Source: Aeromonas popoffii (lineage in GTDB: Bacteria > Pseudomonadota > Gammaproteobacteria > Enterobacterales > Aeromonadaceae). From it: a DNA stretch of 64,000 nucleotides. The stretch covers positions 147,523-211,522 of the forward strand of contig NZ_CDBI01000091.1 of NCBI RefSeq assembly GCF_000820025.1, read 5' to 3'. A program made the position numbers and the translations under genes. The notes below the pieces were generated by a model. The model was not told the origin of the DNA and did no database searches. It saw only the letters and a program-made list of their open reading frames with translations. Each line of letters begins with the position of its first letter. The stretch's first letter is position 1. Shown piece by piece: positions 1 to 64,000 of the stretch.

Positions 1-162
1 GGGTCAGCCTGAATGAGTTGGTGTTCTGTTGTTGCAGAGCCAGTAACCAGTGTTTTACAGGGATGCCGCTGTCATCCCATCAGGGGTCAGCCTGCATGAA
101 TGGCCGTTCTGTTGTTCCAGAGCCAACAACCAGCGTTTGATGGGTATGCCGCCGGCATAACC
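1..162. repeat. Imperfect tandem repeat of ogt 3' end (period 83)
   Basis: Positions 1-78 and 84-162 are clearly similar along their whole length. Read on the minus strand, the outer copy encodes GIPVKHWLLALQQQN, against GIPIKRWLLALEQQN in Ogt. The outer copy is out of frame with ogt because 83 is not a multiple of three, so ogt now terminates inside it. This is a diverged partial duplicate of the gene's 3' end. The window edge hides whether more lies beyond. Confidence 0.8.
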
Positions 163-573
163 GGTCAGCTGGCCGCTGCGCCCAATCACCCTGTGACAGG
201 GCACTATGATGCTGAGGGGATTGCGGCCATTGGCGGCCCCCACTGCGCGTACCGCCTTGTGATTGCCGATGGACTGGGCTATTTCGAGATAGCTGACGGT
301 CTCGCCGTAGGGAATGTCGCACAGGGCGCGCCATACCGATTGCTGGAAGGGGGTTCCCTTGGCGGCGAGCGGCAGATCGAAGCGCTGCAGGTGGCCAGCG
401 AAATAGGCGGCAAACTGCTCGACGTAGGGCGCCAGCGCCAGATCATCCTGGCGCCACTGCGGGGCTGGCATGATGGGGCGTTCACCCTGCATGAACTCCA
501 CGTGGCGCAGGCCATCCCGATCGATGGCGATGAGCAGGGGACCGTGGGCGCTGTCGCAAAAACTGTATCTCAT
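55..573 (-). CDS. ogt: Methylated-DNA--protein-cysteine methyltransferase Ogt
   Basis: Removes alkyl groups from O6-alkylguanine or O4-alkylthymine by irreversible transfer to its own cysteine. The 172-residue protein has the helix-turn-helix segment GTPFQQSVWRAL (about 73-84) and the active-site motif IIVPCHRVIG with Cys126. An N-terminal ribonuclease-H-like domain precedes it. The length suits the Ogt/AdaB type. The last eight residues (about 165-172) are encoded by a repeated, frame-shifted copy of the gene's own 3' end, so the natural end was probably near RLT at about 163. Start is the ATG giving MRYSF. The catalytic domain looks intact. Confidence 0.93.
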   Translation of the reverse strand: MRYSFCDSAHGPLLIAIDRDGLRHVEFMQGERPIMPAPQWRQDDLALAPYVEQFAAYFAGHLQRFDLPLAAKGTPFQQSVWRALCDIPYGETVSYLEIAQSIGNHKAVRAVGAANGRNPLSIIVPCHRVIGRSGQLTGYAGGIPIKRWLLALEQQNGHSCRLTPDGMTAASL

Positions 574-616
574 CTTCTCTCATCCTTGGCGTGGGCAAGT
601 CGTAAGGCTGGCAGCA

Positions 617-1033
617 TTACTCCAGCACGGGTTTGCCGCGGGCCGACTTGATGTCGCCCTTGCGCTTCTTGGCGTCGACTCGTTTGCGCTGGGAGCTGCG
701 GGTCGGCTTGGTGGCATGACGGGCCTTGGGACGCCAGGCGGCTTTTTTAAGCAGCTCCACCAGGCGGCTCATGGCCTCCTTGCGGTTCATGTCCTGGCTA
801 CGATGGGTCTCGACGCGGATCTGGATAAAACCGTCGTGTACCCGGCTGTCGCTCAGCTTGTCGAGTCCCTCCTTGTAGAGATCTGGCAGGCTGGGGGAAC
901 TGCGGTAATCGAAGCGCAACCAGACGGCGGAGTCGGTCTTGTTGACGTGCTGGCCGCCGGCGCCCTGAGCTCGCATGGCTTGAAACTGCAGCTCATGCCA
1001 GGGCAGGGTCACGCTGTTGGAGATGACTAACAT
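617..1033 (-). CDS. arfB: Alternative ribosome-rescue factor ArfB (peptidyl-tRNA hydrolase)
   Basis: Rescues ribosomes stalled on non-stop messages by hydrolysing the peptidyl-tRNA ester. The 138-residue protein has the release-factor GGQ motif (about residues 26-28, in QGAGGQHVNKTDSA). A lysine/arginine-rich tail from about residue 100 to the end is the segment that in this family enters the empty mRNA channel. Length and domain order match E. coli YaeJ. It lies next to ogt in the same orientation with a short gap, and the divergent glnK control region starts just upstream. Confidence 0.95.
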   Translation of the reverse strand: MLVISNSVTLPWHELQFQAMRAQGAGGQHVNKTDSAVWLRFDYRSSPSLPDLYKEGLDKLSDSRVHDGFIQIRVETHRSQDMNRKEAMSRLVELLKKAAWRPKARHATKPTRSSQRKRVDAKKRKGDIKSARGKPVLE

Positions 1034-1040
1034 ACTGCTG

Positions 1041-1098
1041 TGCTCTTGTTTGGTGCATCGGGAGAGGCTGGTTCAGCTTGGTGCCTCATTATGGGGCG
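1041..1098 (+). promoter_or_regulatory. Two candidate NtrC (GlnG) enhancer sites upstream of glnK
   Basis: TGCTCTTGTTTGGTGCA at 1041-1057 matches the NtrC palindrome TGCACC-N5-GGTGCA at 10 of 12 positions. TGCCTCATTATGGGGCG at 1082-1098 is a weaker 8 of 12 match. They lie roughly 100-140 bp upstream of the sigma-54 promoter, a usual enhancer distance. Confidence 0.6.
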
Positions 1099-1180
1099 AG
1101 ATGCGCTCCCTGAGTGATATTGTGGGGTGCCTATCCCAGAATAAAAAACTATCCTTTTGAAATTTAACAATAAAAAGACT

Positions 1181-1195
1181 TGGCACGAGAATTGA
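1181..1195 (+). promoter_or_regulatory. Sigma-54 promoter of glnK
   Basis: TGGCACGAGAATTGA is a strong -24/-12 element. It has the full TGGCACG block and correct spacing, with A in place of C in the -12 GC. It ends 39 bases before the glnK start. With the upstream NtrC-like sites this predicts nitrogen-limitation control. Confidence 0.8.
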
Positions 1196-1573
<378 letters not shown>

Positions 1574-1671
1574 ACTCTCGCGCGTGATGCTGGTTTGAGC
1601 AAGGGGACTCTGTTGCGGATTGGCCAGACCGGACAGATTGCCGATGTGAAGTCGCGGATGGACTCCATGAT

Positions 1672-1702
1672 GGGGCTGGATAGGATTCTATCCGGCCCTT
1701 TT
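1672..1702 (+). terminator. Rho-independent terminator after glnK
   Basis: GGGCTGGATAG and CTATCCGGCCC form a near-perfect stem around a GATT loop, followed by TTTT. It separates glnK from the fbp operon. Confidence 0.85.
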
Positions 1703-1821
1703 GTTTGCAAGGCGTTTAAATATGTGATCCCGCACTCGATGTTTTCTTGATCCCGCTGTCGAGGCCAATGCAAAATACAAACAGCAATGGTTATCACTCG
1801 ATATAGCAACTCAAGGAATGG

Positions 1822-2832
1822 ATGATGAAAATGAAGATGTTGGCACTGGCTTTCTCGACCCTGGCTGCTCAGGGAGCGTTGGCGGCAGGGGAAGTGAATG
1901 TCTACTCCAACCGGCAGGATGAGCTGATCAAGCCCATCATCCAGCAGTTCGAGAAGGAATCGGGCATCAAGGTCAACGTGGTGTTCGCCAAAGAGGGGCT
2001 GAACGAGCGTCTGGAGCGGGAAGGCAAGCTTTCCCCGGCCGATCTCATGCTGACTGTTGATATCAGCCGGCTGACCGATCTGGTGGACAAGGGGTTGGTG
2101 CAGCCGGTAGACAGCAAGATCCTGCAGGAGAATATTCCCGCTATCTATCGTGACCCGGAGAACCGCTGGTTCGCCCTGACCACCCGGGTGCGTGCCATCT
2201 ATTCGAGCAAGGATCGCCTCGGCAAGCTGGACACCATCAGCTACGAAGATCTGGCCAAGCCTGAATTCAAAGGGAAAATTTGTACCCGCAGCGGCAAGCA
2301 CGAGTACAATGTGGCGCTGGTTTCTTCCATGATCGCCCATCACGGCATGGCCGAGACCAAAACCTGGCTGGAAGCGGTCAAGGCCAACCTGGCGCGCAAG
2401 CCGCAGGGCAACGACCGGGATCAGGTCAAGGCGATCAAAGATGGCATCTGTGACCTGTCGCTCGGCAACAGCTACTACCTGGGCGCCATGCTGAAAGATC
2501 CGGCGCAGAAGTCCTGGGCCGATGCGGTCTATATCAACTTCCCGAACCAGGCTGACCGTGGCGCTCACGTCAACGTGAGCGGCGTGGCCATGACCAAGCA
2601 CGCCAAGAACAAAGATGAAGCGCGCAAGCTGATGGAGTTTCTGGCTGGCGACACGGCCCAGCACATGTATGCGGACGTGAATGCCGAGTATCCGGTCAAG
2701 GCCGGGGTCGAGCCGTCCGCCATGGTCAAGGCCTGGGGCAGTTTCAAGTCTGACGCGCTACCGGTCAGCGATTATGCCAAGCACCGCAAGGACGCCTTGC
2801 AGCTGCTGGATGAAGTGAAATTCGACTTGTAA
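1822..2832 (+). CDS. fbpA: Ferric-iron periplasmic binding protein
   Basis: Captures Fe(III) in the periplasm and delivers it to the FbpBC permease. The 336-residue protein has a signal peptide (residues 1-22, cut near ALA-AGEV) followed by the EVNVYSNRQ start typical of FutA/FbpA proteins. The adjacent tyrosines in GNSYYLGAM (218-219) match the iron-ligating Tyr pair of the family. An AAGGA Shine-Dalgarno precedes an ATG-ATG start. It is the first gene of fbpABC. The family is usually Fur-regulated, but I could not identify a convincing Fur box here. Confidence 0.92.
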   Translation: MMKMKMLALAFSTLAAQGALAAGEVNVYSNRQDELIKPIIQQFEKESGIKVNVVFAKEGLNERLEREGKLSPADLMLTVDISRLTDLVDKGLVQPVDSKILQENIPAIYRDPENRWFALTTRVRAIYSSKDRLGKLDTISYEDLAKPEFKGKICTRSGKHEYNVALVSSMIAHHGMAETKTWLEAVKANLARKPQGNDRDQVKAIKDGICDLSLGNSYYLGAMLKDPAQKSWADAVYINFPNQADRGAHVNVSGVAMTKHAKNKDEARKLMEFLAGDTAQHMYADVNAEYPVKAGVEPSAMVKAWGSFKSDALPVSDYAKHRKDALQLLDEVKFDL

Positions 2833-2835
2833 TCA

Positions 2836-2856
2836 GATGGGGCCAAGGGCCCCATC
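2836..2856 (+). other. Perfect intercistronic hairpin between fbpA and fbpB
   Basis: GATGGGGCC-AAG-GGCCCCATC is a nine-pair stem with a three-base loop and no U-tract. Hairpins at this place in binding-protein operons commonly stabilise the upstream message or limit read-through, giving more binding protein than permease. Confidence 0.75.
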
Positions 2857-2871
2857 AACTTCTGTGGTCTC

Positions 2872-4497
2872 ATGAAAAATTGTGGATGGATTGCCGGCAG
2901 CTGGGCCACCGCCCTGCTGCTGGGTTTGCCGGTGCTCGCCCTGATCTTCTCTGCCTTCTCGGCAGATGGAGACCTGTTTCGTCACCTCGTCGATACGGTG
3001 CTGCTCGATTATCTGGCCAATACGCTGGCGCTGGTGGCGGGGGTTGTGCTGCTCAGCCTGCTGTTTGGCGTACCCACCGCCTGGCTGGTCGCCATGTGTC
3101 AGGTGCCGGGGCGCCGAGCACTACAGTGGGCGCTGATGTTGCCCATGGCCATGCCCTCTTATATCGTCGCCTACGTCTATACCGATCTGCTCGACTACTC
3201 GGGTCCGCTACAGGCCGGATTGCGCTCACTCTTTGGCTGGAACAGTCCGGCCGATTACTGGTTTCCGGCCATTCGCTCCCTGGGCGGCGCCGCTTGGGTG
3301 CTGGCGCTGGTGCTGTTCCCCTACGTTTATCTGCTGGCCCGCGCCTCCTTTCTGGAGCAGTCGGTCAGCCTGATCCACTCCAGCCGTCTGCTTGGCTGTA
3401 CGCCCTGGCAGAGCTTTCGTCGCCTCAGCCTGCCGCTGGCGCGCCCCGCTATCATGGTGGCCGTGTCGCTGGTGGCGATGGAGACCCTGGCCGACTTTGC
3501 CACCGTCCACTTCTTTGCCATCAATACCCTGACCACGGCGGTCTACGATACCTGGCTCGGCTACGGCAGCCTGGCCACTGCCGCCAAACTCTCCTGCCTG
3601 ATGCTGCTGGCGGTGGTGCTCTTGATCGCGTTGGAGCGCCGCTCTCGCCGCCGGCAGCAGGTGTTCCAGAAATCCATGGGCCATGAGCAGCCTCTACGCT
3701 ACCCGCTCAAGGGGGTGAGTCGCGCAGCGGCCGGGCTCTGGTGCTGGGGATTGGTGCTGGCCGGTTTCGGTCTGCCATTCGTCATCCTGCTCGATTACGG
3801 GGTGCGCTATTTCGAACTCTCCTGGACGCCGGAGTTTGTCCGCTTCGCCGGCAACAGTCTGCTCATCTCGACGCTGACCGCCCTGCTTGCCATGGGCATC
3901 GCCCTGCTGCTCGGTTTCTTCCGTCGCCTCGATGGCGGGCTCAAGAGTCTGCTGCCCCTGCGCATCTCTGCCATGGGGTACGCCATGCCGGGTACCGTGC
4001 TGGCCATCGGCGTGCTGGTGCCGCTGACGGCCCTCGATTTTGCCATCAATGATCTGGCCGAGTGGCTTGGTCGCCAGGGCCCCGGCCTGCTGTTGACCGG
4101 CACCATCACCGCCATCGTGTTCGGCTATCTGGTCCGCTTCGTGGCCATCGCCATCGGCTCGGTGGAGACCAGCATGGGCAAGATCTCCCCCAGCCTCGAC
4201 ATGGCTGCCCGCTCCCTGGGGCAAGGGGATGGCGGCATGCTGCGCCGGGTTCATCTACCGCTGGTGCGGCGAGGCCTGTTTGCCGGCGCCATGCTGGTGT
4301 TCATCGAATCGATGAAGGAGCTGCCTGCCGCCCTGCTGCTGCGGCCCTTCAACTTCGACACCCTGGCGACCCACGTCTATCAATTCGTGTCGGACGAGAT
4401 GCTGGAGCGGGGGGCGCTCGGCGCCATCGTCATCGTGTTGGTGGGCTTGCTGCCGCTCATCTGGGTCAACCGCAGTCTGGATAGTCCGGGTCACTGA
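2872..4497 (+). CDS. fbpB: Ferric-iron ABC transporter permease
   Basis: Inner-membrane permease forming the Fe(III) channel. At 541 residues it is the fused double-permease form, with two homologous halves of about six membrane helices each. Each half carries an EAA-type cytoplasmic loop for contact with the ATPase: one around residues 163-195 (ending SLPLARPAI), the other near 438-465 (MAARSLGQGDGG then HLPLVRRGL). It lies 39 bases after fbpA with a hairpin between, and the ATPase gene follows directly. Confidence 0.92.
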   Translation: MKNCGWIAGSWATALLLGLPVLALIFSAFSADGDLFRHLVDTVLLDYLANTLALVAGVVLLSLLFGVPTAWLVAMCQVPGRRALQWALMLPMAMPSYIVAYVYTDLLDYSGPLQAGLRSLFGWNSPADYWFPAIRSLGGAAWVLALVLFPYVYLLARASFLEQSVSLIHSSRLLGCTPWQSFRRLSLPLARPAIMVAVSLVAMETLADFATVHFFAINTLTTAVYDTWLGYGSLATAAKLSCLMLLAVVLLIALERRSRRRQQVFQKSMGHEQPLRYPLKGVSRAAAGLWCWGLVLAGFGLPFVILLDYGVRYFELSWTPEFVRFAGNSLLISTLTALLAMGIALLLGFFRRLDGGLKSLLPLRISAMGYAMPGTVLAIGVLVPLTALDFAINDLAEWLGRQGPGLLLTGTITAIVFGYLVRFVAIAIGSVETSMGKISPSLDMAARSLGQGDGGMLRRVHLPLVRRGLFAGAMLVFIESMKELPAALLLRPFNFDTLATHVYQFVSDEMLERGALGAIVIVLVGLLPLIWVNRSLDSPGH

Positions 4498-4571
4498 GCG
4501 GGCAGATGAATATCTGCAATGTTGTCCGGCCGCAGGTCGGTCTGAACCAAAAGAATATGAGGAAGTCAGCC

Positions 4572-5606
4572 GTGTCTTGCTTGCAGGTTGAAAATGTCAG
4601 TTGCCGTTACAACGGCCGCAATGTGCTGGAACAGCTCTCGCTGATAGTGGCCGACAACGAGATCGTCTGTCTGCTGGGCGCTAGCGGTTGTGGCAAGACC
4701 ACACTGCTCAAGGCCATCGCCGGTCTGCTGCCGCTGGCAGAGGGCACTATTCGCCTCGGCGATACCCTGCTCGACGGGCCGGATGCCAGCGAACCCCCAG
4801 AGGCGCGTAACATCGGCATGATCTTTCAGGATTACGCCCTTTTTCCCCACCTGACGGTGGCCGAGAACGTCGGCTTCGGCCTGACCCGACTCGATCGCCG
4901 CATTCGCCAGCAGCAGGTGGATGAGGCGCTGACGCTGGTCAATCTGCAGGGGCTGGGTGCGCGTTATCCGCATGAGCTCTCCGGCGGTCAGCAGCAGAGG
5001 GTCGCCATCGCCCGCGCTCTGGTGTGCAAGCCCAGGCTGATGCTGTTGGACGAGCCCTTCTCCAACATAGATACCCAGGTGCGGATGAAGCTTATTCTCG
5101 AGATCCGCGCCCTGCTCAAGCAGCAGGGGATTGGCGCCATCTTCGTCAGTCACAGCAAGGAGGAGGCGTTCGCCTTCGCCGACCGGCTGGCGCTGTTCCG
5201 TGCCGGCCACATAGAGCAGGTGGGTCAGCCGGAGCAGCTCTATCGCCGCCCGCAGAACCGCTTCGTGGCGGAGTTTCTTGGCGGGGTCAACTACCTGGCC
5301 GCCGAGGTGGTAGACAGCCACTGCGTGCAGACGTCGCTGGGGGTGGTGTGCGGCACCGAGCCTCACGGCCGTGCCGTGGGCGAGTTGCTGCAATTGATGC
5401 TCAGACCCCAGCAACTGTTGCTGGAGGCCGTCGACGGCGGTGAGCTGGTGGTGCTGGAGCAGCAGTTTCTCGGTCATCACTGCCGGGTGTTGTTCGAGTG
5501 TGGCGGCCAGCGGCTCGAGGCCAGCATTGGCGAGCCGCTTGGCGGGATGCGGGCACGGGTCAACCTTGCCCCGCATGCGCTCGTGCTGTTTGATCCACTG
5601 CCGTGA
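4572..5606 (+). CDS. fbpC: Ferric-iron ABC transporter ATP-binding protein
   Basis: ATPase that powers FbpB. I chose the GTG at 4572, which has AGGAAG six bases upstream and gives MSCLQVENVSCRYNG, a normal family N-terminus. A longer ORF from 4506 adds 22 residues unlike the family. The 344-residue protein has Walker A GASGCGKT (36-43), signature LSGGQQQR, Walker B LMLLDEPFSNID and switch His in FVSHSKEEA. A roughly 120-residue C-terminal TOBE-like regulatory domain follows. Last gene of fbpABC. Confidence 0.92.
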   Translation: MSCLQVENVSCRYNGRNVLEQLSLIVADNEIVCLLGASGCGKTTLLKAIAGLLPLAEGTIRLGDTLLDGPDASEPPEARNIGMIFQDYALFPHLTVAENVGFGLTRLDRRIRQQQVDEALTLVNLQGLGARYPHELSGGQQQRVAIARALVCKPRLMLLDEPFSNIDTQVRMKLILEIRALLKQQGIGAIFVSHSKEEAFAFADRLALFRAGHIEQVGQPEQLYRRPQNRFVAEFLGGVNYLAAEVVDSHCVQTSLGVVCGTEPHGRAVGELLQLMLRPQQLLLEAVDGGELVVLEQQFLGHHCRVLFECGGQRLEASIGEPLGGMRARVNLAPHALVLFDPLP

Positions 5607-5708
5607 CAGAGCTGATATCGTTGTGAAATCAAGGAACTGGATTCACTCTGGTTTATAATCGCGCAACGCAATGCCAACATCGCTAATGCCTGTTCAGGGG
5701 AGAGAGAT

Positions 5709-6614
5709 ATGAAAGCCCAAGCCGGGATCTGTGCAGAGTCGAATCTGCACGCCCTCTATCTGATGTTCAATCGCACCGGCGACGGCGCCGAACTGGTGGC
5801 CCGTCTGGCCAGCTTGCCCGCCCTGTGGGCGGCGGTTGCCGCCGATTTTCCCGATGCCGGTTTCAGCGGTCTGGTCGCCGTCGGTGCCGATGCCTGGGAT
5901 GGTCTCTACCCTGCCGCCCGTCCGCCCCAGTTCCGTGGCTTCATGGCGCAATCCGCCAACGGTCAGCAGGCGCCGAATACCCCGTTTGATCTCTTCGTGC
6001 AGTTGCGCGCCGATCGGGTGGATGTGCTGCACCACGCCGGTCAGCGCGTGATGGCTTTGCTGGCGGGGCTGGTGGTACTGGCTGAAGAGGTGCGCGGTTT
6101 CCGCAATCTGGATTGCCGGGACCTGACCGGCTTCGTCGATGGCACCGAAAACCCGCAGGATGAGCACAGGGCCGAAGTGGCGCTGCTGGGCGGCGGCGAA
6201 TTTGCCGGGGGTTCCTATATCCACGTCCAGCGCTGGGTGCATGCCATGAGCGACTGGGAGGCGCTGGCTCTGAAGGAGCAGGAAGACATCATAGGTCGCA
6301 CCAAGGCCGACAACATAGAGTATGAGTCGGCAGACAAGCCGCTGACCGCCCACATCAAGCGAGTCAATCTCAAGACCCCCAAGGGTGAGTCCATGGAGAT
6401 ACTGCGCCAGAGCATGCCCTGGGGCACCATGACCGAGCAGGGGCTCTACTTCATCTCCTGCTGCAGCACGCCGCTGCACTTCAACGCCATGCTGGCCAGC
6501 ATGTACAAGGGGGAGGGCAGTCACTTCGACCATCTGCTGCGTTTCACCAGGGCCGTGACCGGGGCCGCCTTCTTTGCGCCTTCCGAGGATTATCTGGTTT
6601 CCAGGGGCAAATAA
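5709..6614 (+). CDS. yfeX: DyP-type heme peroxidase (YfeX-like)
   Basis: Cytoplasmic dye-decolourising peroxidase using hydrogen peroxide. The 301-residue protein has the family motif GFVDGTEN (141-148) with the distal catalytic Asp144, the probable proximal heme ligand His215 in AHIKRVN, and a distal arginine in ILRQSMPWG. No signal peptide or Tat motif is present, which suits the cytosolic P/B-type DyPs such as E. coli YfeX. It stands alone, behind a TATAAT at 5654-5659 and a strong GGGGAGAG ribosome site. Heme-iron release by this class is debated. Confidence 0.92.
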   Translation: MKAQAGICAESNLHALYLMFNRTGDGAELVARLASLPALWAAVAADFPDAGFSGLVAVGADAWDGLYPAARPPQFRGFMAQSANGQQAPNTPFDLFVQLRADRVDVLHHAGQRVMALLAGLVVLAEEVRGFRNLDCRDLTGFVDGTENPQDEHRAEVALLGGGEFAGGSYIHVQRWVHAMSDWEALALKEQEDIIGRTKADNIEYESADKPLTAHIKRVNLKTPKGESMEILRQSMPWGTMTEQGLYFISCCSTPLHFNAMLASMYKGEGSHFDHLLRFTRAVTGAAFFAPSEDYLVSRGK

Positions 6615-6634
6615 GCGCGGTTGACGTCACCAAC

Positions 6635-6663
6635 AAAAATCCCGGCCTTGGCCGGGATTTTTC
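6635..6663. terminator. Bidirectional terminator between yfeX and argR
   Basis: AAAAATCCCGGCC-TT-GGCCGGGATTTTT is a symmetric GC-rich stem with A/T tracts on both sides. It serves the convergent yfeX and argR genes. Confidence 0.92.
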
Positions 6664-6702
6664 GTTCAGGGGGCGTCACCACAGCGGGACGGACGAGCCT
6701 GA

Positions 6703-7173
6703 TTAAGGGGTCTGTTCGAACAGCTCGAGGGCGGAGAGGTAGAGCTCTTCGATGTCGGTGTCGCTGGTCGGGGTGATGAAGATGGTGTCATCACCGGCGA
6801 TGGTGCCGAGGATCCCTTCCGCCTTGCCGAGGGAGTCGAGCAGGCGAGCGATGAGCTGGGCTGCACCCGGGCTGGTGTGGATCACCACCAGGGCGCCGTT
6901 GTGGTCGACGTCCAGTACCAGGTTTTTGAGCGGGCTGGAGGTGGTGGGCACGCCCAGTTCCACCGGCAGGCAGTAGACCATCTCCATCTTGGCATTGCGG
7001 GTGCGAACGGCGCCGAAGCGGCTCAGCATGCGTGATACCTTGGACTGGTTGATGTTCTCGAAGCCCATCTCTTGCAGGGCAGTCACTATCTCTGCCTGGG
7101 AGCCAAATCGTTCTTCTTTCAGCAAGGCTTTAAAGGCCTTGGCCAGTTTTTCTTGCTTGTCGTTATGCTTCAT
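6703..7173 (-). CDS. argR: Arginine repressor ArgR
   Basis: Hexameric arginine-dependent repressor of arginine synthesis and transport genes. I start it at the ATG at 7173, giving [18 protein letters not shown] and 156 residues, the usual family length. The frame is open for 64 more codons upstream, but those residues do not look like ArgR. The winged-helix region contains [10 protein letters not shown] and [20 protein letters not shown]. The C-terminal arginine-binding part contains [15 protein letters not shown] and [11 protein letters not shown]. It is divergent from artP, and ARG-box-like palindromes in the gap suggest it controls itself and the transporter. Confidence 0.95.
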
Positions 7174-7286
7174 CTTGGACTCACGAATGAGGAGGTATGG
7201 CGGCCTGTCACGCTCAGGCGGCAGATATGAACAGCGAGTCCATTTTGCATTCATGTGCCTAATTTTGCAAGGAAGCGGCGCTTGTT

Positions 7287-7300
7287 CTGCATATTGATTC
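7287..7300. promoter_or_regulatory. ARG box (ArgR operator), distal
   Basis: TGCATATTGATTCA matches the ArgR half-site palindrome TGAAT-N4-ATTCA at 9 of 10 arm positions. It lies in the middle of the argR-artP gap, where it could serve either promoter. Confidence 0.6.
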
Positions 7301-7350
7301 AAAATTAGCTTGCATCCACCCATCTTGGGGCTAAAATCGGGACGAAATTT

Positions 7351-7364
7351 TGAAAACTTATTCA
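7351..7364. promoter_or_regulatory. ARG box (ArgR operator), artP-proximal
   Basis: TGAAAACTTATTCA matches TGAAT-N4-ATTCA at 9 of 10 arm positions and ends 10 bases before the artP start codon. Binding here would cover the artP promoter or start region. Confidence 0.65.
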
Positions 7365-7374
7365 ATTGGGCTGT

Positions 7375-8115
7375 ATGGGTATTGAATTAATCGGTATCGA
7401 AAAATCCTGGCACAAGGTGCCGGTACTGCAAGATGTCAGCTTTCGGACTGCTCCCGGTGAAACCTTGGTGCTGCTGGGCCCAAGCGGTGCCGGCAAGAGT
7501 TCGCTGCTGCGCATGATGAACCTGTTGGATACGCCGGATGCCGGTGTATTGCGCATAGGTGAAAGTGAATTTTCTTTCCCGTCCAGCCTCTCTGCCGCCG
7601 AATTCAACCGTCAGACACAGGCGCTGCGCCGCAAGGTGGGCATGGTATTCCAGCAGTACAATCTGTGGCCACATCTGACCGTGATGGAGAACCTGATCGA
7701 GGCCCCCGTCAAGTTGCTCGGCATGAGCAAGGCGGCTGCCATCGAGAAGGGCGCCTATCTGCTGACCCAGCTGCAACTGGCGGATAAGCGCGATGCCTGG
7801 CCTGCCCGGCTGTCCGGCGGTCAGCAGCAGCGGGTGGCCATCGCCCGTACCCTGATGATGGATCCGCAGGTGCTGCTGTTTGACGAGCCGACGGCGGCCC
7901 TCGATCCCGAGATCACCAAAGAGGTGGCGGAGATCATCCGCAATCTGGGCCAGACCGGCATCACCCAGGTCGTGGTGACCCACGAGGTGGAGTTCGCCCG
8001 CAAGGTGGCCAGTCAGGTGATCTATCTGGAGAAGGGACGGATCATCGAATCCGGCTCTGCCGCCATTTTCAACTCTCCGCAAACCAGCCGGTTTGCCGAG
8101 TTCTTGATGCATTGA
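7375..8115 (+). CDS. artP: Arginine ABC transporter ATP-binding protein ArtP
   Basis: ATPase of the arginine importer ArtPQMI. I use the ATG at 7375 ([12 protein letters not shown], 246 residues), which aligns with the usual ArtP N-terminus; a TTG nine bases upstream is also in frame. Walker A is GPSGAGKSS (about 35-43), the signature is LSGGQQQR, Walker B is [12 protein letters not shown] and the switch His lies in VVTHEVEFA. First gene of artPIQM, directly behind an ARG box, so arginine-ArgR repression is expected. Confidence 0.94.
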
Positions 8116-8140
8116 TATTCAAATCGATAAGGAAGCTGTG

Positions 8141-8878
8141 ATGAAAAAAAGTCTATTGCTGGTTGCTGCCATGGGCCTGTTGAGCACCTCTGTGCTGGCC
8201 AAGGAGATCAAGTTCGCCACCGAGGCAACTTATGCTCCGTTCGAATACCTGGATGACAAGAACGAGTTCCAGGGTTTTGACATCGATCTGGCCCGCGCGA
8301 TCTGCGCCCAGGCCAAGCTGGAATGCAGCTTCCACAACCAGGCCTTTGACAGCCTGATCCCCAGCCTCAAATTCCGTCGCTATGACGCCGCTATCGCCGC
8401 CATGGACGTGACCCCGGAGCGCTCTGCCCAGGTCGACTTCTCCGACATCTATTACGAGAACTCCGCCGTCTTTGTGGCCAAGAAGGGCGCCTTCAAGGGA
8501 CCGGAAGAGCTGGTGGACAAGACTGTCGGCGTGCAGAACGGCACCTCTCACCAGTCCTATCTGGTGGATAACTGGGTGAGCAAGGGTCTGCTGACCGTGC
8601 CTTATGCCAGCTACCAGAGCGCCTTCCTCGATATGATGAACGGCCGTACCGACGGCGTCTTTGCGGATACCGCCGTCGCAGCCGACTGGCTCAAGCAGCA
8701 CAAGGAGTATGCCGTGGTGGGTACGCCGGTGACCGATGCCAAGTACTTCGGTACCGGCTTTGGCATCGCGGTCGCCAAGGGCAATCAGGAGTTGCTGACT
8801 CAGCTGAACAAGGGGCTGGCCGAGATCAAGGCCAACGGCACCTATCAGAAAATCTTCGACAAATACTTCGCGCAGTAA
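8141..8878 (+). CDS. artI: Arginine-binding periplasmic protein
   Basis: Family-3 solute-binding protein presenting arginine to ArtQM. The 245-residue precursor has a signal peptide cut near VLA-KEIKF (about residues 19-20). The mature start EIKFATEATYAPFEY and the segment FDIDLARAICAQ are typical of the family. The start is the ATG with AAGGAAG seven bases upstream; a GTG immediately before it is in frame. It follows artP by 25 bases. The same family includes ArtJ, so the exact paralogue name is uncertain. Confidence 0.92.
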   Translation: MKKSLLLVAAMGLLSTSVLAKEIKFATEATYAPFEYLDDKNEFQGFDIDLARAICAQAKLECSFHNQAFDSLIPSLKFRRYDAAIAAMDVTPERSAQVDFSDIYYENSAVFVAKKGAFKGPEELVDKTVGVQNGTSHQSYLVDNWVSKGLLTVPYASYQSAFLDMMNGRTDGVFADTAVAADWLKQHKEYAVVGTPVTDAKYFGTGFGIAVAKGNQELLTQLNKGLAEIKANGTYQKIFDKYFAQ

Positions 8879-8881
8879 GCC

Positions 8882-9532
8882 ATGTTGAGCCTGTTGTTGG
8901 ATGCAGCCTGGATGACCCTCGGGCTGGCCTTGGCATCACTGGTCGGGGGCATGGTATTGGCACTGGCGTTCAGTGCCGCCGAGCTCAGCAAGCAGCGCGC
9001 GCTGGTGTGGCCGGTGGCCACACTCACCACGCTGATCCGTGGCCTGCCCGAGCTGCTGGTGGTGCTGTTCATCTACTTCGGCTCGACGCAGCTGCTGTTC
9101 CTCATCACGGGTGAGTATGTCGAGTTCAGCCCGTTCGCCTGCGGTGTGCTGGCGCTCTCCCTGTTGTTTGCCAGCTATGCGACCCAGACCCTGCGGGCGG
9201 CGCTCAATGCCGTGCCTGCCGGGCAACGGCTGGCGGCGCTGGCGCTCGGCTTTGGCAAGAGTCACATCTTCTTTCGCATCGTGCTGCCGCAGGCGTGGCG
9301 TCACGCCCTGCCGGGCCTTGGCAATCAGTGGCTGGTGCTGCTCAAGGATACGGCGCTGGTCTCCCTTATCGGGGTGAACGAGATGATGCGTCAGGCGCAG
9401 ATGGCCTCGGCCAGCACCTATGAGCCGTTCACCTGGTATGCCGCTGCTGCCCTCATCTATCTGGCGATCAGTCTGGTGAGTGAATATGGCTTGAGTCTGG
9501 CTGCCCGCTATACCCGCCGCTACGGAGGCTAA
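8882..9532 (+). CDS. artQ: Arginine ABC transporter permease ArtQ
   Basis: One of the two inner-membrane subunits of the arginine importer. The 216-residue protein has about five membrane helices and the permease loop LALGFGKSHIFFRIVLPQAWRHALP, here cited by position 112-136, that contacts ArtP. It starts three bases after the artI stop, so translation is probably coupled. The His/Glu/Gln/Arg permease family is certain; the Q versus M label follows gene order. Confidence 0.92.
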   Translation: MLSLLLDAAWMTLGLALASLVGGMVLALAFSAAELSKQRALVWPVATLTTLIRGLPELLVVLFIYFGSTQLLFLITGEYVEFSPFACGVLALSLLFASYATQTLRAALNAVPAGQRLAALALGFGKSHIFFRIVLPQAWRHALPGLGNQWLVLLKDTALVSLIGVNEMMRQAQMASASTYEPFTWYAAAALIYLAISLVSEYGLSLAARYTRRYGG

Positions 9533-9535
9533 CTG

Positions 9536-10198
9536 ATGCAAGAGTATTTCATCACCCTGCTGGGCGGTTTGGTTACTACGCTGGAGCTGACTCTGCTCAG
9601 TCTGCTGCTGGGGATTGCGCTGGCGCTCCTGATGACCTGGGTGCTGGAGTTGCGCATTCCGGTGGCGACCCAGCTGGTACAGCTGTGGGTGCTGATCTTC
9701 ACCGGCACGCCGCTGCTCATCCAGATTTTCCTCATCTACTACGGGCCGGGACAGTTCGAGTGGCTCAAGTCCGGGCCGCTCTGGCCGCTGCTCAAGCAGC
9801 CCTGGTTCTGCGCCGTGTTGGCCCTTGGCTTTAACACGGCGGCTTACTCTACCCGGCTGTTCAAGGGGGCACTGGATGCCATTCCATCCGGCGAGGTGGA
9901 GGCGTGCCGCGCGCTCGGTTTCTCGGCCGGGCAGACCTTGTGGATGAAGGTACGCCACGCCGCCCGGCGGCTGGTACCCGCCTATTCCAACGAGGTGATC
10001 CTGGTGCTCAAGGGGAGTTCGCTCGCCAGCACCATTACCATCATGGATGTGATGGGTCTGGCCCAGCGTCTCAACGCCCAGACTTATGACACCCTGGCGG
10101 TGTTCACTGTGGCCGGTGCCCTCTATCTGACCATGAACGGATTGTTAACAATTGGGTTCCGCTGGTGTGAGCGGCGAGCCCTGGCATTCCAGGCCTGA
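9536..10198 (+). CDS. artM: Arginine ABC transporter permease ArtM
   Basis: Second permease subunit of the arginine importer. The 220-residue protein has about five membrane helices. It carries the coupling-loop motif EACRALGFSAGQTLWMKV (around residues 122-139) and the family segment NTAAYSTRLFKGALDAIP. It begins three bases after the artQ stop and ends the artPIQM unit. No clear terminator is seen in the 221 bases before mdh. Confidence 0.93.
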   Translation: MQEYFITLLGGLVTTLELTLLSLLLGIALALLMTWVLELRIPVATQLVQLWVLIFTGTPLLIQIFLIYYGPGQFEWLKSGPLWPLLKQPWFCAVLALGFNTAAYSTRLFKGALDAIPSGEVEACRALGFSAGQTLWMKVRHAARRLVPAYSNEVILVLKGSSLASTITIMDVMGLAQRLNAQTYDTLAVFTVAGALYLTMNGLLTIGFRWCERRALAFQA

Positions 10199-10419
10199 GT
10201 TCGGTATATCTACCTATTTATGGTCGGGGGAAGTGCAGGAAATCTGTGCTTTCCCTCTGATTTTCTGCATTTTCCCCCATTTTTATTCGCCGCCTGTTTC
10301 TTGGCTCACAGAACCCGTGATTACAACTGTTATCAGATTGTTTTTTAGGGGGGGATCCATTAATGTTGGGCCCACAACAAGAAACAACCTTAAACCTACG
10401 CTTAAACATGGAGTTGATC

Positions 10420-11355
10420 ATGAAAGTTGCCGTTCTGGGTGCCGCCGGTGGCATAGGCCAAGCCCTCGCTCTGCTGTTGAAAAATCGCCTTCCTGCTGGC
10501 TCCGAACTGAGCCTGTATGACATTGCCCCGGTGACTCCGGGCGTGGCGGTCGATCTGAGCCATATCCCGACTGACGTGAAAGTAAAAGGTTTCTGCGGTG
10601 AAGATCCGAGCCCGGCTCTGGTCGGCGCCGATGTGGTGCTGATCTCCGCCGGTGTGGCGCGCAAGCCCGGCATGGATCGTTCCGATCTGTTCAATATCAA
10701 TGCCGGTATCGTCAAGAATCTGGTGGAAAAATGTGCTGCTACCTGCCCGAAAGCACTGATCGGCATCATCACCAACCCGGTCAACACCACGGTCGCCATC
10801 GCCGCTGAAGTGCTGAAGAAAGCCGGTGTCTATGACAAACGCCGCCTGTTCGGTGTCACCACCCTGGACGTGATCCGTGCCGAGACCTTCGTGGCTGAGG
10901 CCAAGGGTCTGAACGTCGACAAGGTGCGTGTCAACGTGATCGGTGGCCACAGTGGCGTGACCATTCTGCCGCTGTTGTCCCAGATCGAAGGGGCCAGCTT
11001 CTCTGCCGAGGAAGTGGCTGCCATGACCAAGCGTATCCAGAACGCCGGTACCGAAGTGGTGGAAGCCAAGGCCGGTGGCGGATCTGCCACCCTCTCCATG
11101 GGCCAGGCGGCCTGCCGTTTCGGTCTGTCTCTCATCAAGGGCCTGCAGGGCGAAGCCAATGTCATCGAGTGTGCTTATGTCGAAGGGGATGGCAAGCACG
11201 CCGCCTTCTTCGCGCAACCCATACTGCTGGGCAAGAACGGTGTCGAAACCGTGCTGGACTACGGCAAGCTGAGTGCCTTCGAGCAAGCGGCGATGGATGG
11301 CATGCTAGCCACCCTGAAAGCCGATATCCAGCTGGGTGTCGACTTCGTCAAGTAA
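10420..11355 (+). CDS. mdh: Malate dehydrogenase
   Basis: NAD-dependent oxidation of malate to oxaloacetate in the TCA cycle. The ATG at 10420 gives [14 protein letters not shown] with the Rossmann glycine motif, and 311 residues as in E. coli Mdh. A frame open from 10363 adds 19 unrelated residues. Substrate-binding arginines lie in [12 protein letters not shown] and the active-site histidine in [12 protein letters not shown]. The 221 bases upstream (10199-10419) hold its promoter, but I see no site that I can name. A strong terminator follows. Confidence 0.96.
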
Positions 11356-11373
11356 GCCGTATGGCTGACAAAC

Positions 11374-11397
11374 AAGGGGAGCTTCGGCTCCCCTTTG
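11374..11397 (+). terminator. Rho-independent terminator after mdh
   Basis: AAGGGGAGC-TTCG-GCTCCCCTTT has a perfect stem with the stable UUCG tetraloop, followed by a short T run. Confidence 0.9.
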
Positions 11398-11477
11398 TTA
11401 TGGGTGACAGATGCAGATGGCGACGGGCTAAGGGGATGGGGCCGGCTGCCGATAACAGAGAGCAGCAGGAGAACCTT

Positions 11478-12485
11478 ATGATGAAACCACTTACCCTTGT
11501 CGGCCTTGTCTGTTTGCTGACCACCCAGGTACAGGGCGCGGAGCCTCAGGCATCCGCCGCCGCATCCACACCGAGCCGCGCGGTGTCAGCGGCCGAGCAA
11601 GCGATAGCATCCCCCCTGCCCGCAGTGTCTGCCGCCGAGTCGCCAGCAGTTGCATCCCTGCCCGCAGTATCTGCCGCCGAGTCGCCAGCGGTTGCAGCTC
11701 CGCCCGCAGTGTCTGCCGCCGCCCAGCCTGCTGGATCTGACGCAGTCCCCGCTGCCGCACCATTGCCTGTGGCGTCCGAGTCGACACCAGCAGCGGAGCC
11801 CGCTGCCGTTGTGACTGAATCTGCGCCCGCGACCTCATCCCCCGCAGCCACAGCGGAGAGCGGGCTCTCTCCGACCAGCCGACCCATGACCAGCACCCCA
11901 TCGGGTGGCGGCGGTCTGGGTATCGACAGCCGCAATTTGCAGGCAGTCCCCCTCTACCGCCAGGATGAGTTGCTCAACTGGATTGCACAGGGGCGTCACT
12001 TGCAACAGGTGAAGCAGGACAGGTGCCAGCTTACTCAGGATATAGAGGTGCGGGCCGAGGTGATGAAGGTGCCTGCCTATCAGTTCCTGTGGGGCGACAT
12101 GTTGGCCTGGGGGGTGTGCATCAAGCCCAATGCCGAGCTTGGGGTCAAATTCATGTGGGACGCGGCCAATCAGGGGCTGGCACCGGCGCTGGAACAGCTG
12201 GGCCGCTACTACTGGAAGGGCACCCTGGTGCAGAAAGATCTGGTCAGGGCCGAGACCCTGATGCGTGAAGCCGCCAGACTGGGGTTTCAACGGGCACAGG
12301 TCGAGTGGGTCGAGATGCTGCTGCAGGGGATGGGCAGCCCGCTGGATTATGAAGAGGCCTATCACTGGCTGCACAGCACCGTCATTGGTGACAAGGCCCA
12401 GCACCAGAGGGCGGCCACTCTGCTGAGCCGGCTGGGCAACCGGATGCCGGCCAACGCCATCGCCCGAGCCAAGGCGATGCACTGA
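11478..12485 (+). CDS. motX: Sodium-type polar flagellar motor protein MotX with Ala/Pro-rich linker
   Basis: MotX helps assemble the PomAB stator of sodium-driven polar flagella around the T ring. The 335-residue precursor has a signal peptide (about 1-21, ending VQGA). A region of about 125 residues rich in Ala, Pro, Ser and Val follows. From about residue 148 comes a MotX domain with VPAYQFLWGDMLAWGVCI and Sel1-like helical repeats (EQLGRYYWKGTL, SPLDYEEAYHWL). The domain matches Vibrio MotX as I remember it, but Vibrio MotX is only about 210 residues, so the linker is the unusual part. It starts at ATG 11478 behind CAGGAGAA and stands alone. Confidence 0.85.
   Translation: MMKPLTLVGLVCLLTTQVQGAEPQASAAASTPSRAVSAAEQAIASPLPAVSAAESPAVASLPAVSAAESPAVAAPPAVSAAAQPAGSDAVPAAAPLPVASESTPAAEPAAVVTESAPATSSPAATAESGLSPTSRPMTSTPSGGGGLGIDSRNLQAVPLYRQDELLNWIAQGRHLQQVKQDRCQLTQDIEVRAEVMKVPAYQFLWGDMLAWGVCIKPNAELGVKFMWDAANQGLAPALEQLGRYYWKGTLVQKDLVRAETLMREAARLGFQRAQVEWVEMLLQGMGSPLDYEEAYHWLHSTVIGDKAQHQRAATLLSRLGNRMPANAIARAKAMH
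11616..11720 (+). repeat. 42-bp tandem repeat in the motX linker
   Basis: Two full units (11616-11657 and 11658-11699) differ at only a few bases, and half a third unit follows. Each unit encodes LPAVSAAESPAVAS or a close variant. As the unit is 14 codons, copy-number change would lengthen or shorten the linker without a frameshift. Confidence 0.9.
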
Positions 12486-12494
12486 CCAAAAAAA

Positions 12495-12522
12495 CGACCC
12501 ACGGATCTGCATCCGTGGGTCG
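12495..12522 (-). terminator. Terminator downstream of hmp
   Basis: CGACCCACGGAT and ATCCGTGGGTCG form a perfect 12-pair stem. On the minus strand it is followed by a T run that reaches the motX stop codon, so it fits best as the hmp terminator and could also block read-through from motX. Confidence 0.8.
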
Positions 12523-12586
12523 GGAGGTGCCAGCCGCCGTGCCGTGACAGGCTGGATCCTCCTTGCTTTATACGTGGCCGCCCCGT

Positions 12587-13780
12587 TTAAAGATCCTGAT
12601 GGGGGCCAAAAACTTCGTAGTGTAGCTGATCGGCTGGAATGCCCATCGCGCTCAACTGCGCCTTGATCGCCTGCATGAAACCAAGCGGACCACAGAAATA
12701 GTAGTGGGCCTGCGGTGCCAGCAACTCGGCCACCTGGCTCACGTTCATGGTGCCGTGGAAGTCGTAGTCCTTCCCTTGCTCATCCAGAGCCCCCGGCTCC
12801 CGATACCAGACCCGGCTCTGTAGCAAGTCGTGTTGTTCGTGCTTGCGCTGGATATCCTCCTTGAAGGCGTGCAAGGAACCCTGTTCACAGGCGTGCAGCC
12901 AGCAGATGTCGGCAGCATGGCCTTTGGCCAGCAGCTGGTTGAGCATGCTCAGCATGGGGGTGAGGCCCACACCGGCGGAGAGCAGCACCACGGGGGTGGT
13001 GGCATTGGCCTGGAGGAAGAAGTCGCCGGTTGGCGGCATCAGATCCACCTGATCGCCAGTATGCAGATGGTCGTGCAGCAGGTTGGAAACCTGACCCTGC
13101 GGCTCGCGCTTGACGCTGATGCGGTAATCGCGACCGTTCGGCGCATCAGAGAGAGAGTATTGGCGGATCTCCTGATATTCGAGCTCTGGGTGGGCCAGCT
13201 TGATGCTGAGGTACTGGCCCGGTTTGAAATGCAGTACGGGTTTGCCGTCGACGGGCGCCAGCACGAAAGAGGTGATGAGTGTGCTCTCGACCCGTTTCTC
13301 CTTGATGATGAAGGCGCGAGGACCCTGCCAGCCACCGATCTCGCTCGCCTTCTCCTGATAGATCTCGCTCTCCCGGCCGATGAAGATACTGGCCAGCACA
13401 CAGTAAGCCTTGCCCCAGGCATCCAGCACCTCCTCGGTGACCGCACTTCCGCCTAATTCTTTGAGCGTGGCCAAGAGATGACTACCTACAATGTGATATT
13501 GTTCCGGTTGGATCAGGAAACCCGTGTGCTTGTGGGCGATGCGTTCTACCGCTCCGGCCAGGGCTCCCAGGTTGTCGATATTCCTGGCGTAAGCCGCCAC
13601 CGCGTTGAACAGCGCCAGCGGTTGACCGCCGCTTCGCTGGTGCGCCAGGTTGAAAATATCTTTCAGCTCAGGGTTGTGGCTGAACATGCGTTGGTAGAAG
13701 TGCTGGGTGAGGGCTGGCCCCGCCGATTCGAGCAAAGGGATGGTGCTTTTGATGACGGCGATGGTGGCTTGGTCTAACAT
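12587..13780 (-). CDS. hmp: Flavohemoprotein (nitric oxide dioxygenase) Hmp
   Basis: Converts NO to nitrate with O2 and NAD(P)H. The 397-residue protein has an N-terminal globin domain (about 1-140) starting MLDQATIAVIKSTIPLL. The FAD domain (about 150-255) contains RQYSLSDAP, and the NAD domain (about 260-397) contains LLSAGVGLTPMLSMLN and a C-terminal YYFCGPLGFM. The proximal heme His is in AYCVLA-containing or neighbouring helix segments. It is divergent from nsrR, the NO-sensing repressor that controls hmp in many Gammaproteobacteria. Confidence 0.95.
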   Translation of the reverse strand: MLDQATIAVIKSTIPLLESAGPALTQHFYQRMFSHNPELKDIFNLAHQRSGGQPLALFNAVAAYARNIDNLGALAGAVERIAHKHTGFLIQPEQYHIVGSHLLATLKELGGSAVTEEVLDAWGKAYCVLASIFIGRESEIYQEKASEIGGWQGPRAFIIKEKRVESTLITSFVLAPVDGKPVLHFKPGQYLSIKLAHPELEYQEIRQYSLSDAPNGRDYRISVKREPQGQVSNLLHDHLHTGDQVDLMPPTGDFFLQANATTPVVLLSAGVGLTPMLSMLNQLLAKGHAADICWLHACEQGSLHAFKEDIQRKHEQHDLLQSRVWYREPGALDEQGKDYDFHGTMNVSQVAELLAPQAHYYFCGPLGFMQAIKAQLSAMGIPADQLHYEVFGPHQDL

Positions 13781-13799
13781 AGGAGGTCCTTACTAATTG

Positions 13800-13840
13800 A
13801 ACATCTAAAATGTCACTTAATAAGCTGCATCCTAGATGTT
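13800..13840. promoter_or_regulatory. Candidate NsrR operator region between hmp and nsrR
   Basis: The gap holds the inverted repeat AACATCT (13800-13806) and AGATGTT (13834-13840). Within it AAATGTCACTT agrees at 8 of 11 positions with the NsrR half-site AAATRCATCTT. The match is partial; position between hmp and nsrR is the stronger argument. Confidence 0.45.
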
Positions 13841-13891
13841 TATTTGATATGAATCAATAATCAATTTTTCGCGTTATGCGACACAGGCACT

Positions 13892-14359
13892 ATGAGACTA
13901 ACTAGCTATACCGATTTTGGATTGAGAGCTCTGCTCTATCTGGCGACCTTGCCACAGGGTGAATTGTCGAGCGTGGCCAAGGTCTCCGCCTTGTATGGCG
14001 TCTCCCGCAACCATATGGTCAAGGTGGTGAATCAACTGGTGAAGCTGGGCTATCTACAATCCCAGCGCGGCAAGAATGGCGGGATCCGCATGGCCTGCGC
14101 GCCGGAGACAGTTAATATCGGTCAGGTGATCCGGGCGCTGGAGGGCAATCTGGATGGCATCGACTGCAACTCACCCGTCTGCCACATCGTCTCTGTCTGC
14201 TTGCTGAAGAATGCACTGAAGGGGGCGATGAATGCCTTTTTGGCGGTGATGGACAGCTACACGCTGCAAGATCTGCTTGCCAATCGCGAGGAGTTGCAGA
14301 AGGTGTTCGGTGACGTGATCCCGACCCTGGTGCTGGAGCCGGATGAGGAGAGCGAGTGA
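13892..14359 (+). CDS. nsrR: NO-sensing Rrf2-family repressor NsrR
   Basis: Iron-sulfur repressor that loses DNA binding on reaction with NO. The 155-residue protein opens MRLTSYTDFGLRALLYLA, diagnostic for NsrR. It has a winged helix (SALYGVSRNHMVKVVNQL) and three clustered cysteines in DCNSPVCHIVSVC (about residues 92-103) that ligate the cluster. It is divergent from hmp. Its own start lies 111 bases from the hmp start, so a shared operator region is expected. Confidence 0.94.
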   Translation: MRLTSYTDFGLRALLYLATLPQGELSSVAKVSALYGVSRNHMVKVVNQLVKLGYLQSQRGKNGGIRMACAPETVNIGQVIRALEGNLDGIDCNSPVCHIVSVCLLKNALKGAMNAFLAVMDSYTLQDLLANREELQKVFGDVIPTLVLEPDEESE

Positions 14360-14362
14360 GAT

Positions 14363-14390
14363 AAAAAGGCTGCCATCGGCAGCCTTTTTT
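14363..14390. terminator. Bidirectional terminator between nsrR and yfjD
   Basis: AAAAAGGCTGCC-AT-CGGCAGCCTTTTTT gives a strong stem with T tracts for both strands. The yfjD stop codon lies at its edge. Confidence 0.92.
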
Positions 14391-15670
14391 CAATCTTCGA
14401 ATCTCGACTCGTTACGGTATAAGTCCGGCATGATCCGCGCCATCTTGACCATGTTGTTCTCCACTTCCAGGATCTCGATGGGATAGCCGGCGAGCCGCAG
14501 GCTGATGTTGGGCTGGGGGATCTCCTCCAGGTATTCCAGGATGACACCGTTCAGGGTTCTGGGCCCGTCGATGGGCAGTCGCCAGCTCATCTCTTTGTTC
14601 AGCTCACGAATGCTGGCCGAGCCTTCCACCAGAAACGAGCCATCCGGCTGGGGGTGGATCTCGTCGCTGGGCGCCGGTGTCATGGAGGTGGTGAAGTCGC
14701 CGACTATTTCTTCCAGTATGTCATCCAGGGTGATCAACCCCTGAATATCCCCGTACTCATCCACTATGAGGCCGATCCGCTCCTTGTTGCGCTGGAATTT
14801 GGCCAGTTGCACGTTGAGCGGCGTGCCTTCCGGGATGAAGTAGATCTCGTCCACTTCCCGCAGCAGGCTCGACTTGTTGAACTGATCCCTAGCCATCAGC
14901 CGCAGTGCATCGCGGGCGTGCAGGAAGCCCACCACATCGTCGATGTTGTCGCGGTAGAGCAGGATCTTGGTGTGGGCACAGTGGGCCAGCTGACGCAGTA
15001 TGGTCTTCCAGTCATCGTTGATGTCGATGGCATAGATATCGCTGCGCGGCACCATGATGTGCTCCACCGTCATCTTGTCCAGATCCAGAATACTGAGCAG
15101 CATCTCCTGATGGCGCTGGGGGATCAGGCTGCCCGCCTCGTTGACTATGGTGCGCAGCTCCTCGGTGTTGAGGGCGTCATCCTTGCTGGGATGGAGCCGA
15201 AGCAGCTTGAGCAGGCCACTGGTGATGCCATTGATAAGCCAGACAAAGGGGTAGAGCGGCACCATCAGCCCCTTGAGGATCCAGGAGGCGGGATAGGCGA
15301 TCTTCTCCGGGTACATGGCGGCCAGTGTCTTGGGGGTCACCTCGCCAAACACCAGCACTATCAGGGTCAGGCCGAAGGTGGCAATGGCTACCCCGAAGGC
15401 GCCAAACAGTCTGATGCAGACGATGGTGGCGATGGCCGAGGCGAGGATGTTGACCAGGTTGTTGCCGATCAGGATCAGACCCAGCAGGCGATCCGGGCGG
15501 GACAGCAGCTTCTCTACCCGACGGGCAGCCTTGTGCTTGGTTTGAGCCAGATGCCGCAGTTTGTAGCGGTTGAGCGACATCATGCCGGTTTCAGAACTTG
15601 AGAAAAAAGCAGATAAGAGGATCAAAATAACGAGAACAATCAATAATGTGCTCGTTGATATGCTGTCCAA
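14390..15670 (-). CDS. yfjD: CorB/CNNM-like HlyC/CorC-family membrane protein (YfjD)
   Basis: Member of the CNNM/CorB magnesium-transport family. The 426-residue protein has an N-terminal DUF21 membrane domain (about 1-180; SAFFSSSETGMMSLN and FGEVTPKTLAA are typical). Two CBS domains (about 200-335; VPRSDIYAIDI, LITLDDILEEIVGD) and a C-terminal CorC/HlyC transporter-associated domain (about 345-420) follow. E. coli YfjD has the same order and also sits beside ypjD and ffh. It follows ypjD on the same strand with a 43-base gap, so the two are probably cotranscribed. Mg2+/Co2+ efflux is a family inference. Confidence 0.9.
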   Translation of the reverse strand: MDSISTSTLLIVLVILILLSAFFSSSETGMMSLNRYKLRHLAQTKHKAARRVEKLLSRPDRLLGLILIGNNLVNILASAIATIVCIRLFGAFGVAIATFGLTLIVLVFGEVTPKTLAAMYPEKIAYPASWILKGLMVPLYPFVWLINGITSGLLKLLRLHPSKDDALNTEELRTIVNEAGSLIPQRHQEMLLSILDLDKMTVEHIMVPRSDIYAIDINDDWKTILRQLAHCAHTKILLYRDNIDDVVGFLHARDALRLMARDQFNKSSLLREVDEIYFIPEGTPLNVQLAKFQRNKERIGLIVDEYGDIQGLITLDDILEEIVGDFTTSMTPAPSDEIHPQPDGSFLVEGSASIRELNKEMSWRLPIDGPRTLNGVILEYLEEIPQPNISLRLAGYPIEILEVENNMVKMARIMPDLYRNESRFED

Positions 15671-15713
15671 GAAGGGCTCCTGTGGGGGGTGGATGAGTAA
15701 AGGGGGATGGGTA

Positions 15714-16505
15714 TCAGCTCAGCAGGACTTCTTTGACGAAGCGGCTGCCGAAATAGGCCAGGGTCAGGATGAAGCTGCCGATCAGGCTCAAGGTGATGAC
15801 CTTGCGACCGCGCCAGCCACGGGTGTGATGACCCCACAGCAGCAGCATGTAGACGCACCAGGCCAGGATCGAGAGGATCGCTTTGTGGGATTTGCCTTGG
15901 GCGAACATGTCTTCCAGAAAGAAGAGGCCGGAGGCGATGGAGAGGGTCAGCAGGAACAGGCCCGCCGAGATGAGCTGGAACAGCCGCTTTTCGACCGTCA
16001 TCAAGGGCGGCATGGCTGGCAACTGGCTGATCTTGCGGGACTTGAGCTGTCTGTCCAGACAGGCAAGCTGTAGCGCGAACAGACAGGCGATCATCAGCAC
16101 CGAATAGGCCATCAGTGCCAGTCCTATGTGCAGCAGCAGCTGGGGATGGGCCTCCAGATGGGTGATATAGCGGCCCGGGATCAGGGCGCTGGCGGCCAGC
16201 AGCAGAGCGGAGAAACTGTAGACCACCGGCAGCAGGATCCAGCCGTTGAAGCGGCGGGTGACGCAGGTCATGAAGCAGCCGATGATGAGACTCACGAGAG
16301 ATGCAACGTTGAGCATGCTCAGGTTCTGGCCGGAATGGGTCACCAGCACTTCGCCGGCCACAGCGGCGCCGTGCGCGATCAGGGCCAGTCCGATACAAGC
16401 AAACAGGGGAACTTGCCCCACAGGTTTGGCACTGAGCAGCAGGTGCAGCGAGGCGATGATGGCCAGCAGATAAAACGCCAGGGCCAGAACAGAGATCACG
16501 ATCAT
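15714..16505 (-). CDS. ypjD: CcsA-family integral membrane protein YpjD
   Basis: Multi-helix inner-membrane protein of the cytochrome c assembly (CcsA/CcmC-like) family; its own role is not established. Starting at the ATG at 16505 gives 263 residues (MIVISVLALAFYLL), the same as E. coli YpjD. The frame is open for 39 further codons upstream, but these residues are not membrane-like. About eight membrane helices are visible, with conserved histidines in LLHIGLALMAYS and LWGHHTRGW. It lies upstream of yfjD and is divergent from ffh, a conserved neighbourhood. Confidence 0.88.
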   Translation of the reverse strand: MIVISVLALAFYLLAIIASLHLLLSAKPVGQVPLFACIGLALIAHGAAVAGEVLVTHSGQNLSMLNVASLVSLIIGCFMTCVTRRFNGWILLPVVYSFSALLLAASALIPGRYITHLEAHPQLLLHIGLALMAYSVLMIACLFALQLACLDRQLKSRKISQLPAMPPLMTVEKRLFQLISAGLFLLTLSIASGLFFLEDMFAQGKSHKAILSILAWCVYMLLLWGHHTRGWRGRKVITLSLIGSFILTLAYFGSRFVKEVLLS

Positions 16506-16707
16506 AACCAGGTCGTTGTTGAACAGGCTGTTGGGAATAAGAGAGGCAGTATACCTTGCACAAGATGTGCTCGCCAGTTGTGCAGCCGCCGATCTGCCCA
16601 TATATAAAGAGAAGGTCCCCATGGCTGCCGCGCGGTGAATAATCGTCCTCGCGTCTGCTCTGGGTTATAATGCCCCCAATTTATTACGCCAAGAACCGGA
16701 ATCCGTC

Positions 16708-18084
16708 ATGTTTGAGAATTTGACTGAACGACTCTCGCGCACCTTGCGCAATGTCAGTGGGCGCGGTCGCCTGACCGAAGAGAACATCAAGGATACCTTG
16801 CGCGAAGTCCGCATGGCGCTGCTCGAGGCGGACGTCGCTCTGCCGGTGGTGCGGGACTTCGTGGCTCGCGTCAAGGAGCGGGCGGTTGGCCAGGAAGTGG
16901 CCAAGTCCCTGAGTCCGGGCCAAGCCTTCATCAAGATAGTACACGGTGAACTGGTCTCGGTGATGGGCGAAGCCAACGAGCAGCTCAACCTGGCCGCCCA
17001 ACCGCCGGCCATCATACTGATGGCGGGTCTGCAGGGTGCCGGTAAGACCACAACCGTAGGTAAACTGGCCAAGCTGCTCAAAGAGCGCAGCAAGAAGAAG
17101 GTGCTGGTCGTCAGTGCCGACGTCTATCGCCCCGCGGCGATCAAGCAGCTGGAGACGCTGGCGAGCGACATCGGCGTCGATTTCTTTCCAAGCGACGCTA
17201 GCCAGAAGCCGGTCGACATCGCCACTGCCGCCATCGATCAGGCGCGCAAGAAGTTCTATGACGTTGTGATAGTGGATACCGCCGGTCGTCTGCACGTCGA
17301 CAGCGACATGATGGACGAGATCATCCATCTTCACGCCACCATCAAGCCGATCGAGACCCTGTTCGTGGTGGACGCCATGACGGGTCAGGATGCCGCCAAC
17401 ACAGCCAAGGCGTTCAACGAGGCGCTGCCGCTCACCGGCGTGATCCTCACCAAGGCGGATGGCGACGCTCGCGGTGGTGCAGCCCTCTCCGTGCGCCACA
17501 TCACCGGTAAGCCGGTCAAGTTCATCGGTATGGGCGAGAAGACAGATGCGCTGGAGCCGTTCCACCCGGATCGTCTCGCCTCCCGCATCCTTGGCATGGG
17601 CGACGTGCTGTCGCTGATCGAGGAAGTGGAGCGCAATGTCGACAAGGAAAAAGCCGCCAAGCTGGCCAACAAGGTCAAGAGTGGCAAGGGCTTCGATCTG
17701 GAAGACTTCCGCGAACAACTGGCCCAGATGCGCAATATGGGCGGCATGATGGGCATGCTCGACAAGCTGCCCGGTATGTCCGGTCTGCCGGACAACGTCA
17801 AGGATCAGATGGATGACAAGCTGACCGTGCGGATGGAGGCCATCATCAGCTCCATGACGCCCAGGGAGCGTGCCCATCCCGACCTCATCAAGGGCTCCCG
17901 CAAGCGCCGTATCGCCGCAGGTTCCGGCATGCAGGTGCAGGACGTGAACAAGCTGCTCAAGCAGTTCACCGAGATGCAGCGCATGATGAAGAAGATGTCC
18001 GGCAAGGGCGGCATGCGCAAGATGATGGGGCAGATGAAGAACATGTTGCCACCAGGATTCGGTGGCGGTCGCGGCCCCTTCTGA
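16708..18084 (+). CDS. ffh: Signal recognition particle protein Ffh
   Basis: GTPase of the bacterial SRP; binds 4.5S RNA and signal sequences and targets ribosomes to FtsY. The 458-residue protein has the N domain, then the NG GTPase domain with P-loop GLQGAGKTT (about 110-118), DTAGR and TKADGDARGGAAL. The C-terminal M domain is methionine-rich (MRNMGGMMGMLDKLPGM and the final MKNMLPPGFGGG). A TATAAT at 16666-16671 lies upstream. It is a single gene followed by a terminator and then the rpsP operon, as in E. coli. Confidence 0.97.
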   Translation: MFENLTERLSRTLRNVSGRGRLTEENIKDTLREVRMALLEADVALPVVRDFVARVKERAVGQEVAKSLSPGQAFIKIVHGELVSVMGEANEQLNLAAQPPAIILMAGLQGAGKTTTVGKLAKLLKERSKKKVLVVSADVYRPAAIKQLETLASDIGVDFFPSDASQKPVDIATAAIDQARKKFYDVVIVDTAGRLHVDSDMMDEIIHLHATIKPIETLFVVDAMTGQDAANTAKAFNEALPLTGVILTKADGDARGGAALSVRHITGKPVKFIGMGEKTDALEPFHPDRLASRILGMGDVLSLIEEVERNVDKEKAAKLANKVKSGKGFDLEDFREQLAQMRNMGGMMGMLDKLPGMSGLPDNVKDQMDDKLTVRMEAIISSMTPRERAHPDLIKGSRKRRIAAGSGMQVQDVNKLLKQFTEMQRMMKKMSGKGGMRKMMGQMKNMLPPGFGGGRGPF

Positions 18085-18107
18085 TCCCGACCGTTTCAGC
18101 CAGGCCA

Positions 18108-18133
18108 GGGGCTCACCAGAGGTGGGCCCTTTT
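18108..18133 (+). terminator. Rho-independent terminator after ffh
   Basis: GGGGCTCACC-AGA-GGTGGGCCC forms a stem with one mismatch, followed by TTTTC. Confidence 0.75.
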
Positions 18134-18168
18134 CATTGTGAGCCTTGTGCAAAAAATGGCTGGCTTGG

Positions 18169-18196
18169 TTGCAATTATTACGAATCCAAGTAGAAT
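18169..18196 (+). promoter_or_regulatory. Sigma-70 promoter of the rpsP operon
   Basis: TTGCAA (18169-18174) and TAGAAT (18191-18196) are spaced by 16 bases, about 70 bases upstream of rpsP. Confidence 0.6.
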
Positions 18197-18217
18197 TACG
18201 CGGCTTATTTTAAGCTA

Positions 18218-18242
18218 GGGTCCGCGTGTTTGCGGGCCTTGT
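18218..18242 (+). other. Leader hairpin upstream of rpsP
   Basis: GGTCCGC-GTGTTT-GCGGGCC forms a seven-pair stem (one G-U) followed by TTGTT, within the 5' leader of the operon. It resembles a weak attenuator or an mRNA-protecting hairpin. Function is unproven. Confidence 0.4.
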
Positions 18243-18266
18243 TCATTAGATGTTAATGAGGACGAT

Positions 18267-18515
18267 ATGGTAACCATTCGTTTACAACGTGGTGGCGCGA
18301 AAAAGCGTCCGTTTTACCAGGTAGTAGTTTCTGACAGCCGTTGCGCCCGTGACGGTCGCTTCATCGAGCGCGTTGGTTTCTTCAACCCGGTTGCTTCTGG
18401 TTCTGCCGAAAAGCTGAACCTGGACCTGGCTCGTATCGAGCATTGGGTTGCTACTGGTGCCGCTGTTTCTGACCGCGTTGCCAAGCTGATCAAAGACGCT
18501 GCCAAAGCTGCTTAA
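18267..18515 (+). CDS. rpsP: 30S ribosomal protein S16
   Basis: Small-subunit protein needed for 30S assembly. The 82 residues start [17 protein letters not shown] and contain [22 protein letters not shown], quoted here in two parts: [13 protein letters not shown] and IERVGFFNP. It is the first gene of rpsP-rimM-trmD-rplS, preceded by GAGGACG as ribosome site. Confidence 0.97.
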
Positions 18516-18539
18516 TCAGCCCAACGGTAAGGAGTTAAG

Positions 18540-19061
18540 GTGGAAAAACCTATAGTTCTGGGCACCCTGGGTACCGTTTATGGCATCAAGGGCTGGCTTA
18601 AAGTGAACTCCTTCACCGATGTTGCCGAAGCGATTTTCGATTACAACCCCTGGCTGATCAATCAGAACGGGGGGTGGCGTGAACTCAAGGTTTCGGCCTG
18701 GAAGCGTCACAACAAGGGTCTGATTTGCAAAATCGATGGTATCGATCTGCGTGAAGATGCCCTGGCATTGACCAATGTCGAGATTGGCGTACCCGCTGAT
18801 CTGTTGCCTGCGTTGCCTGAAGGTGAGTTCTACTGGCGTGACCTGATTGGTTGCTCGGTATCGACCACCAAGGGATACGACCTGGGCAAGGTGACCGAAT
18901 TGATGGAAACCGGCTCCAACGATGTGTTGGTGGTTGAGGCCAATGTAAAAGATGCCTTTGGCGCAAAGGAGCGGTTGATTCCGTTCCTGGAAGAGCAGGT
19001 GATCAAGCATATTGATCTGACTGCTCGAACAATCGAAGTTGATTGGGATCCTGGTTTCTAG
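18540..19061 (+). CDS. rimM: 16S rRNA processing protein RimM
   Basis: 30S maturation factor acting with S19 and the 3' domain of 16S rRNA. The 173-residue protein has the N-terminal RimM barrel ([17 protein letters not shown]) and a C-terminal PRC barrel ([12 protein letters not shown], then [14 protein letters not shown]). The start is a GTG at 18540, just after TAAGGAG. It is 24 bases after rpsP in the same operon. Confidence 0.95.
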
Positions 19062-19095
19062 TTTCCCGCGCTAACACGGGTGCCGGAGGTTTCTT

Positions 19096-19845
19096 ATGTG
19101 GATTGGGGTCATTAGCCTCTTCCCTGAAATGTTCCGAGCCATTACCGAGCACGGGGTAACGGGTCGGGCCGTCAAGAGTGGCCTGCTGCAGATTGAGTGC
19201 TGGAACCCCCGGGAGTTTACCCACGACAAACACCGTACGGTCGATGATCGTCCTTATGGTGGTGGGCCCGGCATGTTAATGATGGTTCAGCCGCTGCGTG
19301 ACGCGATTCATGCAGCCAAGCAAGCGGTGGGAGACGGGGCGAAAGTCATCTATCTCTCCCCTCAGGGACGCAAGCTGACTCAAGCGGGCGTAACCGAGTT
19401 GGCGACGAATCAGAAGCTGATTCTGGTAGCCGGTCGATACGAAGGTATCGATGAACGCGTGATACAAACCGAAGTCGACGAAGAGTGGTCTATCGGGGAT
19501 TACGTGTTAAGTGGTGGCGAGTTGCCTGCCATGACCCTGATCGATGCGGTTTCGCGTCTGGTCCCGGGGGTTTTGGGTGATCAGGCCAGTGCCGAGCAGG
19601 ACTCCTTCACGGATGGCTTGCTGGATCATCCCCACTACACTCGGCCGGAGGTGTTGGATGGATTGGCGGTGCCAGAGGCGCTGACAAGCGGCAATCACGA
19701 AGTGATTCGACGCTGGCGTCTCAAACAGTCGCTCGGACGAACCTGGCAAAGAAGGCCGGAACTTATTAACAACCTAGCTCTGACTGACGAGCAAGAATCA
19801 CTTCTTGCCGAGTATGTCCGCGAAGTGCGTGACAGCGTTAAGTAG
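19096..19845 (+). CDS. trmD: tRNA (guanine-N1)-methyltransferase TrmD
   Basis: Methylates G37 next to the anticodon of tRNAs, preventing +1 frameshifts. The 249-residue SPOUT protein has the trefoil-knot SAM site around [12 protein letters not shown] and [15 protein letters not shown], and the family segment [15 protein letters not shown]. It opens [13 protein letters not shown]. It is the third gene of the rpsP operon, with GGAGG ahead of its start. Confidence 0.97.
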
Positions 19846-19877
19846 AGTTTTCAGTTTATCCTAGGTAAGGAAAGACA

Positions 19878-20225
19878 ATGAGCAAGATTATTCAGCAGCT
19901 TGAGCAAGAGCAACTGCGTACCGACATCCCGGCATTTGCCCAGGGCGACACTGTACGTGTTCAAGTTCGTGTTAAAGAAGGTGGCAAAGAGCGTCTGCAG
20001 GCTTTCGAAGGCATCGTTATTGCCAAGCGTAACCGCGGTCTGCACTCTGCTTTCACCGTTCGCAAGATCTCCAACGGCGAAGGTGTTGAGCGTGTATTCC
20101 AGACTCACTCTCCGCTGATCCACAGTGTAGAACTGAAGCGTCGTGGTGATGTTCGCCGCGCCAAACTGTACTACCTGCGCAACCTGTCCGGCAAAGCTGC
20201 TCGTATCAAAGAGAAGCTCAACTAA
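19878..20225 (+). CDS. rplS: 50S ribosomal protein L19
   Basis: Large-subunit protein at the 30S-50S interface. The 115 residues include [19 protein letters not shown] and [13 protein letters not shown], typical of L19. It is the last gene of rpsP-rimM-trmD-rplS, with AGGTAAGGA before its ATG and a strong terminator after it. Codon use is strongly biased, as for other ribosomal genes. Confidence 0.97.
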
Positions 20226-20275
20226 TTCGATTCGAATTGGTGTCGATATGTCGGCAAATAGCTCGACAGGTAGTG

Positions 20276-20304
20276 AAAAGGCTCGCCAATGGCGAGCCTT
20301 TTTT
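20276..20304 (+). terminator. Rho-independent terminator after rplS
   Basis: AAAAGGCTCGCC-AAT-GGCGAGCCTTTTTT has a perfect eight-pair GC-rich core and a six-T tail. Confidence 0.93.
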
Positions 20305-20354
20305 GTGTCCGCAATCCGGGGGCTGGCCAGATGTGCCAGTGTTCTGGTCGTCGC

Positions 20355-20678
20355 CTACTGGCTGACACGCACCACTGAGTTGTCACGTCCGAAGGGGCCC
20401 GGCACATAGTCGTCCGCCTCCCAATCGTTGTCGTAGAGTGTCTCTCCGTTCGGTTTCACCAGCTGGTAGCAGTATTCGAAATGGCTGGGACCATCGGTGG
20501 GCAGGTTGAGGGTGGTTCTAAACTCTCCGCTCTTCATCCGTTTGAGCTCTATGGGTTGCCACTGGCTAAATTCCCCCAGCAGCAGTACCTGTTCTGCCTC
20601 ACCGGCAGCCACTTTTTCCACCGCGAAGGTCACCTTGACCTCGGGACGGGACTTGAGGAATTGCTTGTTGATCGGCAT
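20355..20678 (-). CDS. Small stand-alone isoamylase early-set (CBM48-like) protein
   Basis: The 107-residue protein looks like a single immunoglobulin-like early-set fold, as found N-terminal to glycogen branching and debranching enzymes. The segment VLLLGEFSQWQPIELKRMKSG (residues 31-51) resembles the glycogen-binding consensus with an aromatic after FSxW. FEYCYQLV and the end DDYVPGPFGRDNSVV match the strand pattern of this fold. There is no catalytic domain and no signal peptide. No glycogen gene is nearby, so carbohydrate binding is only a family inference. It lies convergent to rplS and downstream of mutH. Confidence 0.7.
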   Translation of the reverse strand: MPINKQFLKSRPEVKVTFAVEKVAAGEAEQVLLLGEFSQWQPIELKRMKSGEFRTTLNLPTDGPSHFEYCYQLVKPNGETLYDNDWEADDYVPGPFGRDNSVVRVSQ

Positions 20679-20760
20679 GACGCCTCCTTGTCATTGGTGC
20701 GAAGAAAGGGGTTCTGCCTATTTTTATATCACTTTATGACAAGGATGTTGATAGAACAGA

Positions 20761-21435
20761 TCAAACGGGCAAGGCAAAGTGGCGTTGCAGCAGGCCGTGG
20801 GTGAATCCTGTCTTGAGGTAAAAGCCCCGTGGCAGGGTCAGGATCGGCTGGCCATTGCGACCGATGGCGCGGGTCAGCGCCTTGTTGTTAGCGGCCTTTG
20901 GGCGCAGTTGCATCACCTGACCGTGGCGAGCGCTGATCTGCTCCACCTCTCCCAGCACTATCATGTCCATCAACTCCTCCCAGTCCTGGCGCAGCAGCCG
21001 ATCCTCCTCCTCATTAGGGCTCCACATCAGCGGCATGCCGACCCGGCGCTCGCCTATCGGGATATCGCGACTTCCCTCAACCGGGATCCAGAGCACCCGC
21101 GAGAGTTTGTTGCGCACGTTTGACTGCTCCCAGCGCTGGCCGCTGACGCCGATCAGCGGCGCCACGCAGACGAAGGTGGTCTCCAGGGGTTTGCCCTGAG
21201 GATCGATGGGGATCGTCTTGAGCTCTATGCCAAGTTCCGGGAAGTCCTGCTCTGGCTTGCTGCCGGCGCTGGCACCCAGTTGCCACTCGATCAGCTGGCC
21301 GACCCAGCCTTTGTCCCGTCTCAGATCCCGGGGGACGGCGAGGCCTGCATCGGCAGCCAGCTGTGCCAGTGTGAAGCCTGCCATGGCATGGGCTCGGCTC
21401 AATAACTCCTGCTCGGACTGGGGCTGGGTGGGCAT
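20761..21435 (-). CDS. mutH: DNA mismatch-repair endonuclease MutH
   Basis: Nicks the unmethylated strand at hemimethylated GATC sites on activation by MutS-MutL. The ATG at 21435 has AGGAG six bases upstream and gives 224 residues; an in-frame ATG 15 bases earlier is less likely. Catalytic residues of the restriction-endonuclease fold are visible in [16 protein letters not shown] (Asp, Glu, Lys). VCVAPL and the C-terminal [19 protein letters not shown] (quoted within limits) also match. It is divergent from rppH across a GATC-rich gap, the same arrangement as in E. coli. Confidence 0.96.
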
Positions 21436-21450
21436 GAATGACTCCTGCAA

Positions 21451-22167
21451 AGGGGATTATTCTAGCAAGTCTGCTCCTTGGTGAGGATCGCTGTTTTTAT
21501 AACCGATCCTGCCGAGGGGTTGCACTGGGGGGGGGATTTTGCACCTTATTACTTATCATAATGATTTTTAACGAATTTGTCTTTATTGTACCGATCTTTT
21601 CCACGCAGGATCCCGGCTTGGAATAGTTGTCCAAGGGTTTACTCATGCTGTTGCACACAGTTATCCACAGAAATCTTGGATAACTGGCTCAAAGTGGTGA
21701 TAGTGGGGGTGTTGTTACAAAAAAATGTGAAACGGCAGCGATTTTTGCTGCGATGGCAGGGCAGATAGTGTGCCACTCCTGTGGATAAATTAGCCGTGGT
21801 GGATCTTTGAGCAGATGAACTTGTTCACAATCAGGATCCCGGATCTTTGGCCGGGAAAGACATGGATCTTGATCCAGTGAAGTGCGCATAACACATTGTA
21901 TTCAAATGGATTTTTAGTTTTATAAACCATGCCGCATGCTGGTTCCTTGAGTAGAGCAGATAAAAAAAACTACTGTATATACCTGCTTGATCACAGGCTT
22001 ATGCACAGTCTGGGTGGGCAACTTGCGGGGTTTGATCCTTGGATTTGTTTATAAGTCGGCTTGAAATTGAAAGTTATTCATGAGTGGGGGATTGCAGTCC
22101 TTGTTTGCTGCCACGGGGTGAATGTGGAACAATCTCCTTATAGATTCAGCCTTTATAAGGTGATCAC
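21451..22167. promoter_or_regulatory. DARS2-like DnaA-box and GATC cluster between mutH and rppH
   Basis: This 717-base gap holds no gene. It has two perfect DnaA boxes: TTATCCACA at 21661-21669 and its complement at 21780-21788. TTATGCACA at 21999-22007 also fits the consensus. One-mismatch boxes are TTGTTCACA (21821-21829) and TTTTCCACG (21597-21605). Weaker ones are CTTGGATAA (21675-21683) and TTGATCACA (21987-21995). I count 12 GATC sites, where about three are expected, eight of them in 21593-21874. In E. coli the mutH-rppH (nudH) gap contains DARS2, which reactivates ADP-DnaA. Position and content together suggest the same function here. Confidence 0.7.
22136..22160 (+). other. Hairpin covering the rppH ribosome site
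   Basis: CCTTATA (22136-22142) pairs perfectly with TATAAGG (22154-22160) over an 11-base loop. The right arm contains the AAGG Shine-Dalgarno that serves the GTG at 22168, so folding would hide it. Whether this part is transcribed is not known. Confidence 0.45.
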
Positions 22168-22695
22168 GTGATAGATGGCGACGGGTTTCGTCCCAATGTC
22201 GGAATCGTGATCTGTAACCGTGACGGGCAAGTATTGTGGGCTAAGCGCTATGGGCAGCACTCCTGGCAGTTTCCGCAGGGGGGAGTTGATGACGGTGAGA
22301 CGCCTGAGCAGGCCATGTATCGTGAGCTGTATGAGGAGATAGGCCTCAAGCCCGAGGATGTGACCATCATGGCCACCAGTCGCAACTGGCTGAAGTACCG
22401 CTTACCCAAACGCCTTGTTCGTTGGGACAGTTCACCGGTCTGTATTGGCCAAAAACAAAAATGGTTCTTGCTACAACTGGATCCTGACAGGGAGTCCAGA
22501 ATCCAGTTCGGTTGTCATGGTCACCCCGAGTTTGATGATTGGCGTTGGGTCAGCTTCTGGTATCCGGTACGCCAGGTTGTCTCTTTCAAGCGAGAAGTCT
22601 ATCGACGGGTGATGAAAGAGTTTGCTCCGCTGGCGATGCCAGTGCTCGTGGTGCAAGTTAATCGGAAAGATGGGCGGCGCAACCGCTCTCGCTAA
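22168..22695 (+). CDS. rppH: RNA pyrophosphohydrolase RppH
   Basis: Removes pyrophosphate from mRNA 5' ends, which triggers RNase E decay. The 175-residue protein starts at a GTG giving [17 protein letters not shown], as in E. coli where the gene also starts with GTG. The Nudix box G-x5-E-x7-REUxEExGU is complete in the stretch from [17 protein letters not shown] to [15 protein letters not shown] and [14 protein letters not shown] are conserved. It is followed 13 bases later by ptsP, an arrangement conserved in enterobacteria. Confidence 0.96.
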
Positions 22696-22708
22696 GGAGC
22701 ACACCTAG

Positions 22709-24988
22709 TTGCTGACGGAACTCAGACGCATCGTCGAAAGCATGGCCGAAGCCAACACCTTGGAGCTGGCTCTGCAGGCATTGGTCAGTCAGACCCGGCT
22801 GGCCATGATGGTGGACTGCTGTTCCGTCTATGTTTCTGAACCGGACATGCGCCGCTACCGGCTGGCCGCGACCGATGGGCTGGCCGAGTCGGCGGTGGGC
22901 AAGGCGATCCTGCCATTTGAGCAGGGTATAGTCGGTCTGGTGGGTCAGCGGGAAGAGCTGATCAACCTGGCTGATGCCCCCTCCCATCCCAGTTTCAAAT
23001 TTCTGCCCGATGTCGCCGAAGAAGCGTTTCGCTCCTTCCTTGGCGCCCCCATCATGCATCAGCGCCAAGTGGTGGGCATTTTGGTGGTGCAACAGAAGGA
23101 GTGTCGCCTTTTCGATGAGGGGGAGGAGTCCTTCATGGTCACGCTGGCGGCTCAGCTGGCGGCCCGCATCGCCCAGGCGCAAGCCAAGGGGTGGTTGCAG
23201 AAGACCGACTGGAGCAAGCCGCTGCGCGGTATCGCCGGGGCCAGCGGTATTGCCATGGCCAAAGCCTGGGTGTGGCGGCCCCGCAAGGAGCTCAGCTCCA
23301 TCACCCCACGCAAGGATGAGGAGCACGCCAAGCAGCTGGAGCGGCTGAACGTCGCGGTGGAAGAGGTACGCCACGATCTGGAGAGTCTGGCACTGCGGTT
23401 TCGCGAGAGCTACGGCGAGGATTCGGTTGCCATCTTCGACATTTATCTGCATCTGCTCAACGATCCCGGTTACATCAAGCCCATCCGCAACAAGGTGAGC
23501 AAGGAGCACTGGACGGCCGTGTCGGCGGTCAAGCTCATCAGCGACCGACTGATCGACCAGTTCAAGGGGATGAAGGATCCCTACCTGCAGGAGCGCTCCA
23601 CCGATGTGAAGGACATAGCCCAGCGGCTTATCAGCCGGCTGGTGCAGAATGAACCGGAACATATCACGGTCGGCGAGCCCGTGGTGTTGGTGGCCGACGA
23701 GGTGACGGCCACCATACTTGCCGAGGTGCCGAGGGAATTCCTGACCGGGGTGGTCTCCCTCAAGGGCGGTACCAACTCCCATGCCGCCATTTTAGCCCGT
23801 GCCATGGGGGTCGCGGCTATCATGGGGGTGGATCTGCCGCTCGGCGACATCGGCGGTCGCATGCTGGTGGTCGACGGCTACAGCGGCGATCTCTTCATCG
23901 AGCCCAATCAGGTGATCCTGACCGAGTATCGGCAACTGCTCAACGAGGAGCGGGCGCTCGATACCCTGGTGCGCAGCGTCGACAGTCAGCCATCGGAAAC
24001 CGCCGATGGCACCCCTGTCTCCTTGCTGCTCAACGCTGGCCTGAGTGCCGACACCGAGATCTCCCTCAATCATCTGGCAGACGGGGTTGGGCTCTATCGT
24101 ACCGAGATCCCCTTCATGCTGCAGGACAGCTTCCCCTCCGAGTGGGAGCAGACGGCGCGCTATCGCGGCATTCTGGAAACCTATCGCAATCGTCCTGTGT
24201 GCATGCGCACGCTGGACGTGGGGGGAGACAAGCAGCTGCCCTATTTCCCCATCGTCGAGGAAAATCCCTTCCTTGGCTGGCGGGGGATCCGGCTCACTCT
24301 GGATCACCCCGAACTGTTTCTGGTCCAGCTCAAGGCCATGCTACGAGCGAGCGAGGGGCTGGACAATCTGGCCATCATGCTGCCGATGATCAGCAGCGTC
24401 AGCGAAATCAGGGCTTCCCGTCGGTTGCTGGACCAGGCTTGGCGAGAAGTGTCGGAAGAGGCGGCCAGCCGCGATGCGGTGATCCGCTACCCCAGCCTGG
24501 GAGTGATGATAGAGGTGCCGTCCGCCCTCTATATACTGCCCGAGATGGCGCCGCTCATCGACTTCTGGTCGGTGGGCAGCAATGACCTGACGCAATACCT
24601 GCTGGCGGTGGACCGCAACAATGCCCGCGTCGCCAACATCTACGACGCTTTCCATCCTGCGGTGATCCGCGCCCTGCAACAGCTGGTTGATGCCTCCCAT
24701 CGCTACCAGAAGCCGGTGTCGGTTTGTGGCGAACTGGCCGGCGATCCGGTCGGTGTGCTTTTGTTGCTGGCCATGGGCTATCGCCGCTTCAGTATGAACA
24801 CCCACAATATCGCCAGGATCAAGTACGTGCTGCGTCAATCGACCCTGAGCGAGCTGACCGCGCTGATGGCCGACGGCCTCAAGCACGACAATCCTCACGT
24901 GCTGCGCGGCCTGTTCGCCCGCTACCTGGAAGAGCACGGTCTGGGCGGCTTGCTGCGGGCCGGTCACAAAACGAAACAGACTGATTGA
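22709..24988 (+). CDS. ptsP: Nitrogen-PTS phosphoenolpyruvate phosphotransferase (enzyme I-Ntr)
   Basis: First phosphorelay protein of the nitrogen PTS, passing phosphate from PEP to NPr. The 759-residue protein starts at a TTG (22709) with TAAGGAG nine bases upstream; the protein start MLTELRRIVESMA fits the family. An N-terminal GAF domain (about 1-165; FRSFLGAPI, GILVVQQKECR) is followed by the enzyme I part. The phosphorylated histidine lies in GGTNSHAAILARAMG, and the PEP site in MRTLDVGGDK and VGSNDLTQYLLAVDRN. The GAF domain separates it from sugar-PTS enzyme I. Confidence 0.95.
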   Translation: MLTELRRIVESMAEANTLELALQALVSQTRLAMMVDCCSVYVSEPDMRRYRLAATDGLAESAVGKAILPFEQGIVGLVGQREELINLADAPSHPSFKFLPDVAEEAFRSFLGAPIMHQRQVVGILVVQQKECRLFDEGEESFMVTLAAQLAARIAQAQAKGWLQKTDWSKPLRGIAGASGIAMAKAWVWRPRKELSSITPRKDEEHAKQLERLNVAVEEVRHDLESLALRFRESYGEDSVAIFDIYLHLLNDPGYIKPIRNKVSKEHWTAVSAVKLISDRLIDQFKGMKDPYLQERSTDVKDIAQRLISRLVQNEPEHITVGEPVVLVADEVTATILAEVPREFLTGVVSLKGGTNSHAAILARAMGVAAIMGVDLPLGDIGGRMLVVDGYSGDLFIEPNQVILTEYRQLLNEERALDTLVRSVDSQPSETADGTPVSLLLNAGLSADTEISLNHLADGVGLYRTEIPFMLQDSFPSEWEQTARYRGILETYRNRPVCMRTLDVGGDKQLPYFPIVEENPFLGWRGIRLTLDHPELFLVQLKAMLRASEGLDNLAIMLPMISSVSEIRASRRLLDQAWREVSEEAASRDAVIRYPSLGVMIEVPSALYILPEMAPLIDFWSVGSNDLTQYLLAVDRNNARVANIYDAFHPAVIRALQQLVDASHRYQKPVSVCGELAGDPVGVLLLLAMGYRRFSMNTHNIARIKYVLRQSTLSELTALMADGLKHDNPHVLRGLFARYLEEHGLGGLLRAGHKTKQTD

Positions 24989-25055
24989 TAATCATGCCTT
25001 GTCCCTGCTGACGAATGATCGGAAAATGCGGCTTTTCTTATGACTGGGGCCGCAT

Positions 25056-25883
25056 ATGCAGCACGATGGATATTGGGTTTTCTCGCAGGTTGATCCTGTC
25101 GCATTCAGTTTGGGGCCACTATCGGTACGCTGGTACGGTCTCATGTACCTGTTTGGTTTCGCTTTTGCTATGTGGCTGGCGGGGCGTCGCGCAGACGCAC
25201 AGAACAGCGGCTGGACCCGCAACGAGGTATCCGACCTGCTGTTCTATGGCTTCCTCGGGGTGATCCTGGGTGGTCGGGTCGGTTACGTGCTGTTCTACAA
25301 CTTCGACATGTTCTTGGCTGACCCCCTCTACCTGTTCAAGATCTGGACCGGAGGCATGTCGTTCCACGGTGGTCTGATCGGGGTTATCACCGCGATGATC
25401 TGGTTTGCCCACAAAACCAAGCGCCACTTCTTCACCGTGGCCGACTTTGTGGCTCCGCTCATTCCGTTTGGTCTCGGTGTTGGCCGGATCGGCAACTTCC
25501 TCAACGGTGAGTTGTGGGGTCGGGTCACCGATGTGCCCTGGGCCATCATCTTCCCGGAGGCAGGCCCTGAGCCGCGCCATCCCTCCCAGCTCTACCAGTT
25601 TGCACTGGAAGGGGTGGTGCTGTTCATCATCCTCAACCTGTTTTGGCGCAAGAACCCGCCCCGTGGTGCCATCTCAGGCATGTTCTTGCTGTTCTACGGC
25701 CTGTTCCGCTTCCTGGTGGAGTTTGTGCGCCAGCCGGACAGCCAGCTGGGTCTCTATTTCCAGGAGATCAGCATGGGCCAGATCCTCTCCACCCCGATGA
25801 TTATCGCCGGTGCCCTGATGATTTGGGCCGCCTACAAGCGCCCGCAGTTATTTGGTAATAGGGTGAAGGAGGCAAAGCAATGA
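25056..25883 (+). CDS. lgt: Prolipoprotein diacylglyceryl transferase
   Basis: First enzyme of lipoprotein maturation; adds diacylglycerol to the lipobox cysteine in the inner membrane. The 275-residue protein has about seven membrane helices, the Lgt signature [19 protein letters not shown] and [13 protein letters not shown]. Its last codons overlap a small ORF (ATGA at 25880-25883) created by duplication of the lgt-thyA junction. The C-terminus [11 protein letters not shown] is repeated 95 bases downstream as [10 protein letters not shown]. Confidence 0.95.
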
Positions 25884-26006
25884 GAGTCTGCCTCGTTCTT
25901 ATGCAGAATAACCTGCCCCAAGATGCCTGCGGTAGCGTGAAGATGTTTGGTAATGCCGTGAAGGAGGCGAAGTAATGAGAGCTTATCTCGACCTGATGCA
26001 GAAGAT
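25851..26006 (+). repeat. 95-bp imperfect tandem repeat of the lgt-thyA junction
   Basis: The sequence from TTTGGTAAT at 25851 through ATGAGAG at 25880 to ATGCAGAA about 25908 recurs 95 bases later (25946 to about 26003). Both copies contain GTGAAGGAGGC ahead of AATGAGAG. The second copy is the working thyA start; the first is a diverged decoy. Confidence 0.85.
25880..25975 (+). CDS. Hybrid 31-residue ORF coupled between lgt and thyA
   Basis: An ATG overlapping the lgt stop as ATGA opens a 31-codon frame. Its N-terminus copies ThyA ([12 protein letters not shown] against [12 protein letters not shown]) and its C-terminus copies the Lgt end ([11 protein letters not shown] against [10 protein letters not shown]). 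It ends in TAATG, overlapping the thyA start. GAAGGAGG precedes its ATG. It therefore looks translatable and could pass ribosomes from lgt to thyA. It probably arose by tandem duplication and may have no function as a protein. Confidence 0.35.
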
Positions 26007-26769
26007 CCTCGATGAGGGCACCGCCAAGTCAGACCGTACCGGCACCGGTACCGTCTCCCTGTTCGGCCATCAGATGCGCTTCAATCTGGCGGACGGCTTT
26101 CCACTGGTCACCACCAAGAAATGCCACCTGCGTTCCATCATTCACGAGTTGCTCTGGTTCCTCAACGGCGACACCAACACTGCCTATCTGAAAGAGCACG
26201 GCGTCAGCATCTGGGATGAGTGGGCCGACGAGAATGGCGATCTGGGGCCTGTCTATGGCGCCCAGTGGCGCTCCTGGCCGGCGGCCGATGGCACCGTCAT
26301 CGATCAGATCCAGCGAGCAGTGGATGACATCAAGCACAATCCGGATTCGCGCCGCATCATCGTCTCCGCCTGGAACGTGGGCGAGCTGGATAAAATGGCG
26401 TTGGCACCCTGCCACGCCTTTTTCCAGTTCTATGTGGCAGACGGCAAGCTCTCCTGCCAGCTCTACCAGCGCAGCTGTGATGTGTTCCTCGGCCTGCCGT
26501 TCAACATTGCCAGCTACGCTCTGCTGACCCACATGATGGCCCAGCAGTGCAACCTGGAGGTGGGTGACTTCGTTTGGACTGGTGGTGATGTGCACCTCTA
26601 CTCCAACCACATGGAGCAGACCGCGCTGCAGCTTTCCCGCGAGCCACGGTCCTTGCCGCAGCTGGCGATCAAGCGCAAACCGGATTCCCTCTTCGACTAC
26701 CGGTTTGAGGATTTCGAGATCCTGGGGTACGACCCCCATCCCGGCATCAAGGCGCCCGTCGCTATCTAA
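25975..26769 (+). CDS. thyA: Thymidylate synthase
   Basis: Makes dTMP from dUMP with methylene-tetrahydrofolate as donor of carbon and hydride. The 264 residues match the usual length. The active-site cysteine lies in [12 protein letters not shown] (about 146), the dUMP site in [19 protein letters not shown] and the folate-side motif in [11 protein letters not shown]. Start [12 protein letters not shown] follows AAGGAGGCG. The start codon overlaps the stop of the hybrid small ORF, which itself overlaps lgt. In E. coli lgt and thyA are directly adjacent and overlapping. Confidence 0.96.
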
Positions 26770-26773
26770 TGTC

Positions 26774-26798
26774 AAAGGCGCCTTGAAGCGCCTTTTTT
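26774..26798 (+). terminator. Rho-independent terminator after thyA
   Basis: AAAGGCGC-CTTGAA-GCGCCTTTTTT gives a GC-rich stem and six T. It closes the rppH-ptsP-lgt-thyA cluster. Confidence 0.9.
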
Positions 26799-26995
26799 AT
26801 GCATAAAAATAACTGAAAATTCATTTTATTGATTGCGTCATCAAGGGCGCCGGCGCACAGTGAAGCCTGCTTATAGCAGGTATCTTCTGTTTCTTCCTTC
26901 GGTTTTCTCGTGGTATTCAGCAGTAAGAAACGATTTTCCATTAATTGTTATGGGATATAGACTTAAACTAAAGTAATTCTGCGGATAATTTAACC

Positions 26996-28186
26996 ATGAA
27001 CGACGTAATAAAGAAGTTTCTGAAGCTGGAGGCCGCCTCCGGAATAATTCTGATCATGGCAGCCATAGTGGCGATGGTATTGGCCAACACGGTTCTGGCC
27101 GGTGGCTATCAGGCATTCCTCGATACGCCGGTGCAGGTGCGCATCGCCGCTCTCGACATCAACAAGCCGCTGCTGCTCTGGATCAACGACGGTTTCATGG
27201 CAATCTTCTTCCTGCTGGTCGGGCTTGAGGTCAAGCGCGAGATGCTGGAAGGCGCGCTCTCCTCCCGCGTGCAGGCGACCTTCCCGGCCATAGCCGCGGT
27301 CGGCGGCATGTTGGCTCCCGCGCTCATCTACACCTTCTTCAACTACTCGGATGAAGTGGCGCGTGCTGGTTGGGCTATCCCCGCCGCGACCGATATCGCC
27401 TTCGCCCTCGGGGTGATGGCGCTACTGGGCAAGCGGGTGCCGGTCAGCCTCAAGGTGTTCTTGCTGGCGCTGGCCATCATGGACGACCTCGGGGTCATCA
27501 TCATCATTGCGATCTTCTATACCCAGCAGCTGTCGCTGACGGCGCTGGTGGTCAGTATCCTGGCGATCCTGACCCTGCTGTGGATGAATCGGCGTGGCGA
27601 GGACAGGATCGGCCTCTACATGCTGGTGGGTCTGGTGCTCTGGGTCGCGGTACTCAAGTCCGGTGTCCACGCGACCCTGGCTGGCGTCATCGTGGGCTTC
27701 ATGATACCGCTCAACGGCAAGCGTTATGCCTCGCCGCTCAAGCATTTGGAGCACTCGCTGCATCCCTGGAGTGCTTACCTGATACTGCCGCTGTTCGCCT
27801 TTGCCAATGCGGGCGTTCCACTGGGCGGAATAAGCCTGCCGTCCCTGCTGAGCCCTGTGCCCCTTGGCATCATGCTGGGGCTGTTCGTGGGCAAGCCGCT
27901 TGGGGTATTCACCATCAGTTGGCTGGCGGTCAAGCTGGGTATCGCCCAGTTGCCGGCCGGGGTCAACTTCAAGCAGATTTTTGCGGTCAGCATACTGTGT
28001 GGCATTGGCTTTACCATGTCGATGTTCATTGCATCGCTGGCGTTCGAGTACGGCGGATTGGATTACGGCAGCTATTCACGCCTCGGGATCCTGGTGGGAT
28101 CTACGCTGGCGGCAGTGGTCGGTTATTTTGCCCTGCGGATGTCGCTTCCCAACCGTGCGGCGGATCAAAACACGGAGGGGTTATGA
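26996..28186 (+). CDS. nhaA: Na+/H+ antiporter NhaA
   Basis: Exchanges internal Na+ or Li+ for two external protons at alkaline pH. The 396-residue protein has about 12 membrane helices. The paired ion-binding aspartates lie in [12 protein letters not shown], and the unwound-helix region in [18 protein letters not shown]. It starts [16 protein letters not shown]. The next gene overlaps its stop by ATGA, and the LysR gene nhaR follows that one, so the three are probably one unit. E. coli NhaR activates nhaA in response to Na+. Confidence 0.95.
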
Positions 28187-28587
28187 GAAGACTGTTATGG
28201 CTGGTTATGCTGGCGAGCCCGGGGCTCTGGGCGGCCAGTCTGGAAGATTGTCAGCAGGATCCGGCATCAAGCAGCTGCTCTGCTTACCTCAATGGAGTGG
28301 TCGACAGCGCCGTCATGCTGGGGGACAAACAGGCCAAGGCCCAATTCGGTGAGACCTTCGCCGAGCGGGCCCTGAGCAGCCGGGCCGGTGAGCGGGTCAA
28401 GCAGTCCAACAAGCGCTACTGCGGCGAACGGATGCCTGACAAGGCGCGCCTCAAGGCCAGCCTGCAGACGCAGTTCACCGCAAACAAGGTTGACTCGATC
28501 AGCGACATGTATGACATTCTGGCGGTTGAACTCAGCTGCTACCGGAGTCCGCGTACCGCGGGAACCCCATCGGATGTCACACCTTAA
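28183..28587 (+). CDS. Small exported protein, Rap1a/Tai-like
   Basis: A 134-residue protein with signal peptide [18 protein letters not shown]. Its start overlaps the nhaA stop (ATGA) and GGAGGGG lies upstream. The mature part has four cysteines ([37 protein letters not shown]). The spacing of Cys, YLNGVVD, then YCGE and a final Cys resembles the Rap1a/Tai immunity-type fold. That fold is also used by non-immunity periplasmic proteins, and no effector gene is near. The 3' end overlaps nhaR by 14 bases, so the three genes are tightly coupled. The role is unknown; a part in sodium or pH response is only a guess from context. Confidence 0.65.
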
Positions 28588-29506
28588 TTACAACCATCTC
28601 TATTATTTTTGGATGACTCAGAAAAAGGGCTCCGTCACTCAAGCGGCGGAAGCCCTCTTTTTGACCCCGCAGACAGTCACCGGCCAGATCAAACTGCTGG
28701 AGCAGCGCCTCGGTGGCAAGTTGCTCAAGCGCAAGGGGCGTTCTCTCGAAGCGACCGAACTGGGCCAGCTGGTATTCCGCTACGCCGACAAGATGTTCAG
28801 CCTCTCCTACGAGATGCTGGATATCGTCAACTACCGCAAGGAGAGCCAGATCCTGTTTGACGTCGGCATCGCCGATGCGCTCTCCAAGCGCCTTGCCAGC
28901 CGGGTACTGCTCTCCGTCATTCCCAACGATGGCTCCATCCACCTGCGCTGCTTCGAATCGACCCACGAGCTGCTGCTGGAACAGCTGAGCGAGCACAAGC
29001 TCGACATGATCCTCTCCGACTGCCCGGTGGACTCAGGCCAGCATGCGGGCCTGTTATCCAAGCGGCTCGGCGGTTGTGGCGTCAGCTTCTTCTGCAAGGT
29101 GCCGTTGCCCGAGAAACCCTTTCCCGCCTGTCTGGAGGAGCGAAAGCTGCTGATCCCGGGGCGCCGTACCGCCATGGGACGCCAGCTGACCCAGTGGTTC
29201 GAGCAGCAAGGCATCTCCCCCAGCATCCTTGGGGAGTTCGACGATGCGGCCCTGATGAAGGCCTTCGGTTTCTTCAACCAGGGCATCTTCATGGCCCCCA
29301 CCATCTATCGGGAGGAGATCCTGGAAGGGGAGGGGGTGAGGCTGCTCGGGGAGACTCAGGATCTGATGGAGGAGTATTACGTCATCTTTGCCGAGCGAAT
29401 GATCCAGCATCCGGCGGTAAAACGGGTGTGCGAGAGCGATTTCTCTTTCCTGTTTGCCGGGGAAGAGGACTTCACCACGATTCAACCGGCAACCCTGTCA
29501 TTTTAA
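28574..29506 (+). CDS. nhaR: LysR-family transcriptional activator NhaR
   Basis: Sodium-responsive activator of nhaA in relatives. I use the ATG at 28574 ([16 protein letters not shown]), giving 310 residues against about 301 for E. coli NhaR. It overlaps the preceding gene by 14 bases. The N-terminal helix-turn-helix holds [20 protein letters not shown]; the effector domain has [18 protein letters not shown] frame open from 28388 adds 62 residues unlike the family. Confidence 0.92.
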
Positions 29507-29555
29507 ATCGACGGGTCACAGAGTATGATTCTTGCCTCGGACGAGAGGGGATGAG

Positions 29556-29858
29556 ATGCAACTGGAAGAGATGGAGGCGAATGCGAGCCGCGCTGTGGCA
29601 CTGCTCAAGGCACTGGCCAACGAACGACGATTGTTTATTTTGTGTCAGCTGCAGGATCGGGAGCTGTCGGTGGGGGAACTCAACGAGGTGCTCGGGTTGA
29701 GTCAGTCAGCCCTGTCACAGCACTTGGCCGTGCTTCGGCGGGATGGGTTGGTGGAGACGCGAAAAGAGGCCCAGACGGTCTACTATTCGCTGCGCAGCCA
29801 TGAGGTACGCGAAATGATTGCCCTGCTGCACAAACTTTACTGCAGCGCAGATAAATAA
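29556..29858 (+). CDS. hlyU: ArsR/SmtB-family regulator, HlyU-like
   Basis: Winged-helix regulator. The 100-residue protein is close to Vibrio HlyU as I remember it, with shared blocks ALANERRLFILCQL, ELSVGELNEVLGLSQSALSQHL and RRDGLVETRKEAQTVYYSL, each quoted in part. HlyU relieves H-NS silencing of toxin genes in Vibrio. The metal-binding CVCDL motif of arsenic and zinc sensors is absent. Two cysteines (LFILCQL and the C-terminal LYCSADK) match those proposed for redox or persulfide sensing in the HlyU/BigR/SqrR group. Start ATG 29556 follows GAGGGGATGAG; a TTG at 29532 is also in frame. Confidence 0.82.
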   Translation: MQLEEMEANASRAVALLKALANERRLFILCQLQDRELSVGELNEVLGLSQSALSQHLAVLRRDGLVETRKEAQTVYYSLRSHEVREMIALLHKLYCSADK

Positions 29859-29884
29859 AAACCGGCACTGAGGCCGGTTTTTTT
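29857..29884. terminator. Bidirectional terminator between hlyU and rpsT
   Basis: AAAACCGGC-ACTGAG-GCCGGTTTTTTT has a perfect stem with A and T tracts. It serves convergent hlyU and rpsT. Confidence 0.9.
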
Positions 29885-29906
29885 AGCTTTATGCAGCCGA
29901 AGCTGA

Positions 29907-30170
29907 TTAAGCCATAGCTTTGATCTGGGCAGACAGGCGGCTCTTGTGACGAGCAGCTTTGTTCTTGTGGATCAGGCCTTTGGTAGCCATGCGATCCATG
30001 ATCGGCTGAGCGGTAGCAAAAGCGGCAACAGCAGCAGCTTTGTCGCCAGAAGCGATGGCAGCAATTACTTTCTTCAGATAGGTACGGGTCATTGAACGAC
30101 GGCTGGCGTTGTGTTGACGACGTTTCTCTGACTGAATCGCGCGCTTCTTAGCAGATTTGATATTAGCCAA
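29907..30170 (-). CDS. rpsT: 30S ribosomal protein S20
   Basis: Primary 16S rRNA-binding protein of the 30S subunit. The 87 residues start [18 protein letters not shown] and are highly basic and helical. It is divergent from murJ, a neighbourhood shared with E. coli (rpsT, ribF, ileS, lspA), where murJ is elsewhere. Confidence 0.97.
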
Positions 30171-30361
30171 GGTAAAACTCCTAAAACTGTCTTAGCGAGT
30201 GTATTGAAAAGGCCCGGAAATATGCCTTCTCAACCACATATTGTCAAATGATTTGTGCAAATAAACACCGCCCCCCGGTGGTGTGTCTGTTGGGAGGCGG
30301 TTAAACTGTCGGCCGATTCTACCAGCATTCTTTCCATTCTGACAGTTCCAGAGGCTTCGTC

Positions 30362-31921
30362 TTGAGTAAGAAATTGATCAAATCCGGCATGATAGTGTCC
30401 GTAATGACGCTGGCGTCCCGTGTGATGGGCTTGGTTCGCGATGTGGTCATCGCCAATCTGCTCGGCGCCGGGGCGGCTGCAGACGTCTTCTTCTTTGCCA
30501 ACCGTATTCCCAATTTTCTGCGCCGGCTGTTCGCCGAAGGGGCCTTCAACCAGGCTTTTGTTCCCGTGATGACGGAGTACAAGAAGAAGGGTGATGAGCG
30601 CGAGGTGCGCGAATTGCTGGCTGCCGTGGCGGGTACGCTCGGTGGCATAGTCACCATAGTCACCCTGCTCGGGGTGCTGGGCTCGGGCGTGCTGACGGCC
30701 CTGTTCGGCTGGGGCTGGTTCTGGGACTGGTTACATGGCGGGCCAGCAGCCGAAAAGTTCGAGCTGGCCAGCCTGATGCTCAAAATCACCTTCCCCTATC
30801 TCTGGTTCATCACCTTCACCGCCATGGCGGGGGCCATACTCAACACCTTTGGCCGCTTTGCCGTCGCGTCCTTCACGCCGGTGTTTCTTAACCTCACCAT
30901 GATAGCGGCGGCCTGGTGGATCGCACCCTTGATGGAGCGGCCAGAGATAGCTCTTGCCATCGGTGTCTTTCTGGGCGGTCTGGTGCAGTTCCTGTTCCAG
31001 TATCCCTTCCTGCGCCAGATCAACATGCTGGTGTGGCCCAAGTGGGGTTGGCATCATCCCGGGGTGATCAAGATCCGCACCCTGATGATCCCGGCGCTGT
31101 TTGGCGTCTCGGTCAGCCAGATCAACTTGCTGATCAACACTATGCTCGCCTCCTTCCTCGCCACTGGCGCCATCAGCTATCTCTATTACTCGGATCGCCT
31201 GCTGGAGTTCCCCCTCGGCCTGTTTGCGGTGGCCATCAGTACCGTGATCCTGCCTGCGCTGGCCAAGAAGCATGTGGATGAAGACCCGGCCGACTTCTCC
31301 CGCACCATGGACTGGGGGGTGCGCATGGTGATGCTGCTCGGCCTGCCGGCCATGGTGGGCATAGCCGTGTTGCGCGAGCCCATACTGCGAGTGCTCTTCA
31401 TGCGCGGCGAGTTCGGTATGCATGAGGTGAGCATGTCCAGTGCCAGTCTGCTGGCCTCCACGACGGGCCTGCTCTCCCTGATGCTGATCAAGGTACTGGC
31501 GCCGGGTTATTACGCCCGCCAGGATACCCGGACCCCGGTGCGGATCGGGGTGATGTCCATGGTTGCCAACATGGTATGTAACCTCATTTTCATCTTTCCG
31601 CTCGGCTATGTTGGGTTGGCGCTGTCGACCGCTTGCTCAGGCACCTTGAATGCGGCCTTGCTGTTCAAGGGCTTGTATCAGCAATCGGTCTACCGTCCGT
31701 CCCGCAATACCGGGATCTTCTGCCTCAAACTGCTGGTGGCCACTGTGCTGATGGGAGGGCTGCTTGGCTATATGTCACCGGATCTCGCTCAATGGGGCGC
31801 CTGGGGCATGGGCAAGGCTAGCCTGCAGCTGACTATGTTGCTCTGTCTGGGTGGGGCCGTGTATGGCGTCATCCTGCTGGCGCTTGGCATTCGGCCAAGA
31901 CACCTGAGATCGGGTCAGTAG
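30362..31921 (+). CDS. murJ: Lipid II flippase MurJ
   Basis: MOP-superfamily flippase moving lipid II across the inner membrane. The 519-residue protein has about 14 membrane helices. Conserved segments are SVMTLASRVMGLVRDVVIA, RRLFAEGAFNQAFVPV and YYSDRLLEFPLGLFAV. It starts with TTG at 30362 (MSKKLIKSG), preceded by AGAGG. The C-terminal coding sequence (from about 31861) is repeated in decayed form 97 bases downstream, just before the ribF promoter. Confidence 0.95.
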   Translation: MSKKLIKSGMIVSVMTLASRVMGLVRDVVIANLLGAGAAADVFFFANRIPNFLRRLFAEGAFNQAFVPVMTEYKKKGDEREVRELLAAVAGTLGGIVTIVTLLGVLGSGVLTALFGWGWFWDWLHGGPAAEKFELASLMLKITFPYLWFITFTAMAGAILNTFGRFAVASFTPVFLNLTMIAAAWWIAPLMERPEIALAIGVFLGGLVQFLFQYPFLRQINMLVWPKWGWHHPGVIKIRTLMIPALFGVSVSQINLLINTMLASFLATGAISYLYYSDRLLEFPLGLFAVAISTVILPALAKKHVDEDPADFSRTMDWGVRMVMLLGLPAMVGIAVLREPILRVLFMRGEFGMHEVSMSSASLLASTTGLLSLMLIKVLAPGYYARQDTRTPVRIGVMSMVANMVCNLIFIFPLGYVGLALSTACSGTLNAALLFKGLYQQSVYRPSRNTGIFCLKLLVATVLMGGLLGYMSPDLAQWGAWGMGKASLQLTMLLCLGGAVYGVILLALGIRPRHLRSGQ

Positions 31922-32040
31922 CAGGGGTGACCCTGTCTTAATGGGCGGGTGAACCTTGTACGGGATAGTCCTGATGGCGTTCGGCATTCGGAATTTGGCC
32001 AGGATGCCTGAAATCGGGCCATGAGGGCTGACCCTGCCTG
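31861..32040 (+). repeat. Decayed tandem copy of the murJ 3' end (period 97)
   Basis: GTATGGCGTCATCCTGCTGG at 31861 is echoed by GTACGGGATAGTCCTGATGG at 31958. Similarity runs through GGCATTCGG and CCTGA-ATCGGG to GACCCTG. The second copy still reads YGIVLMAFGIR in one frame, against YGVILLALGIR in MurJ, then stops. It is not attached to an open reading frame. Its end overlaps the ribF -35 region. Confidence 0.75.
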
Positions 32041-32056
32041 CCGGCTGATATATAAT
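32028..32056 (+). promoter_or_regulatory. Sigma-70 promoter of ribF-ileS-lspA-fkpB-ispH
   Basis: CTGACC (32028-32033) and a perfect TATAAT (32051-32056) are spaced by 17 bases, 37 bases before the ribF start. The -35 falls inside the decayed murJ copy. Confidence 0.65.
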
Positions 32057-32092
32057 CCGCCGATTTCCATGGCAGCAACGCACAAGGCACTG

Positions 32093-33067
32093 ATGGAGCT
32101 TATTCGCGGCATTCACAATCTCAAGCCCCGTCACCGGGGATGTGTATTAACCATTGGCAACTTTGATGGGGTTCATCAGGGTCACCATGCGGTATTGGCA
32201 CGTCTCAAGGAGAAAGCGGCCCAGCTGGGATTGCCCGCCTGCGTCATGCTGTTCGAACCGCAGCCGCTGGAGTTGTTCGCAGGCAGCGAGGCCCCTGCCC
32301 GGCTGAGCCGGTTGCGGGAGAAGTACGAAGCGCTGCAGGGGCTGCATATCGATCGGATGCTCTGTGTGCGTTTCAGCCACCGTTTTGCCGAGCAAGTCGC
32401 CTCGACCTTCATCGAGCAGTTGCTGGTGGAGAAGCTCGGGGTGCGCTATCTGGTGGTCGGTGACGATTTTCGCTTCGGCAAGGAGCGGGAAGGGGACTTC
32501 CACCTGCTGGAGGAGGCGGGGCAGCGCTTCGGCTTCGAGGTGATCAGCACCCAGAGCTTCCAGCTCGAACGGCAGCGAGTCAGCAGCACCCTGGTGCGTG
32601 AGGCCCTCAAGGCGGGCCGCATGGCCGAGGTGGAGTTGATGCTTGGCCGTCCCTATACCATCAGCGGCCGGGTGGCCCACGGCGACAAGCTGGGGCGCAC
32701 CATAGGTTTTCCTACCGCCAATCTGGCCCTCAAGCGTCAGGTGATCCCGGTCGGTGGCGTGTTTGCGGTGGAAGTGATATGTTCCGGCAAGACCTTCCCC
32801 GGTGTCGCCAATGTGGGTGTGCGGCCGACCTTGAGCGGTACACAAGCCAGATTGGAAGTACATCTATTTGATTTTTCTGGTGATCTATATGGTCAGCAGG
32901 TCAAGGTGCTGCTTCGCCACAAGCTGCGCGAAGAGCAGAAGTTTGCCTCTTTCACTGCCTTGAAAGAGCAGATCGAACGAGATGCCCTGGCGGCCCGAGC
33001 CTGGTTCGGGCTGCCACAATTCAATTTACCCAGCACTCTTTTAGAAAAGAAGGGAACCCAGGACTGA
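32093..33067 (+). CDS. ribF: Bifunctional riboflavin kinase / FMN adenylyltransferase RibF
   Basis: Makes FMN from riboflavin and then FAD. I start at ATG 32093 ([20 protein letters not shown]), giving 324 residues; upstream codons from 32021 do not look conserved. The adenylyltransferase domain (about 1-185) has [16 protein letters not shown] with the nucleotidyltransferase HxGH-type motif. The kinase domain (about 190-310) has [14 protein letters not shown]-type sequence, here [16 protein letters not shown]. Its stop overlaps the ileS start (TGATG). Confidence 0.94.
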
Positions 33068-35928
33068 TGAGCGACTATAAACACACCCTGAATCTTCCGG
33101 AAACCGAGTTTCCGATGCGTGGCGATCTGGCCAAGCGCGAACCCAACATGCTGAAACGTTGGTACGATCAGGATCTCTACGGCGCTATTCGCCGCGCCAA
33201 AGCGGGTAAGCCTTCTTTCATTCTGCATGATGGCCCCCCCTATGCGAACGGCAACATTCACATCGGTCACTCGGTCAACAAGATCCTCAAAGACATCATC
33301 ATCAAGTCCAAGGGCCTTTCTGGTTTCGATTCCCCCTATGTGCCGGGTTGGGATTGCCACGGTCTGCCCATCGAGCTGAAAGTGGAAGGCATGGTCGGCA
33401 AGCCGGGCGAGAAAGTCTCTGCTGCCGAGTTCCGTGCCGAGTGCCGCAAGTACGCCAAGACACAGATCGACGCGCAGAAAGTCGACTTCATCCGTCTGGG
33501 TGTGCTGGGCGACTGGGAACACCCCTATCTGACCATGGATTTTGGCACCGAGGCCAATATCATCCGCTCCATGGCCAAAATTGTTGAAAACGGCCACCTG
33601 CACAAAGGCTCCAAGCCAGTGCACTGGTGTACCGATTGCGGCTCCGCCTTGGCTGAAGCCGAAGTGGAGTACTACGACAAGAACTCCCCCTCCATCGACG
33701 TGCGCTTCAAAGCCGTCGACGAAGCTGCCGTTGTCGCCAGGTTTGACTGCGCCGAAGGCCACCCCGGTAAAGGCCCGATCTCTGCGGTGATCTGGACTAC
33801 TACCCCGTGGACCCTGCCTGCAAACCGTGCCATCGCCATGCATGCTGACCTCGATTATGCGCTGGTGCAGGTTGAAGGCGAGCATCCCGAGCGTCTGATC
33901 CTGGCCGCCGAGCTGGTCAAGGATGTGATGGATCGTGCCGGTATCGAGAAGTTCCACAATCTGGGCTACGCCAAGGGCGCTGCGCTCGAGCTGCAGCGCT
34001 TCAATCACCCCTTCTACAGCTTCGACGTGCCGGTCGTGCTGGGTGACCACGTCACGCTGGATGCCGGTACCGGCGCCGTGCACACGGCTCCTGGCCATGG
34101 TCCGGAAGATTTCGTGGTCGGTCAGAAGTACGGTCTGGAAGTGGCCAACCCGGTTGGCAGCAATGGCGTTTACCTGCCAGATACCGAACTGTTTGCCGGC
34201 CAGCACGTGTTCAAGGCCAACGCCTCTGTGGTCGAGGTGCTGACCGAGCGCGGCGCCCTGCTGCATCACAAGGTGTTCAACCACTCCTACCCGCACTGCT
34301 GGCGTCACAAGACCCCGATCATTTTCCGTGCCACCCCGCAGTGGTTCATCAGCATGGAACAGAAGGGTCTGCGCAAACGCGCGCTGGAAGAGATCGAGCG
34401 CATCGAGCAAGACGGTTTCAAACAGCACGGCCAGAGCGGCTGGGTACCTGCTTGGGGTAAAAACCGTATCCAGGCGATGGTCGAGAACCGTCCTGACTGG
34501 TGTATCTCCCGTCAGCGTACCTGGGGCGTGCCCATCTCCCTGTTTGTCCACAAAGAGACTCAGGCACTGCACCCGGACTCCGTGCGCCTGATGTTTGAAG
34601 TGGCCAAGCGGGTCGAGCAGTCCGGTATCCAGGCATGGTGGGATCTGGACAAGGCCGAACTGCTGGGCAGCGACGCCGACATGTACGACAAGGTGCCCGA
34701 CACCCTGGACGTCTGGTTCGACTCGGGTTCAACCCACTCCTCCGTGGTAGATGCTCGTCCCGAGTTCAACGGGCACTCCGCTGACCTCTATCTGGAAGGC
34801 TCTGACCAGCATCGCGGCTGGTTCATGTCCTCCCTGATGATCGGCGTGGCCATGAAAGACAAGGCTCCCTACAACCAGGTGCTGACTCACGGCTTCACCG
34901 TGGATGGTCAGGGCCGCAAGATGTCCAAGTCCATCGGCAACGTGGTCAGCCCGCAGGACGTAATGAACAAGCTGGGTGCCGACATCCTGCGTCTGTGGGT
35001 AGCGAGCACTGACTACACCGGCGAGATGACCGTCTCCGACGAGATCCTCAAGCGCTCTGCCGATGCTTATCGCCGGATCCGCAACACTGCCCGCTTCCTG
35101 CTGGCCAACCTGAACGGCTTCAATCCGGCGACCGACATGGTGGCACCTGCCGACATGGTCGTGGTGGATCGCTGGGCAGTGGGTCGTGCCAAGGCGGTAC
35201 AGGCCGAGATCGTGACGGCATTCGACGAGTACAACTTCCACGGCGTGACCCAGAAGCTGATGCAGTTCTGCTCCATCGAGATGGGCTCCTTCTATCTGGA
35301 TGTCATCAAGGACCGTCAGTACACCGCCAAGGCTGATAGCCTGGCCCGTCGCTCCTGCCAGACCGCCCTCTATCACATCGCCCAGGCCATGGTGCGTTGG
35401 ATGGCACCCATCATGAGCTTCACCGCTGATGAAATCTGGGCGCTGCTGCCGGGTGAGCGCGGTGAGTTCGTCTTCACCGAAGAGTGGTATGACGGCCTGT
35501 TCGGGCTGGATGCCGGCGAGCAGATGGGTGATGCCTTCTGGGCCGAGATCCTCGCCGTTCGAGGTGAAGTGAACAAGGCGCTGGAAGCGGCCCGTGGCGA
35601 GAAGCGCATCGGTGGTTCCCTGCAGGCCGAACTGACCCTGTTCGCCAAACCGGCTCTGGCCGAGTGCCTGAATGCCCTGGCAGACGAGCTGCGCTTTGTG
35701 CTGCTCACCTCCAAGGCCAAGGTCGTTACTGCTGACAGCGCACCGGAAGGTTCCGTTGCGACCGAGCGCGATGACCTCTGGCTCTGCGTGGCCCAGTCTG
35801 CCGCCGCCAAGTGCGACCGCTGCTGGCACCATGTGGAAGACGTGGGCACCATTGCCGGTCACGAAGAGATCTGTGGCCGCTGTGTGACCAACGTTGAGGG
35901 TGACGGCGAAACTCGTCAATTTGCCTGA
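33067..35928 (+). CDS. ileS: Isoleucyl-tRNA synthetase
   Basis: Charges tRNA-Ile. The 953-residue class Ia synthetase has HIGH as NGNIHIGHS (about 63-67) and KMSKS as [10 protein letters not shown] (about 617-621). An editing domain inserted between them contains the [13 protein letters not shown] segment. The C-terminal zinc site is CDRCWHH and CGRC. Start and stop codons overlap with ribF and lspA (TGATG at both), so translation is coupled along the operon. Confidence 0.97.
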
Positions 35929-36443
35929 TGAACATGACTCACAACACTATGCATAACAAAACCGGCCTGCGTTGGCTGTGGCTGGCGGTGCTGGCCTTTG
36001 TACTGGACCAGGCGAGCAAGCTCGCCGTGGTCAAGTTGCTGCCATTTGGTTACCCGGGGGTGGAGATCACCCCCTTCTTCAATCTGGTCCACGTTTACAA
36101 CAAGGGTGCTGCATTCAGCTTCCTGGCTGATCAGGGGGGCTGGCAGCGCTGGTTCTTCGCCGTGCTGGCGTTTGCCATCTGTGGTTTGCTGATCCACTGG
36201 TTGCGCAAGCAATCCGTCACCCAGCGCTGGAGCGGCATCGCCTATTCGCTCATCATCGGTGGCGCCCTTGGCAACGTGTTTGATCGACTGGTGTTGGGCC
36301 ATGTGGTCGATTTCCTCGACTTCTACTGGCAGCGTTCCCATTGGCCGGCATTCAACCTGGCCGACAGCTTCATCTTTATCGGGGCCGCCATGATAGTGCT
36401 GGAAGGCTTCCGTTCCGAGAAGAAGAAGGAGGAGATGGCATGA
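35928..36443 (+). CDS. lspA: Lipoprotein signal peptidase
   Basis: Aspartic protease that cleaves the signal peptide of diacylated prolipoproteins. The 171-residue protein has four membrane helices. The catalytic aspartates lie in NVFDRLVLGHVVDF and FNLADSFIF. Lgt, which acts one step earlier, is encoded at 25.1 kb. The start overlaps the ileS stop, and the stop overlaps the fkpB start. Confidence 0.96.
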   Translation: MNMTHNTMHNKTGLRWLWLAVLAFVLDQASKLAVVKLLPFGYPGVEITPFFNLVHVYNKGAAFSFLADQGGWQRWFFAVLAFAICGLLIHWLRKQSVTQRWSGIAYSLIIGGALGNVFDRLVLGHVVDFLDFYWQRSHWPAFNLADSFIFIGAAMIVLEGFRSEKKKEEMA

Positions 36444-36904
36444 GTCAGCCTATCGCCACCGGGATTACGGCCAACAGCAGCGTGCTGTTCCACTTCACCA
36501 TCAAGCTGGAAGATGGTTCGGTTGCCGACAGCACTGCGCTGCACGGCAAACCGGCCCGTTTACGGATGGGCGATGGCAGCCTGACGCCCACCTTCGAACA
36601 GTGCCTGCTGGGCTTGTACGAGGGCGAGAGCAGGAGCTTCACGCTGGCGCCGGAGCAGGCGTTTGGCCTCTCCAATCCCGACAACATCTACCATCTCGAT
36701 CGTGCCAAATTTGGCGCCGATGTGGAGCCCAAGGTCGGCACCATCATACTGTTCGACCAGCCCAACGGCAGCGAGTTGCCAGGGATCATCCGGGCGGTGG
36801 AAGGCATGTCGGTGACGGTCGATTTCAATCATCCCCTGGCCGGTCATACCGTCACCTTCGAGGTGGAGATCCTGGGTGTTGATGATGAGGAGAAGGTGCA
36901 CTAA
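36440..36904 (+). CDS. fkpB: FKBP-type peptidyl-prolyl isomerase FkpB
   Basis: SlpA/FkpB-type isomerase and chaperone. The 154-residue protein has the FKBP core ([14 protein letters not shown] at about 17-30, [18 protein letters not shown] near 125-142) with an inserted flap domain. The start ATG at 36440 overlaps the lspA stop (ATGA) and follows AGGAGG. An in-frame extension to 36341 lies inside lspA and is not real. The stop overlaps the ispH start (TAATG). The pairing with ispH is conserved widely. Confidence 0.93.
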
Positions 36905-37839
36905 TGGATATTCTGCTCGCTAATCCTCGTGGTTTCTGCGCTGGCGTTGATCGTGCCATCAGCATTGTCGAGAGCGCGCTGGAGAAGTTCGGCGCCCCCA
37001 TCTATGTCCGCCACGAAGTGGTGCACAACCGCTATGTGGTGAACAAGCTCAAAGAGGCGGGGGCCGTGTTCGTCGAGGAGCTGGACGAGGTGCCGGATGA
37101 CAGCATCGTCATCTTCTCCGCCCACGGCGTGGCCAAGACGGTCCGCGAGATGGCCAAGGCCCGCGCCCTCAAGGTATTCGATGCCACCTGTCCGCTGGTG
37201 ACCAAGGTGCACATGGAGGTTCATCGCGCTAGCCGTAAGGGCTCCGAGGCCGTGCTCATAGGTCATGCTGGCCACCCCGAGGTGATCGGCACCATGGGGC
37301 AGTACGAGAATCGCGAGGGTGGCATGTATCTGGTGGAGACACCGGCCGATGTGGCCAAACTCAAGGTGAAGAATCCGGATGACCTCTGCTTTGTCACCCA
37401 GACCACCCTGAGTGTGGATGAGACCTCGGATGTGATCGACGCGCTGCGCAAGCAGTTCCCCAAAATCCAGGGGCCGCGCAAGGACGACATCTGCTACGCC
37501 ACCCAGAACCGTCAGGATGCGGTGCGGGAGATGGCGGGGCTGGTGGATGCCATGCTGGTGGTGGGGTCTCGTAACTCTTCCAACTCTAACCGGTTGCGCG
37601 AGCTTGCCGAGAAGGTAGGCAGCAAAGCCTATCTTATCGACGATGCCTCCATGATCGAAACCGGCTGGCTGGAGGGGGTCGAGCGTATCGGGGTAACGGC
37701 TGGCGCCTCGGCGCCGGACGTGCTGGTGCAGCACGTCATCGCCCGCCTGCGCGAGCTGGGTGGCAATATGGTCGTCGAGCACCCGGGTCGTGAAGAGAAT
37801 GTGGTGTTTGAAGTGCCGCCCGAGCTGCGGATCCTCTAG
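36904..37839 (+). CDS. ispH: 4-hydroxy-3-methylbut-2-enyl diphosphate reductase IspH
   Basis: Last enzyme of the methylerythritol phosphate pathway, making IPP and DMAPP. The 311-residue protein retains the three cluster cysteines: [13 protein letters not shown] (Cys12-13 region), [11 protein letters not shown] (about 97) and [11 protein letters not shown] (about 197). It also has the catalytic Glu in the HPEVIGT region. It is the last gene of the ribF operon. A second, decayed copy of its 3' half lies 4.7 kb downstream, beyond an accessory insertion. Confidence 0.96.
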
Positions 37840-38411
37840 AAGAGTGCTGGCTTTGGAGCCTAATGCCTGTTAGTTAAGCATTTTTGTGACTAAATACTCG
37901 AGATGTTGAATATCCAAAGTGTCTCCATGATTAAAGAGTCAATTTGGCTCCAACCCTTGTCCTGACTGGCATACAATAAAAAGAGGGAGGCATCATGCCT
38001 CCCTCATTCTTAGACTTTATACCCCGCGGGTTGGGACTCAAATTATCTTAACTGACTTGCGTTACAGTTCTGGTGCCGGCATTTTTTCATAGAGAGCGTT
38101 CTCTGGTCATCGTGCTTTTTCGCTACGTGGTCGTGACTGCTTTGGTGGCCTTGTGTGCGCTCTCCTTATTTCTTTGCATTCATGCCGCTATATAACATTA
38201 TCTCTTTAGTCTTGCTGTGTCTGACCATAACGTCCTTGCCCGATGAATACGCCAATTTCCTTTCCATTATGGCTGCTCAGCCTTCTGCAGAATGCTGGCG
38301 TTAAGAATAAAAACGGGGATTTTGCTGTCAACGGATGTATTTTCAATATCTTAGAACAATATTCTTCGTCCCATAGTGAAAGGCACAGATAGTAACGAAA
38401 GAGGCATATTA
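37840..38411. other. AT-rich intergenic stretch after ispH, no gene seen
   Basis: This 572-base stretch between ispH and the convergent desaturase gene has one clear hairpin (37981-38011) and otherwise nothing I can name. It has no convincing ORF or tRNA. It marks the left edge of the accessory segment. Confidence 0.6.
37981..38011 (+). terminator. Probable terminator of the ribF-ispH operon
   Basis: GAGGGAGGCA-TCA-TGCCTCCCTC is a perfect ten-pair stem, followed by the modest T-rich run ATTCTTAG. It lies 140 bases after the ispH stop. Confidence 0.65.
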
Positions 38412-39575
38412 TCAGTTCAGTCGATATGCGAGCTGCCCGGTTTCCTGTTCGCTTTTCTCCTGTTGACTCAGCAAAGTGAATACATAGTCCAGTGCATTAT
38501 GGACACCCCAGATATCGTGATAGTCGTAATTTTCCTCTAGCGAGAGTGTGTGGGCATGCATCTCGCGCAGCCTGGCATAGTCATACCACTGTCGAACGGT
38601 TCCGTAGCGATGGTGCCAGTCATGGCAGACCAAGGAACCTTGGACAATCAGCATGCGGCTTGGCAGGTGGACCAGCAGATGCATCGCCAGCCACTTGGCC
38701 CATTGCGCGGCGTACTTGGGCGCAAAGCTTTCTGGGCATCTCTCCCCACAGAAACGGGCAAGACTGTTATTGATGTGGCTATCCCGCACAGATTCTCCCT
38801 CACCGCGCACAATCCATACGTGTTCGGTCAGTAGATGCAGCAGTGATGCGATCTGATAAAACACCACGAATGGCAGCAGCAGGATCAGGATGGCATTCGA
38901 GGTGCCCACAACGGTACAGATTCCTGTCAGGGAAGCCCACCAGCCGAGAGTCATCACCAAGCGATAGAAGGGTACCCCAGCCAGATTGGATTTTAGGCGG
39001 CCATAGAAGAACACTAGGTGGAATTTGGGGCTGAGCAGTGTCAGGAAAAGATGTGTGTGGAGTCCGGCTTTGCTCTTACCTGGCGTGAAGCCCAGTTGGT
39101 AGATCGCCGCCAGATCTTTGTCCTCAAAGGTCGAAAATGCACGACCGTGGTGTTCATAGACATGGAACTGGCGATAAGATTCGTATGGCTGCACAATGAG
39201 CAGTGTCGAGAGTATCTCACACAGTGTCTTGTTCACCTTTTGTGACTTGTATAAATGACCATGGACCCCATGGTGGATAATGGTTGCCACGATATAGCGT
39301 GCACCAGCCGTGGAGAACAGGGCTCCGACAATATACAAGGCTATCGATGCACTAAGTGTGGGCGCATAAAAAATGGCTGAACTGGTTAACCACACGCCAA
39401 TGAATATCCACAGTACTGACCAGAAAATCAACTCTGAGGAATTACTTTCCCAAAGCGGTTTGCGACCCAGTATTTCTTTTCCTGTCAGCCAACTCCATAC
39501 TCCCTGGAGGGGTAATATTTCGTAGCTCTTTCTTATGTCCGTTGAGTGATGATAATATTTTGCCACGCGGTCCAT
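38412..39575 (-). CDS. Membrane fatty-acid desaturase-family protein
   Basis: Predicted di-iron membrane oxygenase. The 387-residue protein has about five to six membrane helices and the histidine boxes of the desaturase/hydroxylase superfamily: IHHGVHGH (about 99-106), YEHHGR (about 140-145) and CHDWHHRYG (about 323-331). An additional conserved-looking histidine lies in LLTEHVW. The substrate cannot be told from sequence: acyl chains, carotenoids or other lipids are all possible. It is the last minus-strand gene after araC, azlC and azlD and starts 22 bases after azlD, so cotranscription is likely. Confidence 0.75.
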   Translation of the reverse strand: MDRVAKYYHHSTDIRKSYEILPLQGVWSWLTGKEILGRKPLWESNSSELIFWSVLWIFIGVWLTSSAIFYAPTLSASIALYIVGALFSTAGARYIVATIIHHGVHGHLYKSQKVNKTLCEILSTLLIVQPYESYRQFHVYEHHGRAFSTFEDKDLAAIYQLGFTPGKSKAGLHTHLFLTLLSPKFHLVFFYGRLKSNLAGVPFYRLVMTLGWWASLTGICTVVGTSNAILILLLPFVVFYQIASLLHLLTEHVWIVRGEGESVRDSHINNSLARFCGERCPESFAPKYAAQWAKWLAMHLLVHLPSRMLIVQGSLVCHDWHHRYGTVRQWYDYARLREMHAHTLSLEENYDYHDIWGVHNALDYVFTLLSQQEKSEQETGQLAYRLN

Positions 39576-39597
39576 ACGTTATCCTCTGATAGCAGGG

Positions 39598-39909
39598 CTA
39601 GATGAAATAGTTAATGGTGTAAAAGGCAGCAAGGCTTAGCAAGACGGCGCTGACGATGTTCTTAATGTAAAATGAAATAACGATGCTGATCAGTGCGCCC
39701 AGAAAATACGGGTTATTAGGGAATTCCCTTATGGCGCCATGCTCCATGAGTATAATTGGGCCGCATATCGCAGTCATGAGGCATGGTGCAGAATACTTAA
39801 GCGCCCGGTTGACAAGGTTAGGTATTTTTAATGGTACGTTAGGTTCAAGAAAGATATAACGATTAAAAAACACAATTGTTGCCAGTGCTAAAATAAGAAA
39901 CCAACTCAT
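39598..39909 (-). CDS. azlD: Branched-chain amino-acid exporter small subunit AzlD
   Basis: Small membrane subunit of the AzlCD (YgaZH-type) branched-chain amino-acid exporter. The 103 residues form about four membrane helices, with the family-type segment LVNRALKYSAPCLMTAI. It follows azlC by 17 bases. Sequence is AT-rich relative to the ribF operon. Specificity for Leu, Val or Ile is a family inference. Confidence 0.85.
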   Translation of the reverse strand: MSWFLILALATIVFFNRYIFLEPNVPLKIPNLVNRALKYSAPCLMTAICGPIILMEHGAIREFPNNPYFLGALISIVISFYIKNIVSAVLLSLAAFYTINYFI

Positions 39910-39926
39910 CTTCTATCCTTATTGAG

Positions 39927-40664
39927 TCATTCTTGAGATTGCTCTTCATTCAGTAGTACAGATGCCAGTACTGCAGAGAACATGCCGCAGAGCCCGGAGA
40001 TGACAATGGCACCCTCTAGTTGCCAATAGCTAAGAAGCATGGAGAGCAACAGTGAAACAGCGACACCAACCAGGGTGCTCATTTTTTTCACCATAGGTAC
40101 CACAATGGTGATAAAGGTTGCGACAATAGAGTAATCGAGATGGTATTTTTCAAGGTCCGGTACCGAGGAAGCCATTAAAATACCCATCAAACTGAACGCA
40201 TTCCAAGAGAGGTAAAAAGTCAGTCCGGCACCGATTAAATAACTGGGTGTCAACTCAGATTCTTTGTTTTTTGTCTCGCTCAAGGCGAACAGCTCATCGG
40301 TGAGCAAAAAACCAATAGGAAGGCGGAGCTTAATCTTAAGATAGGACACAAACTCTCTGAGAGTGAGGCCGTATATGAAGTGCTGTGATGTGATGAAAAA
40401 TACTGAAACAAGAATTGTAAATAAATTTGCTCCTGCCATTATCATGCCTAAGGTAACCAGCTGGGCCGCGCCGGCAAAAACAATGGCCGACATTGCTACG
40501 CTTTGCCAGAAGGTTAAACCGGCCTGTATTGCCATTGACCCCGCCAATATTCCCCATGGGATTACGGAAACGCACAGTGGAAGCATCTCAATAGCCCCAC
40601 GCATAAACGATGAGCTCGAAGATGACTGTTCTGAAGGAGAGGAACAGGTGCCTGATTCAATCAT
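39927..40664 (-). CDS. azlC: Branched-chain amino-acid exporter large subunit AzlC
   Basis: Large subunit of an AzlCD exporter. From the ATG at 40664 the protein has 245 residues; a GTG 12 bases earlier is also in frame. The hallmark segments are FMRGAIEMLPLCVSVIPWG, the FAGAAQLVTLGMI motif, and SQHFIYGLTLREF. Members of the family export branched-chain amino acids and sometimes methionine. It lies downstream of an araC-family gene on the same strand, which probably regulates it. Confidence 0.87.
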   Translation of the reverse strand: MIESGTCSSPSEQSSSSSSFMRGAIEMLPLCVSVIPWGILAGSMAIQAGLTFWQSVAMSAIVFAGAAQLVTLGMIMAGANLFTILVSVFFITSQHFIYGLTLREFVSYLKIKLRLPIGFLLTDELFALSETKNKESELTPSYLIGAGLTFYLSWNAFSLMGILMASSVPDLEKYHLDYSIVATFITIVVPMVKKMSTLVGVAVSLLLSMLLSYWQLEGAIVISGLCGMFSAVLASVLLNEEQSQE

Positions 40665-40899
40665 TGCTTTTCTCACGGATTAGGTAAGTAAAAAGAGTAG
40701 GTAACATTAACGGTCGCGGAGTCGGCAGTATTGAATGATCTTGCTACTGGTAGTGAGATTAGGCGAATTCAGACTGAGTGAGCGGGTAGAGCGGCGGGTG
40801 GGGGCGATCTGTGCTTGATGCCCTTGTCGTCACTGTCGTGAGGCGGTGGCCTGTTGTGCTTCTTGGGTCGAACAACAACTTTTGTTTGTTTTCGAGAGG

Positions 40900-41712
40900 T
40901 CAGGCCTTGATGAATTCGCCGGGAGTCAGACCCACAGAATTTTTAAAATGGCGGTGGAAATGGCTTTGATCGGTAAAGCCACAGAGGATGGCTGTGTCGA
41001 GGATGGTGGAGCCTTGACGCAGTAAGGCACGGGCTTTTCGAAGGCGCGCCTGTACCAGATAGGCGTGTGGTGTCATGCCAGTTACTGCCTTGAATTGCCG
41101 GAGAAAATGCCACTGACTCAGGCCTGCCAGATCCGCGAGCCGTGTCAGTGTGTGCTCCTCTTGTGGGCAGCAGTCCATCAACTCTTTAGCTAGAAGGATC
41201 GGTTGTGTAGTGGCTGGCAGCGTCGCCGGAGTTTTACGCGTTTTGCTGTAGCGCAGGCTCAGCAGCATGAGTGAAGAGAGCAGCAGGCTTTCTTTAAGCA
41301 AGTGATTGCCTTCTTTTCCCAGCATATCGAAGGTAAGCAGTAGCTGTTCCGACAGACCGGCATCGTGAATAACTGCATCGGGGAACCAGGGGATAAAATC
41401 TGTGTTGTCAGGTGTTTGTCGCAGAATATTGCGTAGCATCTCTGGATGGGGATAGATGGCACGATAGCCCCACCCTTGCTCCAGTTCCGAGCTACCAGTA
41501 TGCACATCGTCTGCGTTGACAATGATGATATCCCCGCGCGGTGCAACGTGCTCTGTCCCTGAACGGTAAAATCGCTGTGCTCCCTGATCGATAACGCCAA
41601 TGCAGAAAGTGTCATGGACATGCCGAGCAAAGCGCTGCTTGTAATAGCGCGCCTGAAGCATATCAACGCCACCTAGCGCATCGATGCGTTGGAAATGAGT
41701 CTTCTCTTTCAT
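40900..41712 (-). CDS. AraC-family regulator (probable azlCD regulator)
   Basis: The 270-residue protein has an N-terminal cupin-like sensing domain (about 1-150; RHVHDTFCIGVIDQG and RGDIIIVNADDVHTG). Its C-terminal half has two helix-turn-helix motifs typical of AraC/XylS proteins: LTRLADLAGLSQWHFLRQFK, then ILDTAILCGFTDQSHFHRHFK (cited by position near 195-255), ending VGLTPGEF. It is upstream of and on the same strand as azlC, azlD and the desaturase gene, an arrangement common for AraC regulators of amino-acid exporters. The ligand is unknown. Confidence 0.85.
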   Translation of the reverse strand: MKEKTHFQRIDALGGVDMLQARYYKQRFARHVHDTFCIGVIDQGAQRFYRSGTEHVAPRGDIIIVNADDVHTGSSELEQGWGYRAIYPHPEMLRNILRQTPDNTDFIPWFPDAVIHDAGLSEQLLLTFDMLGKEGNHLLKESLLLSSLMLLSLRYSKTRKTPATLPATTQPILLAKELMDCCPQEEHTLTRLADLAGLSQWHFLRQFKAVTGMTPHAYLVQARLRKARALLRQGSTILDTAILCGFTDQSHFHRHFKNSVGLTPGEFIKA

Positions 41713-42068
41713 TTTTTATCTCTGCTGTAACGATATCAACCCGTGGTTTTTGTATAAAAGTGCTACTTCCAATTTAATGGTATCTGGAGTTTCCCAGCGT
41801 TCTCTTCGTGAACTGAATGTGGTTCAATCGGTTCCGATCTGGCGTGATTGCAAGATGCCAAAAAAATTATGACTTCATATTACTTATCAAAAAGTCATTT
41901 TGGGATGGGTGAGTGTACCTCTCAATTGGTTTTGTATGAAGCCATCCTGACATGATTGGACCAAATGACACTCTACCTAGGTTCTGGGCTCTACTGTACC
42001 TGTCTACTACCGCACATAACGCGTTCGTACAAACACGACACCAAACTGAAGGGGGTCGGGACGATCCT

Positions 42069-42434
42069 GACCCCTGCTTCGTTACTCAGACCACTCTGAG
42101 CATGGATGAGACTTCTGACGTGATCAATGCGGTGCGGGAGATTGCGGGGCTGGTGGACGTCATGCTGGTGATGGGGGCTCGCAACTCTTCCAACTCCAAC
42201 CGTCTGCACGAGCTGACCGAGAAGGTGGGCGTCAAAGCCTACCTTATCGACGATACGTCGATGATCGAGGCTGGTTGGAAGGTGTGAAGGCGATCGACAC
42301 TACCACTGTTGGTGTATCTGTACCCGAGGTACTGGTACAAAACGTGACTGCCCATCGGCACGGCTGGGTGGCAAGGTGGTCGTCTAGCCCCCAGGTCGTG
42401 AAGAGAGCGTGGTGTTGGAAGTGCCGCCCGAGCT
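42069..42434 (+). pseudogene. ispH: Degenerate copy of the ispH 3' half
   Basis: From TTACTCAGACCACTCTGAGC onward the sequence follows ispH 37381-37819 at roughly four of five positions by eye. Protein matches include QTTLSMDETSDVI and [18 protein letters not shown]. Relative to ispH it lacks 78 bases, removing the third cluster cysteine ([11 protein letters not shown]). It then runs into a stop after EAGWKV and has further frame damage up to the VPPEL end. It has no start codon or 5' half, so it cannot make an active reductase. It lies directly ahead of the minor-pilin operon. Confidence 0.9.
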
Positions 42435-42487
42435 TATAATTATTTGAGTGCAGCCAGGAAGGCTTAAGAATAAAGTATGATGTTATT

Positions 42488-42522
42488 GACGCCGAGTTTG
42501 TCGTGGTGACAGGCTCGGCGTT
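42488..42522 (+). other. Long hairpin upstream of pilE
   Basis: GACGCCGAG and CTCGGCGTT pair at the base, and an inner GTC-GTGGT-GAC stem lies in the loop. There is no T tract. It may be a former ispH terminator or a leader structure of the pil operon. Confidence 0.45.
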
Positions 42523-42557
42523 AAGCTTGTAAAGCCGTCAATCACCAAGGATGGGAT

Positions 42558-42965
42558 ATGATTGGGTTCTTTCGAGGCTTCTCTCTTATTGAGCTGATGA
42601 TTGTTGTCGCCATAGTTGCGATCCTTGGCACCATCGCTTACCCCTCTTATCAGCAGTACCTGCTGACCAGTCACCGTGTTGATGCCAAAAAAATGTTGCT
42701 GGACGCTGCCAACCGGCAGGAAACCTACTTTATGGATTTCAATCAATACACCTCCTCGGCTGCAGACCTCAATCTTTCTGAAAGCTCGGATGCTGGCCAC
42801 TATCGTCTGGAACTGTCTGCCGCTGGCAACTCTTTCCGGTTGTCAGCAACCGCATCCGGTGCGCAAGAGGCTGATAGTGACTGCGTGGTGTTTTCAATCG
42901 ATCAAAATGGTACGAGAAGTGCGCAGAACATCAGTAACAGTGCCAACAGTGATTGCTGGGACTAG
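42558..42965 (+). CDS. pilE: Type IV minor pilin PilE
   Basis: Minor pilin that primes type IV pilus assembly. The 135-residue prepilin has a short leader and the class III cleavage motif [18 protein letters not shown] (cleavage after Gly7, Glu at +5). A PilE-type body follows, with [20 protein letters not shown] and a C-terminal cysteine pair (DSDCVVF and NSDCWD) that likely forms the D-loop disulfide. First gene of pilE-V-W-X-Y1, three bases before pilV. Confidence 0.88.
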
Positions 42966-42968
42966 CTT

Positions 42969-43541
42969 ATGATGCAACATACTGCCCCACCCAGAAGCGG
43001 ATTCAGCCTGCTGGAAGTGATGATTGCGGCTGTGGTGCTCTCATTTGGCTTGCTGGGCTTGGTTGCTTTGCAGACGACCTCGAAATTTTCTGGCTATGAG
43101 GCCCGACAGAGAACAATAGCCAGTTGGCTAGCCACAGATATCGTCGAACGAGCAAGGATCAATCGTGCCGTCTGGGAGTTGCAGAGTACACAGGCCTGGA
43201 TGGTAAGTGCTGGCTCGGCCATTAATAAACCCAATTGCGGCAATGTGGATGGCACCATGGCTAGTTGTAGTCAAAGCGACCTATTCACCTTGGATATGTT
43301 CAATTGGCAGCAGTCATTATTGGGTGTTGGAGTATCAGGATCCTCGTCTTCAATTCAAGACCCTTTGGGTTGTGTTATTCGTGGTAATAACAACGCAATG
43401 ACAGTTGTATTAACATGGAACGGTCGAGAGGCATTATCAGATGGTACTTCCGCCATCTCTAGTAATGTTCGTAATTTGTGTGGTTTTGGTAATGCCATGA
43501 TTCAGTCTCGGCATTATTATATGTTAGAGACCACACTATGA
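42969..43541 (+). CDS. pilV: Type IV minor pilin PilV
   Basis: Minor pilin. The 190-residue prepilin has the cleavage motif SG-FSLLEVMIAAVVLSFGLLG and the PilV-type LVALQTTSKFSGYEARQRTIASWLA helix (each cited in part; residues about 11-60). The ATG follows the pilE stop by three bases, and its stop overlaps the pilW start (ATGA). The coding region becomes AT-richer toward the 3' end. Confidence 0.88.
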   Translation: MMQHTAPPRSGFSLLEVMIAAVVLSFGLLGLVALQTTSKFSGYEARQRTIASWLATDIVERARINRAVWELQSTQAWMVSAGSAINKPNCGNVDGTMASCSQSDLFTLDMFNWQQSLLGVGVSGSSSSIQDPLGCVIRGNNNAMTVVLTWNGREALSDGTSAISSNVRNLCGFGNAMIQSRHYYMLETTL

Positions 43542-44530
43542 ACGCCAGAGGATTTACACTCGTTGAATGGTTGATTGCCATGGTTATTGGGATCTTTCTG
43601 TTAGGTGGTGTTTTAAGTGTTTTTGTTGTTTCTCGGGCAACGACAGAAGATGTATTCGATCAGAGTGAGCTACAGGAAAATGGTCGTTTAGCGATGCGTC
43701 TTATTACTCAGGATCTGCGTTGGGCTGGTTTTTGGGGTGATTATACTGGCATGCCGATGCAGAGAGATGTCGGTGTCAGTTTGAGCACTGGTGCCGTTGT
43801 TTCTACTACCAGTGATTGTATCGATGAGAGAGGGGAGGGAAGTATTCCTTCTACCGCGACTGTCACTCGTGCACTTTGGGTGGGTCGGGTTGATACCAGT
43901 AAAAACATGAGTGGCTTTTCATGTATTACCGCAGCCTCACGGATCGCTAACTCAGATGTTATCAGTATTAAACGATTGATCGGCCCACCCTTAGAGAGCG
44001 GCTTTGATACCAATCGATTTTACATGGCCACAACGACTCAAGCTGCCTATATCTTTCGTGGAAATGAAGTTGCTCCGACGGAGGTTGCGATGCCGACTCG
44101 GCAAATATGGGAGTATCAACATTATATTTATTACCTTGCACTTGGTACAACAGGTATTCCAGAGCTACGCAAGAGGATGTTGACTGCAAATGGTGGTTCC
44201 TTTTTGATCACGGGTCCAATGGCAGAAGGTATTGAATATATTGTTGTTTTGTATGGTGTAGACACCGATCTTGTACAAGATGGTCAGATTGATAAATATG
44301 TTGGGACTACCAATGTATCGGCACAAGAATGGAATGAAGGGCGTGTTATTTCTGCCAGGGTATTCATTTTGGTTCGTTCTCTACAGGCTTCCAGTAAATA
44401 TAAGAATAACAATACTTATCAAGTCGGTAATGTATCAGTGTCTGGGGGGAATGATGGTTTTCGCCGATTACTTTTGGAAAGTAGTGTAGCTATCCGTAAT
44501 CCGGCGGTGATCGCGGGAGGCGGAAAATGA
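43538..44530 (+). CDS. pilW: Type IV pilus assembly protein PilW
   Basis: Minor pilin. The 330-residue prepilin has the motif RG-FTLVEWLIAMVIGIFLLG and the PilW-typical ENGRLAMRLITQDLRWAGFWG (about 48-68). Longer than other minor pilins, as usual for PilW. Start overlaps the pilV stop and its stop overlaps the pilX start (ATGA). GC content is clearly lower than in nearby housekeeping genes. Confidence 0.88.
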   Translation: MNARGFTLVEWLIAMVIGIFLLGGVLSVFVVSRATTEDVFDQSELQENGRLAMRLITQDLRWAGFWGDYTGMPMQRDVGVSLSTGAVVSTTSDCIDERGEGSIPSTATVTRALWVGRVDTSKNMSGFSCITAASRIANSDVISIKRLIGPPLESGFDTNRFYMATTTQAAYIFRGNEVAPTEVAMPTRQIWEYQHYIYYLALGTTGIPELRKRMLTANGGSFLITGPMAEGIEYIVVLYGVDTDLVQDGQIDKYVGTTNVSAQEWNEGRVISARVFILVRSLQASSKYKNNNTYQVGNVSVSGGNDGFRRLLLESSVAIRNPAVIAGGGK

Positions 44531-44961
44531 AGGCAATCCATGGAATTGCATTGATTGTAGCGCTGGTTATTTTAGTACCATTAACATTGATTGCTGTCGT
44601 TGTAATGCAATCTAGTGGTATTGATTTAAGAATGGCAGGGGCTTCTGCCAGCGTTCAGCAAGCAGAGCATCAAGTGGAAGGCATAATTGAAAATGCTTTG
44701 CAGCAGAATGGTCTATCTACTCGCATTTCCACAATGGGTGCCAGTGCAGCCTTGAGTGTATACGGCAACAATATATCTACAACCGTTAATATGACGCGGC
44801 GTGCGGAAACAGTATGCAAGCGTAAATTTAATGCGAGTAGTCAGAATGTTATCCCTTCCTGTCGTTATATAGAGATGCAGGCGGGGGTTAATTATGGGAA
44901 AAATGCCCGTCCTTTGAATTGGATTGCAGGTGTTGAGCAACCACTGCTCAAATCTGAATAA
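44527..44961 (+). CDS. pilX: Type IV pilus assembly protein PilX
   Basis: Minor pilin bridging the tip complex. The 144-residue protein has HG-IALIVALVILVPLTLIAV, which keeps Gly before the cleavage point but lacks Glu at +5, as is common in PilX/GspK-like pilins. RMAGASASVQQAEHQVEGIIENALQQ follows (residues about 38-63). It starts by ATGA overlap with pilW and is 12 bases before pilY1. Confidence 0.8.
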   Translation: MKAIHGIALIVALVILVPLTLIAVVVMQSSGIDLRMAGASASVQQAEHQVEGIIENALQQNGLSTRISTMGASAALSVYGNNISTTVNMTRRAETVCKRKFNASSQNVIPSCRYIEMQAGVNYGKNARPLNWIAGVEQPLLKSE

Positions 44962-44973
44962 GGAGCATAGGAT

Positions 44974-47900
44974 ATGCTTAAATATATATGTACATCATTA
45001 TTTTTTTGCCTGATAGCGGTCATGCCGGCTATCGCAACAAATAGTTACTCTGATGATACTGAACTTTTTATCTATGACTTCTCAAAGGCGGGTGATTTTA
45101 GGCCAAAGATACTTATTATTTTTGATAATTCTGGTAGTATGAGTCAAACCATGGAGGTAGTGAAAGAAGAGTATAATCCTCTGACAAATTATGCTGCATT
45201 AAACCTGGACCCTGATAGCGCCAATACTAAAAAATACATATATTACTCTACTGATGGTACTGTCCCCGTTATTACCAGTACAAAGCGATTCTCTGATAAA
45301 ATAAATGCCTGTGATTCTTCAAAAACGCCACTGAGCAATATAGGGTATTTTCAATCTCAGGTTTGGAGTTATTTATTTTCAAGTTTTAATAATAGTAAGG
45401 TGCCACGGCAAGGCTCCTGGGTTTCAGTTTCCCCTTATGTTGAAAATGAAATTTATTTGGTTGACTGCAAGCAGGATATTACAGTTAGAAATACAGCAAA
45501 CCCATTTACTGGAACTTTACCAGTAGGCAGTATTACCACAGGCTACCCTATAAATAAAACAGCTAATAACTCAGGTGTTTGGTACTATACAGCTAATGTT
45601 GCCAATGCTGCTTCGGGTAGTAATACTAGTGTGACGCTTTACTCTGCTAACTACCTTCGCTGGTATTATGGCCCTACAGGTTATAGTATTCAATCTCGCC
45701 TTAAAATTGCCAAGGATGCGGTAAAGGGAATTATCTCATCAACTCCAGGCGTTGATTTTGGATTGGCTGTATATAACTTCAATGATAGTAATGGTGGCAA
45801 GAACGGTGGGCGTGTAGTTAGACGAATACTGAGTAATGAGGAAGATATGGGAGGAGGGGTGACAGCTGAGCAAAACCTATTATCAACAATAGACAATCTT
45901 GGCGCTGAAACAAACACCCCATTGTGTGAGACATTATATGAAGCATACCGTTTATTTGGTGGTCAGAGCGTTTTTTATGGTGACGATGATAGTTCACGTA
46001 AACCGGTAAGAGATACGTTAGCGGAAAATCCTCTAGGAACCTATAAGTCACCTTATGACAAGTGCTCTAATAATGGATATGTTATTTATATTACTGATGG
46101 TGAACCAACACAAGACACAGCAGCAAATACATTAGTCCAAGGTCTTATAAATACCCTTAGTAGTGACGAGAAAGCTGCTTATGGTACGACAGTTGGTTAT
46201 GGGTCTAGTGGGAGTAAAAGCTATTTGGCTGCTCTTGCTGGGTATATGAAACACAAGGATGTTAATAGTGGTTCACCTGGCGTACAAACCGTGACTACCT
46301 TTACTGTAGGGTTTGGTGATGATGCTGTCAGCGGAGCTGGAAACCTGTTGGCTGAGACAGCCCGCCGTGGTGGTGGAACTTATTATCCAGCGACAGATTC
46401 AACTGCATTAACTCAGGCTTTGAAGTCATCTTTATTAGCTATTTTGCGGATTAACACATCGCTAGTTTCTCCAGCTATTGCAACCAATAACTTTGACCGC
46501 ACACGTAGTCTGAACAATATTTACTATGCCATGTTTGAGCCTGATTCAGGACCGCGCTGGAAAGGTAATCTCAAAAAGCTGATGTTTTCAAATAAAGGAT
46601 ATGTTGTAGACGTCAATGATCTGCCCGCAATTAAAGCCGATGGTTCAATAATTGAGAGTGCGCAAACCTATTGGTCAAATGAACGTGATGGGAATGTTGT
46701 GGTTAAAGGGGGGGCGCAAGCTATGTTGGCAGATAAACCCTCAAGAAATTTATATGTTGTTAATCGTTCCCAAGTAAGATTGGATACTCTTAATCGAACA
46801 AGTCTGGAAAGTATTGCAGGTAGTGCCTCTGTATTGAACACTCATCTGAAAGTGGCTGACTCAACGGAGGCAGATACATTGATTAACTGGACTCGTGGGG
46901 TTGATGTTGACGATGAGGATTTTGATACAACGACTACGACTCGCCGTTTTATTCTTGGTGATCCGTTGCATTCCCGACCACTCGTTATTAACTATGGCCC
47001 ACCCTCTGGTAATTTAAATGATAGCCCTGACTTGAGGGTTATTATGGGGACCAATGCTGGTTTCTTGCATATGTTCAAAGACTCAGGAGTTAGTATTGAT
47101 GAAAGTTGGGCTATCATTCCATATGAATTCATGGGGAATCAGCAAGATCTTAGAAAAAATGTGGAATCGTCAAGCCACATCTATGGAGTTGATTCTTCAC
47201 CCGTCGCATTAATTAAGGATGCAAATAATAACGGCGTGATTAAGTCTTCTGAGGGGGACTTTGCTTGGTTGTTTATGGGGTTGAGAGGAGGGGGGAAGAG
47301 TTACTACGCATTTAATATATCAAACCCAGATGTGCCAGCTTTGAAGTGGAGTATCAATAGTCAGACTGCTGGTTTTAGCCAGTTAGGGCAGACTTGGTCG
47401 GTACCAGAAGTCGCTTTTGTTCCTGGTATTACTGATCCTGTTCTGATCTTTGCTGGGGGTTATGATCTTAACAAAAGTAGTATCGGCTTGGGAGTGAGTG
47501 ATGGCTCCGGTGCAGGCATCTATATGGTAAATGCTAATACTGGAGCTTTGATTTTCAGTGTAACCCCTGCGTCAGGTTCCATAATTAATCTGAGCATGCC
47601 TGAGATGGCAGATAGCATGCCTGGTACTGTTGCTACGTTGGATAGTGATGGTGATGGAAAAACAGATAGAATTTATGCTGGTGATACTGGTGGTAATATC
47701 TGGCGGGTAGATCTTCCTTCTGCCAACAAGGCTGACTGGAGTGCTTTCAAGTTTGCTAGCTTGGGCTCTGATTCTGTGCAGGGGGCGGATCGCCGGTTCT
47801 TTACTCAACCAGTCATTGTTCGTACCCTTAACAAGGAAGTGACCCGAACGATAGTAAATGGGAAGGATCAATATACTTATAAGGAACGCCCATTTGATGC

Positions 47901-48576
47901 CGTACTGATTGGTAGTGGAGATCGTAACAGGCCATCTTCTGAGTCTACTGTTCAGAATGCCTACTTCATGCTGCGAGATTATAATGTGGTGGCCAAGAAT
48001 TATAAAACCAATACCCCGACTGCATTAGTTGTTTCTGATCTCTATGATGTGACCAACGATCCTTTTGTTGGGAAGGCAACTGATTCAGAAATATTAAATA
48101 TGAGAGCTGCAATAACTAGTAAAAAGGGATGGGTTTACTGGTTAAATGAAGCTGGGGAGAAATCGATGGGTGCTGGAGTTGTATTGCAAGGAAAGCTTTA
48201 CTTTACTTCATTCCTGCCTCAGGTTCAGTCATTTCAAGAGTGTACAATCCAATCGATAGGGGCCATGCGTCAATATATGATTGATATGCATTATGGTACT
48301 ACATTTCGGTACGTTATTGACCAAGATGGAAATGAAACGCCAGTCCGTTATGTAGAAGTTAACAATAAAGTTGCAGACGACCTTGTTGTTCATGCTGGTG
48401 ATGATTCCAAAGTTCGCATTATTGGTGGTGCTCCAGGCGAAGAGGTTATCCTGAAGGATGAAGGCAAGGGTGAGCCTGAGCGTTGTACTGCTGAGGGAGA
48501 ATGTTCCCAAGGTGCTGATGAGGCTGAAATGGACATGGCACCCAAGAAAATATATATATATGAAGGAGTGCAATAA
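44974..48576 (+). CDS. pilY1: Type IV pilus tip protein PilY1
   Basis: Large secreted protein at the pilus tip, used for assembly, adhesion and surface sensing. The 1200-residue precursor has a signal peptide ending VMPAIA. A von Willebrand A domain follows (about 40-500) with the MIDAS motif DNSGSMS (about 53-59). The C-terminal seven-bladed propeller (about 620-1080) contains FILGDPLHSRPLV and two calcium-loop candidates, DANNNGVIKSSEGD and DSDGDGKTDRIYAGD. The latter corresponds to the Ca site of Pseudomonas PilY1. The C-terminus has an acidic tail. Very AT-rich. Confidence 0.9.
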   Translation: MLKYICTSLFFCLIAVMPAIATNSYSDDTELFIYDFSKAGDFRPKILIIFDNSGSMSQTMEVVKEEYNPLTNYAALNLDPDSANTKKYIYYSTDGTVPVITSTKRFSDKINACDSSKTPLSNIGYFQSQVWSYLFSSFNNSKVPRQGSWVSVSPYVENEIYLVDCKQDITVRNTANPFTGTLPVGSITTGYPINKTANNSGVWYYTANVANAASGSNTSVTLYSANYLRWYYGPTGYSIQSRLKIAKDAVKGIISSTPGVDFGLAVYNFNDSNGGKNGGRVVRRILSNEEDMGGGVTAEQNLLSTIDNLGAETNTPLCETLYEAYRLFGGQSVFYGDDDSSRKPVRDTLAENPLGTYKSPYDKCSNNGYVIYITDGEPTQDTAANTLVQGLINTLSSDEKAAYGTTVGYGSSGSKSYLAALAGYMKHKDVNSGSPGVQTVTTFTVGFGDDAVSGAGNLLAETARRGGGTYYPATDSTALTQALKSSLLAILRINTSLVSPAIATNNFDRTRSLNNIYYAMFEPDSGPRWKGNLKKLMFSNKGYVVDVNDLPAIKADGSIIESAQTYWSNERDGNVVVKGGAQAMLADKPSRNLYVVNRSQVRLDTLNRTSLESIAGSASVLNTHLKVADSTEADTLINWTRGVDVDDEDFDTTTTTRRFILGDPLHSRPLVINYGPPSGNLNDSPDLRVIMGTNAGFLHMFKDSGVSIDESWAIIPYEFMGNQQDLRKNVESSSHIYGVDSSPVALIKDANNNGVIKSSEGDFAWLFMGLRGGGKSYYAFNISNPDVPALKWSINSQTAGFSQLGQTWSVPEVAFVPGITDPVLIFAGGYDLNKSSIGLGVSDGSGAGIYMVNANTGALIFSVTPASGSIINLSMPEMADSMPGTVATLDSDGDGKTDRIYAGDTGGNIWRVDLPSANKADWSAFKFASLGSDSVQGADRRFFTQPVIVRTLNKEVTRTIVNGKDQYTYKERPFDAVLIGSGDRNRPSSESTVQNAYFMLRDYNVVAKNYKTNTPTALVVSDLYDVTNDPFVGKATDSEILNMRAAITSKKGWVYWLNEAGEKSMGAGVVLQGKLYFTSFLPQVQSFQECTIQSIGAMRQYMIDMHYGTTFRYVIDQDGNETPVRYVEVNNKVADDLVVHAGDDSKVRIIGGAPGEEVILKDEGKGEPERCTAEGECSQGADEAEMDMAPKKIYIYEGVQ

Positions 48577-48854
48577 TGAACGCTGTATATGGACTATTCG
48601 TACTTCATTTATCCTTTTCTGTCATGGCCGCGGATATAAAGTGCTATGTAGAATTGGATAATGGGAAAAAAGTGGTGTTGCAGAGTCCAGTGAAAGGTAG
48701 TAATCAATCAGAGATTTATCAGCACTTTAAAAAGAAAGGGTTTGAATATAATGGTAAGATAAGCAAGGTGAAGGAGGTCTTGGAATGTGTGGCTGTAAGT
48801 AGTCCATTTAGTTTGGATGCAGCTTTACACCAAGAAAAAATTCAGCCTCGTTGA
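48576..48854 (+). CDS. Small exported protein of the pil operon
   Basis: A 92-residue protein with a signal peptide (MNAVYGLFVLHLSFSVMAA). The start overlaps the pilY1 stop (TAATG). The mature part has two cysteines (DIKCYVEL, VLECVAV) and is lysine-rich, with no domain I recognise. Position after pilY1 matches that of Pseudomonas pilY2, but I see no clear sequence likeness. A role in pilus assembly or PilY1 handling is inferred only from coupling. Confidence 0.65.
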   Translation: MNAVYGLFVLHLSFSVMAADIKCYVELDNGKKVVLQSPVKGSNQSEIYQHFKKKGFEYNGKISKVKEVLECVAVSSPFSLDAALHQEKIQPR

Positions 48855-48857
48855 TGT

Positions 48858-49355
48858 TCATGGGCATACAGTGGCCTGAGGTGAGCTGGAGCTGCGACCT
48901 GATTGGGCTGTGACAAGGTTTATTTTGAATTGTCCTGTTTCACATAAGGAAAGGGTTGCATTAGTGCCTATACTCGTGCCATCCAAACTATAAGTGGTGG
49001 AAATTCTATTTGCTGTCGCAGTGATCCCGTCAGCCAACTGCTGGCTACTTGATAGTAATGTTTCTCCTGAATTAAGTTCATTGTTATTATTACTGTCTAT
49101 GAAGACGAGATAGTAGGTCGGATTATTTTGCACACATTTATTTGATGCATCGGCTAAACAAGCGGTTACCGTTTGCTGATTGTCAATCGCTTGTGAGCGG
49201 GCAAATCTCATATGCTTTAACAGCATTTGTGATTGAAATGACAGGCTATTCTCACTGAGCAGGCTCTTGAGGGAGGGGATACCTATCCCAAGAAGAATAA
49301 CCAGTAATGAAATCGTGATCATCAGTTCTAACAGGGTAAATCCGTTATTTTTCAT
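48858..49355 (-). CDS. fimT: FimT/GspH-family pseudopilin
   Basis: Minor pilin-like protein convergent with the pil operon. I start at the ATG at 49355 (MKNNGFTLLELMITISLLVIL), with AGGT upstream; an ATG 24 bases earlier is also possible. The 165-residue prepilin has the cleavage motif NG-FTLLELMI and the GspH/FimT segment RFARSQAIDNQQTVTACL. Proteins of this family prime pili, and FimT binds DNA in natural transformation in some bacteria. The C-terminus is serine-rich with a cysteine near the end. Confidence 0.85.
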   Translation of the reverse strand: MKNNGFTLLELMITISLLVILLGIGIPSLKSLLSENSLSFQSQMLLKHMRFARSQAIDNQQTVTACLADASNKCVQNNPTYYLVFIDSNNNNELNSGETLLSSSQQLADGITATANRISTTYSLDGTSIGTNATLSLCETGQFKINLVTAQSGRSSSSPQATVCP

Positions 49356-49500
49356 ATGAACCTGAATATGTCGTTCCATGAATCTCTACAGCTTATCCCC
49401 CCTGGGGCCTGCTGTCACACAGAACTCCTGACTTGAACTGGCAGATTGCCCCCCTTTTCTTTATCATTCCCCATCATTTTTGATTTTAAGATGCATTGCC

Positions 49501-51123
49501 ATGGCAAAAGCCCTCTCTCTGATGCTTGCCCAGTTGAATCTGACGGTAGGCGCCATCGAAGATAACACTGACAACGTGCTCGCTGCGGCTGCTCAGGCCG
49601 AGCAGCAAGGTGCTGATCTGCTGGTCTGCTCCGAGCTGGCCCTGACCGGCTATCCACCGGAAGATCTGCTGCTGCGTGCCGATCTGATGATTCGGGTCGA
49701 TGCCGCACTGGCTCGTATTGCCGAATGGCAGGGAAACTGTGCCATTTTGGTGGGACATCCCTGGCGTGAAGGAGAGGCTCTCTACAATGCGGCTTCCCTC
49801 TATGAGCACGGCAAGCTGATTGCTCGTTACTTCAAGCAGGACTTGCCCAACTACGGTGTGTTTGACGAGAAGCGTTACTTCACCGCTGCCACTGAGACCT
49901 GCGTGGTGCCGTTCCGTGGTCACAAGCTGGGGCTGCTCATCTGTGAAGACTTGTGGCAACCGGGCCCGGCGCTGGCCGCCAAGGCAGCGGGAGCCGAGCT
50001 GCTGCTCACCATCAATGCCTCGCCCTACGATCAGGAGAAACCCTGGATCCGCCATGAGCTGATGACGACACGCTGTCAGCAGACAGGTTTGCCGCTGGTG
50101 TATCTCAATCAGGTGTGTGGCCAGGACGAGCTGATCTTCGACGGTTGTTCCAAGGTGTTCAACGGTCAGGGCGAGCTGACCCACAAGTTGGCCCCCTTCG
50201 CCGAAGAGCTAGCGCTAGTGCGCTTTGCCAATGGTGAACCGGTGAAAGAGTGTGAACCGGCTGCCCCGCTCGATCCTTTGGCCGAGACCTATCAGGCGCT
50301 GGTGCTGGCGGTGCGTGACTACATCACCAAGAACGGCTTCCAGGGCGCAGTGCTGGGTCTCTCCGGCGGGATCGATTCCGCCTTGACGCTGGCCATCGCG
50401 GCCGACGCCATCGGGGCCGACAAGGTGCAGGCAGTGATGATGCCGTTTCGCTACACCGCCCAGATGAGTGTGGAAGATGCCAAGGAGCAGGCCGAGCGAA
50501 TGGGGGTGGAGTTCAACATCATCTCCATCGAGCCCATGTTCGAAGGCTTTATGACCCAGCTGGCGCCGCTGTTTGAAGGCACCGCCCGCGACACTACCGA
50601 AGAGAACCTGCAGGCGCGCTGCCGCGGTGTGCTGCTGATGGCGCTCTCCAACAAGCGTCGCCGCATCGTGTTGACTACCGGCAACAAGAGCGAGATGGCG
50701 GTCGGCTACGCCACCCTGTACGGTGACATGGCGGGCGGTTTCGACGTGCTGAAAGATGTGCCCAAGACGCTGGTCTTCAAATTGTGCGAATATCGCAACT
50801 TGGTCGATTATGTGATCCCGCAGCGGGTCATCGATCGTCCCCCTTCGGCAGAACTTGCGCCAGACCAAGTGGATCAAGACAGCCTTCCCCCCTATGACAT
50901 CCTGGATGCCATCCTCAAGCGTTACGTTGAAGAGGATGCTTCGGTCGCCGATCTGGTGGCGGAAGGCTTCGAGGAGGCTGTGGTGCGCAAGGTGATCCGG
51001 CTGGTGGATCTCAACGAATACAAGCGCCGTCAGGCCGCCGTCGGGCCCCGTATCACGGCCCGCAACTTTGGTAAGGATCGCCGTTACCCCATTACGTCGG
51101 GGTTTGGCAAACAGAACTGGTAA
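49501..51123 (+). CDS. nadE: Glutamine-dependent NAD+ synthetase NadE
   Basis: Amidates deamido-NAD+ with glutamine. I use ATG 49501 (MAKALSLMLAQLNLTVG), giving 540 residues. The N-terminal nitrilase-fold glutaminase (about 1-255) has the Glu of CSELALTGYPPEDL and the catalytic Cys in LGLLICEDLW. The synthetase domain (about 270-540) has the ATP motif LGLSGGIDSAL and TTGNKSEMAVGY. It is followed after nine bases by glnB, so P-II signalling may be linked to NAD synthesis by cotranscription. Confidence 0.95.
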   Translation: MAKALSLMLAQLNLTVGAIEDNTDNVLAAAAQAEQQGADLLVCSELALTGYPPEDLLLRADLMIRVDAALARIAEWQGNCAILVGHPWREGEALYNAASLYEHGKLIARYFKQDLPNYGVFDEKRYFTAATETCVVPFRGHKLGLLICEDLWQPGPALAAKAAGAELLLTINASPYDQEKPWIRHELMTTRCQQTGLPLVYLNQVCGQDELIFDGCSKVFNGQGELTHKLAPFAEELALVRFANGEPVKECEPAAPLDPLAETYQALVLAVRDYITKNGFQGAVLGLSGGIDSALTLAIAADAIGADKVQAVMMPFRYTAQMSVEDAKEQAERMGVEFNIISIEPMFEGFMTQLAPLFEGTARDTTEENLQARCRGVLLMALSNKRRRIVLTTGNKSEMAVGYATLYGDMAGGFDVLKDVPKTLVFKLCEYRNLVDYVIPQRVIDRPPSAELAPDQVDQDSLPPYDILDAILKRYVEEDASVADLVAEGFEEAVVRKVIRLVDLNEYKRRQAAVGPRITARNFGKDRRYPITSGFGKQNW

Positions 51124-51518
<395 letters not shown>

Positions 51519-51523
51519 TTCAG

Positions 51524-52126
51524 ATGTCATGGATGCGCCTCTTCGTGGCTGCGGGCCTGTTGATTAGCCTGACCGCCTGCAGTACCCGGCCGCCGGCCCA
51601 GCCAGAGAACCTGTGCCAGATCTTTCGGGAAAAACCCGAGTGGCACAAGGCGGCACTCAAGATGAACGAGACGTGGGGCACACCGATCCCGGTGGTGATG
51701 GCCATGATGTATCAGGAGTCCTCCTTCGTGCATGACGCCCAGCCGCCGATGGGGTACTTCCTCTTCATCCCGACCGGGCGGGCCAGTTCCGCGTATGGTT
51801 ATGCCCAGGTGAAAGATGAAACATGGGACGATTACCAGCGGGAAACCGGCAATAGCTGGAGCAGCCGCGACGACTTTGCTGACGCCATCGATTTCATGGG
51901 CTGGTACACTAACAAGGCCCAGCGGCTGAACGGCACCTCCAAGTGGGATGCCTATGGCCAGTACCTCAACTATCACGAAGGGTGGGGTGGCTACCGGCGC
52001 GGCAGCTACCGCAGCAAGGGGTGGTTGATGAAGACCTCCCGCAAGGTAGAGGCTCGTGCCCAGCGCTACGGCGCCCAGTATCGACAATGCAAGGATCAGC
52101 TCTCCAGCGGGGGCTGGTTCTGGTAA
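51524..52126 (+). CDS. Lipoprotein with transglycosylase SLT-like domain
   Basis: Probable outer-membrane lipoprotein acting on peptidoglycan. From ATG 51524 it has 200 residues (MSWMRLFVAAGLL) with lipobox ISLTACST. The lysozyme-like domain has the catalytic-type glutamate in MYQESSF (about residue 68) and GYAQVKDETWDDYQ, the usual SLT second motif. A third motif, YLNYHEGWGGY, corresponds to AYNxG-type sequences. An in-frame ATG nine bases later would also give a lipoprotein. It lies 52 bases after glnB and 18 before luxS. Confidence 0.8.
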   Translation: MSWMRLFVAAGLLISLTACSTRPPAQPENLCQIFREKPEWHKAALKMNETWGTPIPVVMAMMYQESSFVHDAQPPMGYFLFIPTGRASSAYGYAQVKDETWDDYQRETGNSWSSRDDFADAIDFMGWYTNKAQRLNGTSKWDAYGQYLNYHEGWGGYRRGSYRSKGWLMKTSRKVEARAQRYGAQYRQCKDQLSSGGWFW

Positions 52127-52144
52127 CCAAATCAGGAGTCAGAA

Positions 52145-52654
52145 ATGCCGTTATTGGACAGTTTTACCGTTGACCACACCCGCATGGAAGCCCCTGCGGT
52201 ACGCGTGGCCAAGACCATGCAGACCCCGAACAAGGACACCATTACCGTGTTCGATCTGCGTTTCTGCGTGCCGAACCAGGAGATCCTCTCCGAGCGCGGT
52301 ATCCATACGCTGGAGCACCTGTTCGCCGGTTTTATGCGGGATCACCTGAACGGCAACGGCGTGGAGATCATCGACATCTCCCCCATGGGTTGCCGTACCG
52401 GTTTCTACATGAGCCTGATTGGTGCTCCTGACGAAGCCCGTGTTGGCGCAGCCTGGCAGGCCGCCATGAGCGACGTGCTTACTGTGCAGGATCAGGCCAA
52501 GATCCCCGAGCTGAACGAGTATCAGTGCGGCACCTACAGCATGCACTCGCTGGAAGAGGCGCACGCCATTGCTCGCCATGTGCTGGAGCGCGGCGTTGGC
52601 GTCAACCACAACGACGAGCTGGCCCTGCCGGAAGAGAAGTTGAAAAGCCTCTGA
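52145..52654 (+). CDS. luxS: S-ribosylhomocysteine lyase LuxS
   Basis: Cleaves S-ribosylhomocysteine to homocysteine and DPD, the precursor of autoinducer AI-2. The 169-residue protein has the metal-binding [10 protein letters not shown] (His, Glu, His), MGCRTGFYM with the catalytic Cys (about 84), and [15 protein letters not shown] with the third metal ligand. It begins behind CAGGAGTC and ends at a terminator. Confidence 0.97.
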
Positions 52655-52672
52655 GGTTAGTGTTGCAACGAT

Positions 52673-52703
52673 GAAAAAGGCCGGTCATTGACCGGCCTTT
52701 TTG
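52673..52703. terminator. Bidirectional terminator between luxS and the diguanylate cyclase gene
   Basis: AAAAAGGCCGGTC-AT-TGACCGGCCTTTTT is a long perfect stem with A and T tracts on both sides. Confidence 0.93.
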
Positions 52704-52716
52704 TTGCCAGGAAGGA

Positions 52717-53739
52717 TCAGGAGGGCAGTGGCATCACGCGGTTGCGGCCCAGCTCCTTGGCCTTGTAGAGCAGCTTGTCGGTACGTTCGACTAGGGCATC
52801 GCCCGTCTCCTGGCCATTATACTCGCCTACCCCGAACGAGGCCGTGATATGGTCGATGCGGCGGCCGGACTTGCGATCCAGAATGGACATTTTCTCGATG
52901 GCCCGGCGCAGGCTCTCGGCCATTTGGCGGCTCAGGGCCAGGCTACGCATGGGTACCAGCAGGGCAAACTCCTCGCCACCGAGCCGGTAGGCGGTGACAC
53001 CCTCCTTGCAGGTTTCCCGCAGTCGCTTGCTGAAGGCGCGCAATACCTGATCCCCCAGCAGGTGGCCATATTCGTCGTTGAAGTTCTTGAAGCGGTCTAT
53101 GTCTGACAAAATGAGCGAGAAGGGCCGCTTGCTACGGATCAGGCCGTCTATCTCCAGATCGAAGGCGCGCCGATTGAGCAGTGAGGTGAGGGCATCCTCG
53201 TTAGCCAGCTTGCGAGTCTCATTCAGTGTCTCACGCAGCTCCTTGATCTCCTTCTCGGCGTTACTGAGCTGATTGCGAAAATGCATGGTCGACATGCGAA
53301 TATCTCGCGACTCGCGTACCAGATCCCGCAAGATACCCATGGTATCCTCCAGGCTAAGCCCCTCATCGTCGATGAGGCTTAGTCGATCGAAGCTCTTGTC
53401 GAGTATCTCCTGGAACATGCCGGTGTCGGAGATGGCGTCCTGCATGGTATGGCCGAGCTCGTTGGCCATGGCGGCCAGACTGAGTTTCATCGCTTCCATC
53501 TGCTGCTCGTCCTGGGCGGCGAGATGCTGGTGATAGAGCCGTTCACAGGTGATGAGAGAGCAGGTGCCCTGTAGCTTGATGGCCTGTTCGATAGCCTGAT
53601 TGAGCTCGGGCATGCTGGCGGCCACATAGTTATACCAAAGGGTGTAATTATCCGGTGTCGTGGGAATTTGATACTTGATCATCAGGGGAACCGCCTGCTT
53701 CAGATAGGCGGCAGATTGGGCAAACGAGTCCTTGCTCAT
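52717..53739 (-). CDS. Diguanylate cyclase (GGDEF protein)
   Basis: Makes cyclic di-GMP. The 340-residue cytosolic protein has an N-terminal helical domain (about 1-170) of a kind often found before GGDEF, with a predicted coiled coil near 140-180 (NAEKEIKELRETLNETRKL). The GGDEF domain (about 180-335) contains DALTSLLNRRAF, LSDIDRFKNFNDEYGH and the active loop RLGGEEFALLVP. The RxxD inhibitory site expected five residues before GGEEF is replaced by CKEG, so product inhibition is probably absent. It is convergent with luxS. Confidence 0.9.
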   Translation of the reverse strand: MSKDSFAQSAAYLKQAVPLMIKYQIPTTPDNYTLWYNYVAASMPELNQAIEQAIKLQGTCSLITCERLYHQHLAAQDEQQMEAMKLSLAAMANELGHTMQDAISDTGMFQEILDKSFDRLSLIDDEGLSLEDTMGILRDLVRESRDIRMSTMHFRNQLSNAEKEIKELRETLNETRKLANEDALTSLLNRRAFDLEIDGLIRSKRPFSLILSDIDRFKNFNDEYGHLLGDQVLRAFSKRLRETCKEGVTAYRLGGEEFALLVPMRSLALSRQMAESLRRAIEKMSILDRKSGRRIDHITASFGVGEYNGQETGDALVERTDKLLYKAKELGRNRVMPLPS

Positions 53740-53873
53740 GAGTTCCGTGTCTCATCATGACTGCAAACTTTGCATAGTATGACAGAGAGATTGGCCAAAA
53801 GGCAGCCGATGGATGCCATTAGCTCCCCCCTTCGATATAATGTCTGCGTTATTACCTACCCTAAGGCCTGCTT

Positions 53874-56234
53874 ATGTCTCAAAAAGATCCTTTCCTCCAA
53901 CGCGAGGCCGAAAAATACGAAAACCCCATCGCCAGTCGCGAGATGCTGCTGGAGCTCATCAAGGGCCATGAAAAACCCATGTCCCGGGAAGAGCTGGCCA
54001 AGGCACTCAAGCTGACCGACGAAGAGCCGTTGGAAGCATTGCGCCGTCGTCTGCGCGCCATGGAGCGTGATGGGCAACTGGTATTCACTCGCAACCAATG
54101 TTATGCCCTGCCGGATCGTCTGAATCTGGTGAAGGGGTATGTACTCGGCCACAAAGATGGTTTCGGTTTTCTGCGCCCGGAAGGTGGTGGACCGGATCTC
54201 TATTTGAACAACCGCGAGATGCAGCGCCTGATGCATGGCGACTACGTGCTGGTGCAGCCGACCGAGATTGACCGCAAGGGTCGTCAGGAAGCGCGTCTTG
54301 TACGTCTGCTCAAGTCCCGCGAGGCGGATATCGTCGGCCGTTACTTCGTCGAGAATGGCGTCGGTTTCGTGGTGCCGGATGACAGCCGCATCGGCCAGGA
54401 CATCATCATCCCCGAAGGGGAAAACAAGGGTGCCCGCCAGAGCCAGGTGGTGGTGGTGCGCATCAATCAGCGTGCCACCTCCCGCATCAACGCGGTCGGT
54501 ACCGTGCTGGACGTGCTGGGCGAGAACATGGCGCCAGGTATGGAGATCGAGATCGCCCTGCGTACCCACGGCATTCCACATACCTGGCCGGAAGAGGTGA
54601 CCAAGGAGGTTGCCGGTCTGGGCGAACAGGTACCAGAGAAGGCCAAAGAGGGTCGTATCGACCTGCGTGCCCTGCCGTTGGTCACCATAGACGGGGAAGA
54701 TGCCCGCGACTTCGATGACGCTGTCTTCTGTGAAGCCAAGCGCGGTGGCGGCTGGCGCTTGTGGGTGGCCATCGCGGATGTCTCCTCCTATGTGAAGCCC
54801 GGCACAGCGCTGGATGCCGAAGCGTATCAGCGCGGCAACTCTGTCTACTTCCCCGAGTTCGTGGTGCCCATGCTGCCGGAGGTGCTCTCCAACGGTCTCT
54901 GCTCCCTGAACCCGCAGGTCGACCGCCTGTGCATGGTGTGCGAGATGACCATCTCAGCCGCCGGCCGCATGTCCGGTTACAAGTTCTACGAAGCAGTGAT
55001 GAACTCCCACGCGCGCATGACCTACAGCAAGGTGGCGGCGATCCTGGATGGCGAGCCCAAGCTGCGTCAGCAGTACGAGCCGCTGGTGGGCCATATCGAG
55101 GAGCTCAACAACCTCTACAAGGCGCTCAAGCACGCCCGTCACCAGCGTGGCGCCGTGGAGTTCGAGAGCGAAGAGACCCGTTTCATCTTCAACGCCCAGC
55201 GCAAGATTGACCAGATAGTGCCGCTGGTGCGCAACGACGCCCACAAGATCATTGAAGAGTGCATGATCCAGGCCAACGTGGCCGCGGCCCGTTATATCGA
55301 GAAGAACGAAGCCTTTGCCCTGTTCCGGGTGCATGACCGTCCGGGCGAAGAGCGCCTGACCGGTTTCCGTGACTTCCTGGCCGAGCTGGGTCTGGAGCTC
55401 AAGGGTGGCCTTGAACCCGAGCCGAAAGACTTTGCCGAGCTGGCCGCCAAGTTTGAAGGGCGCCCCGATGCGGAGCTGCTCTCTACCATGCTGCTGCGTT
55501 CCATGCGTCAGGCGGTTTATCAGGCCGACAATATCGGCCACTTCGGTCTGGCATTAAAGTCCTACGCCCACTTCACCTCGCCGATCCGTCGTTACCCCGA
55601 CCTTATCCTGCACCGCGCCATCAAGTACCAGACGGCCAAGGAGCAGCAGGGCAATCTGCGCCACAAGTGGACCCCGAGCGGTGGTTATCACTACCAGCTG
55701 GAAGAAGTGGACCCGATGGGCGAGCACTGCTCCATGACAGAGCGCCGTGCCGACGATGCGACCCGCGACGTGGCTGACTGGCTCAAGTGCGAGTACATGC
55801 TGGATCACGTGGGTGACGAGTTTGACGGCGTCATCGCCAGCGTCACCGGCTTTGGTTTCTTCGTCCGTCTGGCGGAGATCCACATCGATGGTCTGGTGCA
55901 CGTCAGCACCCTCACCAACGACTACTACCAGTTTGATCCCCTGCACATGCAGCTGATCGGCGAGAACTTCCGCCGTCGCTACCGTCTGGGTGACAAGGTA
56001 CGGGTCAAGGTGATGGGCGTGAATCTGGACGATCGCAAGATCGACTTCGTGATGGTGGAAGCGCCACTCACCGGCAAGGATGGCAAAGAGGTGGTGCGCA
56101 AGCCTGCCAAGGGGGGCCTGCGTCACGATAAACGCAAAGAGGGCAAGGAGACCGGCAAATCCGACAAGGGTGGCCGCGCCAAGCCCAGCAACAGACGACC
56201 GAGCAAAAAGGCTCGTGATAAGGCCAAGGGGTAA
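53874..56234 (+). CDS. rnr: Ribonuclease R
   Basis: Processive 3'-5' exoribonuclease that degrades structured RNA. The 786-residue protein has an N-terminal helix-turn-helix (about 1-80), two cold-shock domains (80-230) and the RNB catalytic domain (about 255-590). Catalytic aspartates lie in [15 protein letters not shown]. An S1 domain (about 640-725; [17 protein letters not shown]) and a Lys/Arg-rich tail (KKARDKAKG) complete the protein. A TATAAT at 53835-53840 lies upstream. In E. coli rnr is followed directly by rlmB; here integron cassettes lie between. Confidence 0.96.
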
Positions 56235-56570
56235 GCCCTCGTCTCATGTCTTGGGTCCGGCGACCCGGGCTGAGGTCGTAAGGGGCTGATGGCCCCGGGT
56301 TATCTCCTCCAGAGCCCGATAGTCCCGGAGACGAAAAAAATCCGAACCCTGTTACCGGGGTTCGGATTTTTTATGGTCAGCGAAAAGGGGAGGGGCTCAG
56401 CCCTTCGGCGGAGTTCGGCCAAGCTCCGTGCCTATGGCGAAGAGTACACTCCCTGCGCGATTGCCATTCTATAGGTCGCTACGAGGCGCTCAGAAAGGTG
56501 GGTGTCCTATTTTTCTTGTGAGTTACACCTGACATCCATGTGCGTCGTACTCCTATTTTTGCTCAGACCC
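56235..56570. other. Intergenic stretch after rnr
   Basis: This 336-base stretch holds the rnr terminator (56334-56373) and otherwise no gene or RNA that I can recognise. It leads into the VCR-type attC. Confidence 0.6.
56334..56373 (+). terminator. Rho-independent terminator after rnr
   Basis: AAAAAAATCCGAACCC and GGGTTCGGATTTTTT flank a TGTTACCG-type loop. The stem is long and the U tract strong on both strands. Confidence 0.93.
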
Positions 56571-56692
56571 TAACGCCCGCCTAAGGGGCTGGCAACGCAT
56601 GACACTACACTCAAACACAACAGCTGCAACCACTGCGGCTCATTGGGACTGGAAACGCCGCGCGTTGACAGTCCCTCTTGAGGCGTTTGTTA
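56571..56692 (-). repeat. VCR-type attC site
   Basis: Read on the minus strand it opens TAACAAACGCCTCAAGAGGG, continues with ACTGTCAACGCG, and closes GCCCCTTAGGCGGGCGTTA. The ends are complementary and the length is 122 bases. From memory it is nearly identical to the Vibrio cholerae repeat (VCR) consensus. The arms GCGTTGCCAGCCCC and GGGACTGTCAACGC pair as expected for a recombinogenic hairpin. It begins about ten bases after the cupin stop codon. Confidence 0.88.
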
Positions 56693-56703
56693 TGTGCGTA
56701 GTT

Positions 56704-57033
56704 TCAATCAACTACAAACAACCTAGCCCCACACTTTGTAGAAGAACGATGAGCCTCAGCGTTGTCAGCAACTTGATAACTCATTCCTGGCTTTAGAACA
56801 AAAACACGCCCATCTTCAAGTTCAGTGGTTAGCTCACCTGACAAACAAAACAAGATATGCCCTTTCGAACACCAGTGATCTGCCAGATAGTTTTCAGAAT
56901 AATCAACCATTCGTACACGAAGTTGACCAAAATGTTTGGTACGCCAGTACGCAACACCCGTTTCACCTAAATGTTCCGTAGCCTCTACGTTACCCCAATC
57001 AGTTACTCCGAAAGGAATATTCTCAATATCCAT
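56704..57033 (-). CDS. Cassette gene: small cupin (DHCW-motif type)
   Basis: A single-domain cupin of 109 residues. The metal-site-like segment LADHWCSKGHILFCLSGEL (about 50-68) is like the DHCW-motif cupin family often carried by Vibrio superintegron cassettes. LKPGMSYQVADN forms the second cupin motif. It lacks signal peptide or membrane helices. It is carried by an integron cassette with its attC directly downstream, and has no obvious promoter of its own. Substrate unknown. Confidence 0.8.
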   Translation of the reverse strand: MDIENIPFGVTDWGNVEATEHLGETGVAYWRTKHFGQLRVRMVDYSENYLADHWCSKGHILFCLSGELTTELEDGRVFVLKPGMSYQVADNAEAHRSSTKCGARLFVVD

Positions 57034-57066
57034 ATTGCTCGCTCATTCCTATTGATTGCTAAAAGC

Positions 57067-57137
57067 ACATAACGTCAACGCTCACCGGCGGCAACTCGCG
57101 TAGCGAGTTGTCGTCCGTGTGCAGCGTTTCGTTGGGC
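57067..57137 (-). repeat. attC site of the second cassette
   Basis: On the minus strand it runs from the core GCCCAAC (57137-57131) to GTTATGT (57073-57067). The inner inverted repeat AACTCGC-TA-GCGAGTT is perfect, and GAAACGCTGC / GCGTTGAC form the outer arms. At 71 bases it is a normal attC. It begins six bases after the stop codon of the adjacent gene. Confidence 0.88.
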
Positions 57138-57143
57138 GTATGG

Positions 57144-57533
57144 TCACCATGCTTTGCTGAGAGCCAGACTTGGGGCGCTGATAGAGACGGCCAGGCCAAC
57201 AGCTACAAACGCAAAGAAAGAGCCGAGCCAGAAACCGCTGGAGTTTGGCTTAGAAGAGCGAAGGAGGAGAAATGCAGCTCCGCTGTTTGATACGAGCCCC
57301 ATGGACACAACGCCCCAAGGAAACTGGCCGCTCTCGGCAGTGGGGATGCCGAAGCCATAGCCGACAAGAAGGGCAGTTATTGCAACGCCATAGAGGCGAA
57401 AGAAGAGCGCACTCTTTGCGCTGACTCGGGTAGTTGCCTCAAGTTTGGCCTGTGGCATGACGAGGAACGGCAGCGCAACGAGTAGCGCAGATACAGCAAT
57501 TTTTGCGACAAGTAGCAAAGCAAGATAAGACAA
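57144..57533 (-). CDS. Cassette gene: four-helix membrane protein
   Basis: A 129-residue protein with four predicted membrane helices (about 4-26, 43-64, 72-92, 102-124). It starts MSYLALLLVAKIAVSALL. I do not recognise a characterised family; the helix pattern recalls small DUF-type inner-membrane proteins common in integron cassettes. Its attC follows within ten bases. Function unknown. Confidence 0.7.
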   Translation of the reverse strand: MSYLALLLVAKIAVSALLVALPFLVMPQAKLEATTRVSAKSALFFRLYGVAITALLVGYGFGIPTAESGQFPWGVVSMGLVSNSGAAFLLLRSSKPNSSGFWLGSFFAFVAVGLAVSISAPSLALSKAW

Positions 57534-57552
57534 GATGCACTCCTATGAAGAC

Positions 57553-57595
57553 GCCCAACAGTGATTAGATGGAAGGCGGTGCTAATCCGTTAGCA
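57553..57595 (-). repeat. Short attC-like or attI-like boundary
   Basis: GCCCAAC (57553-57559) and GTTAGCA (57589-57595) flank the inner pair GATTAG / CTAATC. At 43 bases it is too short for a usual attC. It may be a truncated attC of a lost cassette or the remains of the attachment site. Confidence 0.5.
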
Positions 57596-57757
57596 GAGCA
57601 TTCCATATAACTCCGTAACACCTTTATCGCCGCCAAGTAAAAATTATCATTAAATCAACACATTACCAGCTTGCTTCTCGTGCCGAGCGTATTCGATTGA
57701 CTTCCTCTTTCTGCGCCACCATTACGACTGTGTAAAAAAACAGTACGTGGGTTGCTT
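57596..57757. other. Gap between the cassettes and the SOS-box ORF
   Basis: No gene was seen here. The only recognisable element is the LexA box at 57728-57743. An integrase gene would be expected in this direction if the integron were complete, but no tyrosine-recombinase motif can be read in any frame. Confidence 0.5.
57728..57743 (+). promoter_or_regulatory. LexA (SOS) box
   Basis: CTGTGTAAAAAAACAG fits CTGT-N8-ACAG exactly, and GTA continues on the right like the extended consensus. It ends 14 bases before an ATG on the plus strand. Integron integrase promoters carry LexA boxes, so it may be a relic of one, or it may control the small ORF that follows. Confidence 0.65.
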
Positions 57758-57949
57758 ATGGACGGCACGGCCAAGTCACGGCGGCGTGAACAGCTCAGAA
57801 ATCCACATAAGGCCGTCACCATGTTCAGTGATCGCGCCACTCGTGCTACTCGCTTATCCATTCCATCCGGCAAGGCTACCGCCCTGAATGTCAGCCTCCA
57901 GTCTGCTGCTTTTTACCTGCGCGGTTTCGCTGGCCTGGCTCATGGGTGA
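57758..57949 (+). CDS. Small basic ORF behind a LexA box, function unknown
   Basis: A 63-residue frame starting MDGTAKSRRREQLRNPHKA. The N-terminal half is rich in Arg and Lys; the C-terminus is more hydrophobic (SAAFYLRGFAGLAHG). No signal peptide, membrane helix or domain is recognised. The ribosome site is weak. The LexA box just upstream is the main reason to take it seriously. It could equally be a fragment of a decayed gene. Confidence 0.35.
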   Translation: MDGTAKSRRREQLRNPHKAVTMFSDRATRATRLSIPSGKATALNVSLQSAAFYLRGFAGLAHG

Positions 57950-58270
57950 CTCCGACGAGGCTGTTGCCAAACGGCTATATTAGCGAGCGATGCAGGAGAG
58001 GGAAGTGGGAGATGATAGTTTTCTGGGCAAGATCAATAAATTAGTCATCCTGAGCCGTGTTGAAGTCGAACATCCACAACGAAAGGGCTGATCTCCAAGG
58101 GCTGAAAATGGGACTGCGACCGTTTTGTGCACCGCGTAGCGAGCCCACTTCGTCACTGCCGGGCAGGGTCAGGTACACCATCAAGGATGATGGCGCAGCC
58201 GCATCAAGAGGCCTGTCACAGATCCGGAGCTTGGCCGAGCAGCTTCCTCCTCCCTAGATGCCGGTCTCTC
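57950..58270. other. Probable decayed sequence before rlmB
   Basis: About 320 bases with short interrupted frames only. ATGGGTGACTCCGACGAGGC and the following codons read as coding-like but soon meet stops. I cannot assign it to a family. Confidence 0.4.
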
Positions 58271-58279
58271 TGGTATGAT
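58271..58279 (+). promoter_or_regulatory. Extended -10 promoter of rlmB
   Basis: TGGTATGAT has the TGn extension and a good -10 hexamer, 113 bases before the rlmB start. No convincing -35 is seen, as is usual for this class. Confidence 0.5.
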
Positions 58280-58391
58280 GCGTCATCATTTAGCGACCGG
58301 TGACGACGCCAGCATCATGGTGGTCAGGCTGCCGGTACGGCCATTTTTCTTCGGGGCGCATTCATGCGACCTGACACCACGGATCTTGAAC

Positions 58392-59141
58392 ATGAGTACT
58401 GAACTGATCTACGGCATTCACGCTGTCACCGCGCTGCTGGAGCGCACTCCCGAGCGTTTCATCGAAGTGTGGGCCCTCAAGGGCCGGGATGACGACCGGC
58501 TGCAACCCTTGCTGACCGAGCTGGAGTCCCTCGGCCTCAAGGTGCAGAGCGTGAACCGCAAGACCCTTGATGACAAAGCGGAAGGCAACAATCACCAGGG
58601 CATCATGGCCAAGGTGATAGAGGCGCCCAAGCTGGCCGAGCACGATCTGGCCAGCCTGCTGGACGAGCTGGTGGCACAACAGAGCCAGCCCTTCCTGCTG
58701 GTGCTGGACGGGGTGACAGATCCGCACAACCTCGGCGCCTGCCTGCGCAGCGCCGATGCAGCTGGCGTGCATGCGGTGATAGTGCCGCGGGACAAGGCCA
58801 GCGGCCTGACCTCAGTGGTGCGCAAGGTCGCCTGTGGCGCCGCCGAAGTGGTGCCGCTCATCCAGGTCACCAACCTGGCTCGCACCCTGCGTGAGTTGCA
58901 GGAGCGCGGCGTCTGGCTGGTTGGCACCGCTGGCGAGGCGGATCACGATATCTATCAGGCCAAACTGACCGGCCCGATGGCACTTGTTATGGGCGCCGAA
59001 GGCAAGGGCATGCGCCGTCTGACTCGCGAGCATTGCGACGAGCTGGTGAGCATCCCGATGGCCGGGGCCGTCTCCAGCCTCAATGTGTCGGTGGCAACGG
59101 GCGTCTGCCTGTTTGAAGCCGTGCGTCAGCGTCGCGCCTGA
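58392..59141 (+). CDS. rlmB: 23S rRNA (guanosine-2'-O)-methyltransferase RlmB
   Basis: Methylates the 2'-O of G2251 in 23S rRNA. From ATG 58392 ([17 protein letters not shown]) the protein has 249 residues, near the 243 of E. coli. The frame is open further upstream to 58275 but those residues are not RlmB-like. The SPOUT motifs are [18 protein letters not shown] (about 116-133), [14 protein letters not shown] and [18 protein letters not shown]. coli has rnr-rlmB adjacent; here about 2.1 kb separates them. Confidence 0.95.
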
Positions 59142-59151
59142 GGCGAACGGG

Positions 59152-59718
59152 ATGGACAGACCCCCGTTTAGCCGGGATCGGGTCATGAATGAGCAGGAGG
59201 CCGCGCGCCTCCTCTCTTTTGCCCGTCCGCTGACATTAACCCCCCGCACCTGTCTCTGGCATGCGGGCGACAGGCCCGACCTGCTGGTCAGGGTGGAGCA
59301 AGGGCTGCTACGGGCCAAGGTGGTGCTGGCGGATGGCCGTGAGTACATCAAGGAGTTCTACTGGGAGGGGGACGAGTTTATCGATTTCCACCATCTGCTC
59401 AGTGGTGAACCTGCCCGCTACAGCGTGGAAGCGCTGGAGCCCTGCCGTTTGCAACTCTTCAACCTTGGCGACTTGCGTCAGCTCTCTTGCTGGCCCGCCT
59501 GGTATCACCACCTGCTGGCGGTGCAGTTGCGGATCAAAGAGGAGAAGGAGTTGCTCTTGCTGACCGAGAGCCCTCAGGCCCGTTATCAGCACTTTCTGCA
59601 ACGCTTTCCCGAGCTGGACGCCAGGGTGCCGGATCACCAGATCGCCGCTTATCTGGGCATCACCCCCATCAGCCTGAGCCGTATTCGCAAACGGTTGAAG
59701 GATCTTAACAAAAGTTAA
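59152..59718 (+). CDS. Crp/Fnr-family transcriptional regulator
   Basis: The 188-residue protein (from ATG 59152; ATG 59185 is an equally possible start) has a cyclic-nucleotide-binding-like barrel (about 30-110; GREYIKEFYWEGDEFIDF). A C-terminal winged helix has DHQIAAYLGITPISLSRIRKRL. There are no clustered cysteines for an Fe-S cluster. The Arg and Ser that bind cAMP in Crp are not in the expected motif, so the ligand is unknown. It lies 10 bases after rlmB and just ahead of elaA. Confidence 0.8.
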   Translation: MDRPPFSRDRVMNEQEAARLLSFARPLTLTPRTCLWHAGDRPDLLVRVEQGLLRAKVVLADGREYIKEFYWEGDEFIDFHHLLSGEPARYSVEALEPCRLQLFNLGDLRQLSCWPAWYHHLLAVQLRIKEEKELLLLTESPQARYQHFLQRFPELDARVPDHQIAAYLGITPISLSRIRKRLKDLNKS

Positions 59719-59775
59719 TGCTTGCGCCTGCGCGGCTGGCTATGCTGCCCTTCTCATCATGAGCAAGGAACTTCC

Positions 59776-60225
59776 ATGAACTGGTCCCTCAAGTCTTTTG
59801 AACAACTCGACGTCAACGAACTGTATGAACTGCTCACCCTGAGATCCCGCGTCTTCGTGGTGGAGCAGACTTGTGTTTTCCTCGATATGGACGGGGTCGA
59901 CAAGCGTCCCGACGTGCAGCACCTGCTCGGCTGGCAGAATGGCGTGCTGGTGGCCTACGCCAGACTGATGGCGCCCGGCGTGGCCAAGTCGCATCAGGTG
60001 GTGATCGGCCGGGTGGTGACGGCGCCCGAGGCCAGAGGCGATGGTCTGGGTCACCAGCTGATGCAACAGGCGCTGCAAGAATGCGAACGGCTGTGGCCCG
60101 GGATCAGCATCTATCTGGGCGCTCAGGCGCACCTGCAGGGTTTCTATGGTCGTCATGGCTTCACCGCCGTGGGCGAGCCCTATCTGGATGATGACATTCC
60201 CCACATCGGTATGACCTCCTTTTAA
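59776..60225 (+). CDS. elaA: GNAT-family acetyltransferase ElaA
   Basis: Predicted N-acetyltransferase of unknown substrate. From ATG 59776 (AAGGAA upstream) it has 149 residues: MNWSLKSFEQLDVNELYELL, the ElaA hallmark LRSRVFVVEQTCVFLDMDG (cited in part), and the acetyl-CoA loop VVTAPEARGDGLGHQLM. The C-terminal GRHGFTAVGEPYLDDDIPHI is also typical. It lies 58 bases after the Crp/Fnr gene. Confidence 0.9.
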   Translation: MNWSLKSFEQLDVNELYELLTLRSRVFVVEQTCVFLDMDGVDKRPDVQHLLGWQNGVLVAYARLMAPGVAKSHQVVIGRVVTAPEARGDGLGHQLMQQALQECERLWPGISIYLGAQAHLQGFYGRHGFTAVGEPYLDDDIPHIGMTSF

Positions 60226-60243
60226 TATCTTTTAGGCATAACA

Positions 60244-60321
60244 ATGAAATTATTATGTCTTGAGGTAGTAAAGAAAACGGGTGCTCGCCGCCATATTACT
60301 GGGTACCCTCTGAATGATTAA
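60244..60321 (+). CDS. Possible 25-residue ORF
   Basis: MKLLCLEVVKKTGARRHITG is the start of a 25-codon frame behind TTTTAGGCATAACA, in the 217-base gap between elaA and an EamA transporter gene. It has no recognised motif. It could be a leader peptide or a chance frame. Confidence 0.2.
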   Translation: MKLLCLEVVKKTGARRHITGYPLND

Positions 60322-60442
60322 TCGGCAACTGTTGATGGATATGTTTAAAAATGGTTTTTTACCCCATTAATACTGAACAAGATTCAGCGATTGAGCCGTT
60401 GAGCCATTTTATCTGCGTTCGCCACACGAGTGGCTGTCGCTG

Positions 60443-61303
60443 ATGGAGCTGTTGCGCAAGCGGTTCGCTCTGGACCTGCAAACCTTCGCCATCATCACTC
60501 TGGTGCTGGGCAATCTGGCCCAGGCCTTCTCCGATGTGCTGGTCAAGCTGATCGGCCCCGGTTTCAGCCCCTTCCAATACATGGTCCTGCGCCAGCTGCT
60601 GACCCTGCTGGTGCTGCTGCCCTTCATGCTGCGTGTGCCGAGAGCGGCTTGGGGACTGGGTGCCTGGAAATGGCACCTGCTGCGCGGTCACCTCTGTCTG
60701 CTCGGCGGGGGTGGCATGATGCTGGCCCTGACCCAGCTGCCGCTGGCCACGGCCAACGCCATCTTCTATGTCTCTCCGCTGCTGACCCTGCCGCTGGCGG
60801 CCTGGTTGCTCAAGGAGAAGATCCACTCCCGGGTCTGGCTGTTGGGGGGCATAGGCCTGCTCGGGGTCGTGTTCGTGCTCAAGCCGGGGGATTTTCATCT
60901 GGCGGGACTGGGTGCCTTGGTGACCGCCTTCACCCTGGCGCTGTTCAACGTGACCGGCCGCAAGTTGCCAGCGGGTATCTCTGTGGTGGCAACCCTGTTC
61001 TGGGCCAACCTGCTGGCGTTGCCGTTGACGGCGGGGTTGGCGGTGAATCAATGGCAGCCGGTGGACTGGCGTCTGCTGGCGCTGATCGGTGGCAGCGCGG
61101 TGATGCAACTGCTCTACCATGCCAGCTGCATCTACGCCTATCGGCAGGTGGAGGCCAACCGTATTGCGGCAACCGAATATTCAGGCCTGATGTTCGTGGT
61201 ATTGCTGGGGATCTGGCTGTTTGGCGAGATCCCGGTCTGGAACCTCTGGGTCGGGATGGGCTTTATCCTGCTGGCCATCCATTGGCAGCGTCGCCTGAGC
61301 TAG
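60443..61303 (+). CDS. EamA/DMT-family transporter
   Basis: Inner-membrane permease of the drug/metabolite transporter superfamily. The 286-residue protein has ten predicted helices in two EamA repeats; LFGEIPVWNLWVGMGFILLA marks the end of the second. It is RarD/YdcZ-like only at superfamily level, so substrate is unknown. The ATG at 60443 has GATGGAG-type sequence nearby. It is followed by a hairpin and then a second, different EamA gene. Confidence 0.85.
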   Translation: MELLRKRFALDLQTFAIITLVLGNLAQAFSDVLVKLIGPGFSPFQYMVLRQLLTLLVLLPFMLRVPRAAWGLGAWKWHLLRGHLCLLGGGGMMLALTQLPLATANAIFYVSPLLTLPLAAWLLKEKIHSRVWLLGGIGLLGVVFVLKPGDFHLAGLGALVTAFTLALFNVTGRKLPAGISVVATLFWANLLALPLTAGLAVNQWQPVDWRLLALIGGSAVMQLLYHASCIYAYRQVEANRIAATEYSGLMFVVLLGIWLFGEIPVWNLWVGMGFILLAIHWQRRLS

Positions 61304-61325
61304 GTCACTCTGCTCTCCTCCCTAT

Positions 61326-61352
61326 GACAAACCGGCTGTTGGCCGGTTTGTC
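61326..61352. terminator. Terminator-like hairpin between the two EamA genes
   Basis: GACAAACCGGC-TGTTG-GCCGGTTTGTC is a perfect eleven-pair stem. The T tract is short, so it may terminate weakly. Confidence 0.7.
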
Positions 61353-61435
61353 ATATGAGCATCTTATGAAGCCGATCTCGGTTGTTGCACCGAAAGTAGG
61401 GTAGTCTGTCCCGCTCTTAGTGACAGGAACCCGTC

Positions 61436-62272
61436 GTGACACCCACCCTCTTTGCGGCCATCCTGCTGGCCGCGCTGTTGCACGCCCTCTGGAATGCGCT
61501 GGCCAAGCGCCAAGCCGAGGGGCGCGTCAGCGTATTGCTGGTCTCCCTCTGCTCCGGGCTGTTTGCCGCCCCCTTCTTGCCGCTGGTGGGACTGCCTGTG
61601 CCTGCCGAATATCCCTGGCTGGCGCTATCCATCCTGCTACATTGCGGTTATTGCCTGTTTCTCGGTCGGGCCTATCGGCTGGGGGAGTTCGGCCAGATCT
61701 ATCCGCTGGCCCGTGGCAGTGCCCCCCTGGTGACCCTCTTGCTCGGGGTGCTACTACTGGGGGAGGTGCCAGGTGGAGTGGCGGTAGCGGGTGCTGTGGT
61801 GCTGGTCAGCGGGGTGTTGCTGATGGCGTGGCGTGGCGGCATCAGGCTGGTGCCTGCAGCTCTGCGTGCCGTGCTGATCACGGCGCTGTTCACCGCCGCC
61901 TATACCCTATCCGATGGCGCTGGCGCCCGCTCGGCCGGGGCGCCTGTGCGCTATACCCTCTGGTTGTTTGCCCTGACGGCTTTGATGATGCCGTTGCTGA
62001 TGCGCTGGCAGAGTCGCACCGCCTGGCACGCGCACGATCTCGCGGCATGGCGTACCGGTGCGCTCGGCGGCGCCCTGTCACTGCTTGCCTACGGCATCGT
62101 CATCTGGGCCATGACCCAGGCGCCCATCGGGCTGGTGGCGGCGCTGCGCGAGAGCAGCGTGTTGTTTGCTGTGCTGCTCTCCTGGTGTTGGCTGGGGGAG
62201 CCGTTGGGGCGGGTGCGGCTGTGGGCCGCGCTGGTGATCCTCTGCGGTATCCTGCTGATCCGCCTCGGCTGA
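61436..62272 (+). CDS. EamA/DMT-family transporter
   Basis: Second DMT-family permease; 278 residues, ten predicted helices, two EamA repeats (GQIYPLARGSAPLVTLLLG in the first, APIGLVAALRESSVLFAVLL in the second). The start is GTG at 61436. It is not a close duplicate of the preceding EamA gene. Substrate unknown. It ends at a strong hairpin convergent with the alaX gene. Confidence 0.85.
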   Translation: MTPTLFAAILLAALLHALWNALAKRQAEGRVSVLLVSLCSGLFAAPFLPLVGLPVPAEYPWLALSILLHCGYCLFLGRAYRLGEFGQIYPLARGSAPLVTLLLGVLLLGEVPGGVAVAGAVVLVSGVLLMAWRGGIRLVPAALRAVLITALFTAAYTLSDGAGARSAGAPVRYTLWLFALTALMMPLLMRWQSRTAWHAHDLAAWRTGALGGALSLLAYGIVIWAMTQAPIGLVAALRESSVLFAVLLSWCWLGEPLGRVRLWAALVILCGILLIRLG

Positions 62273-62280
62273 TTGATGAC

Positions 62281-62313
62281 GACGTCAGGCCGGGATACGT
62301 CCGGCCTGACGTT
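62281..62313. terminator. Bidirectional terminator between the EamA and alaX genes
   Basis: GACGTCAGGCCGG and CCGGCCTGACGTTT form a twelve-pair stem. It serves two convergent genes. Confidence 0.88.
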
Positions 62314-62317
62314 TGAC

Positions 62318-63166
62318 TTAAGGAGTGACCCGGGTGACCAGGGTGAAGCCTTCCTCGCAGGGGGCCAGTTGCACCCGAACCTGGCCCAGTTCTGCCAAGT
62401 TGCTGACGTGGGTGCCGCCGCAGGGGATGGTGACCTCCGCTCCTGCCAGCATGCAGTGCCAGTAGCGCGAATCTATGATGGCTTCGCCGGTCCGGCTGCG
62501 GCGGATCTCGCCACCGGCTGCCAGCCAGTCGGCCAGCTGCTGGTTGATCCTCTCTTCTATCTGCGCCAGCTCCGCCAGCAGCGCCTCGCTGTTGACCCCC
62601 TTCTTGCGCAGGCTCTTGCCGATGCGGTACTGCTCTTGGGAGCCCATGGGCTCGACCCGTGAGCTCTGGATGGCGAGGCGGTCAAAGTCGGGCTGATCCA
62701 GCGAGTCGCGCTCGCTCACCTCTTTGCGCCAGTAGGGAACCAGCACCCGGTTGAGGGCCAGCGCCGCCAGATGGCAGCCGCTGTGGCCCAGGCTCAGGGC
62801 ATCGCGGGCAGCGGCATCTACCTTCAGTTCAACCCTGGAACCCACCGCCAGAGAGTGCTGGCCTGCCAGGGGATGTACCACCACGAAGGCCCACCCTTCG
62901 GCGCCACGCTTGACCGGAATATCGGTGTCCACGAACAGTGCTCCTTCGGGGCTGATGGCCCCCATGCGGCAGGGGCCCACGCTGGCGTTGCCGCCATCCC
63001 AGCAAACCGTGCCCACATCGCCTGGCTGATCGGGCCAGAGGTGGCTCTGGGGATGGAAAGGGGTGAGGTCGGTCACCAGCAGGCTGGTGTCGCCGCTCTG
63101 GCAGAAGACCACGCTGGCCTGTTCATGATGGTGGCCCAGTACGAAGCTGGCTCGAGTGTGTTCCAT
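62318..63166 (-). CDS. alaX: AlaX-type alanyl-tRNA editing protein
   Basis: Trans-editing factor that hydrolyses mischarged Ser- or Gly-tRNA-Ala. The 282-residue protein has the AlaRS second-additional/editing fold. The zinc ligands lie in LGHSGCHLAALAL (His, His at about 126-130) and CGGTHVSNL (Cys, His at about 248-252). The N-terminal beta domain (about 1-110) suits an AlaX type II protein lacking the C-Ala part. It is monocistronic by context, convergent with the EamA gene. Confidence 0.85.
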   Translation of the reverse strand: MEHTRASFVLGHHHEQASVVFCQSGDTSLLVTDLTPFHPQSHLWPDQPGDVGTVCWDGGNASVGPCRMGAISPEGALFVDTDIPVKRGAEGWAFVVVHPLAGQHSLAVGSRVELKVDAAARDALSLGHSGCHLAALALNRVLVPYWRKEVSERDSLDQPDFDRLAIQSSRVEPMGSQEQYRIGKSLRKKGVNSEALLAELAQIEERINQQLADWLAAGGEIRRSRTGEAIIDSRYWHCMLAGAEVTIPCGGTHVSNLAELGQVRVQLAPCEEGFTLVTRVTP

Positions 63167-63276
63167 GGATGGCTCCTGCGAATCGAAGAGGAAGAGAGAG
63201 CCGCAGCATACGCCAAAGTGCAGACCGGCTCATTAACCTGGGTTAATAAGCCGGCCTGAATAGCGGGTTGTGAGCG

Positions 63277-64000
63277 CTAGATCATGGCGACCAGCAGGTA
63301 GGCGTTGAGCCCGATCACCAGTGCGACGATGAGGCGGCCGACTGCCTGAGTCACCGGATGGTTGCGATACTCGCCCATCAGCGCCCGATCGCCGGTCAGG
63401 ATCAGCAGTGGAATGAGCGCGAGCGCGATGCCGAAGCTCAGCACCACCTGGCTCAGCACCAATATTTCGGTGGTGTTGAGCCCCATAGCGATCACCACAA
63501 AGGCGGGGGCCATGGTGATGACGCGGCGCAGCCAGAGCGGTATGACGAAGCGCACGAAGCCTTGCATCACCACTTGACCGGCGAGCGTACCCACCACGGT
63601 GGAGGAGATGCCGGAGGCCACCAGTGACAGGCCGAACAGGGTGGCGGCGGCCTGCCCGAGCAAGGGAGTGAGCGTCTGGTAGGCGGTTTCGAGTTCGGCC
63701 ACTGGCTGGTGAGCGCCGTGGAAGGCGGCGGCCGCCACGGCCATCATGGCCAGGTTGACGAAGCCGGCTATGGTCATGGCAATGGCGACGTCCACCCGGG
63801 TGGTGTGCAGTCGCTGGGGCACTGTGCCTTGATCCAGGGTGTGCTGGGTCAGCGCCGAGTGCAGGTAGATGACGTGAGGCATGACTGTTGCACCGAGCAC
63901 GCCAGCGGCCAGGTAGACGGCGTCGCTGTTGGGTAGGCCGGGGAAGAGGGCGCCTTCCAGCAGGCTCGGCAGATGAGGGCGGGAGAGCACCAGCTCGACG
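63277..64000 (-). CDS. mntH: Nramp-family Mn2+ transporter MntH (C-terminal part)
   Basis: Proton-coupled manganese importer. The visible 241 codons run into the window edge, so the N-terminal half is missing. The conserved TM6 motif [12 protein letters not shown] is present, followed by five further helices. The GTG at 63990 is an internal valine codon, not a start. Located 110 bases before (on the minus strand, downstream of) the alaX start. Confidence 0.9.

Follow-up and report, generated by a model that had tools for sequence, protein, structure and literature searches.

It is still debated how ATP-DnaA is raised at the right moment in E. coli and related bacteria; of the elements known to act in this, DARS2 is the main one. 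As described for E. coli, ADP-DnaA bound at the core loses its ADP, DARS2 needs both IHF and Fis, and Fis is displaced by ATP-DnaA at box V (PMC4245941, PMC8682772). The cores of DARS1 and DARS2 are reported to have a common spacing with box I reversed (PMC5742627), and an alignment of the core and the box V cluster of DARS2 in V. cholerae and S. denitrificans has already been published (PMC8682772).

The window, as the whole 64 kb stretch of DNA analysed here is called, derives from an Aeromonadaceae genome and contains a 717 bp gap bordered by two divergent genes, mutH (minus strand, 20761–21450) and rppH (plus strand, GTG start at 22168). A preliminary description had delimited this gap as gene-free between the two genes; its coordinates were correct, and NCBIfam supplied the names of both neighbours, as well as of ptsP beyond rppH. 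The frames after ptsP are presumably lgt and then thyA. The same description had equated the gap with the place of E. coli DARS2, a comparison that held for the neighbours, the core geometry, and box V. Because the mutH-rppH-ptsP neighbours, the core geometry, and box V are as in E. coli, the gap was read as the DARS2 counterpart of this genome (probability, about 0.8). The features of the element, with distances in the window, are as follows.

20761–21450, minus strand: mutH (NCBIfam NF003458)
21451–22167, no strand: mutH-rppH intergenic region, probable DARS2 counterpart by position, neighbours, box content, and triplets
21554–21566, plus strand: mutH-side (left) unit, IHF-like site with 2 mismatches to TAANNNNTTGATW; left box II follows at 107 bp
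21649–21657, plus strand: left triplet, box III, TGTTGCACA, 1 mismatch
21661–21669, plus strand: left triplet, box II, TTATCCACA, exact, invariant in seven congeneric loci
21675–21683, minus strand: left triplet, box I, reversed, TTATCCAAG, 2 mismatches
21780–21788, minus strand: exact TTATCCACA box at a distance of 119 bp to left box II; corresponds to the E. coli box taken as box V from its published description
21798–21812, plus strand: block TGGTnGATCTTT, common to E. coli and Vibrio-like gaps, putative positional counterpart of the Fis sites FBS2-3
21821–21829, plus strand: extra DnaA box, TTGTTCACA, 1 mismatch
21889–21901, plus strand: right unit, IHF-like site with 2 mismatches; right box II follows at 110 bp; corresponds by position to E. 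coli IBS1
21987–21995, plus strand: box III of the right triplet, which corresponds to the E. coli DARS2 core; TTGATCACA, 2 mismatches
21999–22007, plus strand: right triplet, box II, TTATGCACA, exact
22013–22021, minus strand: right triplet, box I, reversed, TTGCCCACC, 3 mismatches
22046–22080, no strand: conserved pair TGTTTATAA ... GTTATTCA, 47 bp after right box II (46 bp in E. coli), resembling two half DnaA boxes
22168–22695, plus strand: rppH (NCBIfam NF001934)

Exact TTWTNCACA boxes occur in the gap at 21661 (+), 21780 (-), and 21999 (+), three of the six in the whole 64 kb window (window shuffles give 2.6). The two perfect boxes of the preliminary description are right if TTATCCACA alone is considered and become three once TTATGCACA is counted, while its near-perfect boxes in both orientations were recovered as 10 boxes with ≤1 mismatch (mean, 1.8 in 2000 first-order Markov sequences), the exact ones lying on both the plus and minus strands. 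GATC sites numbered 12, compared to 2.4 in the same Markov sequences, and the observed counts of exact boxes, near boxes, and GATC were each unreached by any of the 2000. The GATC excess of about four times claimed earlier stands against base composition, but shrinks to ~2.7-fold against the GATC-rich window, which holds 395 sites in 64 kb (sliding 717 bp windows of the same 64 kb: mean, 4.4; 0.35% of windows with ≥12).

Two triplets of boxes in the same orientation, 338 bp apart, were identified in the gap at 21649–21683 (3 mismatches over three boxes) and 21987–22021 (5 mismatches), each with the spacing of DARS1 and DARS2 and a reversed box I. The best twin pair score in the gap was 8, compared to a mean of 26.2 for 40 dinucleotide shuffles. 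A full-consensus, reversed box beside the putative Fis cluster, as described for box V, occurs at 21780–21788, and the order of the boxes, previously said to differ from E. coli, does not: two strong boxes stand in the same order and orientation in both, at a spacing of 119 bp. The block TGGTnGATCTTT has 2 mismatches to the Fis consensus (PMC8682772; counted by eye), and the sole exact plus-strand match to that consensus in the gap is at 21759–21773. A plus-strand scan of 11 loci for the exact Fis consensus returned scattered matches with no clear pattern, thus only the aligned block is reported as a Fis candidate.

Within the genus, seven loci (the window and six congeners) were compared. Invariant positions made up 37% of the gap, 77% of the left triplet, and 54% of the right triplet, with all nine bases invariant in both box V and the 21821 box, and 14–31% invariant in the three spacers. 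Two blocks outside the triplets were as conserved as the left triplet, 22046–22082 (78%), which contains the TGTTTATAA...GTTATTCA pair common to E. coli, and 22105–22167 (73%), which adjoins rppH.

The occurrence of twin triplets was explored across the GTDB order. RppH was searched in 148 genomes and was present in 142, of which 130 provided loci (30 + 100 regions) that were combined with E. coli; among the 12 genomes left out, three have rppH ~340 bases or less from the contig start. The genes bordered a divergent mutH-rppH gap in 107 of 132 loci (one locus duplicates the window). A single rule, two triplets 220–380 bp apart, was applied to all 131 loci, and twin triplets were found in 82, one triplet in five, and none in 26, with <300 bp examinable in the remaining 18; two loci shortened at contig ends (L084 and L116) were counted among those without a twin pair. 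None of 565 mononucleotide shuffles passed the rule. The twin loci span 13 families and E. coli, and include every locus in f1 (10/10), f6, f10, f12, and f22 (9/9 each), f17 (6/6), f16 and f21 (5/5 each), f13 (4/4), and f5 and f11 (1/1 each), and a part of f9 (7/9) and f19 (6/8). Families without a twin pair were f2 (0/10; three single triplets), f7 (0/9; eight short gaps, one single triplet), f3 (0/9), f27 (0/5), f8 (0/4), f15 (0/2), and the one-locus families f4, f14, f18, f23 (a single triplet), f24, and f26. The preliminary description had advised aligning the gaps of relatives for box spacing, and the triplet geometry was indeed kept, with twins in 82 of 131 loci. Its argument from conservation in a distant family is supported to the extent that triplets recur across numerous families of the order, but conservation outside the Enterobacterales (V. 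cholerae, S. denitrificans) had been published before (PMC8682772), and GATC clustering is no general part of DARS2.

Sequence matches suggest that f22 is Vibrio-like, f6 Shewanella-like, and f9 Pasteurellaceae-like; f10 groups with Aliagarivorans (100% over 3522 bases) and f1/g2 is nearest to Zobellella. In f22 (Vibrionaceae-like) the right triplet is full and the left triplet is reduced to box II, with left boxes I and III gone, thus its nine twin loci hardly count for the left core. The left member was also poor in three f21/g35 loci and the f6/g29 locus, and left box I was mostly 3 mismatches from the consensus in E. coli and its f19 relatives. Among the f2/g3 loci (L014-L021, L024, and L026), 7 of 10 are without mutH beside rppH, three have one triplet, and seven have none, possibly a recent loss series.

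For a test of the left core anchored on a single box, 25 genera were used (E. coli counting as one), excluding gaps <450 bp and pair scores >16. The anchor was the best single plus-strand box 240–370 bp before the right core, around which 121 offsets were scanned. For plus-strand boxes other than the anchor, the lowest mean mismatch was at -12 (2.92 versus a background of 5.50, sd 0.60), and for minus-strand boxes at +14 (3.20 versus 5.48, sd 0.59); these offsets correspond to box III and box I in the geometry of a DARS core. The anchor missed the left core in f5, one f16 tie, and two f21 genera, misses that can only weaken the signal.

The best plus-strand match to the IHF consensus (PMC8682772) was determined 96–122 bp before box II, a range chosen after a first look at both cores and guided by the right core, and compared to 200 shuffles. 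The match was better than in any shuffle before both the right box II (1.92 versus 2.60, sd 0.12; 77 loci, 25 genera; 0/200 shuffles) and the left box II (2.01 versus 2.82, sd 0.13; 54 loci with upstream sequence long enough, 20 genera; 0/200 shuffles), and was weaker for the other 14 combinations of range and strand (lowest count, 8/200). The IHF-like sites of the window itself, with 2 mismatches each, would be too weak to be called individually, and among the congeners the left site shows no extra conservation (38% invariant compared to 37% for the gap; right site, 46%). Site distances cluster near 97, 108, and 120 bp (Rayleigh test for a 10.5 bp period: left, p = 0.0013; right, p = 0.0019), a periodicity that is suggestive only, as the genera are related and the distance range is narrow. 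In E. coli DARS2, where IBS1-2 lie between the core and the Fis sites, a pair of sites 3 bp apart, starting 99 bp before right box II, is what we take to be IBS1-2; the window has one site at the expected distance. Published IHF footprinting on the 455 bp E. coli DARS2 reported one protected region only.

The genome encodes SeqA, an IHF-alpha match over the cut-off, and HTH_8 in a frame of 104 aa, the size of which fits Fis. In the 4.76 Mb genome the canonical triplet with ≤3 mismatches occurs in three places (none for the reversed-pattern control): the left triplet of the gap, upstream of uvrB, and between ilvH and pta. The right triplet of the gap, with 5 mismatches, falls outside this list. 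The triplet upstream of uvrB (L258:1501-1535; G000:C13:26010-26044) has the same orientation to uvrB as E. coli DARS1 and is the putative DARS1 counterpart, although the UvrB frame at this place is a fragment at the locus end. The third triplet (3 mismatches; L260:1501-1535; G000:C105:21383-21417) is a possible further DARS-like or titration site. Among named genomes, the triplet pattern was found in at least 118 stretches; of the 118 listed, 12 adjoin rppH or mutH, and triplets and their neighbours were examined in 80. In beta- and other gammaproteobacteria (L140, L142, L148, and relatives), triplets occur beside priA (at least seven), xseA (at least six), and hemW (at least four) among 147 clustered neighbour frames, one member of each of these clusters being named by NCBIfam. 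DARS-like sites may, then, move between replication and repair genes. An Alcaligenaceae contig (L151:2477-3109) carries a series of three triplets separated by 303 and 295 bp, a spacing like that of the DARS2 twin cores.

From homology, we infer that the E. coli DARS2 mechanism operates in this genome. The core boxes would be bound by ADP-DnaA, with the head-to-head pair of boxes I and II loosening the grip on ADP; apo-DnaA would depart and take up ATP; and IHF bending together with Fis binding would place the exchange before initiation. DARS2 may further consist of two copies of one unit, an IHF-like site followed after ~95 bp by a DnaA core triplet. The rppH-side unit would be the known E. 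coli core, and the mutH-side triplet, the better conserved of the two in the genus, is most likely a second ADP-DnaA loading site, which would have its own IHF bend and either add exchange capacity or hold DnaA for the box V feedback. That DARS2 was ancestrally a tandem of IHF-DnaA-core units in the order that includes E. coli, Vibrio, Shewanella, Pasteurella, and Aeromonas, with the other half acting as a second exchange core or a counter-acting one, is a tentative proposal to which we give somewhat less than an even chance. Under this proposal, the role of the second half would have been overlooked because it is dispensable on a plasmid.

Published binding data bear on the mutH-side half. 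In Table 1 of Stringer et al. (PMC11317965), the mutH-side E. coli site is a DnaA ChIP-seq peak (213-fold) with its own double box, and the authors attribute both other DARS2 peaks (78- and 199-fold) to the double box of the core, though in our reading the 199-fold peak is nearer to box V by coordinate. By comparison, the same table gives 218 and 174 for oriC and 213 for datA. Although the table footnote names NC_000913.2, its coordinates agree with version.3 to within ~50 bp, and the sequence as printed leaves no ambiguity. On these values, the mutH-side half in E. coli would be bound by DnaA in vivo at least as strongly as the known core unit. On a plasmid, E. coli DARS2 retains its stimulation of initiation when the right half is missing, and boxes IV–VI are not needed there (PMC4245941), though the right half so described may not coincide exactly with the mutH-side unit. 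An element may be conserved and yet prove dispensable in multicopy, so the plasmid result is not decisive.

Alternatively, exchange may occur only at the rppH-side triplet, the mutH-side triplet being a high-affinity DnaA reservoir or a partner in the box V feedback with the geometry of any strong paired site, an explanation that we also give somewhat less than an even chance, if slightly more than the tandem proposal. It draws on the dispensability of the right half on the E. coli plasmid (PMC4245941), on the general preference of DnaA for paired boxes 2–3 bp apart (PMC11317965), and on the Vibrio-like loci without left boxes I and III that yet keep box II and box V. A simple paired site, however, has no need of a reversed box I, whose position at precisely +14, the best of 121 offsets, is separate evidence, while the IHF-like site is repeated at the same distance across genera. 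The arrangement as two IHF-core units is itself weakened by the 49 of 131 loci without a twin pair and by the right core of the window, of which box I is 3 and box III 2 mismatches off.

Explanations that make DARS secondary or absent are less probable. The DnaA boxes could control the transcription of mutH or rppH, tying repair or RNA decay to replication, in keeping with a left triplet ~200 bp upstream of mutH and with the region being listed as upstream of mutH by Stringer et al. (PMC11317965). Six of eight f9 (Pasteurellaceae-like) loci, with mutH absent from the stretch, nevertheless keep two triplets upstream of rppH, albeit with a weak box I in the right triplet, and E. coli DARS2 is active on plasmids according to the literature; transcriptional control is a very improbable account of the gap. 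That the left triplet exists to regulate mutH was set aside as unlikely in view of the loci without mutH. A separate SeqA- or MutH-related function of the GATC cluster, in place of DARS, is improbable to a slightly lesser degree. The gap of the window has 12 GATC, 10 Aeromonadaceae-like loci have 6–12, and SeqA is encoded, but E. coli has 2 and the means for f10 (1.3) and f6 (1.9) are low (raw counts, without control for length or composition), such that GATC is not tied to the box architecture. The cluster was also discarded as a hallmark of DARS2: in raw counts f1 averages 9.5 and the single f11 locus has 11, but the averages of the other families with twin loci run from 1.3 to 6.6, several families average only 1–3, and E. 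coli has 2. Within a DARS2 counterpart, the cluster (21486–22165) may be an added lineage-specific layer involving Dam and SeqA. The clustering of DnaA boxes with GATC could also be expected of an oriC or a datA-type locus, but with mutH, rppH, and ptsP as neighbours this has next to no likelihood. The preliminary description had advised locating the real oriC beside dnaA and mnmG, and dnaA (C62:41364-41843) and mnmG (C62:50302-52149) do lie together, ~8.5 kb apart, on contig C62, with the window on C91, such that oriC was rejected. No switch in GC skew was found in the 64 kb window, the skew being positive in 14 of 16 steps of 4 kb, with one step at 0.000 and one at -0.007.

If DARS2 does comprise two IHF-core units, a very strong DnaA site lies beyond the portion taken to be minimal, and a regulatory or titrating half may be overlooked in models of the cell cycle where DARS2 acts as a single catalyst. 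Its deep conservation provides natural test variants, including the reduced left unit of the Vibrio-like loci and lineages that lost the gap. The second core-like triplet on the mutH side is what appears to be new here, the conservation of DARS2 in gamma-proteobacteria being already known (PMC8682772). In the searched text of open-licence papers, no description was found of the second core or its IHF-like site, or of DARS2 in Aeromonas.

Compared to known systems, the V. cholerae and S. denitrificans DARS2 are the same kind of locus, for which the core and box V cluster have been compared, and the text of that comparison mentions neither a second triplet nor an IHF-like site preceding it (PMC8682772). 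E. coli DARS1, in the bioD-uvrB gap, shares the III-3-II-5-I triplet, but has one strong triplet (2 mismatches; the next best scores 6) and is reported not to need IHF or Fis in vitro (PMC5742627). For E. coli DARS2, the core was located via deletion primers (PMC4585315) and the listed double box (PMC11317965, Table 1). Its gap is 684 bp compared to 717 bp in the window, and it differs in the distance between triplets (316 bp compared to 338 bp), in GATC number (2 compared to 12), in the relative strength of the cores, the right core being weaker and the left core closer to the consensus in the window, and in having a small ORF, ygdT, annotated across its left half. The ygdT ORF (L001:3331-3477) overlaps the left core and box V, and its shared bases resemble DnaA sites rather than codons. 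The likenesses to E. coli DARS2 comprise the same neighbours (in MG1655, the gap separates mutH from rppH, ptsP, and lgt), two facing TTATCCACA boxes 119 bp apart within longer shared stretches, the III-3-II-5-I core order (spacers in bp) with box I reversed, the TGTTTATAA/GTTATTCA pair 46–47 bp after the core, and a conserved block beside box V.
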